From positions 62,001 through 126,000 of the forward strand of contig JAJZES010000020.1 of NCBI GenBank assembly GCA_021845985.1: 64,000 nt of DNA. Direction: 5' to 3'. The stretch comes from Pseudomonadota bacterium (GTDB lineage: Bacteria > Pseudomonadota > Alphaproteobacteria > Acetobacterales > Acetobacteraceae). A program made the translations under genes and the position numbers. Shown piece by piece: positions 1 to 64,000 of the stretch (positions within the stretch are counted from its first letter, which is position 1; the number at the start of each line of letters is the position of its first letter). The notes below the pieces were generated by a model that made no database searches, was not told the DNA's origin, and was given only the letters and a program-made list of their open reading frames with translations.

Positions 1-990
1 CGCCAGACCGGGAATCGTCGCCACCAGCGCCGCCTGCACCGATGCCGGCAGGCTGGTGGAGATGCCGTTGGGATAGACCGTCGGATCGTCCAGCCCCTCC
101 GGTTCGAGAAAAATCTGATGCCCGTCGCGGTCGCCGAAGCGCATCACCTTGTCCTCGATCGACGGACAATAGCGCGGCCCGCGCCCACCGATCTGCCCGC
201 CATAGGCCGCCGAGAGATGCAGGTTCTCGCGGATCAGCGCATGCGTCGCCGGCGTCGTGTGGGTCACCCCGCAGGCCACCTGCGGCAAGCTGATCGCCCC
301 GCTCAGCGGGCTGAACGGTTCCGGTACCGCGTCGCCCCAGTCGCGGCCGACCGCCCCCCAGTCGATCGTGCGCCCATCGAGGCGCGGCGGTGTCCCGGTC
401 TTCAGCCGCCCGAGCGGCGCACCCAGCCGCTCAAGCGACAGCGCCAGCCCGACCGAAGGCGCCTCCAGATTGCGACCGGCGGGCGTGCTCTCCTGGCCGA
501 CAAACACCCGCCCGCGCAGAAACGTCCCGGTGGCGATGACCACCGATCCGCAGACAATGCGCCCGCCATCGTCCAGCTCGACGCCGGCGACCCGGCCATC
601 GCCGGCCGCCACCAGCGCCTCGGCGCTGGCCTGCACCACCTCCAGCCCAGGCTGCGCCGCCAGCAGGTCCTGGATCGCCCGCCGGTACAGCGCCCGATCG
701 GCCTGCGCCCTAGGCCCGCGCACCGCCGGCCCCTTGCTCCGGTTCAACAGCTTGAAATGAATGCCTGCCGCATCGGCCGCCCGTCCCATCAGCCCGTCCA
801 GGGCATCGACCTCGCGCACCAGATGGCCCTTGCCGATCCCACCGATCGCCGGATTGCACGACATCTCGCCGATCGTCGCCCGATTATGCGACAGCAGCAC
901 CGTGCGCGCGCCGCAGCGCGCCGCCGCCGCTGCCGCCTCGCAGCCGGCATGGCCGCCGCCGATCACCACGACATCCGCCGTTCGGTCCAT
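1..990 (-). CDS. mnmG: tRNA uridine-5-carboxymethylaminomethyl(34) synthesis enzyme MnmG (3' end beyond window)
   Basis: MnmG is the FAD-dependent partner of MnmE; together they install the (carboxymethyl)aminomethyl group on the wobble uridine of certain tRNAs. The reading frame starts at ATG 990 with [20 protein letters not shown], the family's N-terminal dinucleotide-binding GGGHAGCEA signature. It continues through [21 protein letters not shown] and [15 protein letters not shown], both typical of MnmG. About 330 residues are visible; the family is about 620, so the C-terminal half lies left of the window. The start lies 10 bases after the mnmE stop, so the two are probably one transcript reading leftward. 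Identification is very secure from the motifs. Confidence 0.96.
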
Positions 991-1000
991 CACCACTCCG

Positions 1001-2305
1001 CTATTTGCCGATACAGAACTGCCCGAAGACACTGTCCAGGATCGCCTCCGTCCCGACCCGCCCGGTAATCCGCCCGAGCGCCGCGAGGGCCAGCCTCAGC
1101 TCTTCGCCGCACAGCTCCGGCAATCCGGCCGTCGCCGATGCCGCCAGCGCCGCTGCCGCCTCGGCCAGGGCGGCGCGGTGCCGCGGGCGGGTCAGCGCCG
1201 GCGGCCCGCCGATCCCGGTCAGCTCCCGTGCCGCCTGCGCCAGACTCTGATGCAAGCGGTCAATACCATATCCGGTCGCCGCACTGACGGCGATTTCCCC
1301 CGCCAGCACCGCGCCGCCCAAATCGCATTTGGTCGCCACCCGCAGCGTCCGCCCGCCGTCCGACATTTCGACCGCCATCGCTGCCGACCCGCTCTGGCGC
1401 AACACCAGCACGAGGTCCGCCGAGGCCATCCGCGCTGCCGCCCGCCGCACCCCTTCCGCCTCGATCGGATCCGCCGTCTGCCGCAGCCCGGCCATGTCCA
1501 GCATGGTCACCGGCACGCCGTCCAGCACCAGCCGCGCCTCCAGCACGTCGCGGGTGGTTCCGGCGACCGGCGAGACGATCGCCACCTCGCGCCCGGCCAG
1601 AACATTCACCAGCGTCGATTTGCCGACATTGGGCGGTCCGGCGACGGCGAACACCAACCCGTCGCGCAGCCGTTCGCCGCGCCGTCCATCATCCAGATGC
1701 GCGGCGATCTCGGCGCGCAGCGCAGCACGCTCCGCTGCCATCCCGAGATCAATCTCGGGCGGCAGGGCATCATCAGGAAAATCGATCAAAGCCTCTTGCT
1801 GTGCGACGAGTCGCGTCAGCCGCGCCGTCCACTGGGCGTAAACCTGCCCCAGCCCGCCCTCGAGCTGGCGCAACGCCTGCCGCCGCTGCTCCGCCGTCTC
1901 CGCCGCCACCAGATCGGCGACCGCCTCCGCCGCCAACAAATCCATCCGGCCGTTGAGAAAAGCGCGGCGGGTAAATTCGCCCGGCTCAGCCGGCCGCGCC
2001 CCCAGCTCCGCCAGCCGCTCAGCGACGCCGGCGATCACCGCCGGACCGGCATGCAGATGCAGCTCACCGGCATCCTCGCCGGTATAGCTGCGCGGTGCGG
2101 CAAACCACAGCACCAGCGCCCGGTCCAGCATCCCCCCCGTGCCGTCGCGCAGCGTCATCAGCGTGGCGCGCCGCGCCACCGGCAACCGTCCGCACAGCCC
2201 CCGGAGAATCGCCGCGCTGCCCGGCCCGCTGAGCCGCAGCACCGCCACGGCCGCCCGCCCGGCACCGGAGGCGGCGGCAAAGATGGTGTCCGCCTCGCCC
2301 GCCAC
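1001..2305 (-). CDS. mnmE: tRNA modification GTPase MnmE
   Basis: This 434-residue GTPase works with MnmG on tRNA wobble uridine modification. The N-terminal folate-binding domain opens with [22 protein letters not shown] domain lies inside a helical domain: P-loop GPPNVGKST near residue 216, switch motif GTTRD, then DMAGLRQT and TKCD. The protein ends in FCIGK, the conserved MnmE C-terminus that carries the cysteine. The G3 motif is DMAG where most relatives have DTAG, and G4 is TKCD rather than NKxD, so the G domain is slightly unusual. The start is a GTG at 2305, chosen because the folate-binding domain begins right after it. mnmG follows 10 bases downstream. Confidence 0.96.
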
Positions 2306-2312
2306 CGCGCCG

Positions 2313-2651
2313 CTAGGCCTCTGGCAGCATCAATTCGGGCACCCGTCCGCCGCCCGCGACATGCCGCTCCAGCACCGCATCGACATCGGCCGGCGAGCCG
2401 ATCCGGTACCAAACGCCCTCGGGATAAATCACCATGCACGGTCCAAGCTCGCAGCGGTCGAGGCACCCGGCCGCGTTCACCCGCAGCTGCGGCAACCCCA
2501 GTTCCTTGGCCCGCGCCTTCATGTAGTCGCGCAGCCGCTCCGACCCCTTGGCCGCGCACGACCCGCGCGCATGCCCGTCCGGGCGACGGTTGCAGCAGAC
2601 AAACAGATGCGCCGCAAAAAACAGCGGCGGATCGTCAGGCAGTCGGCCCAT
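2313..2651 (-). CDS. Small thioredoxin-like [2Fe-2S] ferredoxin-domain protein
   Basis: A 112-residue protein of the (2Fe-2S) ferredoxin-domain family found beside many alphaproteobacterial core genes. The cysteines fall in the expected order: FVCCNRR near the N-terminus, a second at GSC, then AAGCLDRCELGPCMV. The last block resembles the thioredoxin-like ferredoxin of NuoE and related proteins. It could carry electrons, but no partner is evident. The frame is open further upstream; ATG 2651 (MGRLPDDPPLFF) gives the usual family length, and the upstream 28 residues look non-coding. It ends 7 bases before mnmE and probably shares its transcript. Confidence 0.85.
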   Translation of the reverse strand: MGRLPDDPPLFFAAHLFVCCNRRPDGHARGSCAAKGSERLRDYMKARAKELGLPQLRVNAAGCLDRCELGPCMVIYPEGVWYRIGSPADVDAVLERHVAGGGRVPELMLPEA

Positions 2652-2800
2652 CGGCACACTCCCCACCGGCGCACCCGGGCGCCCCGCCACGGCGGATCGC
2701 CCAGACACCGTGATGTTCCAGGTCCACGCCCGCACGCCCCTCGCGCCCGGCCGTCGCCGCCCCTATCTGCCACCCACCTGTCTGACGCAAGGAAGCGCGC

Positions 2801-4858
<2,058 letters not shown>

Positions 4859-4889
4859 CATCTCGGCCCGACGGGTCTGCCATCGCCCT

Positions 4890-5366
4890 GTGCCGCAATT
4901 GTCGCTCCATACACCGGTCGGCGCCGTCACCGTCTCCGAGGAGGATGGCGCCATCGTCGCGCTCGACTGGGGCTGGGGCCGCGACCAGTCGGCAACCCCG
5001 CTGCTCAGCCGCGTGCGCGAGCGGCTGCATGCGTATTTCGACGCCCAGCCGGTCCGCTTCGACGACCTGCCGCTCGCCCCTGCCGGCACGCCCTACCGCC
5101 TGCGCGTCTGGCAGGCATTGCGGGCGATCCCGCCGGGCGAGACCCGCTCCTATGGCGAGATTGCCCGCAGCGCCGGCGGCAGCCCGCGCTCGGTTGGCGG
5201 CGCCAACGCCGCCAACCCGATCCCCGTCCTCATTCCCTGCCACCGGGTACTGGCCAGCACCGGCATCGGCGGCTATTCGGGGGGTGACGGGCTGGCCACC
5301 AAGCGGGCATTGCTGGCGCTGGAGCGTTCCGCCCTCATCGCACAACCATTACGGGACACCCCATGA
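4890..5366 (+). CDS. ogt: Methylated-DNA--[protein]-cysteine S-methyltransferase
   Basis: A suicide repair enzyme that moves the methyl group of O6-methylguanine or O4-methylthymine to its own cysteine. The 158-residue protein has a short N-terminal domain and the DNA-binding domain with the acceptor motif IPCHRV (Cys117). It also has YGEIA and the NP..VLIPCHR spacing of the Ogt/Ada C-terminal family. The frame is open upstream inside the previous gene. The GTG at 4890 (MPQLSLHTPVG) is preferred because it lies just after that gene's stop and gives the normal Ogt length. Its stop overlaps the start of the quinone reductase gene (ATGA). Confidence 0.93.
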   Translation: MPQLSLHTPVGAVTVSEEDGAIVALDWGWGRDQSATPLLSRVRERLHAYFDAQPVRFDDLPLAPAGTPYRLRVWQALRAIPPGETRSYGEIARSAGGSPRSVGGANAANPIPVLIPCHRVLASTGIGGYSGGDGLATKRALLALERSALIAQPLRDTP

Positions 5367-6334
5367 CACAGGCCATCCGCATCCACGCCAATGGCGGCCC
5401 CGAAGTCATGCAATGGGAGGACGTGCCGACGCCCGATCCCGGCCCAGGCGAGGCCCTGGTCCACCATGCCGCCATCGGGCTGAACTATATCGACGTCTAT
5501 TTCCGCACCGGCCTGTATAAATCGCCGCTGCCGGCCACTCCTGGCATGGAGGCCGCCGGCACGGTGACGGCGATCGGCGACGGCGTCACCGACATCGCCG
5601 TCGGCGACCGCGTCGCCTATGCCACCGGCCCGATCGGCGCCTACGCGACCGAACGGGTGATCGCCGCCGACCGGCTGGTCAGGCTGCCCGACGCCATCGA
5701 TTTCGAGACCGGTGCGGCGATGATGCTGCAGGGAATGACGGCGCAGTATCTGCTCCGCCGCACCCATAAGGTGCAACCCGGCGAGACCATCCTGGTGCAC
5801 GCCGCCGCCGGCGGCGTCGGCCTGATCCTCTGCCAGTGGGCCCGCCATCTCGGCGCCACCGTCATCGGCGTCGTCTCGACGCCGGAGAAGGCCGAGCTGG
5901 CCCGCGCCCATGGCGCCGCCCATGTCCTGCTCAACAGCGCCGACATCCCCGCCGAGGTCAAACGCCTCACCGGCGGCGCCATGGTGCCGGTGGTCTATGA
6001 CAGCATCGGCCGCGACACCTTCATGGCGAGCCTGGACAGCCTCGCCCCGCTCGGCCTGATGGTCAGCTACGGCAATGCCTCCGGCCCGGTCGGCGCGCTC
6101 GATGTCGGGCTGCTGGGCGCCAAGGGCAGCCTGTTCCTGACCCGCCCCAGCCTCGCCACCTATACCGCCAAACGCGCCGACCTGATCGGATCGGCGCAAG
6201 ATCTGTTTGCCGTGGTGCAGTCCGGCGCGGTGAATATTCGCGTCAACCAGCACTTCAAGCTGAGCGAGGCCGCCGCCGCGCACCGCGCCCTGGAAGCGCG
6301 GCAGACCACGGGCAGCACGGTGCTGCTGCCCTGA
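5363..6334 (+). CDS. NADPH:quinone oxidoreductase (zeta-crystallin type)
   Basis: A 323-residue medium-chain dehydrogenase/reductase without the structural zinc loop, close to the Qor type. It should use NADPH to reduce quinones, probably by single-electron transfer. Visible hallmarks are the N-terminal IHANGGPEVMQWEDV, GLNYIDVYFRTGLYKSPLP and the nucleotide-binding motif HAAAGGVGLILCQWA. The sequence SYGNASGPVGALDVGLL near residue 235 is also typical of Qor. The start ATG overlaps the ogt stop by four bases, so the two are translationally coupled. The length equals that of the family. Confidence 0.93.
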   Translation: MTQAIRIHANGGPEVMQWEDVPTPDPGPGEALVHHAAIGLNYIDVYFRTGLYKSPLPATPGMEAAGTVTAIGDGVTDIAVGDRVAYATGPIGAYATERVIAADRLVRLPDAIDFETGAAMMLQGMTAQYLLRRTHKVQPGETILVHAAAGGVGLILCQWARHLGATVIGVVSTPEKAELARAHGAAHVLLNSADIPAEVKRLTGGAMVPVVYDSIGRDTFMASLDSLAPLGLMVSYGNASGPVGALDVGLLGAKGSLFLTRPSLATYTAKRADLIGSAQDLFAVVQSGAVNIRVNQHFKLSEAAAAHRALEARQTTGSTVLLP

Positions 6335-6377
6335 CGCCGGAGTATCGCCTCAGCCGCAAATCGGCCGGAGGCCGGGC

Positions 6378-7835
6378 GTGACCGCCGCTGAGCCGGGAAT
6401 GGCGACCGGCGATGCGGCGCCCAGCCCCGGCAGCACGCGGCTGACGGCGCTGATCGTCGCCTGCGCCCTGTTCATGCAGAACCTCGACGGCACCGTCATC
6501 GCCACCGCGCTGCCGGCGATGGCGCGGTCGTTCGGCGCCGATCCGGTGCACATGAACGTGGCGCTGACCTCCTATCTGCTCAGCCTCGCCGTGTTCATCC
6601 CAATGAGCGGCTGGATGGCCGACCGCTTCGGCGCGCGCACCGTCTTTCGCGGCGCCATCGCCGTGTTCACCATCGGCTCGATCCTGTGCGGCCGGGCCGA
6701 AACGCTGCCCTTCCTGATTGCCGCGCGGGTGCTGCAGGGCGCCGGCGGCGCCATGATGGTGCCGGTCGGCCGGTTGGTACTGCTGCGCACCGCCGCCAAA
6801 AGCGAACTGGTGGCGGCGATGGCCTGGCTGTCCGCCCCGGCGCTGCTCGGCCCGGTGCTGGGGCCGCCGATCGGCGGCATGCTGGTCACCTATGCCTCCT
6901 GGCGCTGGGTGTTCGACATCAACGTGCCGATCGGCGTGCTTGGCATCGTGCTGGTCACCCGCTACGTGCCGGACACGCGCGAGCCGGGGGCGACGCGGCT
7001 CGATATGATCGGCCTCGTGCTCTCCGGCGTGGCAATGGCCAGCCTGATGTTCGGGCTGGAGGCGGTCGGTCGGGGCGTAGTGTCATCTTGGCTTGCCGGC
7101 GGTGCCATCGCGCTCGGCGTCGCCGCCGCCCTGCTCTATTCGCTGCACGCCCGCCGCTCCGCCGCACCGCTGCTCGATTTCACCCTGATGCGGATTCCGA
7201 CCTTCATGGTCTCGGTGGTCGGCGGCTCGCTGTTCCGCATCGGCGTCGGCGCCACACCGTTCCTGCTGCCGCTGATGCTCCAACTCGGCTTCGGCGACAC
7301 CGCGCTGCAAAGCGGTCTCGTCACCTTCGCCAGTTCCGCCGGCGCCATCGTCATGAAGCCCGCCGCCACCACCGCGCTGCGCCTGTTCGGCTTTCGCGAC
7401 ACGCTGCTGTGGAACGGCATCTTCTCCGGCATATCGCTGCTGATCTGCGCCGCGTTCCGCCCCGCCTGGCCGATCGTCGCCATCTACGCCGTGCTGCTCA
7501 CCGGCGGCCTGTTCCGCTCGCTGCAATTCACCGCCTACAACACCATCGCCTATGCCGACATTCCGCCCGGACGGATGAGCGCCGCCACCAGCCTCTATGC
7601 CACGCTGCAGCAGGTTTCGCTGACCCTCGGCGTCACCGCCGGCGCGGCGGCGCTGGAGGTGGCGATGTTGACGCACGGCAATGCCCGCCCGGCCCTGGTC
7701 GATTTCTCCGCCGCCTTCATCGTCATCGCCCTGGTATCGCTGCTCGGCGCACCGATCTCGCTGCTGATGCCGCGCACCGCCGGCGCCGAACTCAGCGGCC
7801 AGCGGGTGCCGACGGCAGCACCAGGTAGAGCGTGA
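6378..7835 (+). CDS. DHA2-family MFS drug/solute exporter (EmrB/QacA type)
   Basis: A 485-residue inner-membrane protein with about 14 hydrophobic segments, as in the 14-TM DHA2 proton antiporters. Motif A-like GWMADRFGARTVF follows TM2. ARVLQGAGGAMMVPVGRLVLLR and LGPVLGPPIGGMLVTYASWRWVFDINVPIG are the EmrB/QacA motif B and C regions. The N-terminal LFMQNLDGTVIATALPAMA is also typical. No HlyD-type adaptor gene accompanies it, so it may act without an EmrA partner. The GTG start at 6378 follows the qor stop by 43 bases. The 3' end overlaps the convergent membrane-protein gene remnant on the other strand by 44 bases. The substrate is unknown. Confidence 0.92.
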   Translation: MTAAEPGMATGDAAPSPGSTRLTALIVACALFMQNLDGTVIATALPAMARSFGADPVHMNVALTSYLLSLAVFIPMSGWMADRFGARTVFRGAIAVFTIGSILCGRAETLPFLIAARVLQGAGGAMMVPVGRLVLLRTAAKSELVAAMAWLSAPALLGPVLGPPIGGMLVTYASWRWVFDINVPIGVLGIVLVTRYVPDTREPGATRLDMIGLVLSGVAMASLMFGLEAVGRGVVSSWLAGGAIALGVAAALLYSLHARRSAAPLLDFTLMRIPTFMVSVVGGSLFRIGVGATPFLLPLMLQLGFGDTALQSGLVTFASSAGAIVMKPAATTALRLFGFRDTLLWNGIFSGISLLICAAFRPAWPIVAIYAVLLTGGLFRSLQFTAYNTIAYADIPPGRMSAATSLYATLQQVSLTLGVTAGAAALEVAMLTHGNARPALVDFSAAFIVIALVSLLGAPISLLMPRTAGAELSGQRVPTAAPGRA

Positions 7836-9074
7836 CCCAGCCGGCGCGCGCCACCTGCCGCAGATATCCCGCTCCCGGCGGCGCCGCCGCATCGGCATCG
7901 GCAGCGAACCGCAGCAGGTAGTCGTAGCGCTGCGGCCAGGCATAGAGCTGGCAGGGGATGTCCGGCATCACCCCGCCGCAGCGCGCGCCCACCGGCGCCC
8001 GCGCCAGCGCCGGGCCGCAGCCGCGGGTTGACCCCGGCGATACCAACCAGCGCCAGCGGCAGGCTGAGCCGCTGATAGACCAGCGCATGGTCCACCAGCT
8101 CCGCCGGCAGCAGCACACAGCAGACGCCAGCACCGGCAAACGCCAGCAGCATCGGCGGCGCCACCCCCAGTCGCCGCCACCACGCCGATGGCCACCCCCT
8201 GTCCGGTGAACCCCGCCAGCAGCCATGCCGGCCGCACGCCCGCCTCCGACCGCAGCCCAAGCCGCAGGATCTGCCCGGCGACGCGCGTCAGCACATCGGC
8301 GCTGGCAGCGGAATGGGCCGGGCCGGCCAGCTTGCCGAGGACCAGCGGCAGGCTCGCCGCCGCCGCCAGCGGGACGGCCCGCCGCGCCAGACCCGCCCCG
8401 CCAGCCCAACGCCCGATCTCCGTCGAGACCATCAGCAGCAGCAGCAGGCCGAAGGCCACGATATGCGACATCAGGCACAGCACGCCCCAGCCGGCCGCCA
8501 CGGCCGCAGTCCCCGCCACCGCCTGCCCGTGCGCCCCGACCGGCCGCCGCGCGTGCCACGCCGCCCCCAGCAGCGCCAGCCCCAGACCGACCAGATAGTT
8601 GAGCCGACCGTACAGCAGAAAGGCGTTGACCGCCGGCAGTACTGCGATCCACGGCCACCAGCTTCGCCGGCCGAACCAGGCACGATGCAGCGCGATCACC
8701 CCGAGCGGCGGCAACAGCATGGCCAATGCGATGAACAGCTTCCCGGCGAGGGTGAGCGGCATCACCTGCGCCAGCCGCGGCACCACGAGGTCCATCGTCA
8801 TGTTGGGGATGAACGACCGCTCGATGCGAAACATCGCCCGCAGCGCCGGGCTGGCCGCGCCGGTTGCCAGCACATGCAGGCGCGCCAGATGAACAGGATA
8901 ATCGACCAGCAGCGGGATGCGCGCCGCCGCCATCGGCAGCAACATCAGCAACGCCAGCGCCGCGAAGGCCGCGCTGTCACGCCGCCACCGCGCCGCGCCG
9001 CGCCGCCGCTCGGCCCAGTTCAGACCGTCCTGGCCGGCCGCCCGGTCAGGCAGCGGCGGTCGCAGATACGTCAT
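7792..9074 (-). pseudogene. Polytopic membrane protein gene broken by two frameshifts
   Basis: The frame starting at ATG 9074 gives an N-terminal cytoplasmic stretch and then several membrane segments, with the motif IPLLVDYPVHLARLHVL in the first loop, resembling large GT-C-like membrane proteins. It is sound to about 8170. There a run of five G on the coding strand (plus-strand C run 8164-8168) ends the good reading. Membrane-like coding resumes in a second frame (VAPPMLLAFAGAG, then LVDHALVYQRLSLPLALVG). Near 8010 it must change again to a third frame, which reads MPDIPCQLYAWPQRYDYLLR and ends at the TGA at 7792-7794. Both shifts could be true decay or sequence errors. The last 44 bases lie antisense to the exporter gene. 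The function is not known. Confidence 0.7.
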
Positions 9075-9166
9075 CGCGGCTGCCCCTGCTGCGCACCTTC
9101 CCCGCCTAAAGCGCGCGACAGGCGATCGGGAAGCCGGCAGACCGGCGCCGCAACGTCACGTTCGCG

Positions 9167-10321
9167 TCAGCCGCGCCCGCCCGGCACCGCCGCCACGCCC
9201 TGAAACAGGCTGATCCCGCGCAACCGCCCCCAGCCCACCGCCGACGCCGAGGCCGCCCGCGCCAGCACCAGCCGCTCCGGCGGCGCGCCGAGCCAGTCGG
9301 GATCGGTCTCCGCCAGCCCCGGCGACCAGCGCAGCTGCAGCAGGTCCAGACCCATGCGGTCGAGCGGCGCCGCCTCCAGCAGATCGACGCCGACGCCGCG
9401 CAGCAGCAGCCGGTAGCCGCGGGCCCGAACGAAATCGCGCGCGAACAGGAAGGCCGGCGGATCGGCCAGAATATCGGCCGTCAGCAGATCGAGCGTGACC
9501 TGCCGGCGCAGCCCGGACGGCAGCGCCGCGTCGAAGCGCAGGAACTCCGGCGCCAGGATGCTGGCGACGTTGAGGTTGAGGCTGAACGGCCCGGCCCCGG
9601 CCAGTTCCCCCGGCGCAGCAAGCAGCGCCAGCATGCGCCGGTCAAGCACACGGGTCAGCCGGCGGAACAGCCACGGATCGGCCGCCACCGCCTGGCCCGG
9701 CGCCAGCACCCCGGCGAGTTCCTCGATTGAAAGAAAGCGCTTTTCCCACAGCTTGCGGAACCCGCCGGCGGCGGTGGCGGCACAGATCGGCCGGCGGCGG
9801 ACGAACCGGGCGACATCGGCCCGCGCCAGCGCCTCCTCCAACGCCGCCAGCGCGACCGCATCGAGCGCCCGGCGCGTCTGCGCCAGCGCCGGCGCCGTGG
9901 CCGGCCGCAGGCTGGTCTCGACGAAGTGCAGCAGCGTTCCGGCATCGGCCGGCAGATCGAGCAGACGGCACAGCGCCAGCGGGTCCGGCGCGCCCTCCCC
10001 GGCATCGGCGAACAGCCGGGCCAGCGCCGCCATGCTCGCCGCCACCGCCGCATCCGCCGCGCCGCGCCAGACCAGCGCCAGATCGCCGTTGGGCAGGACG
10101 AATTCCTGCACCCGCCCGACCAGCCGCAGCGGGTCCAGCGCCGCCCGGGCCAGCCGCAGATGCGTCGGCCGGGCGAAGGCGGCGGGCAGCGCCGACAGCA
10201 GCAGCAGCAGCGCCCGCCGCGCCACCCGCGCCGCGATGCAGTCCTGCGCCAGCGCGATCAGCCGCGCCGCCGCCGCCGCCGGGTCCGGCGGCGCCTCGGC
10301 CCGCGCCGCCGACCCCATCAT
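9167..10321 (-). CDS. Degenerate EAL-domain-like protein (second of a paralogous pair)
   Basis: A 384-residue protein that shares its architecture with the gene just upstream. The N-terminal region contains LRLARAALDPL and the block VLPNGDLALVW. The C-terminal half keeps the skeleton of an EAL phosphodiesterase domain: LNLNVASILAPEFLRFD in place of the VSVNLS strand, GVDLLEAAPLDRMGLDLLQL in place of the D..KID strand, and GISLFQG in place of the closing QG(Y/F). The EAL signature and the metal-binding acidic residues are absent, so cyclic-di-GMP hydrolysis is very unlikely; a sensing or scaffold role is possible. ATG 10321 overlaps the stop of the upstream gene (ATGATG), which implies translational coupling. 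Assignment to the EAL fold is by eye. Confidence 0.68.
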   Translation of the reverse strand: MMGSAARAEAPPDPAAAAARLIALAQDCIAARVARRALLLLLSALPAAFARPTHLRLARAALDPLRLVGRVQEFVLPNGDLALVWRGAADAAVAASMAALARLFADAGEGAPDPLALCRLLDLPADAGTLLHFVETSLRPATAPALAQTRRALDAVALAALEEALARADVARFVRRRPICAATAAGGFRKLWEKRFLSIEELAGVLAPGQAVAADPWLFRRLTRVLDRRMLALLAAPGELAGAGPFSLNLNVASILAPEFLRFDAALPSGLRRQVTLDLLTADILADPPAFLFARDFVRARGYRLLLRGVGVDLLEAAPLDRMGLDLLQLRWSPGLAETDPDWLGAPPERLVLARAASASAVGWGRLRGISLFQGVAAVPGGRG

Positions 10322-11709
10322 GCCGCGGCGTCCAGCAGCGGCTGATTGCGGCAGAACCGCCGCCCGGCCGGGCCGGTCGCCGCGCCGCGCTCCTGGCATT
10401 GCCGCAAGGTGCATGCGGCGGCCTGCGGACAGATCAGCATGCGGCCGGCGGCCAGCATGGCATCGACATACCGGCCCTGGAACCGCCGGATCCCCTCGGC
10501 CCGGCCCCAGGCGATGGCCGCCTCGTCCTCGGCGCGTTGCAGCACGATGCGCGCCGGCCCGGCCGCGCGCAGCCCCGCCGCCAGTTCCACCCGCTCGCCA
10601 CCGGCAAGCTCGGACAGCCGCGGCGACCAGTCGAGCTTCATCAGATCGGCCCGCAGCCGCCACGGCCGCCCCAGCAGCAAGGCCAGATACGGCACGCAAT
10701 CGAGCACCAATGTCACACCCAGCGCCGCCGCCGCGGCGCGCGCCTGGGCAAATCCGGCGGCATCGGCCGTGGCCTCGACCAGTGAGACCTCGGCGCCGAG
10801 GCGTTGCCCGAGCGCCTGGCAGCGCCGGGCGAAGCCGGCAAACTCGCCGCCAAGCAGGGTCGGCAGCGCGAGATTCAGATGCAGCCGCGGCGTTCGTGCC
10901 CGCGCCGCGTCGAGCGGACCGCCGCCGCCAAGCGCGCCCGTCAGCGCCGCCAGCATGCGCCGGTCGAGCCGCGCCGCGAGGTGGCGGAACAGATAAGGGT
11001 CGGCCGCCGCAGTGGCGCCGGCGCGCGCCTCCAGCGCCGGGATACTGAAACCAAGCTCGCGATACAGCGGTCGCAACCCCGCCGCCCCCGGTCCCACCAG
11101 CGCGGCGGTCTGCGCCTGGGTAATGTCGGCGATGCCGGCCTGCTGCAGCACCACCTCCATCGCCTCGACCAGATGCGCCGCGTCGGGCGCCGGTGTGGCG
11201 GCTGGTGCTGGCCGGACGAGGCTTTCGGCCAGCCGTTCGGCGGCATAGGCGAGCACGGCATGGCCTTCGCCGGCCAGCCGCCAGCGCGACATAAGCGTCG
11301 CCGCGTCCGCAACATCGGGCCGCAGCAGCCGGCCGAGCACCGATGGCAACCGGCCGGGGGACGACGCGGCGGCGGCGTCGCCGCCGGCGCGGTCATCGTC
11401 ATCGTCATCATCGTCGCGGCAGAGCAGCGCCAGATCGCCGTTGCCGAGGCTGAAAACCTGCCCGTCATGCAACTGTGCGGTGTCCTGGAGGATGGCGCGG
11501 GCGATGCGCACATGATGCGGCCGCGGCGCCGGCGGACGCAGCCGCGACAGGTGCAGCACCAGCGCAATCCGACCCTCGGGATGGCGCAGCGCCCGCTCCG
11601 CGGCATCGCGCAGATGCCGCTCGCCGGCCGCACCCGGCGCAACGATCCGCCATGCTGCGACTTTGAGGGCCGGGCTGCGGATCGCATCCGGTTCCGTCAT
11701 TTCGGCCAC
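10318..11709 (-). CDS. Degenerate EAL-domain-like protein (first of a paralogous pair)
   Basis: A 463-residue cytoplasmic protein. The N-terminal region has an [20 protein letters not shown] segment and VFSLGNGDLALLCR, which matches the second protein's VLPNGDLALVW. A run of eight Asp follows. The C-terminal part, from about residue 215, resembles an EAL domain (LHLNLALPTLLGGEFAGFA, RADLMKLDWSPRLSE, AIAWGRAEGIRRFQGRYVD). The catalytic Glu/Asp set is missing and a Cys-rich tail (ICPQAAACTLRQC) is added. The start is GTG 11709; ATG 11700 is an alternative three codons in. It is divergent from the phosphoesterase gene. It probably works with its coupled paralogue. The function is unknown, and the EAL relation is inferred from pattern only. 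Confidence 0.68.
   Translation of the reverse strand: MAEMTEPDAIRSPALKVAAWRIVAPGAAGERHLRDAAERALRHPEGRIALVLHLSRLRPPAPRPHHVRIARAILQDTAQLHDGQVFSLGNGDLALLCRDDDDDDDDRAGGDAAAASSPGRLPSVLGRLLRPDVADAATLMSRWRLAGEGHAVLAYAAERLAESLVRPAPAATPAPDAAHLVEAMEVVLQQAGIADITQAQTAALVGPGAAGLRPLYRELGFSIPALEARAGATAAADPYLFRHLAARLDRRMLAALTGALGGGGPLDAARARTPRLHLNLALPTLLGGEFAGFARRCQALGQRLGAEVSLVEATADAAGFAQARAAAAALGVTLVLDCVPYLALLLGRPWRLRADLMKLDWSPRLSELAGGERVELAAGLRAAGPARIVLQRAEDEAAIAWGRAEGIRRFQGRYVDAMLAAGRMLICPQAAACTLRQCQERGAATGPAGRRFCRNQPLLDAAA
11392..11415. repeat. Trinucleotide microsatellite coding an Asp-8 run
   Basis: Eight successive GTC/ATC triplets on the plus strand read as GAC/GAT codons on the minus strand. They insert eight Asp residues between LLCR and RAGG of the first EAL-like protein. 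The paralogue next to it has no such run. Such slip-prone tracts can vary in length without breaking the frame. Confidence 0.85.
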
Positions 11710-11823
11710 ATGAGGTGTCCCGATGCCGCGTTTTGCATGCTGATCTCGACGGCTCCGGCTGACACGCGATGTTCGGCGCCGCCCGCTCGAACCGCGCGGG
11801 CGATGTCGCTAAGCTGCCGTTCC

Positions 11824-12543
11824 ATGATTACCTTGACGTTAGCACCCGCGACGCTGCCCGAAGGCCAACGCGTCTATGCCGTCGGCGACGTGCATGGCTG
11901 CGACGACCGCCTGGCGATGATGCATGGCCTGATCGCCGCTGATCTCGCCGCCCGTCCGGTCGCCGATCCGGTGGTGGTCCATCTCGGCGACTATATCGAC
12001 CGCGGCGAGGCCAGCGCCGCGGTGATCGGGCGGCTGATGACGCCGTGGTCGGGGCCGGTGGCGCCGCGCATCGTCAACCTCACCGGCAACCACGAGGCGA
12101 TGATGTTGACGGCCATCGACAGCGGCGACGCCGACGAAGCGCTGCAATGGCTGTCCAATGGCGGCGCGCAATCGCTGGCAAGCTGGGGCGTGCCGCGGCG
12201 GACGCGCCAACGCGACTGGGCGCGCGCCATTCCGCCGGACCATCTGGCGTTCATGCGCGGCCTCGACGTGCGCTTCCAGGCCGGCGGCTATCTGTTCGTT
12301 CATGCCGGTCTGCGCCCCGGCGTGCCGCTGGAGCGGCAGTCGCGCCACGATATGCTGTGGATCCGCGAGCCTTTCCTGTCCTGGCAGGGCGAACTGCCGT
12401 CGGTCGTCGTGCATGGCCACACGCCCGACCACGACGCCGTGGTGCGCGCCAATCGGATTGGCGTGGACACTGGCGCCGTGCTGGGCGGCGTGCTCACTTG
12501 TGCGGTGCTGGAAGGCGACCGGATGGGGTTTTTGCGCGCATGA
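11824..12543 (+). CDS. Metallophosphoesterase, PPP-type serine/threonine phosphatase-like
   Basis: A 239-residue calcineurin-like phosphoesterase. All metal-binding blocks are present in order: YAVGDVHGC, LGDYIDRGEA, NLTGNHEAM, FVHAGLRPG and VVHGHTPD. These match the bacterial PrpA/ApaH-related serine/threonine phosphatase group. It could dephosphorylate proteins or diadenosine polyphosphates; the sequence does not decide. ATG 11824 is chosen because the frame upstream lies in the opposite-strand gene and the protein here has normal length. The hldE gene starts 54 bases downstream. Confidence 0.9.
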   Translation: MITLTLAPATLPEGQRVYAVGDVHGCDDRLAMMHGLIAADLAARPVADPVVVHLGDYIDRGEASAAVIGRLMTPWSGPVAPRIVNLTGNHEAMMLTAIDSGDADEALQWLSNGGAQSLASWGVPRRTRQRDWARAIPPDHLAFMRGLDVRFQAGGYLFVHAGLRPGVPLERQSRHDMLWIREPFLSWQGELPSVVVHGHTPDHDAVVRANRIGVDTGAVLGGVLTCAVLEGDRMGFLRA

Positions 12544-12597
12544 GGGAGGTGCGCGGCCCGCGGCGCCGGCGGCACCCATACCGCGAGATCGGAGCGC

Positions 12598-14016
12598 ATG
12601 GCACGAGCTGAGGACGACACGGCGACAACGACGGATCTGGCGCAGGCGGTCCGCCGCCTCGGCCGCGCCAGCGTGCTGGTGGTGGGTGATGCCATGCTCG
12701 ACCAATATGTTTGTGGCCAGGTCGAGCGGGTCAGCCCGGAAGCACCGGTGCCGGTGCTGGCGGTCGAGCGCGAGCTGGCCATGCCGGGAGGGGCCGGCAA
12801 CGTGGTGCGCAATCTCGGCGCGCTCGGCGCCGCCGTCGCCTTCGTCTCGGTGGTCGGCGATGACCAGGCCGGCAGCGACCTGACCGGGCTGATCGGCGGC
12901 CAGCCGGGCGTCGAGCCTTGGCTGCTGGTCGAGGGCGGGCGCATCACCACGACGAAAATCCGCATGCTGGCGCACGGCCAGCAATTGCTGCGCGTCGATC
13001 GTGAGCAGACCTCGCCGATCCACCCCAAACTCGCCGAACGGCTGCTGCGCATCGCCCGCGACGCGATGGCGGCGACCAGCGTGACCATTCTCTCCGACTA
13101 TCGCAAGGGCGTGCTGGCCGGCGACCTGCCGGGGCAGCTCATCGCCGCGGCGCGGCAGGCGGGGCGGCGGGTGCTGGCCGATGTGCGTGGCGGCGATGCC
13201 GCGTCCTATGCCGGCGCCGACGTGCTGCTGACCGGCCGGCGCGACCTCGCGCGGGCCAGCGGCCTGCCGGTCGATGACGACGCCGCCATCGCCGCGGCGG
13301 CCGAGGCGTTGCGCCATGCCCACGGCTTCGGCGCCGTGCTGGTCGGCCGCGGCGAGGCGGGGGTAACGCTGGCTCATGAGGGCGATACCGTCCATCTGCG
13401 CGGCGAGGCGATGGAGGTGTTCGACGTCTCCGGTGCCGGCGATACCGCGGTGGCGACGCTCGGCGCCGCGCTGGCCACCGGGGCGACGCTGACCCTGGCG
13501 GCGCGGCTGGCCAATCTCGCCGCGCGCATCGCCATGGGCCGGGTCGGAACCGCGGTGGTGCGCGAACAGGATTTTCTCGCCGCGCTATCGCCCGAACACG
13601 GGGTTTTGCGCAAGATCGTCTCGCCGGAGACAGCGGCCGAGCAGATCGAACGCTGGCGCCGCCGCGGCCTGCGCAGCGGTGTGGTGTTGGGCTGCTTCGA
13701 CCCGCTCGGCCCCGGTCACCAGCATTTGCTGACCCAGGCGCGCGCCCGCTGCGACCGGCTGGTGGTGGCGCTGGCCGACGACGCCGAGGTGCGGCGGCGC
13801 AAGGGTGCCGACCGGCCGCTGCAGATGGAGGCCGACCGTGCCGCCCGGCTCGCCGCCTTGGCAGCGGTCGATCTCGTCGTCACCGGGCATGACGGCCCGC
13901 CGTCGGCGCTGCTGCAGACCTTGCGGCCGGATCTGCTGGTCACCGGCGGCACCGCGCCGGTGGCCGACTGGAGCGGCGACGTGCTGCAGGGCGAGCGGCT
14001 GGCCGAACCCGCCTGA
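12598..14016 (+). CDS. hldE: HldE-like D-heptose-7-phosphate kinase with a degenerate nucleotidyltransferase domain
   Basis: HldE normally makes ADP-heptose precursors for the lipopolysaccharide core by combining a ribokinase-fold kinase and an adenylyltransferase. The kinase half (about residues 20-340) looks intact: VVGDAMLDQYVCGQVERVSP, MPGGAGNVVRNLGALGA, SDYRKGVL and the catalytic SGAGDTA. In the C-terminal half the nucleotide-binding HxGH motif reads GCFDPLGPGHQHL, so the first His is Gly. The usual VKGGDY is VTGGTAP. The protein stops about 16 residues later, lacking the last 30 or so residues that carry the STT-type motif. Total length is 472 because of an N-terminal extension. Kinase activity is likely; transferase activity is doubtful. 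Confidence 0.85.
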   Translation: MARAEDDTATTTDLAQAVRRLGRASVLVVGDAMLDQYVCGQVERVSPEAPVPVLAVERELAMPGGAGNVVRNLGALGAAVAFVSVVGDDQAGSDLTGLIGGQPGVEPWLLVEGGRITTTKIRMLAHGQQLLRVDREQTSPIHPKLAERLLRIARDAMAATSVTILSDYRKGVLAGDLPGQLIAAARQAGRRVLADVRGGDAASYAGADVLLTGRRDLARASGLPVDDDAAIAAAAEALRHAHGFGAVLVGRGEAGVTLAHEGDTVHLRGEAMEVFDVSGAGDTAVATLGAALATGATLTLAARLANLAARIAMGRVGTAVVREQDFLAALSPEHGVLRKIVSPETAAEQIERWRRRGLRSGVVLGCFDPLGPGHQHLLTQARARCDRLVVALADDAEVRRRKGADRPLQMEADRAARLAALAAVDLVVTGHDGPPSALLQTLRPDLLVTGGTAPVADWSGDVLQGERLAEPA

Positions 14017-14022
14017 TGCCGG

Positions 14023-14634
14023 TTAGCCGACCAGCACCCCGTGCTGGCGCAGAAACCCGAGCAGCGGCAGCAGCGGCAGCCCGACGATGGCGGCGTGCTC
14101 GCCCGCCACCGCATCAAACAGATGCACCCCGCGGCCCTCCAGCCGATAGGCGCCGACCGTCGCGCACAGCCCCTCACCCTCGGCCGCCAGATAGGCGTCG
14201 AGAAACGCATCGCTGAACCCCCGCATGGTCAGCCGCGGCCGTGCCACATGCTGCCACAGACGTTGCCCGTCGCGCAGGCACAGCACCGCCGTCATCAGCG
14301 TATGGCTGCGGCCGCGCAGCGCCGTCAGTTGGGCGCGCGCCTCCTCGATGTCGCGCGGCTTGTCGAACCAGCGGTCGCCGCAGACGAGCAACTGGTCGCA
14401 GCCGATGACCAGCGCCGCGGGATGTCGCCGGGCAATGCGCTCGGCTTTCAGCGCCGCGAGCAGCAGCGCGGTGTCGTCGGCAGCCGCCCCCTCGCGCTGC
14501 GCCGCCTGCTTGACCGCCGCCTCGTCGATCGCTGCCGCCGTCGCGGTGAACTGCAGCCCGGCGCGCTCCAGCAGCGTCCGCCGCGCCGCCGAGGCGCTGG
14601 CCAGGATCAGTTCCGGCATCGCCGCCTGCAGCAT
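14023..14634 (-). CDS. maf: Maf-family nucleotide pyrophosphatase
   Basis: A 203-residue house-cleaning pyrophosphatase that hydrolyses non-canonical or modified nucleotides. It opens with LILASASAARRTLLERAGL, matching the family's substrate-loop signature. It continues with VIGCDQLLVCGDRWFDKP and ARAQLTALRGRSHTLMTAV. ATG 14634 shares one base with the ppsR stop (TGATG), so the two are translationally coupled. ATG 14619 is a possible internal start. The ppsR-maf order is the one found on the left side of alphaproteobacterial origins. The hldE gene converges, with six bases between the stops. Confidence 0.92.
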   Translation of the reverse strand: MLQAAMPELILASASAARRTLLERAGLQFTATAAAIDEAAVKQAAQREGAAADDTALLLAALKAERIARRHPAALVIGCDQLLVCGDRWFDKPRDIEEARAQLTALRGRSHTLMTAVLCLRDGQRLWQHVARPRLTMRGFSDAFLDAYLAAEGEGLCATVGAYRLEGRGVHLFDAVAGEHAAIVGLPLLPLLGFLRQHGVLVG

Positions 14635-15497
14635 CAGGGTGCCGCGGTCTCGGTCTTGCGCCGGCGCAGATGCCAGGCGTCCATCAGCTGCAGCACCGTC
14701 GCCGCCGTCTCCTCGATCGAGCGGCGGGTAACGTCGATCACCGGCCAGCCGCGCCGCGCGCACAGCCGCCGCGCCCACAGCAATTCGGTCTTCACCGTCT
14801 CTAGATCGACATAATCCCCGCTGTCATGGCGCAGCGGCGCCGACGGGCCGCCGGCGCCGATCAGCCGCAGCCGGTGGCGGCGGATTTCGATCAGCGCCTC
14901 GGCATCCAGCGTCAGCCCGATCACCGGCGTCTGCGGCGCCTCCAGTCCGGGCGGGTCGGGCAGATTGGGCACCAGCGGGATATTGGCCGCCTTGATGCCG
15001 CGATTGGCGAGATAAAACGAGGTCGGCGTTTTCGACGAGCGCGACACGCCGACCAGCACCACGTCGGCGTCGGCGATGCCGGCCGGGGACTGGCCGTCGT
15101 CATGGGCAAGGACGAAATGCATGGCGTCGATGCGGCGGAAATAATCGGCGTCGAGCACGTATTGCCGCCCCGGCCGCGACATCGCCGCCTCGCCGAACTG
15201 ATCCTGCAGCATCGTCAGCACCGGATCGAGCACATGCACCACCGCGACCCCGAGCCGATGGCACGCCGTTTCCATCTCGGCGCGCAAGCTTTTTTCCACC
15301 AGCGTCGAAAGCACCGGGCCGGGTTCCGCCTCGATCCCCTCCAGAACCCGGTGAAGCTGAAAGCGGGTGCGGATCAGGCTCCAGCGATGATGCACGATCT
15401 GCGCGTGCTCGAACTGGGCGACGGTGGCGCGGGCGATCGAGTTCAGCGTCTCGCCGGTGGCGTCCGACACCAAATGCAGATTGATCCGGTTGGACAT
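14634..15497 (-). CDS. ppsR: Pyruvate, phosphate dikinase / PEP synthase regulatory protein (PPSR, DUF299)
   Basis: A 287-residue bifunctional kinase/pyrophosphorylase that phosphorylates a threonine of PPDK or PEP synthase with ADP and reverses this with phosphate. It opens with [19 protein letters not shown], characteristic of DUF299. The P-loop-like [18 protein letters not shown] is intact, followed by ANIPLVP. The frame is open 18 codons further, but ATG 15497 (MSNRINLH) starts exactly at the family N-terminus. In Rickettsia and Caulobacter this family (RP001/CC_0001) flanks oriC, as it appears to here. The target enzyme is not in the window. Confidence 0.93.
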
Positions 15498-15699
15498 GTC
15501 AGGGCGCACCGATGCTGAGGCGGCCGAGGATACCGGGGATTGCGGGGACAATCATCCCCGTCCGCCAGCGCTGCTGTGAGAGTCGGGGATGACCGGGCCG
15601 GACGCGGGTACGGTTGACAAGCTGAGGGCGGCGCCCGTGCCATCTGTGGACAGACCGGCCGGCGCCGCCCCGGCGGGCGAGTCGCCTGCCTGCGCAGAC

Positions 15700-15708
15700 T
15701 GTGGATAA
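15700..15708 (-). promoter_or_regulatory. DnaA box (perfect)
   Basis: The plus strand reads TGTGGATAA, the exact complement of the consensus TTATCCACA. It faces the second box 35 bases away. Confidence 0.8.
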
Positions 15709-15743
15709 CAACCGGGGAAGCACCGGGTCAGCCGGGTACCACC

Positions 15744-15752
15744 TTATCCACA
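15744..15752 (+). promoter_or_regulatory. DnaA box (perfect)
   Basis: The plus strand reads TTATCCACA, an exact match to the DnaA consensus. It sits directly next to the AT-rich segment upstream of hemE. Confidence 0.82.
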
Positions 15753-15828
15753 GGCATCTACTGTTTCCGCAATCTCCTCTTTAGAGTTTATCTGTTAAGA
15801 GAAAGTGGACCGGCAGGACAGGACGACC

Positions 15829-16848
15829 ATGGGCAAACGGCTGCTGCGTGCTTTGGCGGGCGAGGCGGTATGGCCGCCGCCGCTGTGGCTGATGCGTCAG
15901 GCCGGGCGCTATCTGCCGGAATACCGCGCGCTGCGCGCCGAGGCCGGCGATTTCGTGAGTCTGTGCACGACACCGGCGCTCGCCGCCGAGGTGACGCTGC
16001 AGCCGCTGCGCCGCTATGGCATGGATGCCGCGATCCTGTTCAGCGACATCCTGATGCTGCCCTGGGCGCTCGGTCAGGGGCTGCGCTTCGCCGAGGGCGA
16101 GGGGCCGATGCTGCCGCCGATCCGCGACGCGGCGGGGCTGGCCACGCTCGATCCGGCGCGGCTGCCGGGCGCCATCGCGCCGATCCTGGAGGCGGTGCGG
16201 CGGGTCCGCGCCGAGGTTGGCGACGCGGCGCTGATCGGCTTCGCCGGCGCCCCGTTCACCGTCGCCTGTTACATGATCGAGGGGCATGGCGGTGATTTCG
16301 CCGAGGCGCGCGCCCTGGCATGGCGCGACCCGGCGCTGTTTGGCGCGCTCATGGCGCTGCTGACCGAAACCACCATCATCTATCTGGCGGCGCAGATCGA
16401 GGCCGGGGCGGAGGCGGTGATGCTGTTCGACAGTTGGGCCGGTCTGCTGCCGCCGGCACTGTTCCGCCGCCATGTCATCGCCCCGGCGGCGCAGATCACC
16501 GCGGCGCTGCGCGCCCGCTCCCCCACCGTGCCGGTGATCGGCTTTCCGCGGCTGGCCGGGCTGCTGCTCGGTGCCTATGCGGCGGCGACCAAGGTGCAGG
16601 GTCTCGGTCTCGACACCGCCGCCGACCCGACCGAGGCGGCGCGGCTGGTGCCGGCGACGATGGCGCTGCAGGGCAATCTCGATCCGCTGGCGCTGGTCGC
16701 CGGCGGTGCGGCGATGGCGGACGGCATCGCCGACATCCTGGCGGCGATGCGCGGACGGCCGTTCGTGTTCAATCTCGGCCACGGCATCGTGCCGCTGACG
16801 CCGCCCGAGCATGTCGCCGATCTCGTCCGTCTCGTGCGGGCGGCTTGA
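15829..16848 (+). CDS. hemE: Uroporphyrinogen decarboxylase
   Basis: HemE removes four carboxyl groups from uroporphyrinogen III to give coproporphyrinogen III. The 339-residue protein has the family signatures PPLWLMRQAGRYLPEYR near the N-terminus, AAILFSDILMLPWALG with the catalytic-site Asp, and IGFAGAPFTVACYMIEG. It ends with FNLGHGIVPLTPPEHV. An in-frame GTG exists at 15805, but ATG 15829 follows AGGACG and gives the usual length. It leads the haem block hemE-hemH-HAD-hemJ, with hemH 31 bases downstream, and borders the probable origin on its left. Confidence 0.96.
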   Translation: MGKRLLRALAGEAVWPPPLWLMRQAGRYLPEYRALRAEAGDFVSLCTTPALAAEVTLQPLRRYGMDAAILFSDILMLPWALGQGLRFAEGEGPMLPPIRDAAGLATLDPARLPGAIAPILEAVRRVRAEVGDAALIGFAGAPFTVACYMIEGHGGDFAEARALAWRDPALFGALMALLTETTIIYLAAQIEAGAEAVMLFDSWAGLLPPALFRRHVIAPAAQITAALRARSPTVPVIGFPRLAGLLLGAYAAATKVQGLGLDTAADPTEAARLVPATMALQGNLDPLALVAGGAAMADGIADILAAMRGRPFVFNLGHGIVPLTPPEHVADLVRLVRAA

Positions 16849-16879
16849 CCTTGGGCGCGGTTCCGCCACCTTGGCGGTT

Positions 16880-17992
16880 ATGACGCGCGCCCCCCGGACC
16901 GCTCCCCGCATCGCCATCGTGCTGTTCAACCTCGGCGGTCCAGACCGGCTGGAGGCGGTGCGGCCATTTCTGGTTAACCTATTTACCGACCCTGCCATCC
17001 TGCGGGTGCCGTTTCTTGTCCGCCCCTTGCTGGCCCGGATCATCGCCCGTGCGCGCACCAAGCCGGCGACGGAGAATTATGCCCGCCTCGGCGGCGCCTC
17101 GCCGCTGCTGGCACTGACCGAGCAGCAGGCGCGGGCGCTGGAGGCGGCGCTGCCGGAGGTCTCGGCGCGCTGCTTCGTCGCCATGCGCTACTGGCATCCG
17201 TTCAGTCTGCAGGCGGCGCGCGCGGTCAAGGACTGGGACCCCGACCATGTCGTGTTGCTGCCGCTCTACCCGCATTTTTCCACCACCACGACCGGCAGCA
17301 GCCTCGATGCGTGGCGCGAGGCGGCGGTGCGGGTCGGGCTGATCAAGCCGGTCAGCACGCTGTGCTGCTATTACGAAGACCAGAGCTTCGTCGCCGCCAC
17401 CGCGGCGATCGTCCGGCGGCATGTCGAGCAGGCACGGGCGGCGCTGGAGCCGGGCCTGCGGCTGCGGGTGCTGTTCTCCGCCCACGGACTGCCGGAGGTC
17501 ATCGTGCGGGCCGGCGACCCCTATCAGTTCCAGGTCGAGCGTACGGTGGCGGCGGTGGTGCGGCAGATGGCGCTGCCCGGCCTCGATCACGTCGTCTGCT
17601 ATCAGTCGCGCGCCACGCCGCAGCGCTGGATCGGCCCGTCAACCGATGCCGAGGTGGCGCGCGCTGCGGCCGACAAGGTGGCGGTGGTGGTGGTGCCGAT
17701 CGCCTTCGTCTCCGAGCATTCGGAAACCCTGGTCGAACTCGACATCGAGTATCAGGAACTGGCGCACCGGCTGGGTGTGCCGGGGTATTTCCGGGTGCCG
17801 ACGCAGAATGCCGATGCCGGGTTCATTGCCGCCCTGGCCGATCTGGTGCGCGGCGCGATCAGCCACGGCCCCGGCCTGTGCAGCTTCGCCGGCGGCGGCA
17901 CCTGTCCGGCGCCGCATCGCGACTGTCCGCATGTCCGCGCCGGCGCTGCCTTCGCCGCGCCGGTGGCACCCCGTCTGGCGGTGGCGGCGTGA
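16880..17992 (+). CDS. hemH: Ferrochelatase
   Basis: Ferrochelatase inserts Fe(II) into protoporphyrin IX, the last step of protohaem synthesis, at the membrane face. The 370-residue protein shows IAIVLFNLGGPDRLEAVRPF, then LPLYPHFSTTTTGSS, FSAHGLPEVIV with the catalytic-site His, and the signature IAFVSEHSETLVELDIEY. The C-terminal tail carries three cysteines (LCSFAGGGTC then HRDC), which resembles ferrochelatases with a [2Fe-2S] cluster; this is inference. ATG 16880 is chosen at the family N-terminus. Its stop overlaps the start of the HAD gene by one base. Confidence 0.96.
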   Translation: MTRAPRTAPRIAIVLFNLGGPDRLEAVRPFLVNLFTDPAILRVPFLVRPLLARIIARARTKPATENYARLGGASPLLALTEQQARALEAALPEVSARCFVAMRYWHPFSLQAARAVKDWDPDHVVLLPLYPHFSTTTTGSSLDAWREAAVRVGLIKPVSTLCCYYEDQSFVAATAAIVRRHVEQARAALEPGLRLRVLFSAHGLPEVIVRAGDPYQFQVERTVAAVVRQMALPGLDHVVCYQSRATPQRWIGPSTDAEVARAAADKVAVVVVPIAFVSEHSETLVELDIEYQELAHRLGVPGYFRVPTQNADAGFIAALADLVRGAISHGPGLCSFAGGGTCPAPHRDCPHVRAGAAFAAPVAPRLAVAA

Positions 17993-18654
17993 TGCTGCGG
18001 CTGGTGATCTTCGATTGTGACGGGGTGCTGGTCGATAGCGAAAGCGTGTCCAACCGCATCATCGCCGAGGACCTGACCGCCCGCGGCTGGCCGATGCACA
18101 CGGCGGAGGCGACGCGCCGCTTCGTCGGCACGACGCTGCCTGACATGCGCCCGACCATCGAGGCGCGGCTCGGCGCCGCGCTGCCAGCGAACTGGGCGGC
18201 GGCGCTGCGCCAGCGCATCGTCGCGGCGCTGGCGGTGGAGGCGACCGCCATCCCCGGCGCGCTGGCGGCCCTGCGCTCGGTGCAGGCGATGGGGCTGGCC
18301 TGGCGCATCGCATCCAACTCCTCGCACGCCGAAATGGCGGCGAAGTTCGCCCGTCTCGGCATTGCCGAGCTGGTTGCCGGGCGGGTCCACAGCTTTACCG
18401 ATGTCGCGCGCGGCAAGCCGGCCCCCGACCTGTTCCTCGCCGCCGCCGCCGCCGAGGGTGTCAGCCCGACCGATTGCGTCGTGGTGGAAGATTCGCCGCC
18501 CGGCGTTGCCGCCGCGGTGGCGGCGGGCATGGCCTGCCTTGCCTATGTCCCGCAGGGTGACGGCGCCGCCCTGCGGGCCGCCGGCGCCATGCCGTTCGCC
18601 GCGATGGCCGAATTGCCCGACCTGCTGATCGCCCGGCGGCGGCGGGCGGCATGA
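17992..18654 (+). CDS. HAD-superfamily hydrolase (phosphoglycolate phosphatase-like)
   Basis: A 220-residue HAD phosphatase of the beta-phosphoglucomutase/phosphoglycolate phosphatase subgroup. Motif I is FDCDGVLVDSE with both Asp, motif II is IASNSSH, motif III is the Lys in GKPAPDLF, and motif IV is VVEDSPPGV. It should remove phosphate from a small metabolite; which one is not visible. ATG 17992 overlaps the hemH stop (TGATG) and its own stop overlaps hemJ (ATGA). It is therefore embedded in the haem operon, though nothing shows it acts in haem synthesis. Confidence 0.88.
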   Translation: MLRLVIFDCDGVLVDSESVSNRIIAEDLTARGWPMHTAEATRRFVGTTLPDMRPTIEARLGAALPANWAAALRQRIVAALAVEATAIPGALAALRSVQAMGLAWRIASNSSHAEMAAKFARLGIAELVAGRVHSFTDVARGKPAPDLFLAAAAAEGVSPTDCVVVEDSPPGVAAAVAAGMACLAYVPQGDGAALRAAGAMPFAAMAELPDLLIARRRRAA

Positions 18655-19103
18655 TCGGCGCGCTGCTGCTGGCGCTGTATCCCTGGGTCAAGGCGCTGCA
18701 TGTCGTCAGCATGGTCGCCTGGATGGCGGGAATGTTCTATTTGCCGCGGCTGTTCGTCTATCATTGCGACGTACCGCGCGGCACGGCGGAAAGCGAGCGC
18801 TTCAAGCTGATGGAACGCCGGCTGCTAAAGCAGATCACCAATCCGGCGATGATGGCGACGTTCACCTTCGGCATTCTGCTGGTGCTGACCCCCGGGGTGA
18901 TCGACTGGACCGCTGGATGGTGGCACGTCAAGCTGGCCGCCTTGGTGCTGATGAGCACGCTGCACGGCTTCCTGCCGCGCTGGCGGCGTGATTTCCTGCA
19001 TGACCGCAACACCCGCTCGCCGCGGTTCTTCCGTATCATTAACGAAATCCCGACCGTGCTGCTGCTGGTCATCGTGCTGATGGTGATTGCCCGGCCGTTC
19101 TGA
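18651..19103 (+). CDS. hemJ: Protoporphyrinogen oxidase HemJ
   Basis: HemJ oxidises protoporphyrinogen IX to protoporphyrin IX in the inner membrane, and replaces HemG or HemY in most alphaproteobacteria. The 150-residue protein has about four membrane segments. It shows the family N-terminus WVKALHVVSMVAWMAGMFYL (His17) and RLFVYHCD (His38), and then LKQITNPAMMATFTFG and WWHVKLAALVLMSTLHGF. The first His and a Lys are the residues known to matter in this family. Its start overlaps the HAD stop. It completes the last steps of haem synthesis with hemE and hemH, and rho follows. Confidence 0.93.
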   Translation: MIGALLLALYPWVKALHVVSMVAWMAGMFYLPRLFVYHCDVPRGTAESERFKLMERRLLKQITNPAMMATFTFGILLVLTPGVIDWTAGWWHVKLAALVLMSTLHGFLPRWRRDFLHDRNTRSPRFFRIINEIPTVLLLVIVLMVIARPF

Positions 19104-19149
19104 GCGTATGAAGTTCCCTTGAACATCGCGGTTGCCGGTCCACCTGAGC

Positions 19150-19178
19150 TTGACGGCGCGTGGCAGGCTGGATAGCGT
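19150..19178 (+). promoter_or_regulatory. Candidate sigma70-type promoter for rho
   Basis: TTGACG at 19150-19155 and TAGCGT at 19173-19178 are separated by 17 bases. The -35 is good and the -10 is weak. It would leave a leader of about 150 bases before rho. Confidence 0.35.
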
Positions 19179-19190
19179 GCCTCGTGTCCG

Positions 19191-19214
19191 GGCCGGCGGG
19201 ACGATACGCCGGCC
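19191..19214 (+). other. GC-rich hairpin in the rho leader
   Basis: GGCCGGCG (19191-19198) pairs perfectly with CGCCGGCC (19207-19214) across an 8-base loop. No U run follows, so it does not look like a complete intrinsic terminator. It could be part of rho leader regulation, since rho genes are commonly autoregulated in their leaders. Confidence 0.5.
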
Positions 19215-19337
19215 GAACCTCCCTGTTCCCCCTCCGTCGGGACAGTGCCGGCCTCCGGGCTTCCGGGCCGCTGCGCCCAGGATTATTCCCGCGTCCCGCC
19301 AGCACGCGTCCGACCCTCGCACCCAAGGCGCGATTCC

Positions 19338-20612
19338 ATGCACCTCGCCGAACTCAAGGCAAAATCTCCGGCGGATCTGCTCAGCTTCGCCGAATCCCTG
19401 CAGATCGAGAACGCATCGTCTTTGCGCAAGCAGGACATGATGTTCGCGATTCTGAAAAACCTCGCCGAAAATGAGCAGGCGATCCACGGCGAAGGCACGC
19501 TGGAGATCCTCTCCGACGGGTTTGGCTTCCTGCGCAGCGCCGAAAGCAATTTCCTGCCCGGCCCGGACGATATTTACGTCTCGCCCTCGCAGGTGCGGCG
19601 CTTCGCGCTGCGCACCGGCGATTCCGTCGAGGGACAGATCCGCGCGCCGCGCGACGGCGAACGTTACTTCGCCCTGCTCAAAGTCAACACGATCAATTTC
19701 GAGCCGCCCGAGGCGGTACGCCACCGCATCAACTTCGACAATCTGACGCCGCTCTACCCCGACCGGCGGCTGAAAATGGAGGTCGAGAACTTCCAGTCGG
19801 TGGCCAAAGGGCCGAACAAGGATCTGACGCCGCGGGTGATCGACCTGATCGCGCCAATGGGGCTGGGGCAGCGGGCGTTGATCGTGGCGCCGCCGCGCAC
19901 CGGCAAGACGGTGATGCTGCAGAATATCGCCACCGCCATCAGCTCGAACCACCCCGACGTGTTCCTCATCGTGCTGCTGATCGACGAGCGGCCGGAGGAA
20001 GTCACCGACATGGCGCGCACGGTCAAAGGCGAAGTGATCGCCTCGACCTTCGATGAGCCCGCGACGCGGCATGTTCAGGTGACCGAGATGGTGCTGGAGA
20101 AGGCCAAGCGGCTGGTCGAGCACAAGCGCGACGTGGTCATCCTGCTCGACAGCATCACCCGGCTGGCGCGCGCCTATAACAGCGTCGTGCCCAGCAGCGG
20201 CAAGGTGCTGACCGGCGGTGTCGATGCCAACGCGCTGCAGCGGCCGAAGCGCTTCTTCGGTGCCGCCCGCAACATCGAAGAAGGCGGCTCGCTGACCATC
20301 ATCGCCACCGCGCTGATCGACACCGGCAGCCGGATGGACGAGGTGATTTTCGAGGAGTTCAAGGGCACCGGCAACTCCGAGATTATTCTCGACCGCAAGC
20401 TGTCCGACAAGCGCACCTTCCCGGCCATCGACATCACCAAGTCGGGCACCCGCAAGGAAGAACTGCTGGTCGATCGCGGCACGCTGTCGAAAATGTGGGT
20501 GCTGCGGCGCATCCTCAACCCGATGGGCACGATGGATGCGATGGACTTCCTGCTCGACAAGCTGAAATACAGCAAGACTAATCAGGATTTCTTCGACGCG
20601 ATGAACACCTGA
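19338..20612 (+). CDS. rho: Transcription termination factor Rho
   Basis: Rho is the hexameric RNA-dependent ATPase that ends transcription at non-intrinsic sites. The 424-residue protein has the N-terminal helical and cold-shock-like RNA-binding domain ([21 protein letters not shown]). The RecA-like core follows, with Walker [24 protein letters not shown], Walker [16 protein letters not shown], the Q/R-loop region and [12 protein letters not shown] 19338 (MHLAELKAK) matches the family start; the frame is open upstream. A 234-base leader separates it from hemJ. Rho lies beside the hem genes near the origin, as is common in alphaproteobacteria. Confidence 0.97.
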
Positions 20613-20652
20613 TCGCCGGCCGCCTGGCGGTGCTGCTGCGGCCGTCGCCGCA

Positions 20653-21987
20653 TTACCGTTCCGACAGCGTCCCAGGCGCCGGGTCGATTTGCGATGTCGA
20701 TCGCGTATCGCGCATCAGCGTGTACACCAGCAGCGAGATGAAGATGCAGCCGGTGATGTACCAGTAAAACAGCGGCTCATGGCCGAGCCGGCGGAACCAC
20801 AACCCGACATATTCGGCGGTGCCGCCGAACACCGACACGGTCACCGCATAGGGCAGCGCCACGCCCAGCGCACGGATCTCGGCGGGGAACAATTCCGCCT
20901 TCACCACCGCATTGATCGCGGTATAGCAACTGACGATCACCAGCGCCCCCATTACCAGCAGAAACGCCACCACCGGATCATGCGTCCTGGCCAACGCCGA
21001 CAGGATCGGCACGGTGAACAGCGTGCCCAGCACGCCGAAGCCGATCAGCACCGGCCGCCGCCCGACCACGTCCGACAGCGCCCCCACCGCCGGCTGCAGA
21101 CACATATAGAGGAACAGCGACAGCGTCGAAATCAGCGTCGCCGTCTGGCGTGACAGGCCGACCGAGTTGACCAGGAATTTCGGCATGTAAACGGTGTCGG
21201 CATAGAAGGCGAGGGTGCCGCCGAGCGTCAGCCCGACGACGATCGCCACCTCGCGCTTGTGCCTGACCAGTTCGCGCCAAGTGCCGGCGGCGCCGCGCCG
21301 GCGCTCGTGCAGGAAGGCGTCGGTCTCGGCCATGTTGCGCCGCAGCAGGACGCCTGCCAGCGCCAGTGCGGCGCCGAGCAGGAACGGGATGCGCCAGCCC
21401 CACGCCTCAAGCTGTGCGGTGCTGAGCAGGAAGCGCTGCAGCACCAGCAGCGTCAGGCTGGCCAGCAACTGTCCGCCGATCAGGGTGACGTACTGAAAGC
21501 TGGCATAGAAGCCGCGATGGCGCGCGGTCGCGATCTCGCTGAGATAGGTGGCCGAGGCACCGTATTCGCCGCCGAGCGAAATCCCCTGCACCATGCGCGC
21601 CAACACCAGGATCAGCGGCGCCGCGGCGCCAACGCTGGCATAGGTCGGGCACAGACCGACCACCAGCGAGCCGCAGCACATCAGCATCACCGAGAACAGC
21701 AGGGCGGTGCGCCGGCCGTGCCGGTCGGCATAGGCGCCCATCACCCAGCCGCCGACCGGGCGCATGATGAAGCCGAGTGCGAAGATGCCGGCGGTGTTGA
21801 GCAACTGCCCGGTCGGGCTGGCGCCGGGGAAGAAGGCGCGGGCAAAGTAGAGCGAGAAGAACGAATAGACGTAAAAATCGTACCATTCGATCAGATTGCC
21901 GACCGAGCCGCCGAAGATCGAGGCCAGGAGGCGGCGCCGGCCGGGGCCGGCGCCGCTGGCGGCTGTGCTCAGGGCCGGCGAACTCAC
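20653..21987 (-). CDS. MHS-family MFS transporter (alpha-ketoglutarate permease-like)
   Basis: A 444-residue, 12-TM metabolite:H+ symporter. The N-terminus FGGSVGNLIEWYDFYVYSFF, then MRPVGGWVMGAYADRHGRR and RMVQGISLGGEYGASATYLSE, are hallmarks of the KgtP/ShiA/ProP group. The substrate is probably an organic acid such as 2-oxoglutarate or another dicarboxylate. Its GTG start overlaps the stop of maeB (GTGA), so it is co-translated with malic enzyme. A role in C4-dicarboxylate or related acid use fits this coupling, but that is inference. rho converges, with 40 bases between the stops. Confidence 0.9.
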   Translation of the reverse strand: MSSPALSTAASGAGPGRRRLLASIFGGSVGNLIEWYDFYVYSFFSLYFARAFFPGASPTGQLLNTAGIFALGFIMRPVGGWVMGAYADRHGRRTALLFSVMLMCCGSLVVGLCPTYASVGAAAPLILVLARMVQGISLGGEYGASATYLSEIATARHRGFYASFQYVTLIGGQLLASLTLLVLQRFLLSTAQLEAWGWRIPFLLGAALALAGVLLRRNMAETDAFLHERRRGAAGTWRELVRHKREVAIVVGLTLGGTLAFYADTVYMPKFLVNSVGLSRQTATLISTLSLFLYMCLQPAVGALSDVVGRRPVLIGFGVLGTLFTVPILSALARTHDPVVAFLLVMGALVIVSCYTAINAVVKAELFPAEIRALGVALPYAVTVSVFGGTAEYVGLWFRRLGHEPLFYWYITGCIFISLLVYTLMRDTRSTSQIDPAPGTLSER

Positions 21988-24281
21988 ACCGCGACCTTCA
22001 TCCGCGCCGCCTGATGCGCGGCGATGGCGGCGATTTCGACGATCTGACTGACCGAGGCATCCATCGGCACCAGTTGCGCGGCATGGGTCAGGCCGATGAG
22101 CAGCGGCCCGATCGTGCTGCCGCCGCCGAGCCGCGGCGCCAGCCGCGAGGTGATGTGGGCCGAGTGCAGCCCCGGCATCACCAGTACATTCGCCGGCCCG
22201 GTCAGCCGGCAGAACGGATAGAGGGCGCGGTACGACTCTTCCAGCGCGACATCGGGCGACATTTCGCCATCATATTCGAAATCGACGCCGCGCGCATCCA
22301 GCGCCGCCACCGCCTCGCGCATGGTATTGACCGTCACATGCATCGGATTGCCGAAGGTCGAATGCGACAGCAGCGCCACCCGCGGCTCGTGGCCCAGTTC
22401 GCGCGCCGCCGTGGCGGCGCCGCAGCAGATATCGGCAAGCTGCTTCGGGTCGGGGCGGAAATGCATCAGCGTGTCGGCGATGAAAATGGTCGCCCCGCGC
22501 ACCCCGACCATCAGCGTCAGCCCGAAGGCGATGCCGCCCGCCACCGGGTCGATCGCCAGCGCGATGTCGTCGAGGCAGACCGAGGCGGCGCGGGTCAGCC
22601 CGGTCACCATCGCATCGGCATCGCCGGTCGCCACCATGCTGGCGGCGAAGACGTTGCGGTCCTGGTTCACCATGCGCTGACAGTCGCGGAACATGTAGCC
22701 GCGGCGGCGCAGCCGCTGATAGAGAAAATCGGTGTATTTGGCGTTGTTGTGCGACAGCCGCGCGTTGTGGATTTCCAGCCCCTCGGCGTGGCCGAGGCCG
22801 AGCCGCGCCATCGTCGCGCGCACCCGCTCCTCGCGCCCGATCAGCACCGGCATGCCGTGGCCGGCGTTGCGGAAGGCGACGGCGGCGCGCACCATCTTTT
22901 CCTCCTCGCCCTCGGCGAACACCACGCGCTTGGGGTTGCTGCGCACGCTTTCCATGATCGCGTCGAGCGCATTGGCCGTCGGGTCGAGGCGGCCGGACAG
23001 TTCGCGGGTGTATTTGCGCAGATCGGCAAGCGGCTTGCGCGCCACCCCGGACTCCATCGCCGCGCGGGCCACCGCCGGCGGCAGGCGCGAGATCAGGCGC
23101 GGGTCGAAGGCGTTGGGGATGATGTATTCGGGGCCGAACTGCAGCCGGTGGCCGGCGCCGGCGGTGCTGACCTCGTCGGGCACGTCCTCGCGCGCCAGTT
23201 GCGCCAGCGCCTCGGCGGCGGCGATCTTCATCGCCTCGTTGATGGTGCGCGCCCGCACGTCCAGCGCGCCGCGGAAGATGTAGGGAAAGCCGAGGACGTT
23301 GTTGACCTGGTTGGGATAATCGCTGCGCCCGGTGGCGATGATGGCGCGCGGGCTGGCGGCGCGCGCCTCCTCCGGGGTGATTTCCGGGTCGGGATTGGCC
23401 ATCGCGAAGATGATCGGCCGCTCCGCCATGCGGCGCACCATGTCCTGGGTCAGCGCGCCTTTGGCCGACAGGCCGAAAAAGGCGTCTGCGCCCTCCAGCG
23501 CCTCGCTCAGCGTGCGCGCCGCGGTCGGCACGGCATGGGCGCTCTTCCACTGGTTCATGCCGTCGGTGCGGCCCTGGTACACCACGCCCTTGGTGTCGCA
23601 CAGGATGATGTTGTCATGCGGCGTGCCCATCGCCTTGAGCAGCTCGACGCAGGCGATGGCCGCGGCCCCGGCGCCGTTGACCACCAGCCGGATCGACCGC
23701 AGGTCGCGCCCGGTCAGCAGGCAGGCGTTCATCAGCCCGGCGGCGGCGACGATCGCGGTGCCGTGCTGATCGTCGTGGAACACCGGAATATCCATCAGCT
23801 CGCGCAGCCGGTCCTCGATGATGAAGCACTCCGGCGCCTTGATGTCTTCGAGGTTGATGCCGCCGAAGCTGGGGCCGAGATAGCGCACGCATTCGATGAA
23901 CTGATTGACGTCCTCGGTGCCGATGCACAGGTCGATGCCATCGACATCGGCGAAACGTTTGAACAGCGCCACCTTGCCTTCCATCACCGGCTTGCTGGCG
24001 AGCGCCCCGAGATTGCCGAGGCCGAGCACCGCGGTCCCGTTGGACACCACGGCGACCATGTTGCCCTTGCTGGTGTAGTCATAGGCGGTGCTGGGATCGC
24101 GGTGGATTTCCAGGCACGGCTCGGCGACGCCGGGCGAATAGGCGAGCGAGAGGTCGCGCGCGGTGACCAGCGGCTTGGTGATGCGGATTTCGAGCTTGCC
24201 GGGACGCCCGGAGGCGTGCATGGCCAGCGCCTCCTGCGCCGAAATGCGGGCAGTGCGCGGATCGCTGATGCCGTCGGCCAT
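21984..24281 (-). CDS. maeB: NADP-dependent malic enzyme with phosphotransacetylase-like C-terminal domain
   Basis: MaeB decarboxylates malate to pyruvate, making NADPH. The 765-residue protein is the multidomain type. The N-terminal malic enzyme half (to about residue 430) contains [41 protein letters not shown] and [20 protein letters not shown]. The C-terminal half is a phosphotransacetylase-like domain ([27 protein letters not shown]), normally regulatory. ATG 24281 is preceded by AAAGGAGGGG, a strong ribosome-binding site. The frame stays open far upstream, but that part is antisense to mutS. It is divergent from mutS and coupled to the downstream MHS transporter. Confidence 0.96.
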
Positions 24282-24395
24282 GCGGTCCCCTCCTTTGTGT
24301 TGTTTGATTGGACGTTGGCTCATCGTGGCGCACTCCCGCACCGCTTCACAAGCCGTCTGCTTCGCAACCGCCGCCGCGACGGGTAAGGCCAGGGC

Positions 24396-26981
<2,586 letters not shown>

Positions 26982-27031
26982 GCGGAGTTGGGCGTTGTTG
27001 CACCGCAAGGGACGCGGTTAACATCGACCCA

Positions 27032-29836
27032 ATGACGCCGCTTCCCCAATTTCCGGCCGACCCGCGCGATGCCGCGGCGCTGCTGGCGCAATCGCTCGCC
27101 GCCCTCGCGCCTGCGGGCGAGGTGGCGCCGCGCGATGCGGCGCTCGGCCTGTTTCGCCGCCATCTCGCCCGTGTCCAGGGCCATATCCGCGACACGTTCG
27201 AGCTTGGCACCCTGCCGGGGCTGAAAGCGGCGCGGCTGCTCGGCGCGCTCACCGATGGGCTGATCGCCACCCTGCACGACTATGCACTTGCCGTTCATCA
27301 TCATCCGCCCGGCCGGCTGACGGTTGCCGCCACCGGCGGCTATGGCCGCGGCGTGCTGGCGCCGTTCAGCGACATCGACCTGCTGTTCCTGACCCGCGAG
27401 GCGCCGGGCGCGGCGACGCTGCAGGTGGTCGAGTTCATGCTCTATCTGCTGTGGGATCTCGGCCTCAAGGTCGGGCACGCCACCCGCTCGGTGCCCGATT
27501 GCCTGACCGAGGCCAACGGTGACGCGACGGTGCGCACCTCGATGCTCGACGCGCGCCCGGTGGCCGGCGACCGCACCCTGTTCGCCGAGTTTGCCGAGGC
27601 CTTCCGCACCGCCTGCCAGGCCGCCGGCGCCGCCGGCTATATCGCCGCCAAACGCGCCGAGCGCGCCACCCGCCATCGCCGCTATGGCGACAGCCCGTTC
27701 GTCGTCGAGCCAAACATCAAAGAGGGCCGCGGCGGCCTGCGCGACCTGCAGACGCTCTACTGGATCGCCCGCTACGTCTTCGCCATCCGCTCGATCCACG
27801 ACCTCGCCGAGGCGGAGGGCGCGGCGGCCGGGATCATCACCCAGACTGAGGCGCGGCTGGCGCAACGCTCGTGGGATTTCCTCTGGACGCTGCGCTTTCA
27901 CCTCCACTACGTCACCGGCCGCGCCGAGGAACGCCTGACCTTCGATCTTCAGCCGGTCGTCGGTGCCCGCATGGGCTACACCCGGCACGGTCGGCAGGAC
28001 GGGGTGGAGCGCTTCATGCGCCACTATTTCCTGACCGCGCGCGAGGTGACGCGGCTGACCCAGGTGATGGAGCCGGCGCTGGTGCGCGCCGCACTCGGGC
28101 CGCCGGCGCTGGCGCCGGAGACCGACCCGGCGCTGGCCGCCGCCGGCTTCGTGCTGGCCGACGGCAAGCTGATGTGGACGCGGGCACGCGATTTCCGCGA
28201 CGAGCCGATCCTGATGCTGCGCATCCTGCAATTCGCCCGCGACCGCGACCTCAAGCTGCATCCGCTGGCGATGCGGGCGCTGATCCGCAACGAGCGCCGG
28301 GCGGTGCATCTGCGCGGCAACTCTGAGGCGGCTTCGCTGTTCCTCGATCTGCTGTGCGGGCGCGAGCATGGCCGCGCCGACGGCGCGCGCTGGCTCGCGG
28401 TGATGAACGAGACCGGCTTCCTCGGCCGCCTGCTGCCGGACTGGGCGCGCATCGTCGGGCAGATGCAGTTCGACACCTACCACGTCTTTACCGTCGATGA
28501 GCACACCATCGAGGCGGTGCGGGTGCTCAATCTGCTGGAGCGCGGCGAGTTGGAGGAGGTGGCGCCGATCGCCTCGGGCCTGACCGATCAGCTGCAGTCG
28601 CGGCGTGCGCTCTATGTCGCCATGCTGCTGCACGACATCGCCAAGGGCCGCGGCGGCGACCATTCGGAACTCGGCGCGGAAGTGGCGCTCGAAGTCGGGC
28701 CGGCGCTCGGCCTGTCGGCGGAGGAGACCGAGACCGTCTCCTGGCTGGTGCTGCACCACCTGTTGCTCAGCCAGACCGCGTTCAAGCGCGACATCGACGA
28801 CCCGAAGACCATTCTCGATCTCGCCGATACCATCCAGTCGCCGGAGCGGCTGCGGCTGCTGCTGGTGTTGACGGTGGCCGACATGCGCGCGGTGTCGCCG
28901 AAGGTGTGGAACGGCTGGAAGGCGACGCTGCTGCGCGAACTCTACGCCCGCGTCGCCGAGGTGCTGGAAGGCGCACTCGCCGCCACCGAACGCGATGTGC
29001 GGGTGCAGCGGGCGCGGCAGGCGGTAGCGATGCTGCTGGAGGGCTGGCCGGTCACGGAGATCGAGAAGTTTCACGCCCTCGGCTATGCCGGCTACTGGCT
29101 GTCGTTCGATCCCGAGACGCATGTGCGTCACGCCCGCATGATCCGCGACGCCGAGGCGCGCGGCGCCAAGCTGACGGTGGAGACGCAGCCGCTGCCGGCG
29201 CGGGCGGTGACCGAGGTGACGGTCTATGCCGCCGACCATGCCGGCCTGTTCAGCCGCATCGCCGGGGCGCTGGCGGTGGCCGGCGCCTCGATCGTCGATG
29301 CGCGCATCCACACCCTGACCAACGGCATGGCGCTGGACACGTTCTGGATCCAGGACGCCGCCGGCGGCGCCTTCGACCAGCCGCACCGGCTGGCGCGGCT
29401 TTATGTGCTGATCGAACAGGCGCTGTCCGGCCGGCTGAAGCTGGCGGCGGAAATCAAGAAGGCCGGGCGCGCCCTGCTCGGCCGGCGGATGCGGGCGATC
29501 CACGTGCCGCCGCGGGTGGTGATCGACAACCGCGCCAGCCATACCCATACGGTGCTTGAGGTGAACGGCCGCGACCGTCCCGGCCTGCTGCACGACGTGA
29601 CCGCGGCGATCAGCGACCAGGGGCTGCAGATCGCCTCGGCGCACGTCACCACCTACGGGGTGCGCGCCGTCGATGTGTTCTATGTCAAGGACGTGTTCGG
29701 CCTGAAAGTCGAGAACGAACGCAAACTGGCACAGTTGCGCGAGGCATTGCTGGTGGCCCTGGCCAGCCCCGATGACGTGGCCCCGGCGGTGGTGCCGGCG
29801 CCGCTCCGCCGCCGCCGGGCGGCGGATGCGGCGTAG
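27032..29836 (+). CDS. glnD: [Protein-PII] uridylyltransferase / uridylyl-removing enzyme GlnD
   Basis: GlnD senses glutamine and adds or removes UMP on PII proteins, controlling nitrogen assimilation. The 934-residue protein has all four parts. The nucleotidyltransferase domain carries GGYGRGVLAPFSDIDLLFL. A GlnD linker region follows (VEPNIKEGRGGLRDLQTLYW). The HD phosphohydrolase domain has LLHDIAKGRGGDHSELG. Two C-terminal ACT domains begin VTEVTVYAADHAGLFSRIAG and HTVLEVNGRDRPGLLHDVTA. Catalytic residues are intact. mutS-glnD adjacency is common in alphaproteobacteria. No glnB or amtB is in the window. Confidence 0.97.
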   Translation: MTPLPQFPADPRDAAALLAQSLAALAPAGEVAPRDAALGLFRRHLARVQGHIRDTFELGTLPGLKAARLLGALTDGLIATLHDYALAVHHHPPGRLTVAATGGYGRGVLAPFSDIDLLFLTREAPGAATLQVVEFMLYLLWDLGLKVGHATRSVPDCLTEANGDATVRTSMLDARPVAGDRTLFAEFAEAFRTACQAAGAAGYIAAKRAERATRHRRYGDSPFVVEPNIKEGRGGLRDLQTLYWIARYVFAIRSIHDLAEAEGAAAGIITQTEARLAQRSWDFLWTLRFHLHYVTGRAEERLTFDLQPVVGARMGYTRHGRQDGVERFMRHYFLTAREVTRLTQVMEPALVRAALGPPALAPETDPALAAAGFVLADGKLMWTRARDFRDEPILMLRILQFARDRDLKLHPLAMRALIRNERRAVHLRGNSEAASLFLDLLCGREHGRADGARWLAVMNETGFLGRLLPDWARIVGQMQFDTYHVFTVDEHTIEAVRVLNLLERGELEEVAPIASGLTDQLQSRRALYVAMLLHDIAKGRGGDHSELGAEVALEVGPALGLSAEETETVSWLVLHHLLLSQTAFKRDIDDPKTILDLADTIQSPERLRLLLVLTVADMRAVSPKVWNGWKATLLRELYARVAEVLEGALAATERDVRVQRARQAVAMLLEGWPVTEIEKFHALGYAGYWLSFDPETHVRHARMIRDAEARGAKLTVETQPLPARAVTEVTVYAADHAGLFSRIAGALAVAGASIVDARIHTLTNGMALDTFWIQDAAGGAFDQPHRLARLYVLIEQALSGRLKLAAEIKKAGRALLGRRMRAIHVPPRVVIDNRASHTHTVLEVNGRDRPGLLHDVTAAISDQGLQIASAHVTTYGVRAVDVFYVKDVFGLKVENERKLAQLREALLVALASPDDVAPAVVPAPLRRRRAADAA

Positions 29837-30162
29837 CCGCCGGCGATGCTGAGCGACGCGCAAAAATCCGTTCGGCGCGGCGGTCGTCCCGCCGGATCAA
29901 CCAGCAGGGACAAACCGGCTCTGTCGCCCTGTGTGTCAGCGGCCTGGCGGATGACAGCCGCCTGAATTGTCGCGGCGTGGCTGTTGCGCCGACTGCGGAG
30001 TTCATGACAAGGCGGACCGGCCGCGCTCTGCGCGACCGGCTGGCGGTGAACGCCGGAGGCGATGCGCGCCAATCATGCCAATTTGGAATGGCCCGCGCGG
30101 GTTGATCCGGCCCCCGTCCTGGCCCATTGATCGGCGCTTCTCACGCAGGACGGCGATCCGCC
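29837..30162 (+). other. Intergenic region upstream of thrC, no gene recognised
   Basis: These 326 bases between glnD and thrC contain no convincing reading frame. Short minus-strand frames continue into antisense glnD and look like shadows. I see no clear promoter, riboswitch or terminator. It presumably holds the thrC promoter. Confidence 0.5.
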
Positions 30163-31563
30163 ATGCGCTATGTCTCCACCCGCGGGCAGGCGCCCGTGCG
30201 CGATTTTTCCGGCGTGCTGCTGGCCGGGCTGGCCGAGGATGGCGGCCTTTACGTGCCGCAGAGCTGGCCGGTGCTGTCGGCGGCGGAGTGGCGCGCGCTG
30301 CGCGGCCTGTCCTATGACGAGCTGGCCGCCCGGCTGCTGCTGCCCTTCGTCGGTGACGCCATCCCGTTCGCCACGCTGCGGGCGATCTGCGGCGAGGCCT
30401 ATGCCGGGTTCGGCCACCCGGCCGTCGTCCCGCTGCTCCAGCTCGACACCGGGCTGTGGGTGCAGGAGCTGTTCCACGGCCCGACGCTTGCCTTCAAGGA
30501 CATGGCGATGCAGGTGCTCGGCCGCCTGTTCGACCATGTGCTGGAGGCGGCCGGCCGGCGCGTCACCATCGTCGGCGCGACCTCCGGTGACACCGGCTCC
30601 GCCGCCATCGCCGCCTGCGCCGGGCGGGCGCGCGTCGATGTCGTCATCCTGCATCCCGAGGGCCGCACCAGCGAGGTGCAGCGCCGCCAGATGACCACGG
30701 TGGCGGCGCCCAACATCAGCAACATCGCCGTCGCCGGCACGTTCGACGACTGCCAGGATCTGGTCAAGGCGATGTTCGCCGACGCACCGTTCCGCGCCGA
30801 GTTGCGGCTGTCGGCGGTCAACTCGATCAACTGGGCGCGGGTGGCGGCGCAGGTGCCGTATTACGCCGCCGCGGCGCTGGCGCTCGGCGCGCCGGAGCGG
30901 GAGGTTGCGTTCAGCGTGCCGACCGGCAATTTCGGCAACGTGCTGGCCGCCTGGGTGGCGCGGCGCATGGGGCTGCCGATCGGCCGGCTGATCGTCGGCG
31001 CCAACCGCAACGACATTCTCGCCCGCTTCCTCGCCGACAACGACATGAGCCTGCGCGGGGTGGAAGCGAGCCTGTCGCCGAGCATGGACATCCAGGTCAG
31101 CTCCAATTTCGAGCGGCTGCTGTTCGAGCTGCTGGACCGCGACGCCGCTGCGACGCACGCGGCGATGGCCGGTTTCCGCGCCACCGGCCGGCTCGCCGTG
31201 CCGGAGCCGGCATGGCGGCAGGCGACCGCGCTGTTCACCGGCTTCCGCCTCGACGATGCCGGCACGCTGGCGGAAATCCGCCGCCTGCACGGGGCGACCG
31301 GCTACGCCGCCGATCCACACTCGGCGATCGGCATTGCCGCCGCGCGCGCCCATCCGGTGGCGGGCATGCCGACCGTCGCCGTCGCCACCGCCCACCCGGC
31401 AAAGTTCCCCGATGCGATGGAACGCGCGATCGGGCTGCGCCCCCCTCTGCCAGCGCGCCTCGCCGACCTATATCAGAGGCCCGAGCGCTACACCCGCGCG
31501 CCCAATGACCTCGCCGCCATCGAGGCGCTGGTGCGTGCCACCGTCCAGAGGAATGCTGCATGA
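30163..31563 (+). CDS. thrC: Threonine synthase
   Basis: This PLP enzyme converts O-phosphohomoserine to threonine. The 466-residue protein is the long (fungal/proteobacterial) type. It starts MRYVSTRGQAPVRDFSGVLLAGLAEDGGLYVP and has the PLP lysine in HGPTLAFKDMAMQ (Lys112). It also has VGATSGDTGSAAI and FSVPTGNFGNVLAAW. ATG 30163 is at the family start; the upstream open frame is ignored. Its stop overlaps the start of the M16 peptidase (ATGA), and pmbA follows, so thrC-M16-pmbA is probably one operon. thrC beside an M16 peptidase is common in alphaproteobacteria. Confidence 0.96.
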   Translation: MRYVSTRGQAPVRDFSGVLLAGLAEDGGLYVPQSWPVLSAAEWRALRGLSYDELAARLLLPFVGDAIPFATLRAICGEAYAGFGHPAVVPLLQLDTGLWVQELFHGPTLAFKDMAMQVLGRLFDHVLEAAGRRVTIVGATSGDTGSAAIAACAGRARVDVVILHPEGRTSEVQRRQMTTVAAPNISNIAVAGTFDDCQDLVKAMFADAPFRAELRLSAVNSINWARVAAQVPYYAAAALALGAPEREVAFSVPTGNFGNVLAAWVARRMGLPIGRLIVGANRNDILARFLADNDMSLRGVEASLSPSMDIQVSSNFERLLFELLDRDAAATHAAMAGFRATGRLAVPEPAWRQATALFTGFRLDDAGTLAEIRRLHGATGYAADPHSAIGIAAARAHPVAGMPTVAVATAHPAKFPDAMERAIGLRPPLPARLADLYQRPERYTRAPNDLAAIEALVRATVQRNAA

Positions 31564-32834
31564 GCGAACCAGCGGCGGCGATCCGCCTGACCCGCCTCCC
31601 GTCCGGCCTGATCGTGGTGACCGAACGGATGGAGCGGGTGGAGACGGTCTCCCTCGGCGCCTATGTCGCCGCCGGCACCCGTCACGAGACCGCGGCGGAG
31701 AACGGCGTTTCGCATTTTCTCGAACACATGGCCTTCAAGGGCACCGAACGGCGCAGCGCCGCCGGCATCGCCGAGGAGATCGAGGCAGTCGGCGGCCAGA
31801 TCAACGCCTACACCGCGCGCGAGCAGACCGCCTACTACGTCAAGGTGCTCAAGGAAGACCTGGCGCTCGGCGCCGACATCATCGGCGACATCCTGACCCA
31901 CTCCACCTTCGCCCCGGAGGAGCTGGAGCGCGAGCGCGGCGTCATCCTCCAGGAGATCGGCCAAGCCAACGACACGCCCGACGACATCATCTTCGACCAT
32001 TTCCAGGAAACCGCCTACCCGGCGCAGGCGATGGGCCGCCCGGTGCTGGGGCGCGAGGACATTATCCGCGCCCTGCCGCGCGAGGCGCTGATGGGCTACA
32101 TGCGGCGGCACTACACCGCCGCCAACACCGTGCTCGCCGCCGCCGGCAATCTCGACCACGAGCAGGTGGTGGAGCTTGCCGCGCGCCATTTCGCCGACCT
32201 GCCGGCCAGCGCCACGCCGGGCGCCGATCCCGGATTGTATGCCGGGGGCGAGTTCCGCGAGGAGCGCGACCTCGATCAGGTGCATATCGTGCTCGGCTTT
32301 CCCTCCGTCGCCTATGGCGATCCCGAGTATTTCCCGACCATGCTGCTGTCCACCCTGCTCGGCGGCGGCATGTCGTCGCGGCTGTTTCAGGAGGTGCGCG
32401 AGAAGCGCGGGCTGGTCTATTCGATCTATTCCTTCACCGCCCCGGCGCTCGATGGCGGGCTGTTCGGCATCTATGCCGGCACCGGTGAGGACGGGGCGAA
32501 GGAGCTGGTACCGGTCACCCTCGACGAACTGCGCCGCGTCCAGCACGACGTGACCGAGGTCGAACTGTCGCGGGCGCGGGCGCAGGTCAAGGCCGGGCTG
32601 CTGATGTCGCTGGAGAGCACCGGCAGCCGCTGCGAGCAGCTTGCCCGCCAGCTTCAGGTGTTCGGCCGCATCGTGCCGACGCAGGAGACGGTGGCGCGGA
32701 TCAACGCCGTCAGCATCGCCGATGTGCAGCGCGCCGCGGCGCGGCAGTTCCGCGCCGCGCCGACGCTGGCCGCACTCGGCCCGGCCGGGCATGTGCCGGG
32801 CCTGCCGCATATCGCCGACCGGCTGGCTGCCTGA
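31560..32834 (+). CDS. M16-family zinc processing peptidase
   Basis: A 424-residue pitrilysin-type metallopeptidase, close to the mitochondrial processing peptidase beta subunit and bacterial PqqL-like enzymes. The inverted zinc motif HFLEH is intact (His52, Glu55, His56), followed by NAYTAREQTAYYVKVL. The second half has SSRLFQEVREKRGLVYSIYSF, the arginine and tyrosine motif for substrate binding. There is no signal peptide, so it is probably cytoplasmic. It overlaps the thrC stop by four bases. pmbA, also a protease component, follows one base after its stop. Confidence 0.93.
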   Translation: MSEPAAAIRLTRLPSGLIVVTERMERVETVSLGAYVAAGTRHETAAENGVSHFLEHMAFKGTERRSAAGIAEEIEAVGGQINAYTAREQTAYYVKVLKEDLALGADIIGDILTHSTFAPEELERERGVILQEIGQANDTPDDIIFDHFQETAYPAQAMGRPVLGREDIIRALPREALMGYMRRHYTAANTVLAAAGNLDHEQVVELAARHFADLPASATPGADPGLYAGGEFREERDLDQVHIVLGFPSVAYGDPEYFPTMLLSTLLGGGMSSRLFQEVREKRGLVYSIYSFTAPALDGGLFGIYAGTGEDGAKELVPVTLDELRRVQHDVTEVELSRARAQVKAGLLMSLESTGSRCEQLARQLQVFGRIVPTQETVARINAVSIADVQRAAARQFRAAPTLAALGPAGHVPGLPHIADRLAA

Positions 32835-32835
32835 G

Positions 32836-34164
32836 ATGACACCTCTCGATCTGCTCGCCGATCTGATCGCCCGCGCCCGCGCCGCCGGGGCCGACGCCGC
32901 CGACGCGGTGCTGGTCTCCGGCACCTCGCTGTCGGTGCAGCGCAGGCTCGGCCGCACCGAACATCTGGAACGCTCGGAGGGCCGCGACCTCGGCCTGCGC
33001 GTGTTCGTCGGCCGCCGCGCCGCCATCGTCTCCTCGACCGCGCTCGACCCGGCCGGGTTTTCCCTGCTGGCCGAGCGTGCCGTGGCGATGGCCCGGGTGG
33101 TGCCGGAAGACCCGTATTCCGGCCTCGCCGAGCAGGCGCAGGCGGTCGATGCCGGCGCGCTCGATCTGTGCGACAGCGCCGAGCCCTCGGCCGAGGAGCT
33201 GATTGCCCGCGCCGCCGCTGCCGAGACGGCGCTGCTCGCGGTGCCCGGTGTCACCAACACCGAAGGCGCCGAGGCCGGGTTCGGCCGCACCGAGATCGCC
33301 CTCGCCACCTCGGCCGGGTTCGCCGCCGGCTATGCGCGGACCAGCTATTCGGTCTCGGCCAGTGCGCTCGCCGGCACCGGCACGGCGATGCAGCGCGACT
33401 ACGATTACAGTTCGGCGGTGCATCTGGCCGATCTTGAGGATGCCGCCGCCATCGGCCACAGCGCCGGGGAACGTGCCGTCTTCCGGCTCAACCCGACTCG
33501 GCCGAAGACGGCGCGGCTGCCGGTGGTCTATGACCCGCGCGTCGCCGCCTCGCTGCTCGGCCATCTCGCCGGCGCCATCAACGGTGCCGCGGTGGCGCGC
33601 GGCACCAGCTTCCTCAAGGAAAAACTCGGCAGCCGCATCTTCCCCGCCGGCATCGACATCGTTGATGACCCGCGCCGCCGTCGCGGCCCGCGCTCGCGCC
33701 CGTTCGACGGTGAGGGCGTGCCGACCGCGGAACTGCATCTGGTGCAGGACGGCGTGCTCGCTTCCTGGCTGCTCGACACGCGCAGCGCCCGCCAACTCGG
33801 CCTGCGCAGCACCGGGCATGCGGTGCGCGGCACCGGCGGGCCGCCGTCGCCCTCGGCCTCCAATCTCTATCTGCGGCCGGGCGCGCTGACCCCGGTCGAG
33901 CTGATGGCCGACATCAAGGAGGGGCTGTACGTCACCGAGATGATGGGTATGGGGGTCAACGGCATCACCGGCGATTACAGCCGCGGCGCCGCCGGCTTCA
34001 TGATCCGCGACGGCGCCATCGCCGAGCCGGTGGCCGAAATCACCATCGCCGGCACGCTGCCGGAGATGTTCCTCCATCTCATCCCCGCCAACGACCTGCG
34101 CTTCCGCCACGGCACCGATGCGCCGACGATTCGGGTCGAAGGGATGACGATGGCGGGGGCCTGA
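32836..34164 (+). CDS. pmbA: TldE/PmbA-type metalloprotease subunit
   Basis: PmbA (TldE) forms a heterodimeric protease with TldD, and in some bacteria matures microcins or degrades unfolded peptides. The 442-residue protein shows RSEGRDLGLRVFVGRRAAIVS at the N-terminal domain. It also shows FDGEGVPTAELHLVQDGVL and YVTEMMGMGVNGITGDYSRGAAGFMIRDG in the C-terminal domain. It lacks the HExxxH zinc motif, which belongs to TldD; this marks it as the TldE-type subunit. No tldD is in the window. ATG 32836 follows the M16 stop by one base; the frame is open upstream. Confidence 0.92.
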   Translation: MTPLDLLADLIARARAAGADAADAVLVSGTSLSVQRRLGRTEHLERSEGRDLGLRVFVGRRAAIVSSTALDPAGFSLLAERAVAMARVVPEDPYSGLAEQAQAVDAGALDLCDSAEPSAEELIARAAAAETALLAVPGVTNTEGAEAGFGRTEIALATSAGFAAGYARTSYSVSASALAGTGTAMQRDYDYSSAVHLADLEDAAAIGHSAGERAVFRLNPTRPKTARLPVVYDPRVAASLLGHLAGAINGAAVARGTSFLKEKLGSRIFPAGIDIVDDPRRRRGPRSRPFDGEGVPTAELHLVQDGVLASWLLDTRSARQLGLRSTGHAVRGTGGPPSPSASNLYLRPGALTPVELMADIKEGLYVTEMMGMGVNGITGDYSRGAAGFMIRDGAIAEPVAEITIAGTLPEMFLHLIPANDLRFRHGTDAPTIRVEGMTMAGA

Positions 34165-34214
34165 CCCTCTGCCGGTGCGGGGGAACGCCCCCCATATGCG
34201 CGGCGGTCCCTAAC

Positions 34215-35141
34215 ATGAGAGCCATCATGCGCCCCCGCTTCATTCTCGCCGCCTTCCTGGCCCTGTTGTTGGCACTGGCGCCGGCGCTCGGCATGGCCGC
34301 CGCGGGCAGCGGCGGTTCTTTCGGCAGCCGCGGCATGCGCACCTACACCGCGCCGCCCGCCACCCGCACCTCGCCCTTTGGCGCGTCGCCGATGGAGCGC
34401 AGCCTGACGCCACGCGCCGCCCCTGGCTATGGCCAGCCGGGCGTTATGCAGCCGGGCTACGGCTATGGCGGACGCTCGCCGTTCATGTCCGGCCTGCTCG
34501 GCGGACTGATCGGCGCCGGCATCGGCGGCATGCTGTTCGGCCACGGCATGTTCGGCGGCATCAGCGGCTTCGGCAGCATCTTCGGGCTGCTGATCCAGTT
34601 GGCGCTGATTGTCTGGGTGGTGCGCTGGGTGCTGCGCCGGGTGTTCGGCGGCATGCCGGTGATGGCCGGCGGCTATGGCCGCGGCGCCATGCCGCCGACC
34701 GCGGCGCTCCCCGCCTCCGGCGGCGCCGCGCTGCGCGGCATTCAGATCACGCCCGCCGATTATCAGGCCTTCGAGCAATTGCTGCAGGCGGTGCAGGCGG
34801 CATGGTCGGCGCATGACCTGGACCGGCTGCGCGCCATCGCGACGCCCGAGATGGTGGGATATTTCGGCCAGCAGATGGCCGAGCAGGCCAGCCGCGGCGT
34901 GCGTAATCTGGTCGGCGACGTGCGGCTCGATCAGGGCGACCTGTCGGAAGCCTGGGCCGAGGACGGGCGGGAGTATGCGACGGTGGCGATGCGCTTCACC
35001 ATGCACGACGTGACGCGCGATACCGCCGGGCATGTGGTCGATGGCAGCCTGACGGAGTGGGTGAGCACCACCGAGTGCTGGACGTTCCTGCGCGCACCGG
35101 GGGGACGCTGGGTGCTCTCGGCGATCCAGCAGGTGCGCTAG
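34215..35141 (+). CDS. Tim44-domain protein with signal anchor and glycine-rich spacer
   Basis: A 308-residue membrane-associated protein. A hydrophobic N-terminal segment (ILAAFLALLLALAPALGMA) looks like a signal peptide or anchor. A Gly/Tyr/Pro-rich spacer follows, with a second glycine-rich hydrophobic segment around residues 95-140. The C-terminal 140 residues form a Tim44/Bla-type fold domain: ITPADYQAFEQLLQAVQAAW, then FLRAPGGRWVLSAIQQVR. Similar proteins are widespread but of unknown role. ATG 34227 is an alternative start. A different Tim44-like protein sits at 57.3-57.9 kb. Confidence 0.82.
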   Translation: MRAIMRPRFILAAFLALLLALAPALGMAAAGSGGSFGSRGMRTYTAPPATRTSPFGASPMERSLTPRAAPGYGQPGVMQPGYGYGGRSPFMSGLLGGLIGAGIGGMLFGHGMFGGISGFGSIFGLLIQLALIVWVVRWVLRRVFGGMPVMAGGYGRGAMPPTAALPASGGAALRGIQITPADYQAFEQLLQAVQAAWSAHDLDRLRAIATPEMVGYFGQQMAEQASRGVRNLVGDVRLDQGDLSEAWAEDGREYATVAMRFTMHDVTRDTAGHVVDGSLTEWVSTTECWTFLRAPGGRWVLSAIQQVR

Positions 35142-35202
35142 TGGTCCGATGCCAACGGGCACTTTAGCGCGTTGGCTGAATCGGCCCCCAAAAAAGAAGC
35201 GG

Positions 35203-35244
35203 GTGCTCTGACACATGCGGTGCCTTCTGATCGAGTCAGAGCAC
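35203..35244. repeat. Perfect inverted repeat (10-bp arms, 22-base loop)
   Basis: GTGCTCTGAC (35203-35212) pairs exactly with GTCAGAGCAC (35235-35244). It lies in the 179-base gap between the Tim44-domain gene and argC, just after an A-rich tract (CCCCCAAAAAAGAAG). It could be a dispersed palindromic repeat or a bidirectional hairpin. No second copy was noticed in the window. Confidence 0.75.
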
Positions 35245-35320
35245 TGGCCGGCGGCTTGACCCGCTGCGCCGCGGGACGGAAAACCGCGCGTGCGTCGAAC
35301 TGCCGCTGACGGAGCCTGCC

Positions 35321-36271
35321 ATGTCCATTCGCGCCCGCGTGTTCATCGACGGCGAGGCCGGCACCACCGGCCTCGGCATCGCCGCGCGGCTGCGCGCGCT
35401 GCCCGACATCAGCCTGATCAGCCTCGATCCGGGCCGCCGCAAGGATGCCGGCGCCCGCCGCGAGGCGATGGCGCAGGCCGATCTCGCGGTGCTCTGTCTG
35501 CCGGACGACGCGGCGCGGCAATCGGCCGAGCTGGCGGCAAGCCTGGGCGCCGAGGCGCCAAAGCTGCTCGACGCCAGCACCGCACACCGCACCGAGCCCG
35601 GCTGGGTCTATGGTTTCGCAGAACTCGACGGGGAACAGTCAGGGCGGATCGCCACCGCCGTCCGCGTCGCCAATCCGGGCTGCTACGCCACCGGCGCCAT
35701 CGCCCTGCTGCGCCCGCTGGTCGATGCCGGCCTGCTGCCGGCCGCCCATCCGCTCACCATCAACGCGGTCAGCGGCTATTCGGGCGGCGGGCGGACGATG
35801 ATCGAGGCGCATGAGGTGCATGGCGGGCCGGCGTTTGAACTCTATGCGCTGACGTTGACGCACAAGCACCTGCCGGAGATCGTGGCGCATGCGCATCTCG
35901 CCGCGCCGCCGATCTTCGTGCCGGCGGTCGGCCATTTCCGCCAGGGCATGCTGGTGTGCGTGCCGCTGCATCTCGACCTGCTGCCCGGCCGGCCGCGCGC
36001 CGCCGACCTCGCCGCGGCGCTGGCCGCCTATTACCCGCCAACTGGGCTGGTACGCGTGCTGCCGGCCGCGGCGGCGCGGCTGGAGCCGGAGGCGCTGAAC
36101 GACACCGACCTGATGGAACTGCGCGTCGTCGCCAACGAGGCGCAGCGGCAGGCGGTGCTGGTGGCGCGGCTGGACAATCTCGGCAAGGGCGCCTCGGGCG
36201 CCGCGGTGCAAAATATCGGGCTGATGCTCGGCCTCGCCGCGGCGGCCGAGCGGGAGGTGGTGCATGCCTGA
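35321..36271 (+). CDS. argC: N-acetyl-gamma-glutamyl-phosphate reductase (short, type 2)
   Basis: ArgC reduces N-acetylglutamyl phosphate to the semialdehyde in arginine synthesis. The 316-residue protein is the short ArgC2 class. It opens with RVFIDGEAGTTGLGIAARL. The catalytic cysteine is in NPGCYATG (Cys121), and the catalytic His is in THKHLPEI. NAVSGYSGGGRTMIEAHE is another hallmark. Its last eight bases overlap the next gene, a gamma carbonic anhydrase-type protein. That arrangement suggests one transcript. Confidence 0.94.
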   Translation: MSIRARVFIDGEAGTTGLGIAARLRALPDISLISLDPGRRKDAGARREAMAQADLAVLCLPDDAARQSAELAASLGAEAPKLLDASTAHRTEPGWVYGFAELDGEQSGRIATAVRVANPGCYATGAIALLRPLVDAGLLPAAHPLTINAVSGYSGGGRTMIEAHEVHGGPAFELYALTLTHKHLPEIVAHAHLAAPPIFVPAVGHFRQGMLVCVPLHLDLLPGRPRAADLAAALAAYYPPTGLVRVLPAAAARLEPEALNDTDLMELRVVANEAQRQAVLVARLDNLGKGASGAAVQNIGLMLGLAAAAEREVVHA

Positions 36272-36797
36272 GGGTCCGTTCTTCGCCCTCGATGGGGCGC
36301 AGCCGCAGATCGCCCCCGACGCCTTCATCGCGCCGACCGCGGTGCTGATCGGCAGCGTGGTGATCGGCACGCAGAGCAGCGTCTGGTTCCATTGCGTGCT
36401 GCGCGGCGACAGCGCGCCGATCCGCGTCGGCAGCCGCACCAACATCCAGGATGGCAGCATCGTCCACGTCACCGGCGGCGAGCTGCCGACCGATATCGGC
36501 GACGACGTGACCATCGGCCACGCCGCCATCGTGCATGCCTGCACGCTGCACCACCGCGCCTTCGTGGCGATGGGGGCGACGGTGCTGGACGGCGCGGTGA
36601 TCGAGGAGGGCGGCGTACTGGCCGCCGGCGCGCTGCTGACGCCAGGCAAGCGGATCGGCCGGATGGAGTTGTGGCAAGGCTCGCCGGCCCGCCTCGTCCG
36701 CGTGCTCTCGCCCGAGGAACGGGCGCGCTTCGACGCAACGGCGCCGCATTATGTAGCGCTGGCGGCGCGTTTCCGGGCGGGGTTGCGGCCGGTCTGA
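36264..36797 (+). CDS. Gamma-carbonic-anhydrase-family hexapeptide-repeat protein
   Basis: A 177-residue left-handed beta-helix protein. Repeats such as AVLIGSVVIGTQSSVWF and NIQDGSIVH are typical of the YrdA/PaaY/CaiE group. The three zinc-ligand histidines are present at 68, 86 and 91 (DGSIVH, TIGHAAIVH). It may be a carbonic anhydrase or a related acyl-transferase-like protein; the sequence alone does not prove activity. The start lies within the end of argC. It converges on pssA. Confidence 0.9.
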   Translation: MPEGPFFALDGAQPQIAPDAFIAPTAVLIGSVVIGTQSSVWFHCVLRGDSAPIRVGSRTNIQDGSIVHVTGGELPTDIGDDVTIGHAAIVHACTLHHRAFVAMGATVLDGAVIEEGGVLAAGALLTPGKRIGRMELWQGSPARLVRVLSPEERARFDATAPHYVALAARFRAGLRPV

Positions 36798-36811
36798 TCG
36801 GGTGTTGGACC

Positions 36812-37678
36812 CTACGCCTCGGAACTGGTCTCGCCGGAGCCCTCGGCCGCGAGCTTGAGCCGGCGGAAGCTGCGGGCGCTGAACGGCAGCATGCCGAGAT
36901 AGAGCAGCCCCGCCGCCGCCAGCGCCGCCCATGGATCGGCCACCAGCAGCGCCACGAACAGTGCCGCACCGAGCAGCAGCGGCAGCACATACTCCGCCGG
37001 AACCTTGAAGTTCTTGAAGTTCCACACCGGCAGGCGGGACACCAGCAGCAGCGCGGTGCCGATCAGCACCACGGCGCTGACCGGTGGGAACTGCGCCGCG
37101 GTCAGCAGCCAGGAGGCGCCGAGCGACTTGGCCTCCAGCCCGAGGAACAGCGGGAACAGCGCCAGCCCGGCGCCGGCCGGGGCGGGGACGCCGGTGAAGA
37201 AATTGTAGGTGTAGGCCGGGTGCGGCCCGCTCTCCAGCGCCGCGTTGAAGCGCGCCAGCCGCAGCGCCATGCAGACGGCGAACATCAGGCAGGGCACGAA
37301 GCCGAAGCCGTGCAGCGCCTGCAGCGACCACAGATAGAGCACGATCGACGGCGCCACGCCGAAACACAGGAAATCGGTCAGGCTGTCGAACTCGGCGCCG
37401 AAGCGCGAGGTCGCCTTGAGCAGCCGCGCCAGCCGCCCGTCCAGCCCGTCGATCGCCGCGGCGACGACGATCGCCGCGGCGGCGGCGCCGAAACGGCTTT
37501 CCAGCGCGAAGCGGATCGAGGTCAGGCCGGCGCACAGCCCGACCATGGTCATCAGGTTCGGGATCACCCGGTTGAACGACAGGCCGCGGAAGCGCGGGCG
37601 CTGCCGCGGCCGCGGCCGCGGCCGCAGCCGTCGGCGCAGCCGCGGCACCGGCAGCTTGAGCGGGCCGGGGCCGCTCAT
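36812..37678 (-). CDS. pssA: CDP-diacylglycerol--serine O-phosphatidyltransferase
   Basis: PssA makes phosphatidylserine from CDP-diacylglycerol and serine in the inner membrane. The 288-residue protein has the CDP-alcohol phosphotransferase motif DGLDGRLARLL followed by GAEFDSLTDF (the D-G-x2-A-R-x8-G-x3-D-x3-D pattern). It has about eight hydrophobic segments. The N-terminus is an unusual Arg/Pro/Leu-rich stretch encoded by CCGCGG-type hexamers around 37604-37630. It lies 13 bases after psd, so psd-pssA forms an operon for phosphatidylethanolamine synthesis. Confidence 0.95.
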   Translation of the reverse strand: MSGPGPLKLPVPRLRRRLRPRPRPRQRPRFRGLSFNRVIPNLMTMVGLCAGLTSIRFALESRFGAAAAAIVVAAAIDGLDGRLARLLKATSRFGAEFDSLTDFLCFGVAPSIVLYLWSLQALHGFGFVPCLMFAVCMALRLARFNAALESGPHPAYTYNFFTGVPAPAGAGLALFPLFLGLEAKSLGASWLLTAAQFPPVSAVVLIGTALLLVSRLPVWNFKNFKVPAEYVLPLLLGAALFVALLVADPWAALAAAGLLYLGMLPFSARSFRRLKLAAEGSGETSSEA

Positions 37679-37691
37679 GCCGTCCCGCCGT

Positions 37692-38375
37692 TCATGGCAG
37701 CGGCGGCGCCAGCAGGTCGGCGATCACCGTCTCGCCGCCGATCATCGTCTGGCCGACGGCGACCAGCGGGCGCACCCCCTCGGGCAGATAAAGGTCGGTG
37801 CGGCTGCCGAAGCGGATGATGCCGAAGCGTGCACCGGCATGCGCCGCATCTCCTTCGCGCACCGAGCAGAGGATGCGCCGCGCGATCAGCCCGGCGATCT
37901 GCACCACCGCGATCTCGCGCCCATCGGGCAGCCGGATGGCCAGCGCGTTGCGCTCGTTATGCTCGCTCGCCTTGTCGAGGCTGGCGTTGACGAAGCGGCC
38001 GTGGCGATAGGCGATGCGCGTCACCGTGCCATCGGCCGGCATGCGGTTGACGTGGACATCGAGCACCGAGAGGAAAATGCCGACGCGCCAGCGTGGCGCC
38101 GGACCCAGCCCGAGTTCGGCCGGCGGCAACGCCGCGGCGACCGACACCACGCGGCCATCCGCCGGTGCCAGCAGCAGGCCGGAGCGGCCGGGCGGCACCC
38201 GCGTCGGGTCGCGGAAAAAATACAGGCAGAACAGCAGGAAAATCAGCCCGAGCCAGGCCAGCAAGTGGGCCACGATCAGGCCGAGGACGATGGCGACGCC
38301 GGCCACCGCCAGGAACGGACGGGCCGCCGGGTGCGGTGGCGCAAGGACGAGGCGGACGGAAGCGGCGAGGGACAT
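37692..38375 (-). CDS. psd: Phosphatidylserine decarboxylase (short archaeal/alphaproteobacterial type)
   Basis: Psd decarboxylates phosphatidylserine to phosphatidylethanolamine. The 227-residue proenzyme has an N-terminal membrane anchor. It continues with [25 protein letters not shown] and [16 protein letters not shown]. The self-cleavage site is in [12 protein letters not shown], where Gly-Ser yields the pyruvoyl group. This is the short PSD-A form used by alphaproteobacteria. It is upstream of pssA in the same direction. The two catalyse consecutive steps. Confidence 0.95.
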
Positions 38376-38442
38376 GCGGCGCGGTTATGGATGCTTCATC
38401 CCCGCCGGGCAAGATCATGCGCCTGTCAATGCCGGAGCCGCC

Positions 38443-38904
38443 ATGCCGCCAGATGGTCCGTTGATGCTCGGTCCCTTCGCCGTCGGCACCGATGGCAGGC
38501 TCGGCCTCGATGGCGCATCCGCCGGGTTCAGCCTGCGCTGGCGCGGCCGGATGGCGCATGCCCGGCTCGATCGCGCCGGCCAACTCGGCTTTGCGCTGGT
38601 GCTCGGCCGGGTGCCGAGCAGCGCCGGGGCGCTTGCCGGCGCGCGGCACGGCGCCTTCACGGCCCTGGCGGGGCTGCGCCGCGGTCTGCCGGCGGGATGG
38701 CATGTCGCCCTGCGCGCCGATCATCGCGCCCTGGCGGAAACGTCATGCCGGCTCGATCTGCCGACCAGCGCCGGCGCGCTGCTCGCCGCGGTCACCGCGG
38801 CGCTGCTCGATCTGGCGCCCTATTTGGCGGCGCTCGATGCCGCGGCGCCGCTGTTCGAGCCGCCGGGCGCATCGGTCGGCAGCGTGAACACCTGGCCGGG
38901 ATAG
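38443..38904 (+). CDS. Conserved hypothetical protein
   Basis: A 153-residue protein with codon usage like the neighbours and no recognised domain. It begins MPPDGPLMLGPFAVGTDGRL, contains GFSLRWRGRMAHARL, and has a helical C-terminal part (AAVTAALLDLAPYLAALDAA). No membrane segment or catalytic motif is evident. The frame is open upstream, but ATG 38443 gives a compact product and leaves room for the divergent psd start at 38375. Its 3' end overlaps the convergent LysM gene by 85 bases, so one of the two ends might be shorter in reality. Confidence 0.6.
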   Translation: MPPDGPLMLGPFAVGTDGRLGLDGASAGFSLRWRGRMAHARLDRAGQLGFALVLGRVPSSAGALAGARHGAFTALAGLRRGLPAGWHVALRADHRALAETSCRLDLPTSAGALLAAVTAALLDLAPYLAALDAAAPLFEPPGASVGSVNTWPG

Positions 38905-39935
38905 ATCCGGCCCGGATCGCGGATCTGATCGCGGTTGGCGGCGTAGATCAGCGTGTAGCGGACGCCGTGGCCATAGACGTGGCGGGCGATGCGCCACAGG
39001 CTTTGCCGCGGCTGCACCACGACGCGGCCCTCGCCGAGGTCTTCGGGCGCGAACAGTGCGCGCTGGAACGGCAGTTCGGCGCGCGACATGACCCGACCGC
39101 TGACGCCGAGATTATCGGCGCGCAGCCGGTGCTCGCCGGCGCCGACCGGCAGGTCCGGGACCATGCCCCAGCGGCCATGCGCATCGGCCCGCGCCTCGCC
39201 GGCCGGCTGGTTGTCGATATAGAACCGCACCAGACTGTCGGGCCGCGCCGTGCCGGCGAAGCGGATGGCGCCATGCGTGTCGTAATCGACCACGCCGAGC
39301 GCCACTTGGCCGGCCGGTGTGGCGGCATCGCTCGGCACGGTCAGCAGCCGCGGCGCCGCATCGGGCGGTGTCAGCACCGCCACCGGGCCGGGCGTTGTCG
39401 CCTCCGGTTCGGCTTTGGCGGCGTCGGTTTTGGCCGCGTCGGTTTTGCTCGGGGTCTGCGGCACCACGACCAGCGCCGGCGTGTCGCCATCGACCGCGCC
39501 GCCGCCCGGCCGTTCCTCGCGCAGCGCCAGTTCCTGCCCGCCCGCCGGCAGCTTCTTTTCCGGCAGGACGACAAACTGGCCGCTGCCATCGGCATGGCCG
39601 CGGGCGATCACCGCGCCATTGTCGAGCAGCGCCACATCGGCATTCGGCGCGGCGCGTCCGGCGACCACGGCGGCGCCGTCGGGGGCGACGCGGACGATGT
39701 CGAAGCTCGGGCGCGGCGGTGCGTCATCTGTCGTTGCGGCCTGCCTGGGCGGCGCCGGGACGGCCACCGCGGCGCCACTGGCGGCGACGGCGATGGCGCG
39801 CATCGCCGGCCTCGTCGGCTGTTGCTGCCGCCACGCCAGCAGTCCGGCACCGCCCAGCACCGCAGCCCCGAGCAGCACCATCGCCACCGAGCGAATCGCC
39901 GCCGGACGGCGCCAAGAGGATCCGGTTGCCGACAT
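38820..39935 (-). CDS. LysM-domain peptidoglycan-binding protein with N-terminal anchor
   Basis: A 371-residue envelope protein. A hydrophobic segment near residues 17-35 (SVAMVLLGAAVLGGAGLLAW) anchors or exports it. The middle holds Ala/Pro-rich linkers and Ig-like repeats (VRVAPDGAAVVAGRAAPNADV and FAGTARPDSLVRFYIDNQPA). The C-terminal LysM domain reads VVQPRQSLWRIARHVYGHG, YTLIYAANRDQIRDPGRIYPG and QVFTLP. It probably binds peptidoglycan in the periplasm. ATG 39935 is preferred over the open frame upstream because it places the anchor 17 residues from the start. Confidence 0.85.
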   Translation of the reverse strand: MSATGSSWRRPAAIRSVAMVLLGAAVLGGAGLLAWRQQQPTRPAMRAIAVAASGAAVAVPAPPRQAATTDDAPPRPSFDIVRVAPDGAAVVAGRAAPNADVALLDNGAVIARGHADGSGQFVVLPEKKLPAGGQELALREERPGGGAVDGDTPALVVVPQTPSKTDAAKTDAAKAEPEATTPGPVAVLTPPDAAPRLLTVPSDAATPAGQVALGVVDYDTHGAIRFAGTARPDSLVRFYIDNQPAGEARADAHGRWGMVPDLPVGAGEHRLRADNLGVSGRVMSRAELPFQRALFAPEDLGEGRVVVQPRQSLWRIARHVYGHGVRYTLIYAANRDQIRDPGRIYPGQVFTLPTDAPGGSNSGAAASSAAK

Positions 39936-40077
39936 GAACACGACACTAGGCAGACGGCACGCTTCCTGCAATGCACAGGCTTACGATTGCGTCATGCGCA
40001 TGCGTAACGGACCGGCTTTGCGCAAACCGCCGGGCTGCGTCACTCTGCCAACCTTGTTGAACCGGAGCCGACCGACG

Positions 40078-40758
40078 ATGGCGCTGCGCAACCGCCGCAC
40101 CGTGATGCAACTGCCGATGCGCGTCTGGGACCTGCCGACGCGGCTGTTCCACTGGGCGATCGTGCTGCTGATCCCGGCCAGTTACATCAGTGCCAAGACC
40201 GGGCATCTGGACCTGCATATCCGCTTCGGCATCGCCATGCTGGCGCTGCTGCTGTTCCGGCTGGCCTGGGGGTTCGTCGGCAGCGACACGTCGCGCTTCG
40301 CCCGCTTCCTCACCAGTCCCGCCGCCGGGCTGCGGCATCTCGCCACATGGCGCCGGCGCGAGCCGGATACCCAGGTCGGCCACAACGCCGCCGGCGGCTG
40401 GATGGTGCTGCTGATGCTGCTGCTGCTGGCGCTGCAGGTGAGCACCGGGCTGTTCGCCAATGACGGACTCGGCGTCACCGAGGGGCCGCTGGCACACCAT
40501 ATCAGCGGCCATCTCAGCGACCTGCTGTCGCTGGTCCATGCGGTGACGTTCAAGCTGATTTTTGCCGCGATCGTGCTGCATCTGATCGCCATCGGCGTCT
40601 ATGCCACGGTCAAGCGGCAGGATCTGGTGCGACCGATGGTGACCGGCAAGAAGCGCCTGCCGGCGGCGACGCGGGCGCCGCGGATGGCGAGTTCGTTGCT
40701 GGCGCTGCTGCTGCTGGTGGCGGCGGCGGCGGTGGCGGTGGTGGCGACGCGGCTGTAG
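40078..40758 (+). CDS. Cytochrome b561-family membrane protein
   Basis: A 226-residue di-haem b-type cytochrome of the prokaryotic b561/NiFe-hydrogenase cytochrome b group. It has four to five membrane segments with paired histidines: RVWDLPTRLFHWAIVLL, GHLDLHIRFGIAML, a His before LSDLLSLVHAVTFKL and VLHLIAIGVY. It should pass electrons between quinone and a partner protein, but no partner is adjacent. ATG 40078 is used; ATG 40105 (MQLPMRVWD) is another possible start. dnaQ converges with it. Confidence 0.88.
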   Translation: MALRNRRTVMQLPMRVWDLPTRLFHWAIVLLIPASYISAKTGHLDLHIRFGIAMLALLLFRLAWGFVGSDTSRFARFLTSPAAGLRHLATWRRREPDTQVGHNAAGGWMVLLMLLLLALQVSTGLFANDGLGVTEGPLAHHISGHLSDLLSLVHAVTFKLIFAAIVLHLIAIGVYATVKRQDLVRPMVTGKKRLPAATRAPRMASSLLALLLLVAAAAVAVVATRL

Positions 40759-40772
40759 CGGTCCGCGCCAGG

Positions 40773-41465
40773 TTAGGCTGGCTCACCACCCAGGGTCCAC
40801 ACGGCATCCTTCAACCGGGCCACCAACGCCGCATGCGCGGCCAGTTCCGCCGCGCCCGGCACCACCAGCACCGGCGCGCGGCGGGAGGTGGCCGCGTAGC
40901 TTGCCACGATCTTCGCCGAGCCTCCCGACGCCGCCAGCGACAGGCCGCGCTGACGGCCGCCGGTCAGCTCGACATAGACATCGGCCAGCAGCCGGCAGTC
41001 GAGCAGCGCGTTATGTGTGGTGCGCTCCGACAAGTCGATGGCGAAGCGGCGGCACAGCGCGTCCAGACTGTTGGGCAGGCCGGGAAACCGCGCCTTGGCC
41101 AGGGCCAGCGTATCGACCATGCGCGCCGCCGCCAGCTTTGGCCGGCCGAGCCGCGCCAGTTCCGCATTGATGAAGCCGAAATCGAACGGCGCATTGTGCG
41201 CGACCAGCGGCCCGTCGGCGAAGAAATCGAGCAGCCCGTCGGCCACCGCGGCGAAGCGCGGCATGTCGCGCAGATCGTCGAGGGTGATGCCGTGGATGCG
41301 CGCGGCGTCGTCGGGGATGTCGCGGTCGGGGTGGATCAGCGCGTGGAACTGCCGCCCGGTCGGCAGATCGTTGAACAGCTCCAGCGCCGCCACCTCGATC
41401 ACGCGATGGCCCTGCGCCGGATCCAATCCAGTGGTCTCGGTGTCGAACAGGACGGAACGGGTCAT
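40773..41465 (-). CDS. dnaQ: DNA polymerase III subunit epsilon (3'-5' exonuclease)
   Basis: DnaQ proofreads for the replicative polymerase. The 230-residue protein shows DEDDh motifs in order: LFDTETTGL (Asp8, Glu10), VAHNAPFDFGFIN, and HNALLDCRLLADVY with the catalytic His and Asp. The length is typical of alphaproteobacterial DnaQ. ATG 41465 overlaps the coaE stop (ATGA), so the genes are translationally coupled. coaE-dnaQ is a standard pair on the left side of alphaproteobacterial origins, but here it lies 25 kb away on the right. Confidence 0.96.
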   Translation of the reverse strand: MTRSVLFDTETTGLDPAQGHRVIEVAALELFNDLPTGRQFHALIHPDRDIPDDAARIHGITLDDLRDMPRFAAVADGLLDFFADGPLVAHNAPFDFGFINAELARLGRPKLAAARMVDTLALAKARFPGLPNSLDALCRRFAIDLSERTTHNALLDCRLLADVYVELTGGRQRGLSLAASGGSAKIVASYAATSRRAPVLVVPGAAELAAHAALVARLKDAVWTLGGEPA

Positions 41466-42058
41466 CTCGTGGCCAGCATGAAACGGCGCAGCGCGCGCTG
41501 CGCATGGTAGCGCGACAGTCCGGTGCGCACCACGACATCGGCGCGCCGCCGCTTTTCCGCATCCGGCATCTGGCGGGCGATGACGGCGGCGATCTGCGCC
41601 GGCGTCATCTGCCGCCGCCGGGCGACGCGCTGGCGCTGCACCGCGCCGGGGGCGGAGACCACCAGCACCAGATCGACCCGCGCCGCGCCGCCGGTTTCCA
41701 GCAGCAGCGGGATGTCGAGCACGGCGAGGCGGGCGCCGCTGCGCCGGGCGCGGGCAAGGAAGGCGCGCTCGGCGCGCCGCACCATCGGGTGCAGGATGAT
41801 CTCCAGCCGCCGCAGCGCCGCTTCGTCGCCGAGCACGGCGCGGCGCAGCGCCGCGCGGTCCAGCACGCGCCGGCCGTCGCGAATGCCGACGGTGCCCGGA
41901 AACGCCGCGGCAATCGCCGGCAGCGCCGCGCCGCCCGGCGCCTGCACCGCATGCACCGCGGCATCGGCGTCGAACACCGGGAGCCGGGCGCGGCGAAACG
42001 CGGCGGCCGCAGTCGATTTGCCCATGCCGATGCCGCCGGTCAGCCCGATCACCTTCAT
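41462..42058 (-). CDS. coaE: Dephospho-CoA kinase
   Basis: CoaE phosphorylates the 3' hydroxyl of dephospho-CoA, the last step of coenzyme A synthesis. The 198-residue protein begins MKVIGLTGGIGMGKSTAAAA with the P-loop. It continues with LPVFDADAAVH, HPMVRRAE and LDIPLLLETG, all family blocks. Length is normal. It ends in an ATGA overlap with dnaQ. In most alphaproteobacteria aroE precedes it; here the 151 bases upstream hold no gene and nadK follows instead. Confidence 0.95.
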   Translation of the reverse strand: MKVIGLTGGIGMGKSTAAAAFRRARLPVFDADAAVHAVQAPGGAALPAIAAAFPGTVGIRDGRRVLDRAALRRAVLGDEAALRRLEIILHPMVRRAERAFLARARRSGARLAVLDIPLLLETGGAARVDLVLVVSAPGAVQRQRVARRRQMTPAQIAAVIARQMPDAEKRRRADVVVRTGLSRYHAQRALRRFMLATR

Positions 42059-42209
42059 GCCGCAAGCAAACAGTCGCGCGGGCCGCGCCGCAAGCCGGTC
42101 AGGTGAGATCGGTGTCGCCGCGGCGTTCAGCGACGGGGCGGGCGATGCCGACGTGCTGCCGGTCACCGGCGCATCGGGACAGCGCACGGCATCGCCACCG
42201 AAGCGCGCC

Positions 42210-42986
42210 TCATGCCACGAATTGCTCGGCGATGATGCGCTCCGACAGGCCCTGATCCGGGTCGAACAGCACGCAGGCGCTGATCGCGCGATCCTCGCTC
42301 ACCGCCACCGAGACCACGTCGCGCACCTCGGTAAAATCCGCCACCGCCGCCACCGGCCGCTTGTCCGGCTCCAGCACGGCGAATTGCACGTCGGCCGAAC
42401 TCGGCAGCAGCGCGCCGCGCCAGCGCCGCGGGCGGAACGCGCTGATCGGCGTCAGCGGCAGCAGATTGGCCGACAGCGGCACGATCGGCCCGTGCGCCGA
42501 CAGGTTGTACGCGGTCGAGCCGGCCGGCGTGGACACCAGCACGCCGTCGCAGATCAGCTCGGCGAGGCGGATGCGTCCATCGACGGTGATGCGGATTTTC
42601 GCCGCCTGCCGCAATTGCCGCAGCAACGACACCTCATTCAGCGCCAGCGCCTCTTCCACCCGTCCGGTCGCCGTCACCGCCACCATGCGCAGCGGATGCA
42701 GCTCGGCCGCCTGCGCGCGGGCGAGGCGGCCGGGCAGATCCTCCTCGCTGAAATCGTTCATCAGAAAGCCGACCGAGCCGCAATTCATGCCATAGACCGG
42801 CAGCGGATGGCTCAGCGTGCGGTGCAGCGTCTCCAGCATGAAGCCGTCGCCGCCCAGGCAGACGACCACTTCCGCGGCCTCGATAGGACAATCCTGGTAG
42901 CGGGCGACGAGCTTGTCGCGGGCGCGTGCGGCGAACTCGGTCGGCGACGCGGCGAAGGCGATGCGGGTGAAGCGGCCGCCGCTCAT
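42210..42986 (-). CDS. nadK: NAD kinase
   Basis: NadK phosphorylates NAD to NADP. The 258-residue protein contains the conserved GGDG motif ([15 protein letters not shown], residues 45-48). It also contains [23 protein letters not shown] and the second signature [21 protein letters not shown]. These are complete and in order. It starts 10 bases after the stop of the nitrilase-family gene, so the two share a transcript. The alphaproteobacterial form lacks a regulatory N-terminal extension, as here. Confidence 0.96.
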
Positions 42987-42996
42987 GCCCCGATCC

Positions 42997-43836
42997 TCAT
43001 ATGGGCAGACGCCGATGCTCCTGCACCGGCATGTCGCGCCGCACCCGTGCGGTCAATGCCGGGTCGATGCGCGCGCTGGCCCAGCCGGTGCCGTCGGAGA
43101 CCCGTGCCAGCACCTGTCCCCACGGGTCGCAGATCAGCGAATTGCCGTAGGTGTGGCGCGGCTCGCCGCCGCCATCGAGATGGCGGCCCCAGGTCGCCGG
43201 GGCGGCGAGCCAGCATTGCGTCTCGATGGCGCGGGCGCGCAGCAGCACCTCCCAATGGTCCTTGCCGGTCTGCAGGGTGAACGCGGCGGGCAACAGGATC
43301 AGCTCCGCCCCGGCGCGGCGCAGCGCCAGGAACAATTCAGCAAAGCGCAGGTCGTAGCAGATGGCGAGGCCGACCCGCACGCCATCGACGGTGCAGGTCA
43401 CCACCTGCTCGCCGGCGCCGAAACTGGCGCTCTCGCGATAGCCGGTGCCGTCCGGGGTGACGATGTCGAACAGGTGGATTTTCCGGTAGCGCGCCAGTTC
43501 CCGCCCGTCCGGGTCGAACAGCAGGGTGGTGTTGAACAGCCGCTCGCCGACGCGCTCGGCGATCGAGCCGCCATGCACATGAAGGCGGCCGGTGCGGGCG
43601 ACGTCGCGCAGAAAGGTGTAGGCCGGCCCGCCTTCGGCGGCGCTGCCCGGCGCGGGCAGCTCCTCGGCCGCCTCCAGCTTGTCGGCGCGGGTGCCGCCGA
43701 GGCAGGTCCACATCTCCGGCAGCGCCACCAGCGCCGGCCGGTCGGCGGCGATGGCGTCGGCGATCAGGCGTCGCGCCTGCTCGATATTCTGCCCCTTGTC
43801 GGAGCCGGCATTCATCTGCACCACGCTGACGCGCAT
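42997..43836 (-). CDS. Carbon-nitrogen hydrolase of the Nit1/Nit2 family
   Basis: A 279-residue nitrilase-superfamily amidase. The catalytic triad is visible: Glu41 in ALPEMWT, Lys119 in RYRKIHLFD and Cys160 in [10 protein letters not shown]. The overall pattern ([30 protein letters not shown]) fits the Nit group, whose members clear deaminated glutathione or omega-amides such as 2-oxoglutaramate. The exact substrate is not decided by the sequence. It precedes nadK by 10 bases. The start ATG at 43836 matches the family N-terminus. Confidence 0.9.
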
Positions 43837-43913
43837 CGCCCGCCTCCTGCCTTGCCCGATCTGCCCTGGCCCGCCGTGACGTGCCCTGGCCGGTTCAAGC
43901 TAGCCCGGCGTGC

Positions 43914-44288
43914 TCAGCGCGGCCAGTCAAGCCGCGGCTCGCTGCGCGGCGGGCGTTCCGGTGGCGCGGCCGGGCGCGGCCGGCGCGACGCCGCCTCATC
44001 CTCGGCCATGGCGGCGTCGCCGGGCGGCGGCTGCCGCGGCTCCTCCGCCGGCGCGGCGGGCAGCGGCGGAACCAGCGGCCGGCGGCTCTCCGGCAGGCGC
44101 AGCGTCAGGGCGCGGATTTCCTCCTGGATCTCATCCAGCCGCGCGTCGATCAGGCTCAGCCGTCCCTTCACCCCGAAGACGCTGAACGGCATCAGGGCGA
44201 AGGCAACGACATAGACGGCAACCGGGATCATCAGCAGCACCGGCACCCACCAGGGCAACCAGTCCGGCAGGGCGAAGGGCGCGTTCAT
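43914..44288 (-). CDS. Small membrane protein with coiled coil and Pro/Arg-rich tail
   Basis: A 124-residue protein of unknown function. One strong membrane segment (WWVPVLLMIPVAVYVVAFAL, about residues 13-32) follows a short N-terminus. A likely helical segment comes next (VKGRLSLIDARLDEIQEEIRAL). The last 55 residues are Pro/Arg/Glu-rich and disordered. It should be an inner-membrane protein with the tail in the cytoplasm. No enzyme motif is present. It stands alone between the nitrilase gene and the SDR gene, in the same direction as both. Confidence 0.65.
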   Translation of the reverse strand: MNAPFALPDWLPWWVPVLLMIPVAVYVVAFALMPFSVFGVKGRLSLIDARLDEIQEEIRALTLRLPESRRPLVPPLPAAPAEEPRQPPPGDAAMAEDEAASRRPRPAAPPERPPRSEPRLDWPR

Positions 44289-44331
44289 GCCGCCAGCGTA
44301 GCAGGTTTGCCGCGCCAGGGCGACTGGCCGG

Positions 44332-45126
44332 TCAGGTGCTGAGCAGCGCCCCGTCCACCACGAGATCCGCCCCGTTGATCAGCCGGGCTTCGTCGGAGGC
44401 GAGGAACAGCACCGCCCAGGCGACGTCGTCGGGTTCGCCCAGGCATTTGAACGGATGCAGGTCCTTCATGCCCTGCAGCGCGTTGTCGCGGCCCCAGCGG
44501 GCGACCGCGCCGGCCTCGCTCATCGGGGTACGGATGTAGCAGGGATGGATGGCGTTGATGCGGATGGCGTAGCCCTTGCGGGCGCAGGCCACCGCCGCCT
44601 GTTTGGTCAGCGCGCGCACGCCGCCCTTGCTGCTGCCATAGGCGGCGCCGCCCGGCGTGCCGACATAGGCGGCGACCGAGCCGATATTGATGATCGCGCC
44701 GCCGCCGCTGTTCTTCATCGCCGCCACCGCCTCACGGGTGCCGAGGAACACGCCATCGAGATTGACGCTCATGATCCGCCGCCAGTCGGCGAGCGAGGTC
44801 TGCTCGAACGACTCCGGCGGCGGCAGGGCGATGCCGGCATTGTTGACCAGCACGTCGAGCCGGCCGAAGCGCCGGCAGACCTCGGCGATGACGCGGTGCC
44901 ACGCCGCCTCCTCGCGCACGTCATGGGTGAGGCAGGTCGCCGCCACGCCGGCGGCCGCCAGCCGGGCGACGGCCTCGGCGCCGTCGGCGAGGTCGGTGAG
45001 CACCACCTGTGCCCCCTCCGCGCCGAGCCGCAGGGCAATCGCCTGACCGATGCCGCCGGTGCCGCCGGTGATCACCGCGACTTTGCCGGCGACCCGGCCA
45101 CGTCGCGGCTGTGCGCCCTCGTCCAT
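44332..45126 (-). CDS. Short-chain dehydrogenase/reductase (SDR)
   Basis: A 264-residue classical SDR oxidoreductase. The NAD(P)-binding motif is TGGTGGIG (residues 20-27), then LVNNAG. The catalytic Ser is in INIGSVAAYVG and the Tyr-Lys pair is in AAYGSSKGG. LTDLADGAE after the second strand has an Asp, which suggests NAD preference. HPCYIRTPMSE and FLASDEARLINGADLVVDGG-like ending are typical of cyclic alcohol or steroid-type SDRs. The substrate is unknown. The LysR regulator upstream, in the same direction, may control it. ATG 45126 is at the natural start. Confidence 0.9.
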   Translation of the reverse strand: MDEGAQPRRGRVAGKVAVITGGTGGIGQAIALRLGAEGAQVVLTDLADGAEAVARLAAAGVAATCLTHDVREEAAWHRVIAEVCRRFGRLDVLVNNAGIALPPPESFEQTSLADWRRIMSVNLDGVFLGTREAVAAMKNSGGGAIINIGSVAAYVGTPGGAAYGSSKGGVRALTKQAAVACARKGYAIRINAIHPCYIRTPMSEAGAVARWGRDNALQGMKDLHPFKCLGEPDDVAWAVLFLASDEARLINGADLVVDGALLST

Positions 45127-45217
45127 CGTGCTGCGTCTCCCCCGCTCCGGCCGCCGATGATGGACCCGTTCAGCCGCACGCGGCAGAGAGCGGATTGCTG
45201 CCAGCGATACCCGGACG

Positions 45218-46150
45218 CTATCGCTCCGCCGGGTCTTGGCGCTCGGGGGTGAGCGCACTCTGCCCACCGGCGCGGCGCAGGCAGCTCGCCAACGCCTCCG
45301 CCGCTGGGGTCAGCGGCAACGCGGCGCGATGGATCAGCACGATGTCCGGCGCCCCGAGCGTCTCGCGCAGCGTCACCGCCTGCACCACCGCGCGGAACAT
45401 CGGCGCCTCGACGCATTGCCGCGGCAGCAGCGCCACCGCATCGGTGTTGGCCAGCAGCGACAGCACCCCCGAGATCGAGTCGATGCGCGTCCGCAGCGGC
45501 GGCACCGGCAGGCCATGCGCCTCGAACAGTTCCTCGAGCTCGGCTTCGGCGCGCTCGCGCAGGCCGGTCAGCAGCCAGTCGGCGCCGAGTAGTTCGTCGA
45601 GCCGGGTGGCGCCGGCCAGCCGGTGGCCGCGGCGGACCACCACCCGGCGCAGGTTGGCGAACCAGGTTTCGACGCGGAACTGCTTGCGGTCGATCCGCTC
45701 GGGCCGCGGCCCGAGATAGAAATCCATGCTGCCGTCATGCAGCCGCGGCGCCAGCGGCGGAAACGGCCCCTCAATGAGCCGCAGCCGCACCAGCGGGCAG
45801 GCGCGGCGGAACTGCTCATAGGCGGCCGGCGCCAGCGCCAGCATGGCCATGCCGGACAGCCCGGCGGTGACCGCGCCCTCCATCGCCCCGCCGGTCTGGC
45901 GCAATTCCTCCCGCCCGCGCCGCACCTCCTCCATCGCCGCATGTGCGCGCACCAGGAACAGCCTGCCGGCGGCGGTGAGTTCGACCCCGCGCGCGTGGCG
46001 TTCGAGCAGTCTGGTGCCGAGGTCCTGTTCGAGCTCGCGCAGGCTGCGCGTCATCACCGGCTGGGCCAGCCCGAGTGCCCGCGCCGCGCCGCGCACGCTG
46101 TGCGCCTGCGCGATGGCGATGAAGTCCCGCAGGTGATGCAGCTTGAGCAG
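45218..46150 (-). CDS. LysR-family transcriptional regulator (probable CTG start)
   Basis: A LysR-type activator with an N-terminal winged helix-turn-helix and a periplasmic-binding-like effector domain. The HTH reads RGAARALGLAQPVMTRSLREL followed by LGTRLLERHARGVELTAAG. The annotatable GTG at 46096 would cut off the first helix. In the same frame, LLKLHHLRDFIAIAQAHS precedes it, with no ATG, GTG or TTG before an upstream TGA. The CTG at 46150 is preceded by GGAG six bases away, so it is the likely start, giving 310 residues. It is divergent from the MFS gene to its right and upstream of the SDR gene. It may regulate both. Confidence 0.85.
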   Translation of the reverse strand: MLKLHHLRDFIAIAQAHSVRGAARALGLAQPVMTRSLRELEQDLGTRLLERHARGVELTAAGRLFLVRAHAAMEEVRRGREELRQTGGAMEGAVTAGLSGMAMLALAPAAYEQFRRACPLVRLRLIEGPFPPLAPRLHDGSMDFYLGPRPERIDRKQFRVETWFANLRRVVVRRGHRLAGATRLDELLGADWLLTGLRERAEAELEELFEAHGLPVPPLRTRIDSISGVLSLLANTDAVALLPRQCVEAPMFRAVVQAVTLRETLGAPDIVLIHRAALPLTPAAEALASCLRRAGGQSALTPERQDPAER

Positions 46151-46303
46151 CGATGTCTCCGCGGTATCGCAAGGTCATTTCCGGCATCTGTCCGGCCGGA
46201 CGCGGACGGCTAGGAAGGTTGTCGCCGCGGCGGCGGCGCCGCACAAGCGCGGCGCCGCAACGCGAACCGGTCGGCAGCCGACCAGCGGCTGGGGGGAAAC
46301 ATC

Positions 46304-47566
46304 ATGGCGACAGAGGCAGTGCCGGTGGTGCGCGTCCGGCTGCGGCGGGCGGTGTTCGTCGCCGGTGCCGCGATCGGTCTGGCCGGCGGCTATTCACCGG
46401 CCTATTTCGGCACGCTGTCGGTGTTCCTCAAGCCGATTGCCTCCGGCTTCGGCTGGACGCGGGCGCAGGCGTCGCTGGTGGCGGTGCTGGCACAGATCGG
46501 CATCGCCCTCGGCGCGCCGATTATCGGCGGGCTGATCGACCGCTACGGCGGCAGCCGCATCATCGCCCCGGCGGTGGTGCTGTTCGCCCTCGGGCTGACC
46601 GGGCTGACCCTGGTGCCCAACGATCTGGTATTGTTCGGCGCGCTGACGCTGCTGACCGGCTTCGTCGCGGTGGCGACCACGCCGGTCGGCTATCTCTCGG
46701 TGCTGTCGCGTGGCTTCGACCGCAGGCTCGGTCTGGCGCTCGGCTTCGCCATGCTCGGTCTCGGCATCGGCACGGTGCTGGCGCCGGTGATCGCGCAACG
46801 CTGGATCACCGCCGCCGGCTGGCACAGCGCCTATCGCTCGGTTGCCCTGCTGGTGTTGGCGCTCGGCGCCGTCGCGCTGGTGCTGATGGTGGCGGCCGGC
46901 GGGGCGCAGGCGACCTCGGGCCGAACCCGGCCGGCCGAGGGCGCGCCGCCGCTGCCCGGCATGCTCTTTGCCGAGGGGCTGCGCAGCGGGCGGTTCTGGC
47001 TGATCGCATTGGTGTTCTTCGCCGTCTCGGCGGCGGCGCTGGGGGCGGCGGTGCATATGGTGGCGATGCTGAGCGACCGCGGCATGCCGCCGGCGCTGGC
47101 GGCGCGCGGCGCCGCCTGGATCGGCATCGGGCTGATGGTCGGGCGCTTCGGCGCCGGCGCGCTGATGGACATGGTGCATGCGCGCTATGTCGCCGCCCTG
47201 GCGTTCAGCCTCGGCGCCGCCGGGCTGGCGCTGCTGGCCTGGCTGCCCGCCCCCTCGCTCGCGGTGACCTCGACCGGTGCGGTGCTGTTCGGACTGACCG
47301 TCGGTGCCGAGGGCGACATCATGCCGTTCCTCGTCCGCCGCTATTTCGGGCTGCTGCAGTTCAGCCTGTTTTTCGGCGTCTTTCTTGGCATCTATTCGCT
47401 GGGCGGGGTGGTCGGGCCGGTGCTGTACGGCGCCGTGTTCGACCGGCTGCACGGCTATGGCGCGGCGCTCGGCAGCGGCGCCGCGATCTGCGCCGGCGCG
47501 GCGCTGGCGATCCTGGCGCTCGGCCCGTATCGGTTTGCCGCGGCGGCGGCGGCGCGGCGCGGCTGA
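46304..47566 (+). CDS. MFS transporter of the OFA/monocarboxylate (oxalate-formate antiporter-like) type
   Basis: A 420-residue, 12-TM transporter. The start FVAGAAIGLAGGYSPAYFGTLSVFLKP and the repeat GWTRAQASLVAVLAQIGIALGAPIIGGLIDRYGGSR match the MCT/OxlT group. Late motifs LSDRGMPPALAARGAAWIG and YFGLLQFSLFFGVFLGIYSLGGVVGPV fit too. It likely carries monocarboxylates or other small acids. It is divergent from the LysR gene, with 153 bases between, so the regulator may control it. The substrate is unknown. ATG 46304 lies eight bases after GGGG. Confidence 0.88.
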   Translation: MATEAVPVVRVRLRRAVFVAGAAIGLAGGYSPAYFGTLSVFLKPIASGFGWTRAQASLVAVLAQIGIALGAPIIGGLIDRYGGSRIIAPAVVLFALGLTGLTLVPNDLVLFGALTLLTGFVAVATTPVGYLSVLSRGFDRRLGLALGFAMLGLGIGTVLAPVIAQRWITAAGWHSAYRSVALLVLALGAVALVLMVAAGGAQATSGRTRPAEGAPPLPGMLFAEGLRSGRFWLIALVFFAVSAAALGAAVHMVAMLSDRGMPPALAARGAAWIGIGLMVGRFGAGALMDMVHARYVAALAFSLGAAGLALLAWLPAPSLAVTSTGAVLFGLTVGAEGDIMPFLVRRYFGLLQFSLFFGVFLGIYSLGGVVGPVLYGAVFDRLHGYGAALGSGAAICAGAALAILALGPYRFAAAAAARRG

Positions 47567-47588
47567 GGGCGCGGCGTCGCCCCGGCGG

Positions 47589-49259
47589 TCAAAACAGCCC
47601 CTCGATCTGCCCGGATTGCGACAGCCCGATGGCGTCCGCCGCCGGCACCCGCGGCAGCCCGGGCATGGTGCGGATGTCGCCGGCCAGCGCCACCACGAAC
47701 CCGGCGCCCGCCGACAGCCGCACCTCGCGCACCGGGAACACATGCCCCTCCGGCGCGCCGAGCAGCGTCGGGTCGGCGCTGAAACTATACTGCGTCTTGG
47801 CGATGCACACCGGCGCGCGGCCGAATCCCATCCGCTCCCAGGTCGCCAGCCGGCAGCGCAGCGGCGCCGGCAGCACCACCTCCGCCGCCCGGTAAATCTC
47901 CCGTGCCACCGTCTCGATCTTGTCGGCCAGCGGCATGTCGTCGGCATACAGCAGGCGCGGCGCCGCGGTGCCGCCGTCGAGCAGCCGGCCGACCTCCTCG
48001 GCCAGCGCCGCGGCGCCGGCGGCGCCGTCGGACCAATGGCTGCACGGCACCGCCGCCACCCCGAGCGGCGCCAGCGCCGCCTGCACTGCGGCGATTTCCG
48101 CCGGCGTGTCGGAGGCAAACCGGTTCAGCGCCACCACCACCGGCAGACCGAAGCGGCGCATGTTCTCGACATGCCGCGCCAGATTCGGCGCGCCGCGGAC
48201 GACCGCGCCGACATCCTCCGCATCCAGCGCCGCGCGCGCCACGCCGCCATGCAGCTTCAGCGCCCGCAGCGTCGCCACCACCACCGCACAGCCCGGCCGC
48301 AGCCCGGCCGAGCGGCACTTGATGTCGATGAACTTCTCGCCGCCGAGATCGGCGCCGAACCCCGCCTCGGTCACCACCACGTCGGCGAGTTTCAGCCCGA
48401 GCCGGGTCGCCATGACCGAGTTGCAGCCATGCGCGATGTTGGCGAACGGCCCGCCATGCACCAGCGCCGGCGAGCCTTCCAGCGTCTGCACCAGGTTCGG
48501 CATCAGCGCATCGCGCAGCAGCGCCGCCATGGCGCCGGCGGCTTTCAGCTCCGCCGCCGTCACCAGCGACCCGTCGGCGCGCGCGCCGGCCACCATCCGC
48601 CCGAGCCGCGCCTGCAGATCGTGCAGGTCGCGGGCCAGGCAGAACACCGCCATCACCTCCGAGGCGACGGTGATGTCGAAGCCGCCCTCGCGCGGCACCC
48701 CGTTGGCGGCGCCGCCAAGGCCGAGCACGATCTCGCGCAGCGCCCGGTCGTTGAGGTCGAGGCAGCGCCGCCACGCCATCCGCCGCGGGTCCAGCCCGGA
48801 AGGGTTGCCCCAGTAAAGCGAATTGTCGATCAGCGCGGCGAACAGATTATTGGCCGCGGTGATGGCGTGGAAATCGCCGGTGAAATGCAGATTGATCTCT
48901 TCCATCGGCGCCACCTGCGCCCGGCCGCCGCCGGTCGCCCCGCCCTTCATGCCGAAACACGGGCCGAGGCTGGGTTCGCGCAGACAGATCATGGTGCGCC
49001 GCCCGGCCGCGTTCAGCGCGTCACCGAGGCCGATGCTGGTGGTGGTCTTGCCCTCCCCGGCGGCGGTCGGGCTGATGCCGGTGACGAGCACCAGCGCCCC
49101 GTCCGGCCGGTCGGCGAGGCCGTCGATGAAGTCGAAATCGACCTTGGCCTTGTAGCGGCCATAGGGCAGCAGCGCCGCCTCGGGGATGCCGGCGCGGGCG
49201 CCGATCTCGCCGATCGGGCGCAGCCTGACCGACCGCGCGATCTCCAGGTCGCTCGCCAT
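47589..49259 (-). CDS. fhs: Formate--tetrahydrofolate ligase
   Basis: Fhs joins formate to tetrahydrofolate with ATP, giving 10-formyl-THF for C1 metabolism. The 556-residue protein has the N-terminal [16 protein letters not shown] and [21 protein letters not shown] (P-loop). It continues with [20 protein letters not shown] and [20 protein letters not shown], with [19 protein letters not shown] further on. The length is that of the family. ATG 49259 is used; the frame runs 20 codons upstream without family similarity. It lies beside the PhnW-type aminotransferase gene in the same direction, so a shared transcript is possible. Confidence 0.96.
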
Positions 49260-49320
49260 TCCGCCATCCCCCGCCATCGCCCGGCCAGTGTGCCGGGGCG
49301 GCAGTGGCGTGCGCAACAAT

Positions 49321-50439
49321 TCAGTCGGCGGGGGCGCGCCGGGTCACGCCGATGGCAGTCAGCGCGGCATCGGCCGCGGTGACGAAGCGGCGCATATCGT
49401 CGGGGGTGGTCGCGCCGATGCAGCCGACGCGAAAGCTCGGGCGCTGGGTGTTGTGGAAATTGCTGATCAGGAAGCCGCGCGCCTTCAGCGCATCGACGAA
49501 GCCGTGCAGCGACCAGCGCGCATCGCCCGGCGCATGCACGTTCAGTACGATCGGCCCCTGCACTGGCGCCGCCAAATACGGCGTCAGCCCGATCGCGCCC
49601 ATGCCGGCGTGCAGCACATCGGCATTGGCGCGGTAGCGGGCCAGCCGCGCCGGCGCGCCGCCCTCGGCCGCATGCAACACCAGTGCGGTGCGCAGCGCTG
49701 CCATCACCTGCGCCGGCGGCGTGAAGCGGAAGCCGCCCCAGCCGTCGCGCTCACCCATTGCATGGATGTCGGCGAGGTCGAACGACCAGCTTCCCGCCTG
49801 ACCGCGCCCGGCCAGCAGCGGCGCAATGCGGGCGATGACGAAGGAGAGGCCGGGCAGTCCCTCCAGGCATTTGTTGGCGGTGAAGATGGCGGCGTCGATC
49901 TCCGGCTGCCGCGCGAGGTCGAGCGGCAGCGCGCCGAACGCCGACACGGCATCGAGGATCATCCGCCGCCCGGCGCCGCGCACCGCGGCGCCGATCGTCA
50001 CCGGGTCGTGGACGACGCCGGAACTGGTTTCGGAATACACCAGCCCGACATGACTGATCGAAGGATCGGCGGCGAGCGCCTGCGCCACCGCCGCCGGCGG
50101 CACCGGGGCAATGTCGGAGACCGGCAGCGTCACCGGATCGCGCCCGGCCTCGCGCGCCAGCCGCGCCATCCGCTCGGCATAGGACCCGGTGAGCGGGATC
50201 AGGATGCGCCCGCCCGGCGGCAACAGGCTGCGCAGCGACGCCTCGACCGCGAAATGCCCGGCGCCCTGCAGCGGCAAGATGGTGTCGGTGGCAAACGATA
50301 CCCCGGCGATGGCGGCGATCCGCTGGCGCACCGCGCCATAGAGCGGGCGGAAACTGCGGTCCCAGGGGGCGTAATCCTGGGCCGCGGCGGCGCGCACCTC
50401 CGGCCGCGTGGTGACGGGACCGGGGATCAGCAGCAACAT
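49321..50439 (-). CDS. phnW: PhnW-type class V aminotransferase (2-aminoethylphosphonate--pyruvate transaminase-like)
   Basis: A 372-residue PLP aminotransferase closest in pattern to PhnW, which converts 2-aminoethylphosphonate and pyruvate to phosphonoacetaldehyde and alanine. Matching blocks are [53 protein letters not shown], the PLP Lys in [14 protein letters not shown], and FRVGCIGA near the C-terminus. No phnX, phnY or other phosphonate gene is in view, so the function is assigned by family only; an alanine-glyoxylate-type activity remains possible. ATG 50439 is at the family start. fhs lies downstream and a TetR gene upstream, all leftward. Confidence 0.8.
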
Positions 50440-50530
50440 GACAGCACCTGGCGCAGAGGGAGCGGGCCGGCAGAGGTGCCACGCGGGCGGCGGCAAATCC
50501 ACCCCTGGCGATCCGCCGGCACAACCCGGC

Positions 50531-51184
50531 TCAGGCGGCCAGCATGCGCAGCACCGCCTCGACGACGAACTGGCGCTGCCGGCGGCGCAGATCGGGCGCC
50601 GTCAGGTCGCGCCCGAACAGCGCGCCGAAGGTATGGCGGTTGGAGACGCGGTAGAACGACAGGGCGCTGATCATCAGGTGGACATCCACCGGGTCGAGGC
50701 CGTCGCGGAACACCCCCTCCGCCGTGCCGCGCGCCAGGATGGCACGGAGTTGATCGAGGACGCCGATGTTGCTGCCCTGGATGGTGGTGGAATGGGCCAC
50801 GAAGCGGCCCTGGTTGATGTTCTCGATGCTGATCAGGCGGACGAAATCCGGGTGCTCGTCGTGGTAGTCGAAACTCGCCTCGGTGATCCGCCGGATCGCC
50901 GCCAGCGGCGGCATGCGCTCGAGATCGAGCGCCGCCTCGGCGGTGCGGATGCCGGCATAGGCGCGCTCCAGCACGGCGAGAAACAACCCCTCCTTGCTGC
51001 CGAAATAATAGTAGATCATGCGTTTGACGGTGTGCGTGCGCGCCGCGATGGCATCGACGCGGGCGCCGGTCAGGCCGTTTTCGACGAACTCGTCATGCGC
51101 CGCATCGAGGATGGCGCGCCGCGTCCGCTCCGGGTCGAGCCGGCGACGGTCGGGCGGATCGGCGGTGTGCAGATCGTCAGGCAT
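50531..51184 (-). CDS. TetR-family transcriptional repressor
   Basis: A 217-residue regulator. The N-terminal TetR HTH reads RRAILDAAHDEFVENGLTGARVDAIAARTHTVKRMIYYYFGSKE (quoted in part only: RMIYYYFGSKEGLF). The C-terminal ligand domain is divergent and helical (TEASFDYHDEHPDFVRLISI, TFGALFGRDL). ATG 51184 is used; the frame upstream is longer but lacks features. It lies between the MFS gene and the PhnW gene in the same direction, and so may regulate either. No operator was identified by eye. Confidence 0.9.
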   Translation of the reverse strand: MPDDLHTADPPDRRRLDPERTRRAILDAAHDEFVENGLTGARVDAIAARTHTVKRMIYYYFGSKEGLFLAVLERAYAGIRTAEAALDLERMPPLAAIRRITEASFDYHDEHPDFVRLISIENINQGRFVAHSTTIQGSNIGVLDQLRAILARGTAEGVFRDGLDPVDVHLMISALSFYRVSNRHTFGALFGRDLTAPDLRRRQRQFVVEAVLRMLAA

Positions 51185-51219
51185 GGGCGGCCAGGGCAGG
51201 GTTGGACTGTCCAGGTAGT

Positions 51220-52383
51220 TTAGCCTGCCGGTACCCTCCGCGCCCAGCGCCGGTGCAGATACCAGCACGGCACCGCCAGCGCCGACAGCGCCGCGCCACA
51301 CAGCAGCGCCCCGCTCGGGTCGCCGACGAGGTCGGCGGCGCGCCCGCACAGCGCCGGGAACACCGTGCCGCCGATATAATAGGTGGTGTAGAACAGCGCC
51401 ATGCCGACCGCCCGGTTGCCCGGCCGGGCGGAGAGCGTGCCGGCGCCGACGATGATGCCCGCCTGCACCGCGCCGATGGTGCCGAACACCACCCCCCACA
51501 GCAGCGGCCAGCCGAGCAGGCCGATACAGACGATGGCGATCAGAGCGGCGGCGGTGCCGGCGAGAAACACCCGTCCGGCGCCGAACCGCGCCGCCGCCGC
51601 CCCGCTCAGCAGCAGCGCCGGCACGTTGCCCCAGGTGGCGGCATCCATCACCAGATCAGCGACCCAGAGTGGCGTGCCGCGCACCGCCAGCAGCGTCGGC
51701 ACATAGGTCAGGAAGGCGCTGAACGCGGCGTTGTAGAAGGTCCACATCAGCCCGGCGAGGATGACCAGCCGGCATTCCGCCGGCGACGGCCAGGACAGCC
51801 GCCGGACGCTGCCGCGCGGGTCGCCACGCCAGCTTGCCAGCAGCACCACGGCGCCGATGCCGGCCGGCACCGCGCCGGCCAGGAAGGCGGTGCGCCAGCC
51901 ATAGCGATGGGCCAGCGGCGCCTGCGTCATCTGCCCGGCACCGATGCCGACCGGAAAGCCGGCCAGCATCAGCCCGAGGGTCGTCAGGAACAATTTGCCG
52001 GGGAAACGGTCTGCCAGCACCTTGCCCTGCATGACGGTGAGCGCCACGGCGCCGCTGCCGGCGAGGATGCGGGCGGCGGCGATGCCGCCGGGTCCCCCGG
52101 CCAGCGCCGCCGCCGCCCCGCCCGCGGTCATCAGCACCATGCCGGTGGCCAGCACGGCACGGTCGCCGAAGCGCTGCGCCAGAAAGCCGCAGGCCAGCGC
52201 CGCGACGATGCCGGGCAGCATATAGGCGCCGACCAGCGAGCCGAGCTGGGCGAAACTGAGGCCGAACAGCCCGACCAGATCGGGGCCGAGGCTGGCGACG
52301 GTCTGCATCTGGTAGCCGAAGGCGAACCGGGCGAAGCAGATGGCGACAAGGATGCCCCAGGATGCCCCGGCCGTTTCTTGCAT
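51220..52383 (-). CDS. MFS transporter
   Basis: A 387-residue, 12-TM major facilitator protein. It begins ASWGILVAICFARFAFGYQMQTVASLGPDLVG, followed by SFAQLGSLVGAYMLPGIVAALACGFLAQRFGDR with the motif A-like charged loop. The late YYIGGTVFPALCGRAADLVG is also typical. It resembles cyanate/CynX or NarK-like MFS uptake carriers only loosely, so the substrate is not assigned. Its gene precedes the TetR gene by 35 bases on the same strand, suggesting that the repressor is translated from the same message. Confidence 0.85.
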   Translation of the reverse strand: MQETAGASWGILVAICFARFAFGYQMQTVASLGPDLVGLFGLSFAQLGSLVGAYMLPGIVAALACGFLAQRFGDRAVLATGMVLMTAGGAAAALAGGPGGIAAARILAGSGAVALTVMQGKVLADRFPGKLFLTTLGLMLAGFPVGIGAGQMTQAPLAHRYGWRTAFLAGAVPAGIGAVVLLASWRGDPRGSVRRLSWPSPAECRLVILAGLMWTFYNAAFSAFLTYVPTLLAVRGTPLWVADLVMDAATWGNVPALLLSGAAAARFGAGRVFLAGTAAALIAIVCIGLLGWPLLWGVVFGTIGAVQAGIIVGAGTLSARPGNRAVGMALFYTTYYIGGTVFPALCGRAADLVGDPSGALLCGAALSALAVPCWYLHRRWARRVPAG

Positions 52384-52457
52384 GGCGGGCGTAGAGCCGA
52401 TCCGGCGGTGTCGCGCAAGGCTCGCGCACGCATCTGGTGCGGCGCTTTGCTGCGGCG

Positions 52458-53009
52458 ATGAGCGACCCGGTGCGCCGCGACCGCATGACCGCCGACCAGT
52501 TCATCGCCTGGGCGATTGAGCAGCCGCAGACCGAGCATTTTGAGCTGGTGGCGGGCGAGGTGGTGGCGATGGCGCCCGAGCGGGTCGGGCATGTGCGGGC
52601 CAAACAGCGCATCTACACACTTCTGTCACGCGGCGCCGAGCGACTCGGCGGGCACTGCGAAGTGCTGATGGACGGCGCCGTCGTGGTGGTGGACGAAGCC
52701 ACCGTCTATGAGCCGGATGCAATGCTCCGTTGCGGTCCGGCCTTGCCGGATGACGCGGTTAAAATCACCGACCCGATGATCGTTGTCGAGGTGATCTCGC
52801 GTTCGTTGCGTGCGCTCGACAGCGGGCTGAAGTTCACCGACTATTTCCGCATCCCCTCGCTGCGCCATTATCTGGTGGTGCGGCCGGAGGCGCGGGTCCT
52901 GATCCACCACGCGCGCGGCGCCGACGGCAGCATCACCAGTCGGGTGTTGAGCACTGGCCCGCTGGTGCTCGACCCGCCGGGGATCGAGCTTGCCACTCTG
53001 TTCGACTGA
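52458..53009 (+). CDS. Uma2-family (DUF820) PD-(D/E)XK nuclease-fold protein
   Basis: A 183-residue protein of the Uma2/DUF820 family, whose members have a restriction-endonuclease-like fold but mostly unknown roles. It shows HFELVAGEVVAMAPERVGH, YEPDAMLRCG (the motif Asp), and IVVEVISRSLRALDSGLKFTDY with the Glu and the following Lys. GTG 52437 is in frame, but ATG 52458 (MSDPVRRDRMT) gives a better family start. hslO follows 59 bases downstream. A second, divergent Uma2 gene lies just beyond hslO on the opposite strand. Confidence 0.85.
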   Translation: MSDPVRRDRMTADQFIAWAIEQPQTEHFELVAGEVVAMAPERVGHVRAKQRIYTLLSRGAERLGGHCEVLMDGAVVVVDEATVYEPDAMLRCGPALPDDAVKITDPMIVVEVISRSLRALDSGLKFTDYFRIPSLRHYLVVRPEARVLIHHARGADGSITSRVLSTGPLVLDPPGIELATLFD

Positions 53010-53068
53010 CAACTGTTCGGGCGGGCCAGCCGGTAGCGGGCGCGGCCGCGCGCACCTATCTTGCCGTC

Positions 53069-54043
53069 ATGCCTCAAACCCCTGCCTTTCTCGACAGCGG
53101 GCGCCCGGACGTGCCCGATCTCGTGGTGCCGCGCGGCGTCACCCCGTTTCATCTGCCGCGCCAGCCGGTGCGCGGGCGGCTGGTGCGGCTCGGTCCGCTG
53201 GCCGATGCGCTGCTCACCCGACACGACACCCCGCCGGCCGTCACCGCGCTGGCCGGGCAGGCGCTGGCGCTGGTCGCCGGGCTGGCGGCGGCGCTGAAAT
53301 ACCGCGGCAGCTTCGCCCTGCAGGTGAAGGGCAACGGCCCCGTCCGCATGCTGCTCGCCGACTGCACCGATACCGGGGCGCTGCGCGGCTATGCCAGCGG
53401 CGACGCCGCGCGGCTCGCCGACCTGTTCGCCGCCGATCCCGCCCCCTCCGCCCGCGCCCTGCTGGGGGACGGCTATCTGGCGCTGACCGTCGATCAGGGG
53501 CCGGACACTGAACGCTACCAGGGCATCGTGACGATCGAAGGGACGACGCTGGCCGACGCGGCGCTGCATTATTTCGCCACCAGCGAACAGCTCCGCTGCT
53601 TCCTGCGGCTGGCCTGCGCGCCGACGCCGGCCGGCTGGCGCGCCGGTGCGCTGATCCTGGAGAAGGTCGCCGGCGAGGGCGGCATCGCCGAGGACATGGA
53701 CGCGGCGGCCCAGGAGGAGAGCTGGCGCACCGCGACGACGCTGGCGGCGACGCTGACCGAGGCGGAACTGCTCGACGACCAGCTTCCCGCCGAGCGGCTG
53801 CTGTACCGGCTGTTCCACACCGAGGGGGTGACGGCCGACCGGCCGCGCGCCCTCGCCTATGGCTGCCGCTGCTCGCGTCAGCGCCTGTCCGGCATCCTGG
53901 AAGGGTTCAATGAGGCCGATCTCGACCACATGGCGGTCGATGGCGACATCATCATGACCTGCGAGTTCTGCAACCTGGATTTCCGCTTCGCCCGCGCCGA
54001 CGTGCAGGGCGGCGCGGCGGGACAGGCCGGCCGGGGCGGCTGA
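53069..54043 (+). CDS. hslO: Redox-regulated chaperone Hsp33
   Basis: Hsp33 is a holdase activated when its zinc-bound cysteines are oxidised and the protein partly unfolds. The 324-residue protein has the N-terminal chaperone domain (LALVAGLAAALKYRGSFALQ, LLADCTDTGALRGYA). The C-terminal redox switch keeps its four cysteines: YGCRCSRQRL and MTCEFCNLDF. ATG 53069 is used. An N-terminal extension of some 20 residues is normal in alphaproteobacteria. The gene lies between two Uma2-family genes. Confidence 0.94.
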   Translation: MPQTPAFLDSGRPDVPDLVVPRGVTPFHLPRQPVRGRLVRLGPLADALLTRHDTPPAVTALAGQALALVAGLAAALKYRGSFALQVKGNGPVRMLLADCTDTGALRGYASGDAARLADLFAADPAPSARALLGDGYLALTVDQGPDTERYQGIVTIEGTTLADAALHYFATSEQLRCFLRLACAPTPAGWRAGALILEKVAGEGGIAEDMDAAAQEESWRTATTLAATLTEAELLDDQLPAERLLYRLFHTEGVTADRPRALAYGCRCSRQRLSGILEGFNEADLDHMAVDGDIIMTCEFCNLDFRFARADVQGGAAGQAGRGG

Positions 54044-54061
54044 GATTTTGCCGATCTGGGT

Positions 54062-54622
54062 TCAGGCGGCGAAGTCGAGGCCGGCGTAAAGCTCGGCCAG
54101 CGCGATGTCGATGCCGAGCTCCGGCATCGCCAGCCGTGCCTCGCCGCCCAGGATCGGCTGGCCGCGCCAGTCCGGCCGCTCGAACACCATCGCCCCGATC
54201 GCCGACTGCTCGACGATGACGTAGCGGGCGAGCGTGGCGATGTCGCGGTACTCGCGGCTTTTCACCAGCCGGTCGGTGTAGCTGGTGCTGTCCGACAGCA
54301 CCTCGAACACCACCACCGGATCGGTGACGAAGGTGGCGCGAAGACTGGCCGGCCGGCAGACGACCATGGCATCGGGATAGCGCACGCTCGCCGCCATGCG
54401 CAGTTTCAGATCGCTGCCGTAAATGCGGCAGCCTGGCGGCAGGCGCGACCGCAGGGCAAAGGCGATGTTGCCGGCGATCAGCGCATGCGCCTCGGTCCCG
54501 CCGACCATCGCCAGCGGCGCCGCGCCGTCGAACTCGTGGCGCAGCTCCTGGCGCTCCTCCCAGTCGAGGAAGGCATCGACGCTCATCGGGCGGCGCAGGG
54601 CGGCGGTCATGCTCGTGACCAT
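54062..54622 (-). CDS. Uma2-family (DUF820) PD-(D/E)XK nuclease-fold protein
   Basis: A 186-residue Uma2-family protein, different in sequence from the one 1.5 kb to its left. Family blocks are FDGAAPLAMVGGTEAHALI, IYGSDLKLRM, VRYPDAMVVCR (motif Asp) and VVVFEVLSDSTSYTDRLVK with the Glu and a Lys further on. Restriction-like nuclease activity is the family inference only. ATG 54622 is used; ATG 54610 is an alternative. hslO ends 18 bases from its stop on the opposite strand. Confidence 0.85.
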   Translation of the reverse strand: MVTSMTAALRRPMSVDAFLDWEERQELRHEFDGAAPLAMVGGTEAHALIAGNIAFALRSRLPPGCRIYGSDLKLRMAASVRYPDAMVVCRPASLRATFVTDPVVVFEVLSDSTSYTDRLVKSREYRDIATLARYVIVEQSAIGAMVFERPDWRGQPILGGEARLAMPELGIDIALAELYAGLDFAA

Positions 54623-54626
54623 AGCA

Positions 54627-55409
54627 CTATCCGCGCTCGCGCGCCTCGCCGATCGGCGGCACCTGATCGGTCATGCCGGCCAGCACCTCGGCGACGTGGC
54701 GGCTGCGCACCGGGCTGGCCTCGCGCTTCAGACGCCCGGCCATGTTCAGCAGGCAGCCGAGATCGCCGGCCAGCAGCGTGTCGGCGCCGCTGGCGGCGAT
54801 GTCGCGCGTCTTGTCGGCGACCATGCGCGTCGAGATTGCCGGATATTTGACGCAGAACGTGCCGCCGAAGCCGCAACAGGTCTCCGGCTCGGCCATCTCG
54901 GCCAGCCGCAGCCCGGCGACGCTGCCGAGCAGGCGGCGCGGCTGGTCCTTTACGCCCAGCTCGCGCAGCCCGGCGCAACTGTCGTGATAGGTGACGGTGC
55001 CGGCATAGGCGGCATCGACCACGCTGACCCCGCGCACATCGACCAGGAACGCCACCAGCTCATAGGAGCGCGCCGCCAGCGCCGCCGCCCGCGCCTTCAG
55101 ATTGGGGTCGTCGTCGAACAGATGCGGCAGATGCTCGCGCAGCATGCCGCCGCAACTGCCCGACGGCACCACCACGTAGTCGAAGCCGCCGAACGCATCG
55201 AGGATGCCGCGCGCCAGATCGCGCGAGGTCGCCCGGTCGCCGGTGTTGTAGGCCGGCTGGCCGCAGCAGGTCTGCGCCCGCGGCACCTCCACCTGGCAGC
55301 CGGCCTGCTCCAGCAGGCGGATGGCGGCGAAACCGACGGTCGGCCGATAGAGATCGACCAGACAGGTGACGAACAGGCCGACGCGCGGCCGGGCTTGGGG
55401 CGCACTCAT
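54627..55409 (-). CDS. LutA/GlcF-like (Fe-S) cluster protein with two CCG domains
   Basis: A 260-residue cysteine-rich protein with two CCG domains, as in LutA and the C-terminal half of glycolate oxidase GlcF. Visible cysteine motifs are AQTCCGQPAYN, PSGSCGGML, YHDSCAGLRELG and ETCCGFGGTF. In LutABC it takes part in lactate oxidation, passing electrons to quinone; here there is no lutB or lutC neighbour, so the partner is unknown. The stop is four bases after the start of the Uma2 gene upstream on the same strand. It is divergent from psiE. Confidence 0.88.
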   Translation of the reverse strand: MSAPQARPRVGLFVTCLVDLYRPTVGFAAIRLLEQAGCQVEVPRAQTCCGQPAYNTGDRATSRDLARGILDAFGGFDYVVVPSGSCGGMLREHLPHLFDDDPNLKARAAALAARSYELVAFLVDVRGVSVVDAAYAGTVTYHDSCAGLRELGVKDQPRRLLGSVAGLRLAEMAEPETCCGFGGTFCVKYPAISTRMVADKTRDIAASGADTLLAGDLGCLLNMAGRLKREASPVRSRHVAEVLAGMTDQVPPIGEARERG

Positions 55410-55471
55410 TGCATCACTTCTATATCGTCCGGCGCCCTGCCACAGTGCGCCGCGCAGCGCGGCAGGATCGC

Positions 55472-56002
55472 ATGGACAAGACCCTTAACACCAGCAGCGA
55501 AACCGATGCCACGCCGCCCGGCCCCGCCGACCGGCTGTTCGAGACGGTCGAACACGCCATCTATCTCGGCCTTGCCGCCCTGCTGTCGATCACCGCCCTG
55601 CTGGCGCTGGGCAGCGCCTGCTTTGCGCTGTGGGACGCGGCGCGGGACTGGAGCGGGCCGGAGCCGATCCTGGCGCTGATCGACCGGTTGCTGTTCGCGC
55701 TGATGCTGATCGAGATTCTGCACACGGTGCGCGCCTCGATCCGCTCCGGCACGCTGACCTGCGAGCCGTTTCTGGTCGTCGGGCTGATCGCCTCGATCCG
55801 GCGGATTCTGGTGCTGACCCTGGAATCGTCGCAGGCGACCAAGGCGGCGACGTGGTCGCCGGCCAGCGAGAGCCTGTTCCGCGCCGCCATGCTGGAGCTG
55901 ACGGTGCTCGGCGGGCTGATCCTGGTGATCGTCGTCTCGATCTACCTATTGCGCCGCCGCACCGCCGCCGGTGGCCGGTTCGCCCTGCGGCTGCGCCACT
56001 GA
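55472..56002 (+). CDS. PsiE-family phosphate-starvation-inducible membrane protein
   Basis: A 176-residue membrane protein with four predicted membrane segments. The start FETVEHAIYLGLAALLSITALLALGS and the middle FALMLIEILHTVRASIRSGTLTCEPFLVVGLIASIRRILVLTLE match the PsiE family. In E. coli psiE is induced by phosphate starvation and its function is unknown. ATG 55472 (MDKTLNTSS) is chosen from an open frame. Its last 57 bases overlap the convergent mltA gene. It is divergent from the LutA-like gene. Confidence 0.82.
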   Translation: MDKTLNTSSETDATPPGPADRLFETVEHAIYLGLAALLSITALLALGSACFALWDAARDWSGPEPILALIDRLLFALMLIEILHTVRASIRSGTLTCEPFLVVGLIASIRRILVLTLESSQATKAATWSPASESLFRAAMLELTVLGGLILVIVVSIYLLRRRTAAGGRFALRLRH

Positions 56003-57268
56003 GGCGGCGCCGGCGGGCGCCAGTACGGGCCGCGGCAGCAGCACATACTCCGCGCCATGCGCCCGCATCTGCCCCGCCCGCTGTTCGGCGGCGCGGCCCC
56101 AGCCGAAGAATATATCCGCCCGCGCTGGCCCCTTGATCGCACCGCCGAGATCCTGCGCCAGCATCATCCGCTGGATCGGTGCGCCGCTCAGCGGATCGGT
56201 GGTGGCAATGAACACCGGCGCGCCGAGCGGGATATAGGCGCTATCGACGGCGATCGACCGGCCCGGCACCAGCGGCACGCCGAGCGCCCCCGGCGGCCCC
56301 TGGTCCGGCCGCAGCCCGTTGACCTCGCGGAAAAACACATAGGAGGGGTTTTCGTCCATCAGCGCCGGCGCCTGATCCGGGTGCTGCTCCAGCCAGGCGC
56401 GGATACTGGCCAGCGACACCTGATCCATCGTCATGTCGCTGCGATCGACCAGGATGCGGCCGATCGCCACATACGGCCGGCCGTTCTGCCCGGCATAGGA
56501 GACGCGCACCACCCGCCCATCCGGCAGATCGACCCGCCCCGAGCCCTGCACCTGCAGGAAGAACGCATCCACCGGATCGGCCAGCCACATCAGTTCGAGC
56601 CGCCGCCGCGCCAGCACGCCCTGTTCGATCTGCGCGCGGTCGTAATAGGGCACCAGCCTGCCATCCTCGACCCGCCCGGCCAGCGAGCGGCCCTTCAGGT
56701 CGGCGGCGAAGGCGCCGAGGTTGACCTGCACCAGATCGCCTGGCCGGCCGAGCAGCGGCGTACGATAGACCCCGCCCGGCGAGCGGCTGCCGCGCACCTC
56801 TGGGTCGAAATACCCGGTGAACAGCGCCTGCGTCCGGCTGGCCGCCGGAGCCGTTGCATCAGCCACCTGATAGGGCTGGAAATAGTCGGAAAACACCTGC
56901 CGCGCCGCCGCGTCGTCGCCGGGCGCGGCGTTGGCCGCGGCGCTGCAGGCCGCGCGCCAGTCTGCCGGCTTGCCGCCGAGCGCCGCCGTCTGCCCCTGGC
57001 CGCCAAGCGTGCCGTTCACCGCCGCCTCGGCCAACTGACTACAGCCGGCGCGAAACACCGCCAACGCCTCTGCCGCATGATCGGCCTGCCAGCCCGGCAG
57101 CGCGGCGAAGCCGACCAGGGAGAGCGACAGTTCCGACTTGCCGCCCGGCGCCGTGGCGACGCCCGGCGGCACACAGCCGGCCAGCCCCAGCACGGCGAGC
57201 GCCGGTAAGGCGACCAGAAATCGGGCCGCGCCAGAACGGGCGCAGCCCCAGCCGAGCCGCAGCCGCAT
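55946..57268 (-). CDS. mltA: Membrane-bound lytic murein transglycosylase A
   Basis: MltA cleaves peptidoglycan glycan strands to give 1,6-anhydromuramic ends. The 440-residue protein begins with a lipoprotein signal ending LAVLGLAGC (Cys32), so it is anchored in the outer membrane. The MltA barrel and 3D domain follow: ALFTGYFDPEVRGSRS, then FFLQVQGSGRVDLPDGR, NPSYVFFREVNG and the catalytic-Asp region AQDLGGAIKGPARADIFFGWG. It follows the Tim44-like gene after two bases. The timA-mltA pair is typical of alphaproteobacteria. Confidence 0.95.
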   Translation of the reverse strand: MRLRLGWGCARSGAARFLVALPALAVLGLAGCVPPGVATAPGGKSELSLSLVGFAALPGWQADHAAEALAVFRAGCSQLAEAAVNGTLGGQGQTAALGGKPADWRAACSAAANAAPGDDAAARQVFSDYFQPYQVADATAPAASRTQALFTGYFDPEVRGSRSPGGVYRTPLLGRPGDLVQVNLGAFAADLKGRSLAGRVEDGRLVPYYDRAQIEQGVLARRRLELMWLADPVDAFFLQVQGSGRVDLPDGRVVRVSYAGQNGRPYVAIGRILVDRSDMTMDQVSLASIRAWLEQHPDQAPALMDENPSYVFFREVNGLRPDQGPPGALGVPLVPGRSIAVDSAYIPLGAPVFIATTDPLSGAPIQRMMLAQDLGGAIKGPARADIFFGWGRAAEQRAGQMRAHGAEYVLLPRPVLAPAGAASVAQPQGEPATGGGAAAQ

Positions 57269-57270
57269 GG

Positions 57271-57948
57271 TCAGGCGCTGCGGGCGGCGACCAGCCGCCA
57301 GGTCGGGTCGGCGGTGCCCAGATCACGCTCGAAGGTCCAGAGATCGACGATCTCGGTCACCGCATCGGTGCCGGCGACGATGGCGCCGTCGCGCCCGGTG
57401 GTCAGCGTCACCTGATCACTGACGAAGCGCACGGTGATGTCGGCGACACTGCCGCGCAGATCGGCCGCCTCGATGGTCGCCACTTCGATGCCGCGAATGT
57501 CGCTGCGCTGGGTTTCGCCCGCGGTCTCGCGGGCGGTGATGGCGGCGGTGAAGGCGGCGAGCATATCCTCTGCCAGCAGCGGGCGCAGCGCGTCGCGCTG
57601 GCCGGCGGCAAAGGCGGTGACGATCATGCGAAACGCCGTCTCCGCCCCGTCGAGGAAGCGGGCGGCGGAAAAGCTGCGGTCGAGCCGCTGCATCCGCGCC
57701 ATCGCCTGCCCGGCCGGACTGGCCGGGTCGGGAAGGGCGCGGCTGGGCGGCCGCTCGGCAACGCCGTCGATCACCGGCGCCGCCGCCACCGCCGGGCGGA
57801 CCGGCGGCGCGGGTGGCGCCGCAGTCCGTTCAAATCCCTGACGGCGCCCGAGGATGCTGCGCAGGCGCAGCACCAGGAAAGCGGCAATCATGCCGAACAG
57901 GACCAGATCGACCGGGAAGTTGCCCGGGAGAATGCCGCCGGCGCCCAT
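57271..57948 (-). CDS. Tim44/TimA-like inner-membrane protein
   Basis: A 225-residue protein with one N-terminal membrane segment (PVDLVLFGMIAAFLVLRLRS) and a C-terminal Tim44-like domain. Its later part reads FLDGAETAFRMIVTAFAAGQ, LRPLLAEDMLAAFTAAI and VDLWTFERDLGTADPTWRL. It is the bacterial counterpart of mitochondrial Tim44, with unknown partners in bacteria. ATG 57948 is chosen because GGAGGA lies five bases upstream; ATG 57960 and ATG 57975 are longer alternatives. mltA follows directly. A more distant Tim44 paralogue is at 34.2 kb. Confidence 0.9.
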   Translation of the reverse strand: MGAGGILPGNFPVDLVLFGMIAAFLVLRLRSILGRRQGFERTAAPPAPPVRPAVAAAPVIDGVAERPPSRALPDPASPAGQAMARMQRLDRSFSAARFLDGAETAFRMIVTAFAAGQRDALRPLLAEDMLAAFTAAITARETAGETQRSDIRGIEVATIEAADLRGSVADITVRFVSDQVTLTTGRDGAIVAGTDAVTEIVDLWTFERDLGTADPTWRLVAARSA

Positions 57949-58047
57949 GCCGTCCTCCATTGACCCGCCCGACATAGGCACGGCCGGCCCCGCGCACAAC
58001 ACGCGATGGCGGTTGCTGCGCTTTCGCCATCCGGCTAATCGGGGGTG

Positions 58048-58602
58048 ATGATCCTGTTGCGGCACGGCCAGAGCGCGTTCAACGCCATCTTCACCGCGAC
58101 CCGCCGCGACCCCGGCATCATCGACCCGGGGCTGACCGAACTCGGCGTGGCGCAGGCCGAACAGGCGGCCGAGGCGCTGGCCGGCGAGCCAATCAGGCGG
58201 ATTATCGTCTCGCCGTATACCCGCGCACTGCAGACCGCCGCACCGATCGCCCGCCGCCTCGGCGTGCCGGTCCACGTCAATCCGGGGGTGCGCGAGCGCT
58301 TCGCCTTCTCCTGTGATGTCGGCACGCCGCGCAGCGATCTCGCCGCCGCCTGGCCAGCGCATGATTTCAGCCATATCGACGAGGTGTGGTGGCCGGGGCT
58401 GGAGGAGACGGCGGCGGAGATCGTCGGCCGTGCCGCGCTGTTCCGCGCCGAGATGGCGGCGTTGCCCGACTGGGCGCAGACGCTGGTGGTCAGCCATTGG
58501 GGCTTCATCCTCAGCCTGACCGGCAGCAGCGTCGGCAACGGCCAGTGGCTGCGCTGCGACCCTGCCGCACCGGCCCCGGCGCAGGTCGTCTGGCATCCGT
58601 GA
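58048..58602 (+). CDS. Histidine phosphatase (phosphoglycerate mutase-like) family protein
   Basis: A 184-residue protein with the catalytic RHG motif at the very N-terminus (ILLRHGQSAFNA). It has the TELGVAQAEQAAEAL block, the SPYTRALQTAAPIA arginine motif and the late catalytic His in VVSHWGF. It should remove phosphate from a small metabolite or protein; the substrate is unknown. GTG 58045 and ATG 58048 are adjacent possible starts. It separates timA from secB, which are normally neighbours. Confidence 0.88.
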   Translation: MILLRHGQSAFNAIFTATRRDPGIIDPGLTELGVAQAEQAAEALAGEPIRRIIVSPYTRALQTAAPIARRLGVPVHVNPGVRERFAFSCDVGTPRSDLAAAWPAHDFSHIDEVWWPGLEETAAEIVGRAALFRAEMAALPDWAQTLVVSHWGFILSLTGSSVGNGQWLRCDPAAPAPAQVVWHP

Positions 58603-58649
58603 TCGGCGTGTGCTACCCGCCGGCCGCATAGTTTCGCGGAGCGTCCAGA

Positions 58650-59183
58650 ATGTCCCAGACATCCCCCCAGCCAGCTGGCGCGCCAGCACCGGGTACGCCG
58701 CCCCTCGCGGTCAACCTGCAATATGTCAAGGACCTGTCGTTCGAGGTTCCGGGTGCACCGCTGATCTACACCACGCTGCGCAACGCCCCGCGCGTCGATA
58801 TCAATCTCGACGTGCAGGTGCGCCGCCTGCAGGAGAACCAGAACACGTTCGAGGTCACCCTCGCCATCCGCGCCGAGGCGCGCGAGGCGGTGGCGGCGGC
58901 GGCCAACGGCAATGGCAGCGGCGAACCGGGGACGCGGGTGTTCCTGGCCGAAATGGCCTATGCCGGCATCTTCACCCTGACCGGCGTGCCGGAGGCGAGT
59001 GTCGAGCCGCTGTTGCTGGTCGAGTGCCCGCGCCTGCTGTTCCCGTTCGCCCGCGCCATTCTCGCCGATGTGACGCGCGATGGCGGCTTCCCGCCGGTGA
59101 TGCTGCAGCCGATCGACTTCGTGGCGCTGTGGCAGAGCCGCCGCGCCCAGGCGGAGGCGAGCGTGTCCGGTGCGCTCGCCTGA
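58650..59183 (+). CDS. secB: Protein-export chaperone SecB
   Basis: SecB is a tetrameric chaperone that keeps preproteins export-competent and hands them to SecA. The 177-residue protein shows VNLQYVKDLSFEVPGAP near the N-terminus, LDVQVRRLQENQNTFEVTL, AYAGIFTL, LLVECPRLLFPFARAILADV and the C-terminal GGFPPVMLQPIDFVAL. The C-terminal tail is long and Ala-rich (ASVSGALA), without a clear SecA-binding zinc motif. In alphaproteobacteria secB is normally near dnaQ and timA, beside the origin. Confidence 0.95.
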   Translation: MSQTSPQPAGAPAPGTPPLAVNLQYVKDLSFEVPGAPLIYTTLRNAPRVDINLDVQVRRLQENQNTFEVTLAIRAEAREAVAAAANGNGSGEPGTRVFLAEMAYAGIFTLTGVPEASVEPLLLVECPRLLFPFARAILADVTRDGGFPPVMLQPIDFVALWQSRRAQAEASVSGALA

Positions 59184-59220
59184 CGCCTGACCGCGGTTTC
59201 GTCGCCGCCGGCCCGCCGGA

Positions 59221-59667
59221 TCAGGAGATGCGGTAGCGGTAGGTCTTGTGGCAGCCGCCGCAGACCTGCCCGGTTGCCCGCCATTGTGCGGCGAAGGCGT
59301 CCTTGTTGCCCGATGCCGCCGCCTGCTCCAGCTTGGCGGCGGCCTGCTGGAGCTCGCTCGCGTGCTGGTCGAATCCGGCACGATCGGTCCAGATGTCAGG
59401 CTTGGCATGGGTGCCGCCGCCGCTGTCGCTGCCGGGCGGGAACATCGTCGGGATGCGTTTGGCCCAGTCGGCGATCTCGGCCGCGCGGACGGCCAGCGGC
59501 GCGACATCGCCGCCGCTGTCAATCGCCTCCTTCATTGCCTTGAAGTTTTCGCCCATATGCTTGAAGCCGGCGCGGCGGTCGGCAATGATCTGCTCGGGTG
59601 CGGCGGCGATGCCGAAAACCATGCTTCCCATGATGACACCAGCCAGCCACATCGTGTGTCGCGCCAT
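59221..59667 (-). CDS. Class II cytochrome c (cytochrome c'/c556)
   Basis: A 148-residue exported cytochrome. The N-terminus is a signal peptide (MWLAGVIMGSMVFGIAAA). The mature part is a four-helix bundle: RRAGFKHMGENFKAMKEAID, with a Met at the expected sixth-ligand position or nearby. The haem-binding motif is at the C-terminus, VCGGCHKTYRYRIS. It should carry electrons or bind NO in the periplasm. ATG 59667 is preferred over upstream starts because it places the signal peptide at the N-terminus. secB is convergent and the LOG gene divergent. Confidence 0.9.
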   Translation of the reverse strand: MARHTMWLAGVIMGSMVFGIAAAPEQIIADRRAGFKHMGENFKAMKEAIDSGGDVAPLAVRAAEIADWAKRIPTMFPPGSDSGGGTHAKPDIWTDRAGFDQHASELQQAAAKLEQAAASGNKDAFAAQWRATGQVCGGCHKTYRYRIS

Positions 59668-59743
59668 TTCACGCATCTCCCCATTGCGTTGCCCGGCATA
59701 GCTGAGCACGCTCGGGCGGGACGCAATGACCGAAAGCTGAGGC

Positions 59744-60325
59744 ATGACCAAAATCCGCTCCGTTGCCGTGTTTTGTGGATCGCGGCCCGGCGCTGCGCCG
59801 CATTTTCGTGAGGCGGCGGTGGCGCTCGGCCGCGGTCTGGCGACGGCCGGAATGCAACTCGTCTATGGCGGCGGGCGCGTCGGCCTGATGGGCGCGCTGG
59901 CCGACGCGACGCTGGCCGCCGGCGGCCGGGTGGTCGGCGTCATCCCCGATTTCCTCCAGCAATGGGAGGTGGCGCATGAGGGGGTCTCGGAGCTGATCGT
60001 GACCGACAGCATGCACACCCGCAAGCGGCGGATGTTTGAGTTGTCCGACGCCTTCGTCTCTTTCCCCGGCGGCCTCGGCACCTTCGACGAGACGTTTGAG
60101 ATTCTCACCTGGCGGCAGTTGCGCCTGCATGACAAGCCGGTGCTGGTCTGCGACATCGCCGGCTCGGCGGCGGCGCTGCTCGGCGTGATCGACGCCGCCG
60201 TCGCCGACGGGTTCGCCCCGGCGGAATGCCGCGACTGGTTCGATGTGGTCAACGGCGTGCCGGCGCTGCTGGCGCGGCTCAATGACCTGTCACAGGTGGT
60301 CGGCGGCGCGGCGGCGCTGCTGTAG
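59744..60325 (+). CDS. LOG-family (TIGR00730) cytokinin riboside 5'-monophosphate phosphoribohydrolase-like protein
   Basis: A 193-residue Rossmann-fold protein. It shows VAVFCGSRPG, VYGGGRVGLMGALADATL, MHTRKRRMF and FPGGLGTFDETFEILTWRQL, the LOG signature with the catalytic Arg and Glu. Enzymes of this family release the base from a nucleoside monophosphate. In bacteria the true substrate is often AMP-like and the role is unsettled. ATG 59744 fits the family start. tRNA-Pro and apt, both nucleotide-linked, follow downstream on the same strand. Confidence 0.92.
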   Translation: MTKIRSVAVFCGSRPGAAPHFREAAVALGRGLATAGMQLVYGGGRVGLMGALADATLAAGGRVVGVIPDFLQQWEVAHEGVSELIVTDSMHTRKRRMFELSDAFVSFPGGLGTFDETFEILTWRQLRLHDKPVLVCDIAGSAAALLGVIDAAVADGFAPAECRDWFDVVNGVPALLARLNDLSQVVGGAAALL

Positions 60326-60385
60326 CTCGCGGGTGGAGACGGCGCTTGCCCCGGCGGCGCCGCGGCGCTATATGCCGCCCGCCCT

Positions 60386-60462
60386 CGGAGTGTAGCTCAG
60401 CCTGGTAGAGCACTGTGTTCGGGACGCAGGGGCCGGAGGTTCGAATCCTCTCACTCCGACCA
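60386..60462 (+). tRNA. tRNA-Pro (anticodon CGG)
   Basis: The 77-nt cloverleaf includes the encoded CCA end. Acceptor arms CGGAGTG and CACTCCG pair fully. The anticodon stem is CTGTG with CGCAG and the loop TTCGGGA gives anticodon CGG. The T-arm reads GGAGGTTCGAATCCTC. It reads CCG codons, which are frequent in this GC-rich genome. Confidence 0.96.
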
Positions 60463-60517
60463 GCCGCCATCATTTCCCGACCCGCTTCATCTGCCGATAT
60501 GGGAACCGACCCGCCCG

Positions 60518-61033
60518 ATGGACCTCAAGGATCATATCCGGGGCGTCCCGGACTTCCCCAAGCCCGGCATCCTGTTCTACGACATCGCCACGCTGCTGCG
60601 GCACGCCGATGCGTGGCAGGTGGCGATGGGTCGCATGGCCAAGGTGGTGCGCGCCTATCAGCCGGATATGCTGGCCGGGCTGGAATCGCGCGGCTTCCTG
60701 ATGGCGGCGCCGCTGGCGCTGAAACTCGGCTGCGGCTTCATCATGCTGCGCAAGCGCGACAAGCTGCCGGGGCCGACCGTGGCGCTCGACTACGCGCTGG
60801 AATACGGCAGCGACCGCATCGAGATTCAGGCCGACGCGGTCGAGCCGGGGCAGCGGGTGGTGATCATCGACGACCTGCTGGCGACCGGCGGCACCATGGC
60901 CGCCGGGATCGCGTTGCTGCGCCAGGTCGGCGCGGTGGTGCCGGCGGCCGCGGCGCTGATCGAGCTGTCGTTCCTCAACGGGCGGGCGCGGCTGGATGTG
61001 CCGTTCGAGTCACTGGTCGCCTACGACGCCTGA
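60518..61033 (+). CDS. apt: Adenine phosphoribosyltransferase
   Basis: Apt salvages adenine to AMP using PRPP. The 171-residue protein shows the N-terminal [41 protein letters not shown] and [12 protein letters not shown]. The PRPP-binding loop [18 protein letters not shown] is complete. Length equals the family norm. It lies 55 bases after tRNA-Pro and its last 13 bases overlap the convergent DMT transporter gene. Confidence 0.96.
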
Positions 61034-61938
61034 CGCCGCCGCTGTCCGCCGCCGCCGCGCACCTGCTCGCGATACAGCAGATACAGCCCGGAACCGGCGA
61101 TGATGCTGCCGCCGAGCGCGGTCCAGCGGCTCGGCACCTCGCCGAACACCAACCAGCCGAGCAGCGTCGCGCCAAGCAACTGGGCATAGAAGAACGGCGC
61201 CAGCGTCGCCGCCGGCGCCCGCGCATGCGCCAGGATGAGCAGAAAATGCCCCACCGCGCCGAAGCTGCCGAGGGCGGCGAAGGCGAGCCATACCGGCGCC
61301 GGCGGGGCGCCGCCCTGCACCCAGGGCAGCGCCGGCAGCACCACGGCGCAGCCGATCAGCCCGCTGTAGAACAGCGTCGTCAGCGGCCGGTCGCGCTTCG
61401 CCAGCAGCCGGGTCAGCACCGCATAAAGGGCGTTGGCGCAGGCGGTGAGCACCGCCAGCAGCACCGCCGGCTCGATCCGCCCGCTCCATGGCCGGGTCAC
61501 CACCAGGACGCCGACAAACCCGACCGCGACCGCGCCCAGCCGCCGCGGCCCCGGCCATTCGCCGAGCAGCGGCCCGGCCGCCAGCGCCACCAGCAACGGC
61601 GCCACGAACACGATCGACGTCGCCTGGGTCAGCGGCAGATGGCGAAAGGCGAAGAACGACGACACCGTCGCCACCACGAGGCAGAGCGCGCGGGCGCATT
61701 GCAGGGCAAAGCTGCGCGTGCGCGGCAGCCCGGCGCGGGTGAGCGGATTGCACAGCAGCAGGGTGAGCAGAAAACTGCCGAGATAGCGGGCGATCACGGT
61801 CAGCATCGGGTCGGTGGTCTGGTTCACCCATTTCGCCGTGGCGTCCAGACAGGCGAAACAGCCAACCGCGCCGACCAGCAGCAGCATGCCGACGGCGCGC
61901 CGCCCGTCGGCGGTGCCGGCATCCCGCGCCGCGGACAT
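61021..61938 (-). CDS. EamA/DMT-family transporter
   Basis: A 305-residue, 10-TM drug/metabolite transporter with two EamA repeats. The first has [14 protein letters not shown] and [27 protein letters not shown]. The second has [65 protein letters not shown] (cited in part). It probably exports or imports small metabolites; the substrate is unknown. It overlaps apt by 13 bases at the 3' end. A 32-codon open frame and the quinate-type dehydrogenase gene lie upstream, so it might serve that pathway, but there is no direct sign. Confidence 0.88.
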
Positions 61939-61941
61939 CGC

Positions 61942-62040
61942 TCAGCGCCGTCGGTCGAGCAGAACCGCGCCGGCCGGCAGATCGCATGGCGGCAGGAACA
62001 GCTTGTCGAACAGCAGCACGGCCGCATCGTCCGTCGTCAT
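61942..62040 (-). CDS. Possible small protein or gene remnant (32 aa)
   Basis: An ATG-initiated frame, starting MTTDDAAVLLFDKLFLPP and ending LLDRRR, has coding-like third-position GC. It sits in the 150-base gap between the quinate/shikimate dehydrogenase gene and the DMT gene, both on the same strand. AAGG lies too close to the ATG to be a clear ribosome-binding site. It could be a small gene, a decayed fragment or chance. No homology is recognised. Confidence 0.25.
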   Translation of the reverse strand: MTTDDAAVLLFDKLFLPPCDLPAGAVLLDRRR

Positions 62041-62088
62041 GCCTTGTAACACGGACGTGCTCCCCCGTTCGGTCTCGCTCTCCGGCGC

Positions 62089-63003
62089 TTACGCGGCGCT
62101 GCCCGCTGCCACCAGCTCGGCGAAATGGCGCAGCACGCGCTCGGCGTCCGGCTCCAGGCCGGTGAACAGGCGGAAGGCGTGGGTGGCCTGGAACACCGCC
62201 ATGCCGCCGCCGTCGAGCGTGCGGCAGCCGAGCGCCCGCGCCGTGCGCAGCAATTCGGTCTCCAGCGGGAAGTAGATGATCTCCGCCACCCACAGCGCCG
62301 GCCGCAGCAGCGCCGGCGGCAGCGGCGTGCCGGGATATTTCGCCATGCCTACCGGCGTCGTGTTGATCAGCCCGTCGGCATCGGCCAGCGCCGCCGCCGG
62401 ATCATCGGCCGCCACCGCCCGGCCGGCGCCGAAGCGCCCGCACAGCATCGCCGCCACCGCCTCGGCGCGGCTGCGGTCCATGTCAACGATGGTCAGCCGC
62501 TCGACCCCGAGCGTCATCGCCGCATAGGCGACCGCCGCGCCGGCGCCGCCGGCGCCCATCTGCACCACCCGCGCACGCGGGGCATTGTCCATGCGCCGGC
62601 GGAACGCCTCGGCGAAGCCCTGCCAGTCGGTGTTGTGACCAACCCGCCGGCCGTCGCGCAGCACCACCGTATTGACCGCGCCGAGAAAGCGCGCATCGTC
62701 GGACAGTTCGTGCAGCAGCGGCAGCACCGCCTGCTTGGCGGGGTGGGTGATATTGAGCCCGTCGAAGCCCATGCGTTCGGCGGCGAGCAGCAACTCCGCC
62801 AGTGCCGCGACGCCGAGGCCGAGACGCTGGAGGTCGATGCGCTTGTATTGCAGGCGCAGCCCCTGCGCGTCGCCTTCATGCTGGTGCATCGCCGGCGTCA
62901 GCGAGCCGCCGATGCCGGTGCCGATCAGCCCGAGCAACACGGGCCGGCGGGTATCGAGGTCGGCAGCCGCGGGACTTTCTGTCACGGGACGTTTCCTTTC
63001 CAT
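62089..63003 (-). CDS. Quinate/shikimate dehydrogenase-type enzyme (AroE superfamily)
   Basis: A 304-residue AroE-superfamily dehydrogenase. It has the catabolic-type N-terminal motif GLIGTGIGGSLTPAMHQHEG, with Thr36 in SLTP, and the catalytic Lys90 in NITHPAK. Asp126 is in HNTDWQGF and the NAD motif is GAGGAG (150-155). Asp174 and Asp176 in TIVDMDRSRAE favour NAD over NADP. Together these fit QsuD-type enzymes that oxidise quinate or shikimate, not the biosynthetic AroE. ATG 63003 has no good ribosome-binding site. GTG 62985 follows AAAGGA by a good distance and may be the real start. Confidence 0.85.
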   Translation of the reverse strand: MERKRPVTESPAAADLDTRRPVLLGLIGTGIGGSLTPAMHQHEGDAQGLRLQYKRIDLQRLGLGVAALAELLLAAERMGFDGLNITHPAKQAVLPLLHELSDDARFLGAVNTVVLRDGRRVGHNTDWQGFAEAFRRRMDNAPRARVVQMGAGGAGAAVAYAAMTLGVERLTIVDMDRSRAEAVAAMLCGRFGAGRAVAADDPAAALADADGLINTTPVGMAKYPGTPLPPALLRPALWVAEIIYFPLETELLRTARALGCRTLDGGGMAVFQATHAFRLFTGLEPDAERVLRHFAELVAAGSAA

Positions 63004-63025
63004 CCGGCAGGCGACGGTTGCCGCA

Positions 63026-63055
63026 ATAATGGACTAACTGGTTAAACCACGTCAA
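63026..63055 (-). promoter_or_regulatory. Candidate sigma70 promoter for the quinate/shikimate dehydrogenase gene
   Basis: Reading the minus strand, TTGACG (63055-63050) and CATTAT (63031-63026) lie 18 bases apart. The -35 is close to consensus and the -10 matches at four positions. The GntR-type operator falls inside the spacer. Confidence 0.5.
63039..63049. promoter_or_regulatory. Candidate FadR/GntR-family operator (TGGT-TAA-ACCA)
   Basis: TGGT (63039-63042), a 3-base spacer, and ACCA (63046-63049) form a perfect inverted repeat of the TGGTNNNACCA type bound by FadR-subfamily GntR regulators. It lies in the divergent promoter region between the dehydrogenase and the dehydroshikimate-dehydratase-like genes, and would block the promoter noted on the minus strand. 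No GntR gene is in the window. Confidence 0.6.
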
Positions 63056-63134
63056 CACCGGTTTTTGCGCCGCCGCCATCGACCAGGCGGGACAAACTGC
63101 GGCATTGTGCGACGGGACCAGATCGCAGGACAGC

Positions 63135-64000
63135 CATGCCGGACGAAATGCCTGCCCGCCGTCACCTCCGGTCGATCGCCACCGTCTGCCTCAGCGGGCG
63201 GCTGGCCGACAAGCTCGAGTCGGCTGCCCGCGCCGGGTTCGACGGCATCGAGATTTTCGAGAACGACCTGCTGACCTTCGACGGCTCGCCCGCCGAGGTG
63301 CGCCGCATGGCCGAGGATCTCGGCCTCGCCATTACCATCTACCAGCCGTTCCGCGATTTCGAGGCGGCGCCCGAGGCGCTGCGGGCGCGCAACCTCGACC
63401 GCGCCGAACGCAAGTTCGACGTGATGCAGGAGTTGGGCACGACGCTGATGCTGGTGTGCAGCAACGTCCAGCCGACGGCGATCGACGACGATGCCCGCGC
63501 CGCCGCCGATCTGCGCGCCATCGGTGAGCGCGCCGCCGGCCGCGGCCTGCGCGTCTGCTACGAGGCGCTGGCCTGGGGCCGCCATGTCAACCGCTGGGCG
63601 CAGGCCTGGCACATCGTGCAGATGGCCGACCATCCGGCGCTCGGCCTCGCGGTTGACAGTTTCCACACGCTGGCACTCGGCGACGACCCTGCCGGCATCG
63701 CCGAGGTGCCGGGCGAACGGCTGTTCTTCGTCCAACTCGCCGACGCGCCGAAACTGTCGCTCGATGTACTGTCGCTCAGCCGCCATCACCGCTGCTTCCC
63801 CGGCCAGGGCGAACTGGATGTCGCCGGTTTCCTGCGCCCTGTGCTGGCCGCCGGCTATAGCGGGCCGCTGTCGCTGGAAGTGTTCAACGACGAGTTCCGC
63901 TCGGCGCCGTCGCGCGTGGTGGCGCGCGATGCGCTGTGTTCGCTGGCGCTGATGGAGGCCGAATCCGGCCTCGCCGACATTCCGCCGCCGCCGCACATCA
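63135..64000 (+). CDS. 3-Dehydroshikimate dehydratase-like TIM-barrel protein (3' end beyond window)
   Basis: The visible 288 residues match the sugar-phosphate-isomerase-like TIM barrel of QuiC1/QsuB-type dehydratases. These turn 3-dehydroshikimate into protocatechuate. Blocks are RSIATVCLSGRLADKLESAA, FDGIEIFENDL, YQPFRDFEA, CYEALAWGRHVNRW, GLAVDSFHTLALGD and SLEVFNDEFRS with metal-ligand Glu, Asp and His. In many relatives a C-terminal 4-hydroxyphenylpyruvate-dioxygenase-like domain follows; the window ends before it can be checked. ATG 63135 has AGGA five bases upstream. It is divergent from the quinate-type dehydrogenase. Confidence 0.85.

Follow-up and report, generated by a model that had tools for sequence, protein, structure and literature searches.

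Does the short divergent intergene between PPSR and hemE house the chromosomal replication origin of an uncultured Acetobacteraceae bacterium? The stretch analysed here, referred to as the window, comprises 64,000 nucleotides (C39:62001-126000) of a 45-contig draft genome of 3,780,912 bp that is 98.9% complete, and whose closest named relatives, on which its assignment to the Acetobacteraceae rests, are uncultured Acetobacteraceae/Rhodospirillales MAGs, Acidisphaera, Rhodopila and Limobrevibacterium. The gap separates the PPSR start codon (ATG at 15498, minus strand) from the hemE start codon (ATG at 15829), is 330 bp long with a GC content of 65%, and lies on a contig that carries housekeeping chromosomal genes. 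PPSR and then Maf occupy the minus strand to its left, divergently from hemE, which is followed on the plus strand by hemH, a HAD hydrolase gene, hemJ (UPF0093) and rho. Matches to Pfam and NCBIfam (PF03618, Maf, URO-D, ferrochelatase, UPF0093 and Rho) confirm these flanking genes, and with them the PPSR-maf pair and the hem block named in a first-pass annotation of this DNA. That annotation also placed a switch of gene direction at the gap, which holds for PPSR-maf relative to the hem genes; the change is only a local one, since two genes beyond maf on that side, encoding a PfkB/cytidylyltransferase (12598-14016) and a metallophosphatase, are oriented towards the gap again. Farther left, several long overlapping open frames on the minus strand (7792-11709) have no Pfam match at E 0.001.

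Features of the PPSR-hemE intergene and its boundary genes (window coordinates)
Feature	Coordinates	Strand	Basis or remark
PPSR (PF03618 kinase-PPPase, COG1806), left boundary gene	14634..15498	-	
Putative oriC, whole PPSR-hemE intergene	15499..15828	.	65% GC; synteny in 105 loci
Weak DnaA-like site, CAATCCCCG here; family consensus TTATCCCCG (43/82 exact)	15534..15542	-	family alignment
Weak DnaA-like site, TCATCCCCG here; family consensus TTATCCCCG	15584..15592	-	family alignment
Degenerate DnaA box CTGTCCACA, 2 mismatches; position partly conserved in family	15645..15653	-	
Exact DnaA box TTATCCACA, left half of conserved inverted pair	15700..15708	-	pattern scan, family alignment
Conserved palindromic block, family GGGTACCCC(G), GGGTACCACC here; abuts right DnaA box	15734..15743	+	family alignment
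Exact DnaA box TTATCCACA, pointing towards AT-rich segment	15744..15752	+	pattern scan, family alignment
Spacer (GGCAT), then DnaA-trio-like CTACTGTTT	15753..15766	+	family tract 3-nt periodic, CTAC-enriched
AT-rich segment, 64% AT, probable DNA unwinding element	15757..15806	.	composition
hemE, uroporphyrinogen decarboxylase (TIGR01464), right boundary gene	15829..16848	+	

The origins of Caulobacter and Rickettsia lie between hemE and COG1806 (PMC1914354), in agreement with the precedent on which the first-pass annotation had drawn. The same study predicts ori regions from DnaA, CtrA and IHF sites, AT content and a shift in GC skew; the window has the position between the two genes, the DnaA boxes and an AT-rich segment above the genome average, and PPSR and hemE are divergent neighbours in 105 sampled loci. 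We conclude that the intergene is almost certainly the chromosomal oriC of this bacterium (probability about 0.95 for this assignment taken jointly with the DnaA model described below). The location of the origin and the conservation of its boxes are shown by computation, and the identification of the element as a hemE-linked alphaproteobacterial oriC, a known kind and ordinary as such, is well supported.

The exact DnaA box TTATCCACA occurs five times in the 3.78-Mb genome (against 14 copies of a reversed control pattern), and two of these copies lie 44 bp apart in the PPSR-hemE gap, within the 53 bp previously noted. Even when loosened to TGTGGANAA...TTNTCCACA, the inverted pair has a single match in the whole genome. 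The two 9-mers had been described as facing each other: they do form an inverted pair whose TTA ends face inward, but the boxes themselves point outwards. Sites with at most one mismatch number two in the 64-kb window, versus 1.8 expected by chance from shuffled sequence, so that the non-random features are the exactness and the pairing of the boxes rather than the site count. This count is what would favour dismissing the boxes and the AT-rich segment as chance features, an explanation with a negligible probability that the exact pair and its genome-wide rarity speak against and that conservation in register already refutes. Indeed, the 82 distinct gaps of the family contain 45 exact boxes versus 0.1 expected from dinucleotide shuffles, and alignment with the relatives' gaps, a check proposed beforehand, shows the two boxes kept in register across the Acetobacteraceae with an invariant column at G15703.

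No DnaA box with at most one mismatch is present in 14 of 104 relatives' PPSR-hemE gaps. Two genomes depart from the common arrangement: in G026 (L082, L175), PPSR and hemE are separated and GGTACC with a near-box remains with hemE, and in G304 (L063, L178), an inverted exact box pair is found about 1.7 Mb from hemE, the hemE flank having no pair. The origin may have changed position in relatives such as these.

To the left of the strong pair, the family alignment reveals an array of weaker sites. TTATCCCCR is found 84 times in the 82 family gaps versus 0.5 expected, with 83 of these sites on the minus strand. The window carries diverged versions (CAATCCCCG and TCATCCCCG) of the TTATCCCCG consensus, and the leftmost site adjoins a second TATCC motif in the alignment (15527-15542). 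The TTATCCCCG-type sites of Acetobacteraceae gaps resemble the W-boxes of Caulobacter (consensus TCCCCA), to which DnaA binds very weakly and in cooperation with G-boxes (PMC4285127, PMC4468827).

To the right of the strong pair, the AT-rich segment stands out as the first-pass annotation had stated, with 36% GC versus about 71% around it, and a fraction of 4.7e-5 of the 50-mers in the window are as AT-rich. The family alignment runs on this side from a GGC-type spacer through a C- and CTA-rich tract into the AT-rich segment. In the window, the right box is followed by GGCAT-CTA-CTG-TTT, comprising three consecutive 3'-NAN-5' trios (15758-15766) that start 5 bp from the box and fit the published search rule for DnaA-trios, which asks for an unbroken run of three or more 3'-NAN-5' trios no farther than 16 bp from a DnaA box (PMC8287927). 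Across the family, strict runs of at least three NAN trios occur in 13 of 82 gaps and thus show no enrichment over the 25.6 expected. Among 56 non-redundant family gaps, lag-3 periodicity reaches a z of 5.4 and CTAC is found in 29 versus 13 expected, in tests that are exploratory because they were chosen after the alignment had been seen. Since the strict rule is unenriched and the periodicity was looked for after alignment, a DnaA-trio-like tract following the right box is plausible, not established. The arrangement is shared with BUS (Bacillus subtilis and others), in which a DnaA box is followed by a short spacer, a 3-nt-periodic tract and AT-rich DNA, and the 3'-GAT-5' trios of BUS correspond to CTA on the plus strand, as in the window's tract. 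Unlike BUS, the family shows no enrichment of strict NAN-trio runs, and its tract is C-rich.

GC skew and parS sites provide evidence beyond the intergene. The skew of the window's own contig is weak (-0.025 to the left and -0.006 to the right), with no minimum at the PPSR-hemE gap; it is too weak to speak for or against an origin there and is the main weakness of the case. Contig C1 of G015 shows a noisy skew along its length that does not decide the matter. In a closed relative (G127; 2,738,877 bp in one contig, with the box pair at 2.68 kb, hemE at 1.6 kb and dnaA at 188 kb), all 20-kb samples are positive from 0 to 1.36 Mb and all are negative from 1.40 to 2.74 Mb, a sign pattern that places the origin-side switch within about 20 kb of the PPSR/hemE locus. 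This relative has three perfect parS sites between 11.2 and 15.1 kb, which puts them 9-12 kb away from its box pair. The sole parS-like site of the window's own genome at up to two mismatches is TGTTTCACATGAAACA (C39:61118-61133; L070:1118-1133), located at the mnmG/rsmG junction near mnmE; parA and parB follow downstream of it. The site lies about 0.9 kb to the left of the window's first position and 16.6 kb from the box pair. Together, the box conservation in the family, the skew of the relative and the proximity of parS and parAB uphold the oriC reading that had been proposed.

These data also bear on two alternative locations. The gap could be the divergent promoter region of hemE and PPSR, with DnaA acting there mainly as a transcription factor and the real origin lying elsewhere; DnaA boxes can regulate genes, and the AT-rich segment is positioned where a hemE promoter would be expected. 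We consider this very unlikely, given the skew switch and nearby parS of the closed relative, the uniqueness of the box pair in the genome and the family-wide array of weak sites in one orientation, although the AT-rich segment may hold the hemE promoter as well. Less probable still is an origin at dnaA-dnaN (contig C34). Origins adjacent to dnaA are common outside the alphaproteobacteria, but the 3.5 kb around dnaA in the window's own genome contain no DnaA box at up to one mismatch, nor does the dnaA locus of the closed relative, in which the skew is unchanged at dnaA, 185 kb from the PPSR/hemE gap. The dnaA-linked candidate was rejected on these grounds.

Under the oriC assignment, DnaA would bind the inverted pair of strong boxes (15700/15744) and, cooperatively, the weaker TTATCCCCG-type array on the minus strand to their left. 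The right-hand box would then direct a DnaA filament into the CTA-containing tract and the AT-rich segment, where the duplex would melt and the helicase would be loaded. For the binding order, the unwinding site and the direction of the filament, this model draws on E. coli, Bacillus and Caulobacter.

The closest described counterpart is Cori of Caulobacter crescentus, which shares the boundary genes, the DnaA boxes between them, a 40-50-bp AT-rich segment and W-box-like weak sites. The two differ in their strong boxes, canonical TTATCCACA in the window versus the G-boxes TGATCCACA of Cori, in their weak sites, here mostly TTATCCCCG, and in the presence of the GGGTACCCC block. Unlike Cori, the window's gap also has neither a CtrA site TTAA-N7-TTAA, whether searched strictly or loosely, nor a match to the IHF consensus WATCA-N5-WTR. 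Strict CtrA sites are found in two of the 82 relatives' gaps; predicted ori regions lacking CtrA sites have been reported (PMC1914354), and these sites, though often present, are thus not required for a hemE/COG1806 oriC. An IHF site is usual in such an oriC but likewise not required; the missing IHF match is weak evidence because the consensus is loose, and IHF-like matches are present in 19 of 82 relatives versus 3.9 expected. The Rickettsia prowazekii ori has the same hemE/COG1806 boundary genes but resides in an AT-rich genome, and CtrA sites are reported for Rickettsia ori regions (PMC1914354). No paper on origins in the Acetobacteraceae emerged from our literature search.

The family gaps are about 1.9-fold enriched in GANTC, the motif that CcrM methylates in alphaproteobacteria (378 occurrences versus 201 expected, both strands). 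Two copies are seen in the window's gap, at 15580-15584 and 15679-15683.

The sole part of this origin that may be new is its family-specific layout of sites, and chiefly the GGGTACCCC block. GGTACC is present in 56 of the 82 family gaps versus 6.3 expected and is sometimes retained where the abutting box has decayed (L112, L120 and L145). When GGTACC plus a box was searched for across the class, only the window's own genome matched among 385; the pattern was too strict for a fair census, and the sample included just four other family members. We tentatively suggest, at somewhat less than even odds, that the block could be a functional element of the origin particular to this family, serving either as a divergent tandem DnaA site or as the target of an origin regulator.

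Fixing the origin of an uncultured Acetobacteraceae genome provides what growth-rate (peak-to-trough) estimates and contig orientation need. The family-wide oriC alignment displays an ordered weak array in one orientation, a fixed inverted strong pair, the GGGTACCCC block and hardly any CtrA sites, and thereby makes initiation control in the Acetobacteraceae testable. If the block does prove to be a functional element, a regulator binding it could replace CtrA in this family, in which CtrA sites are almost absent.
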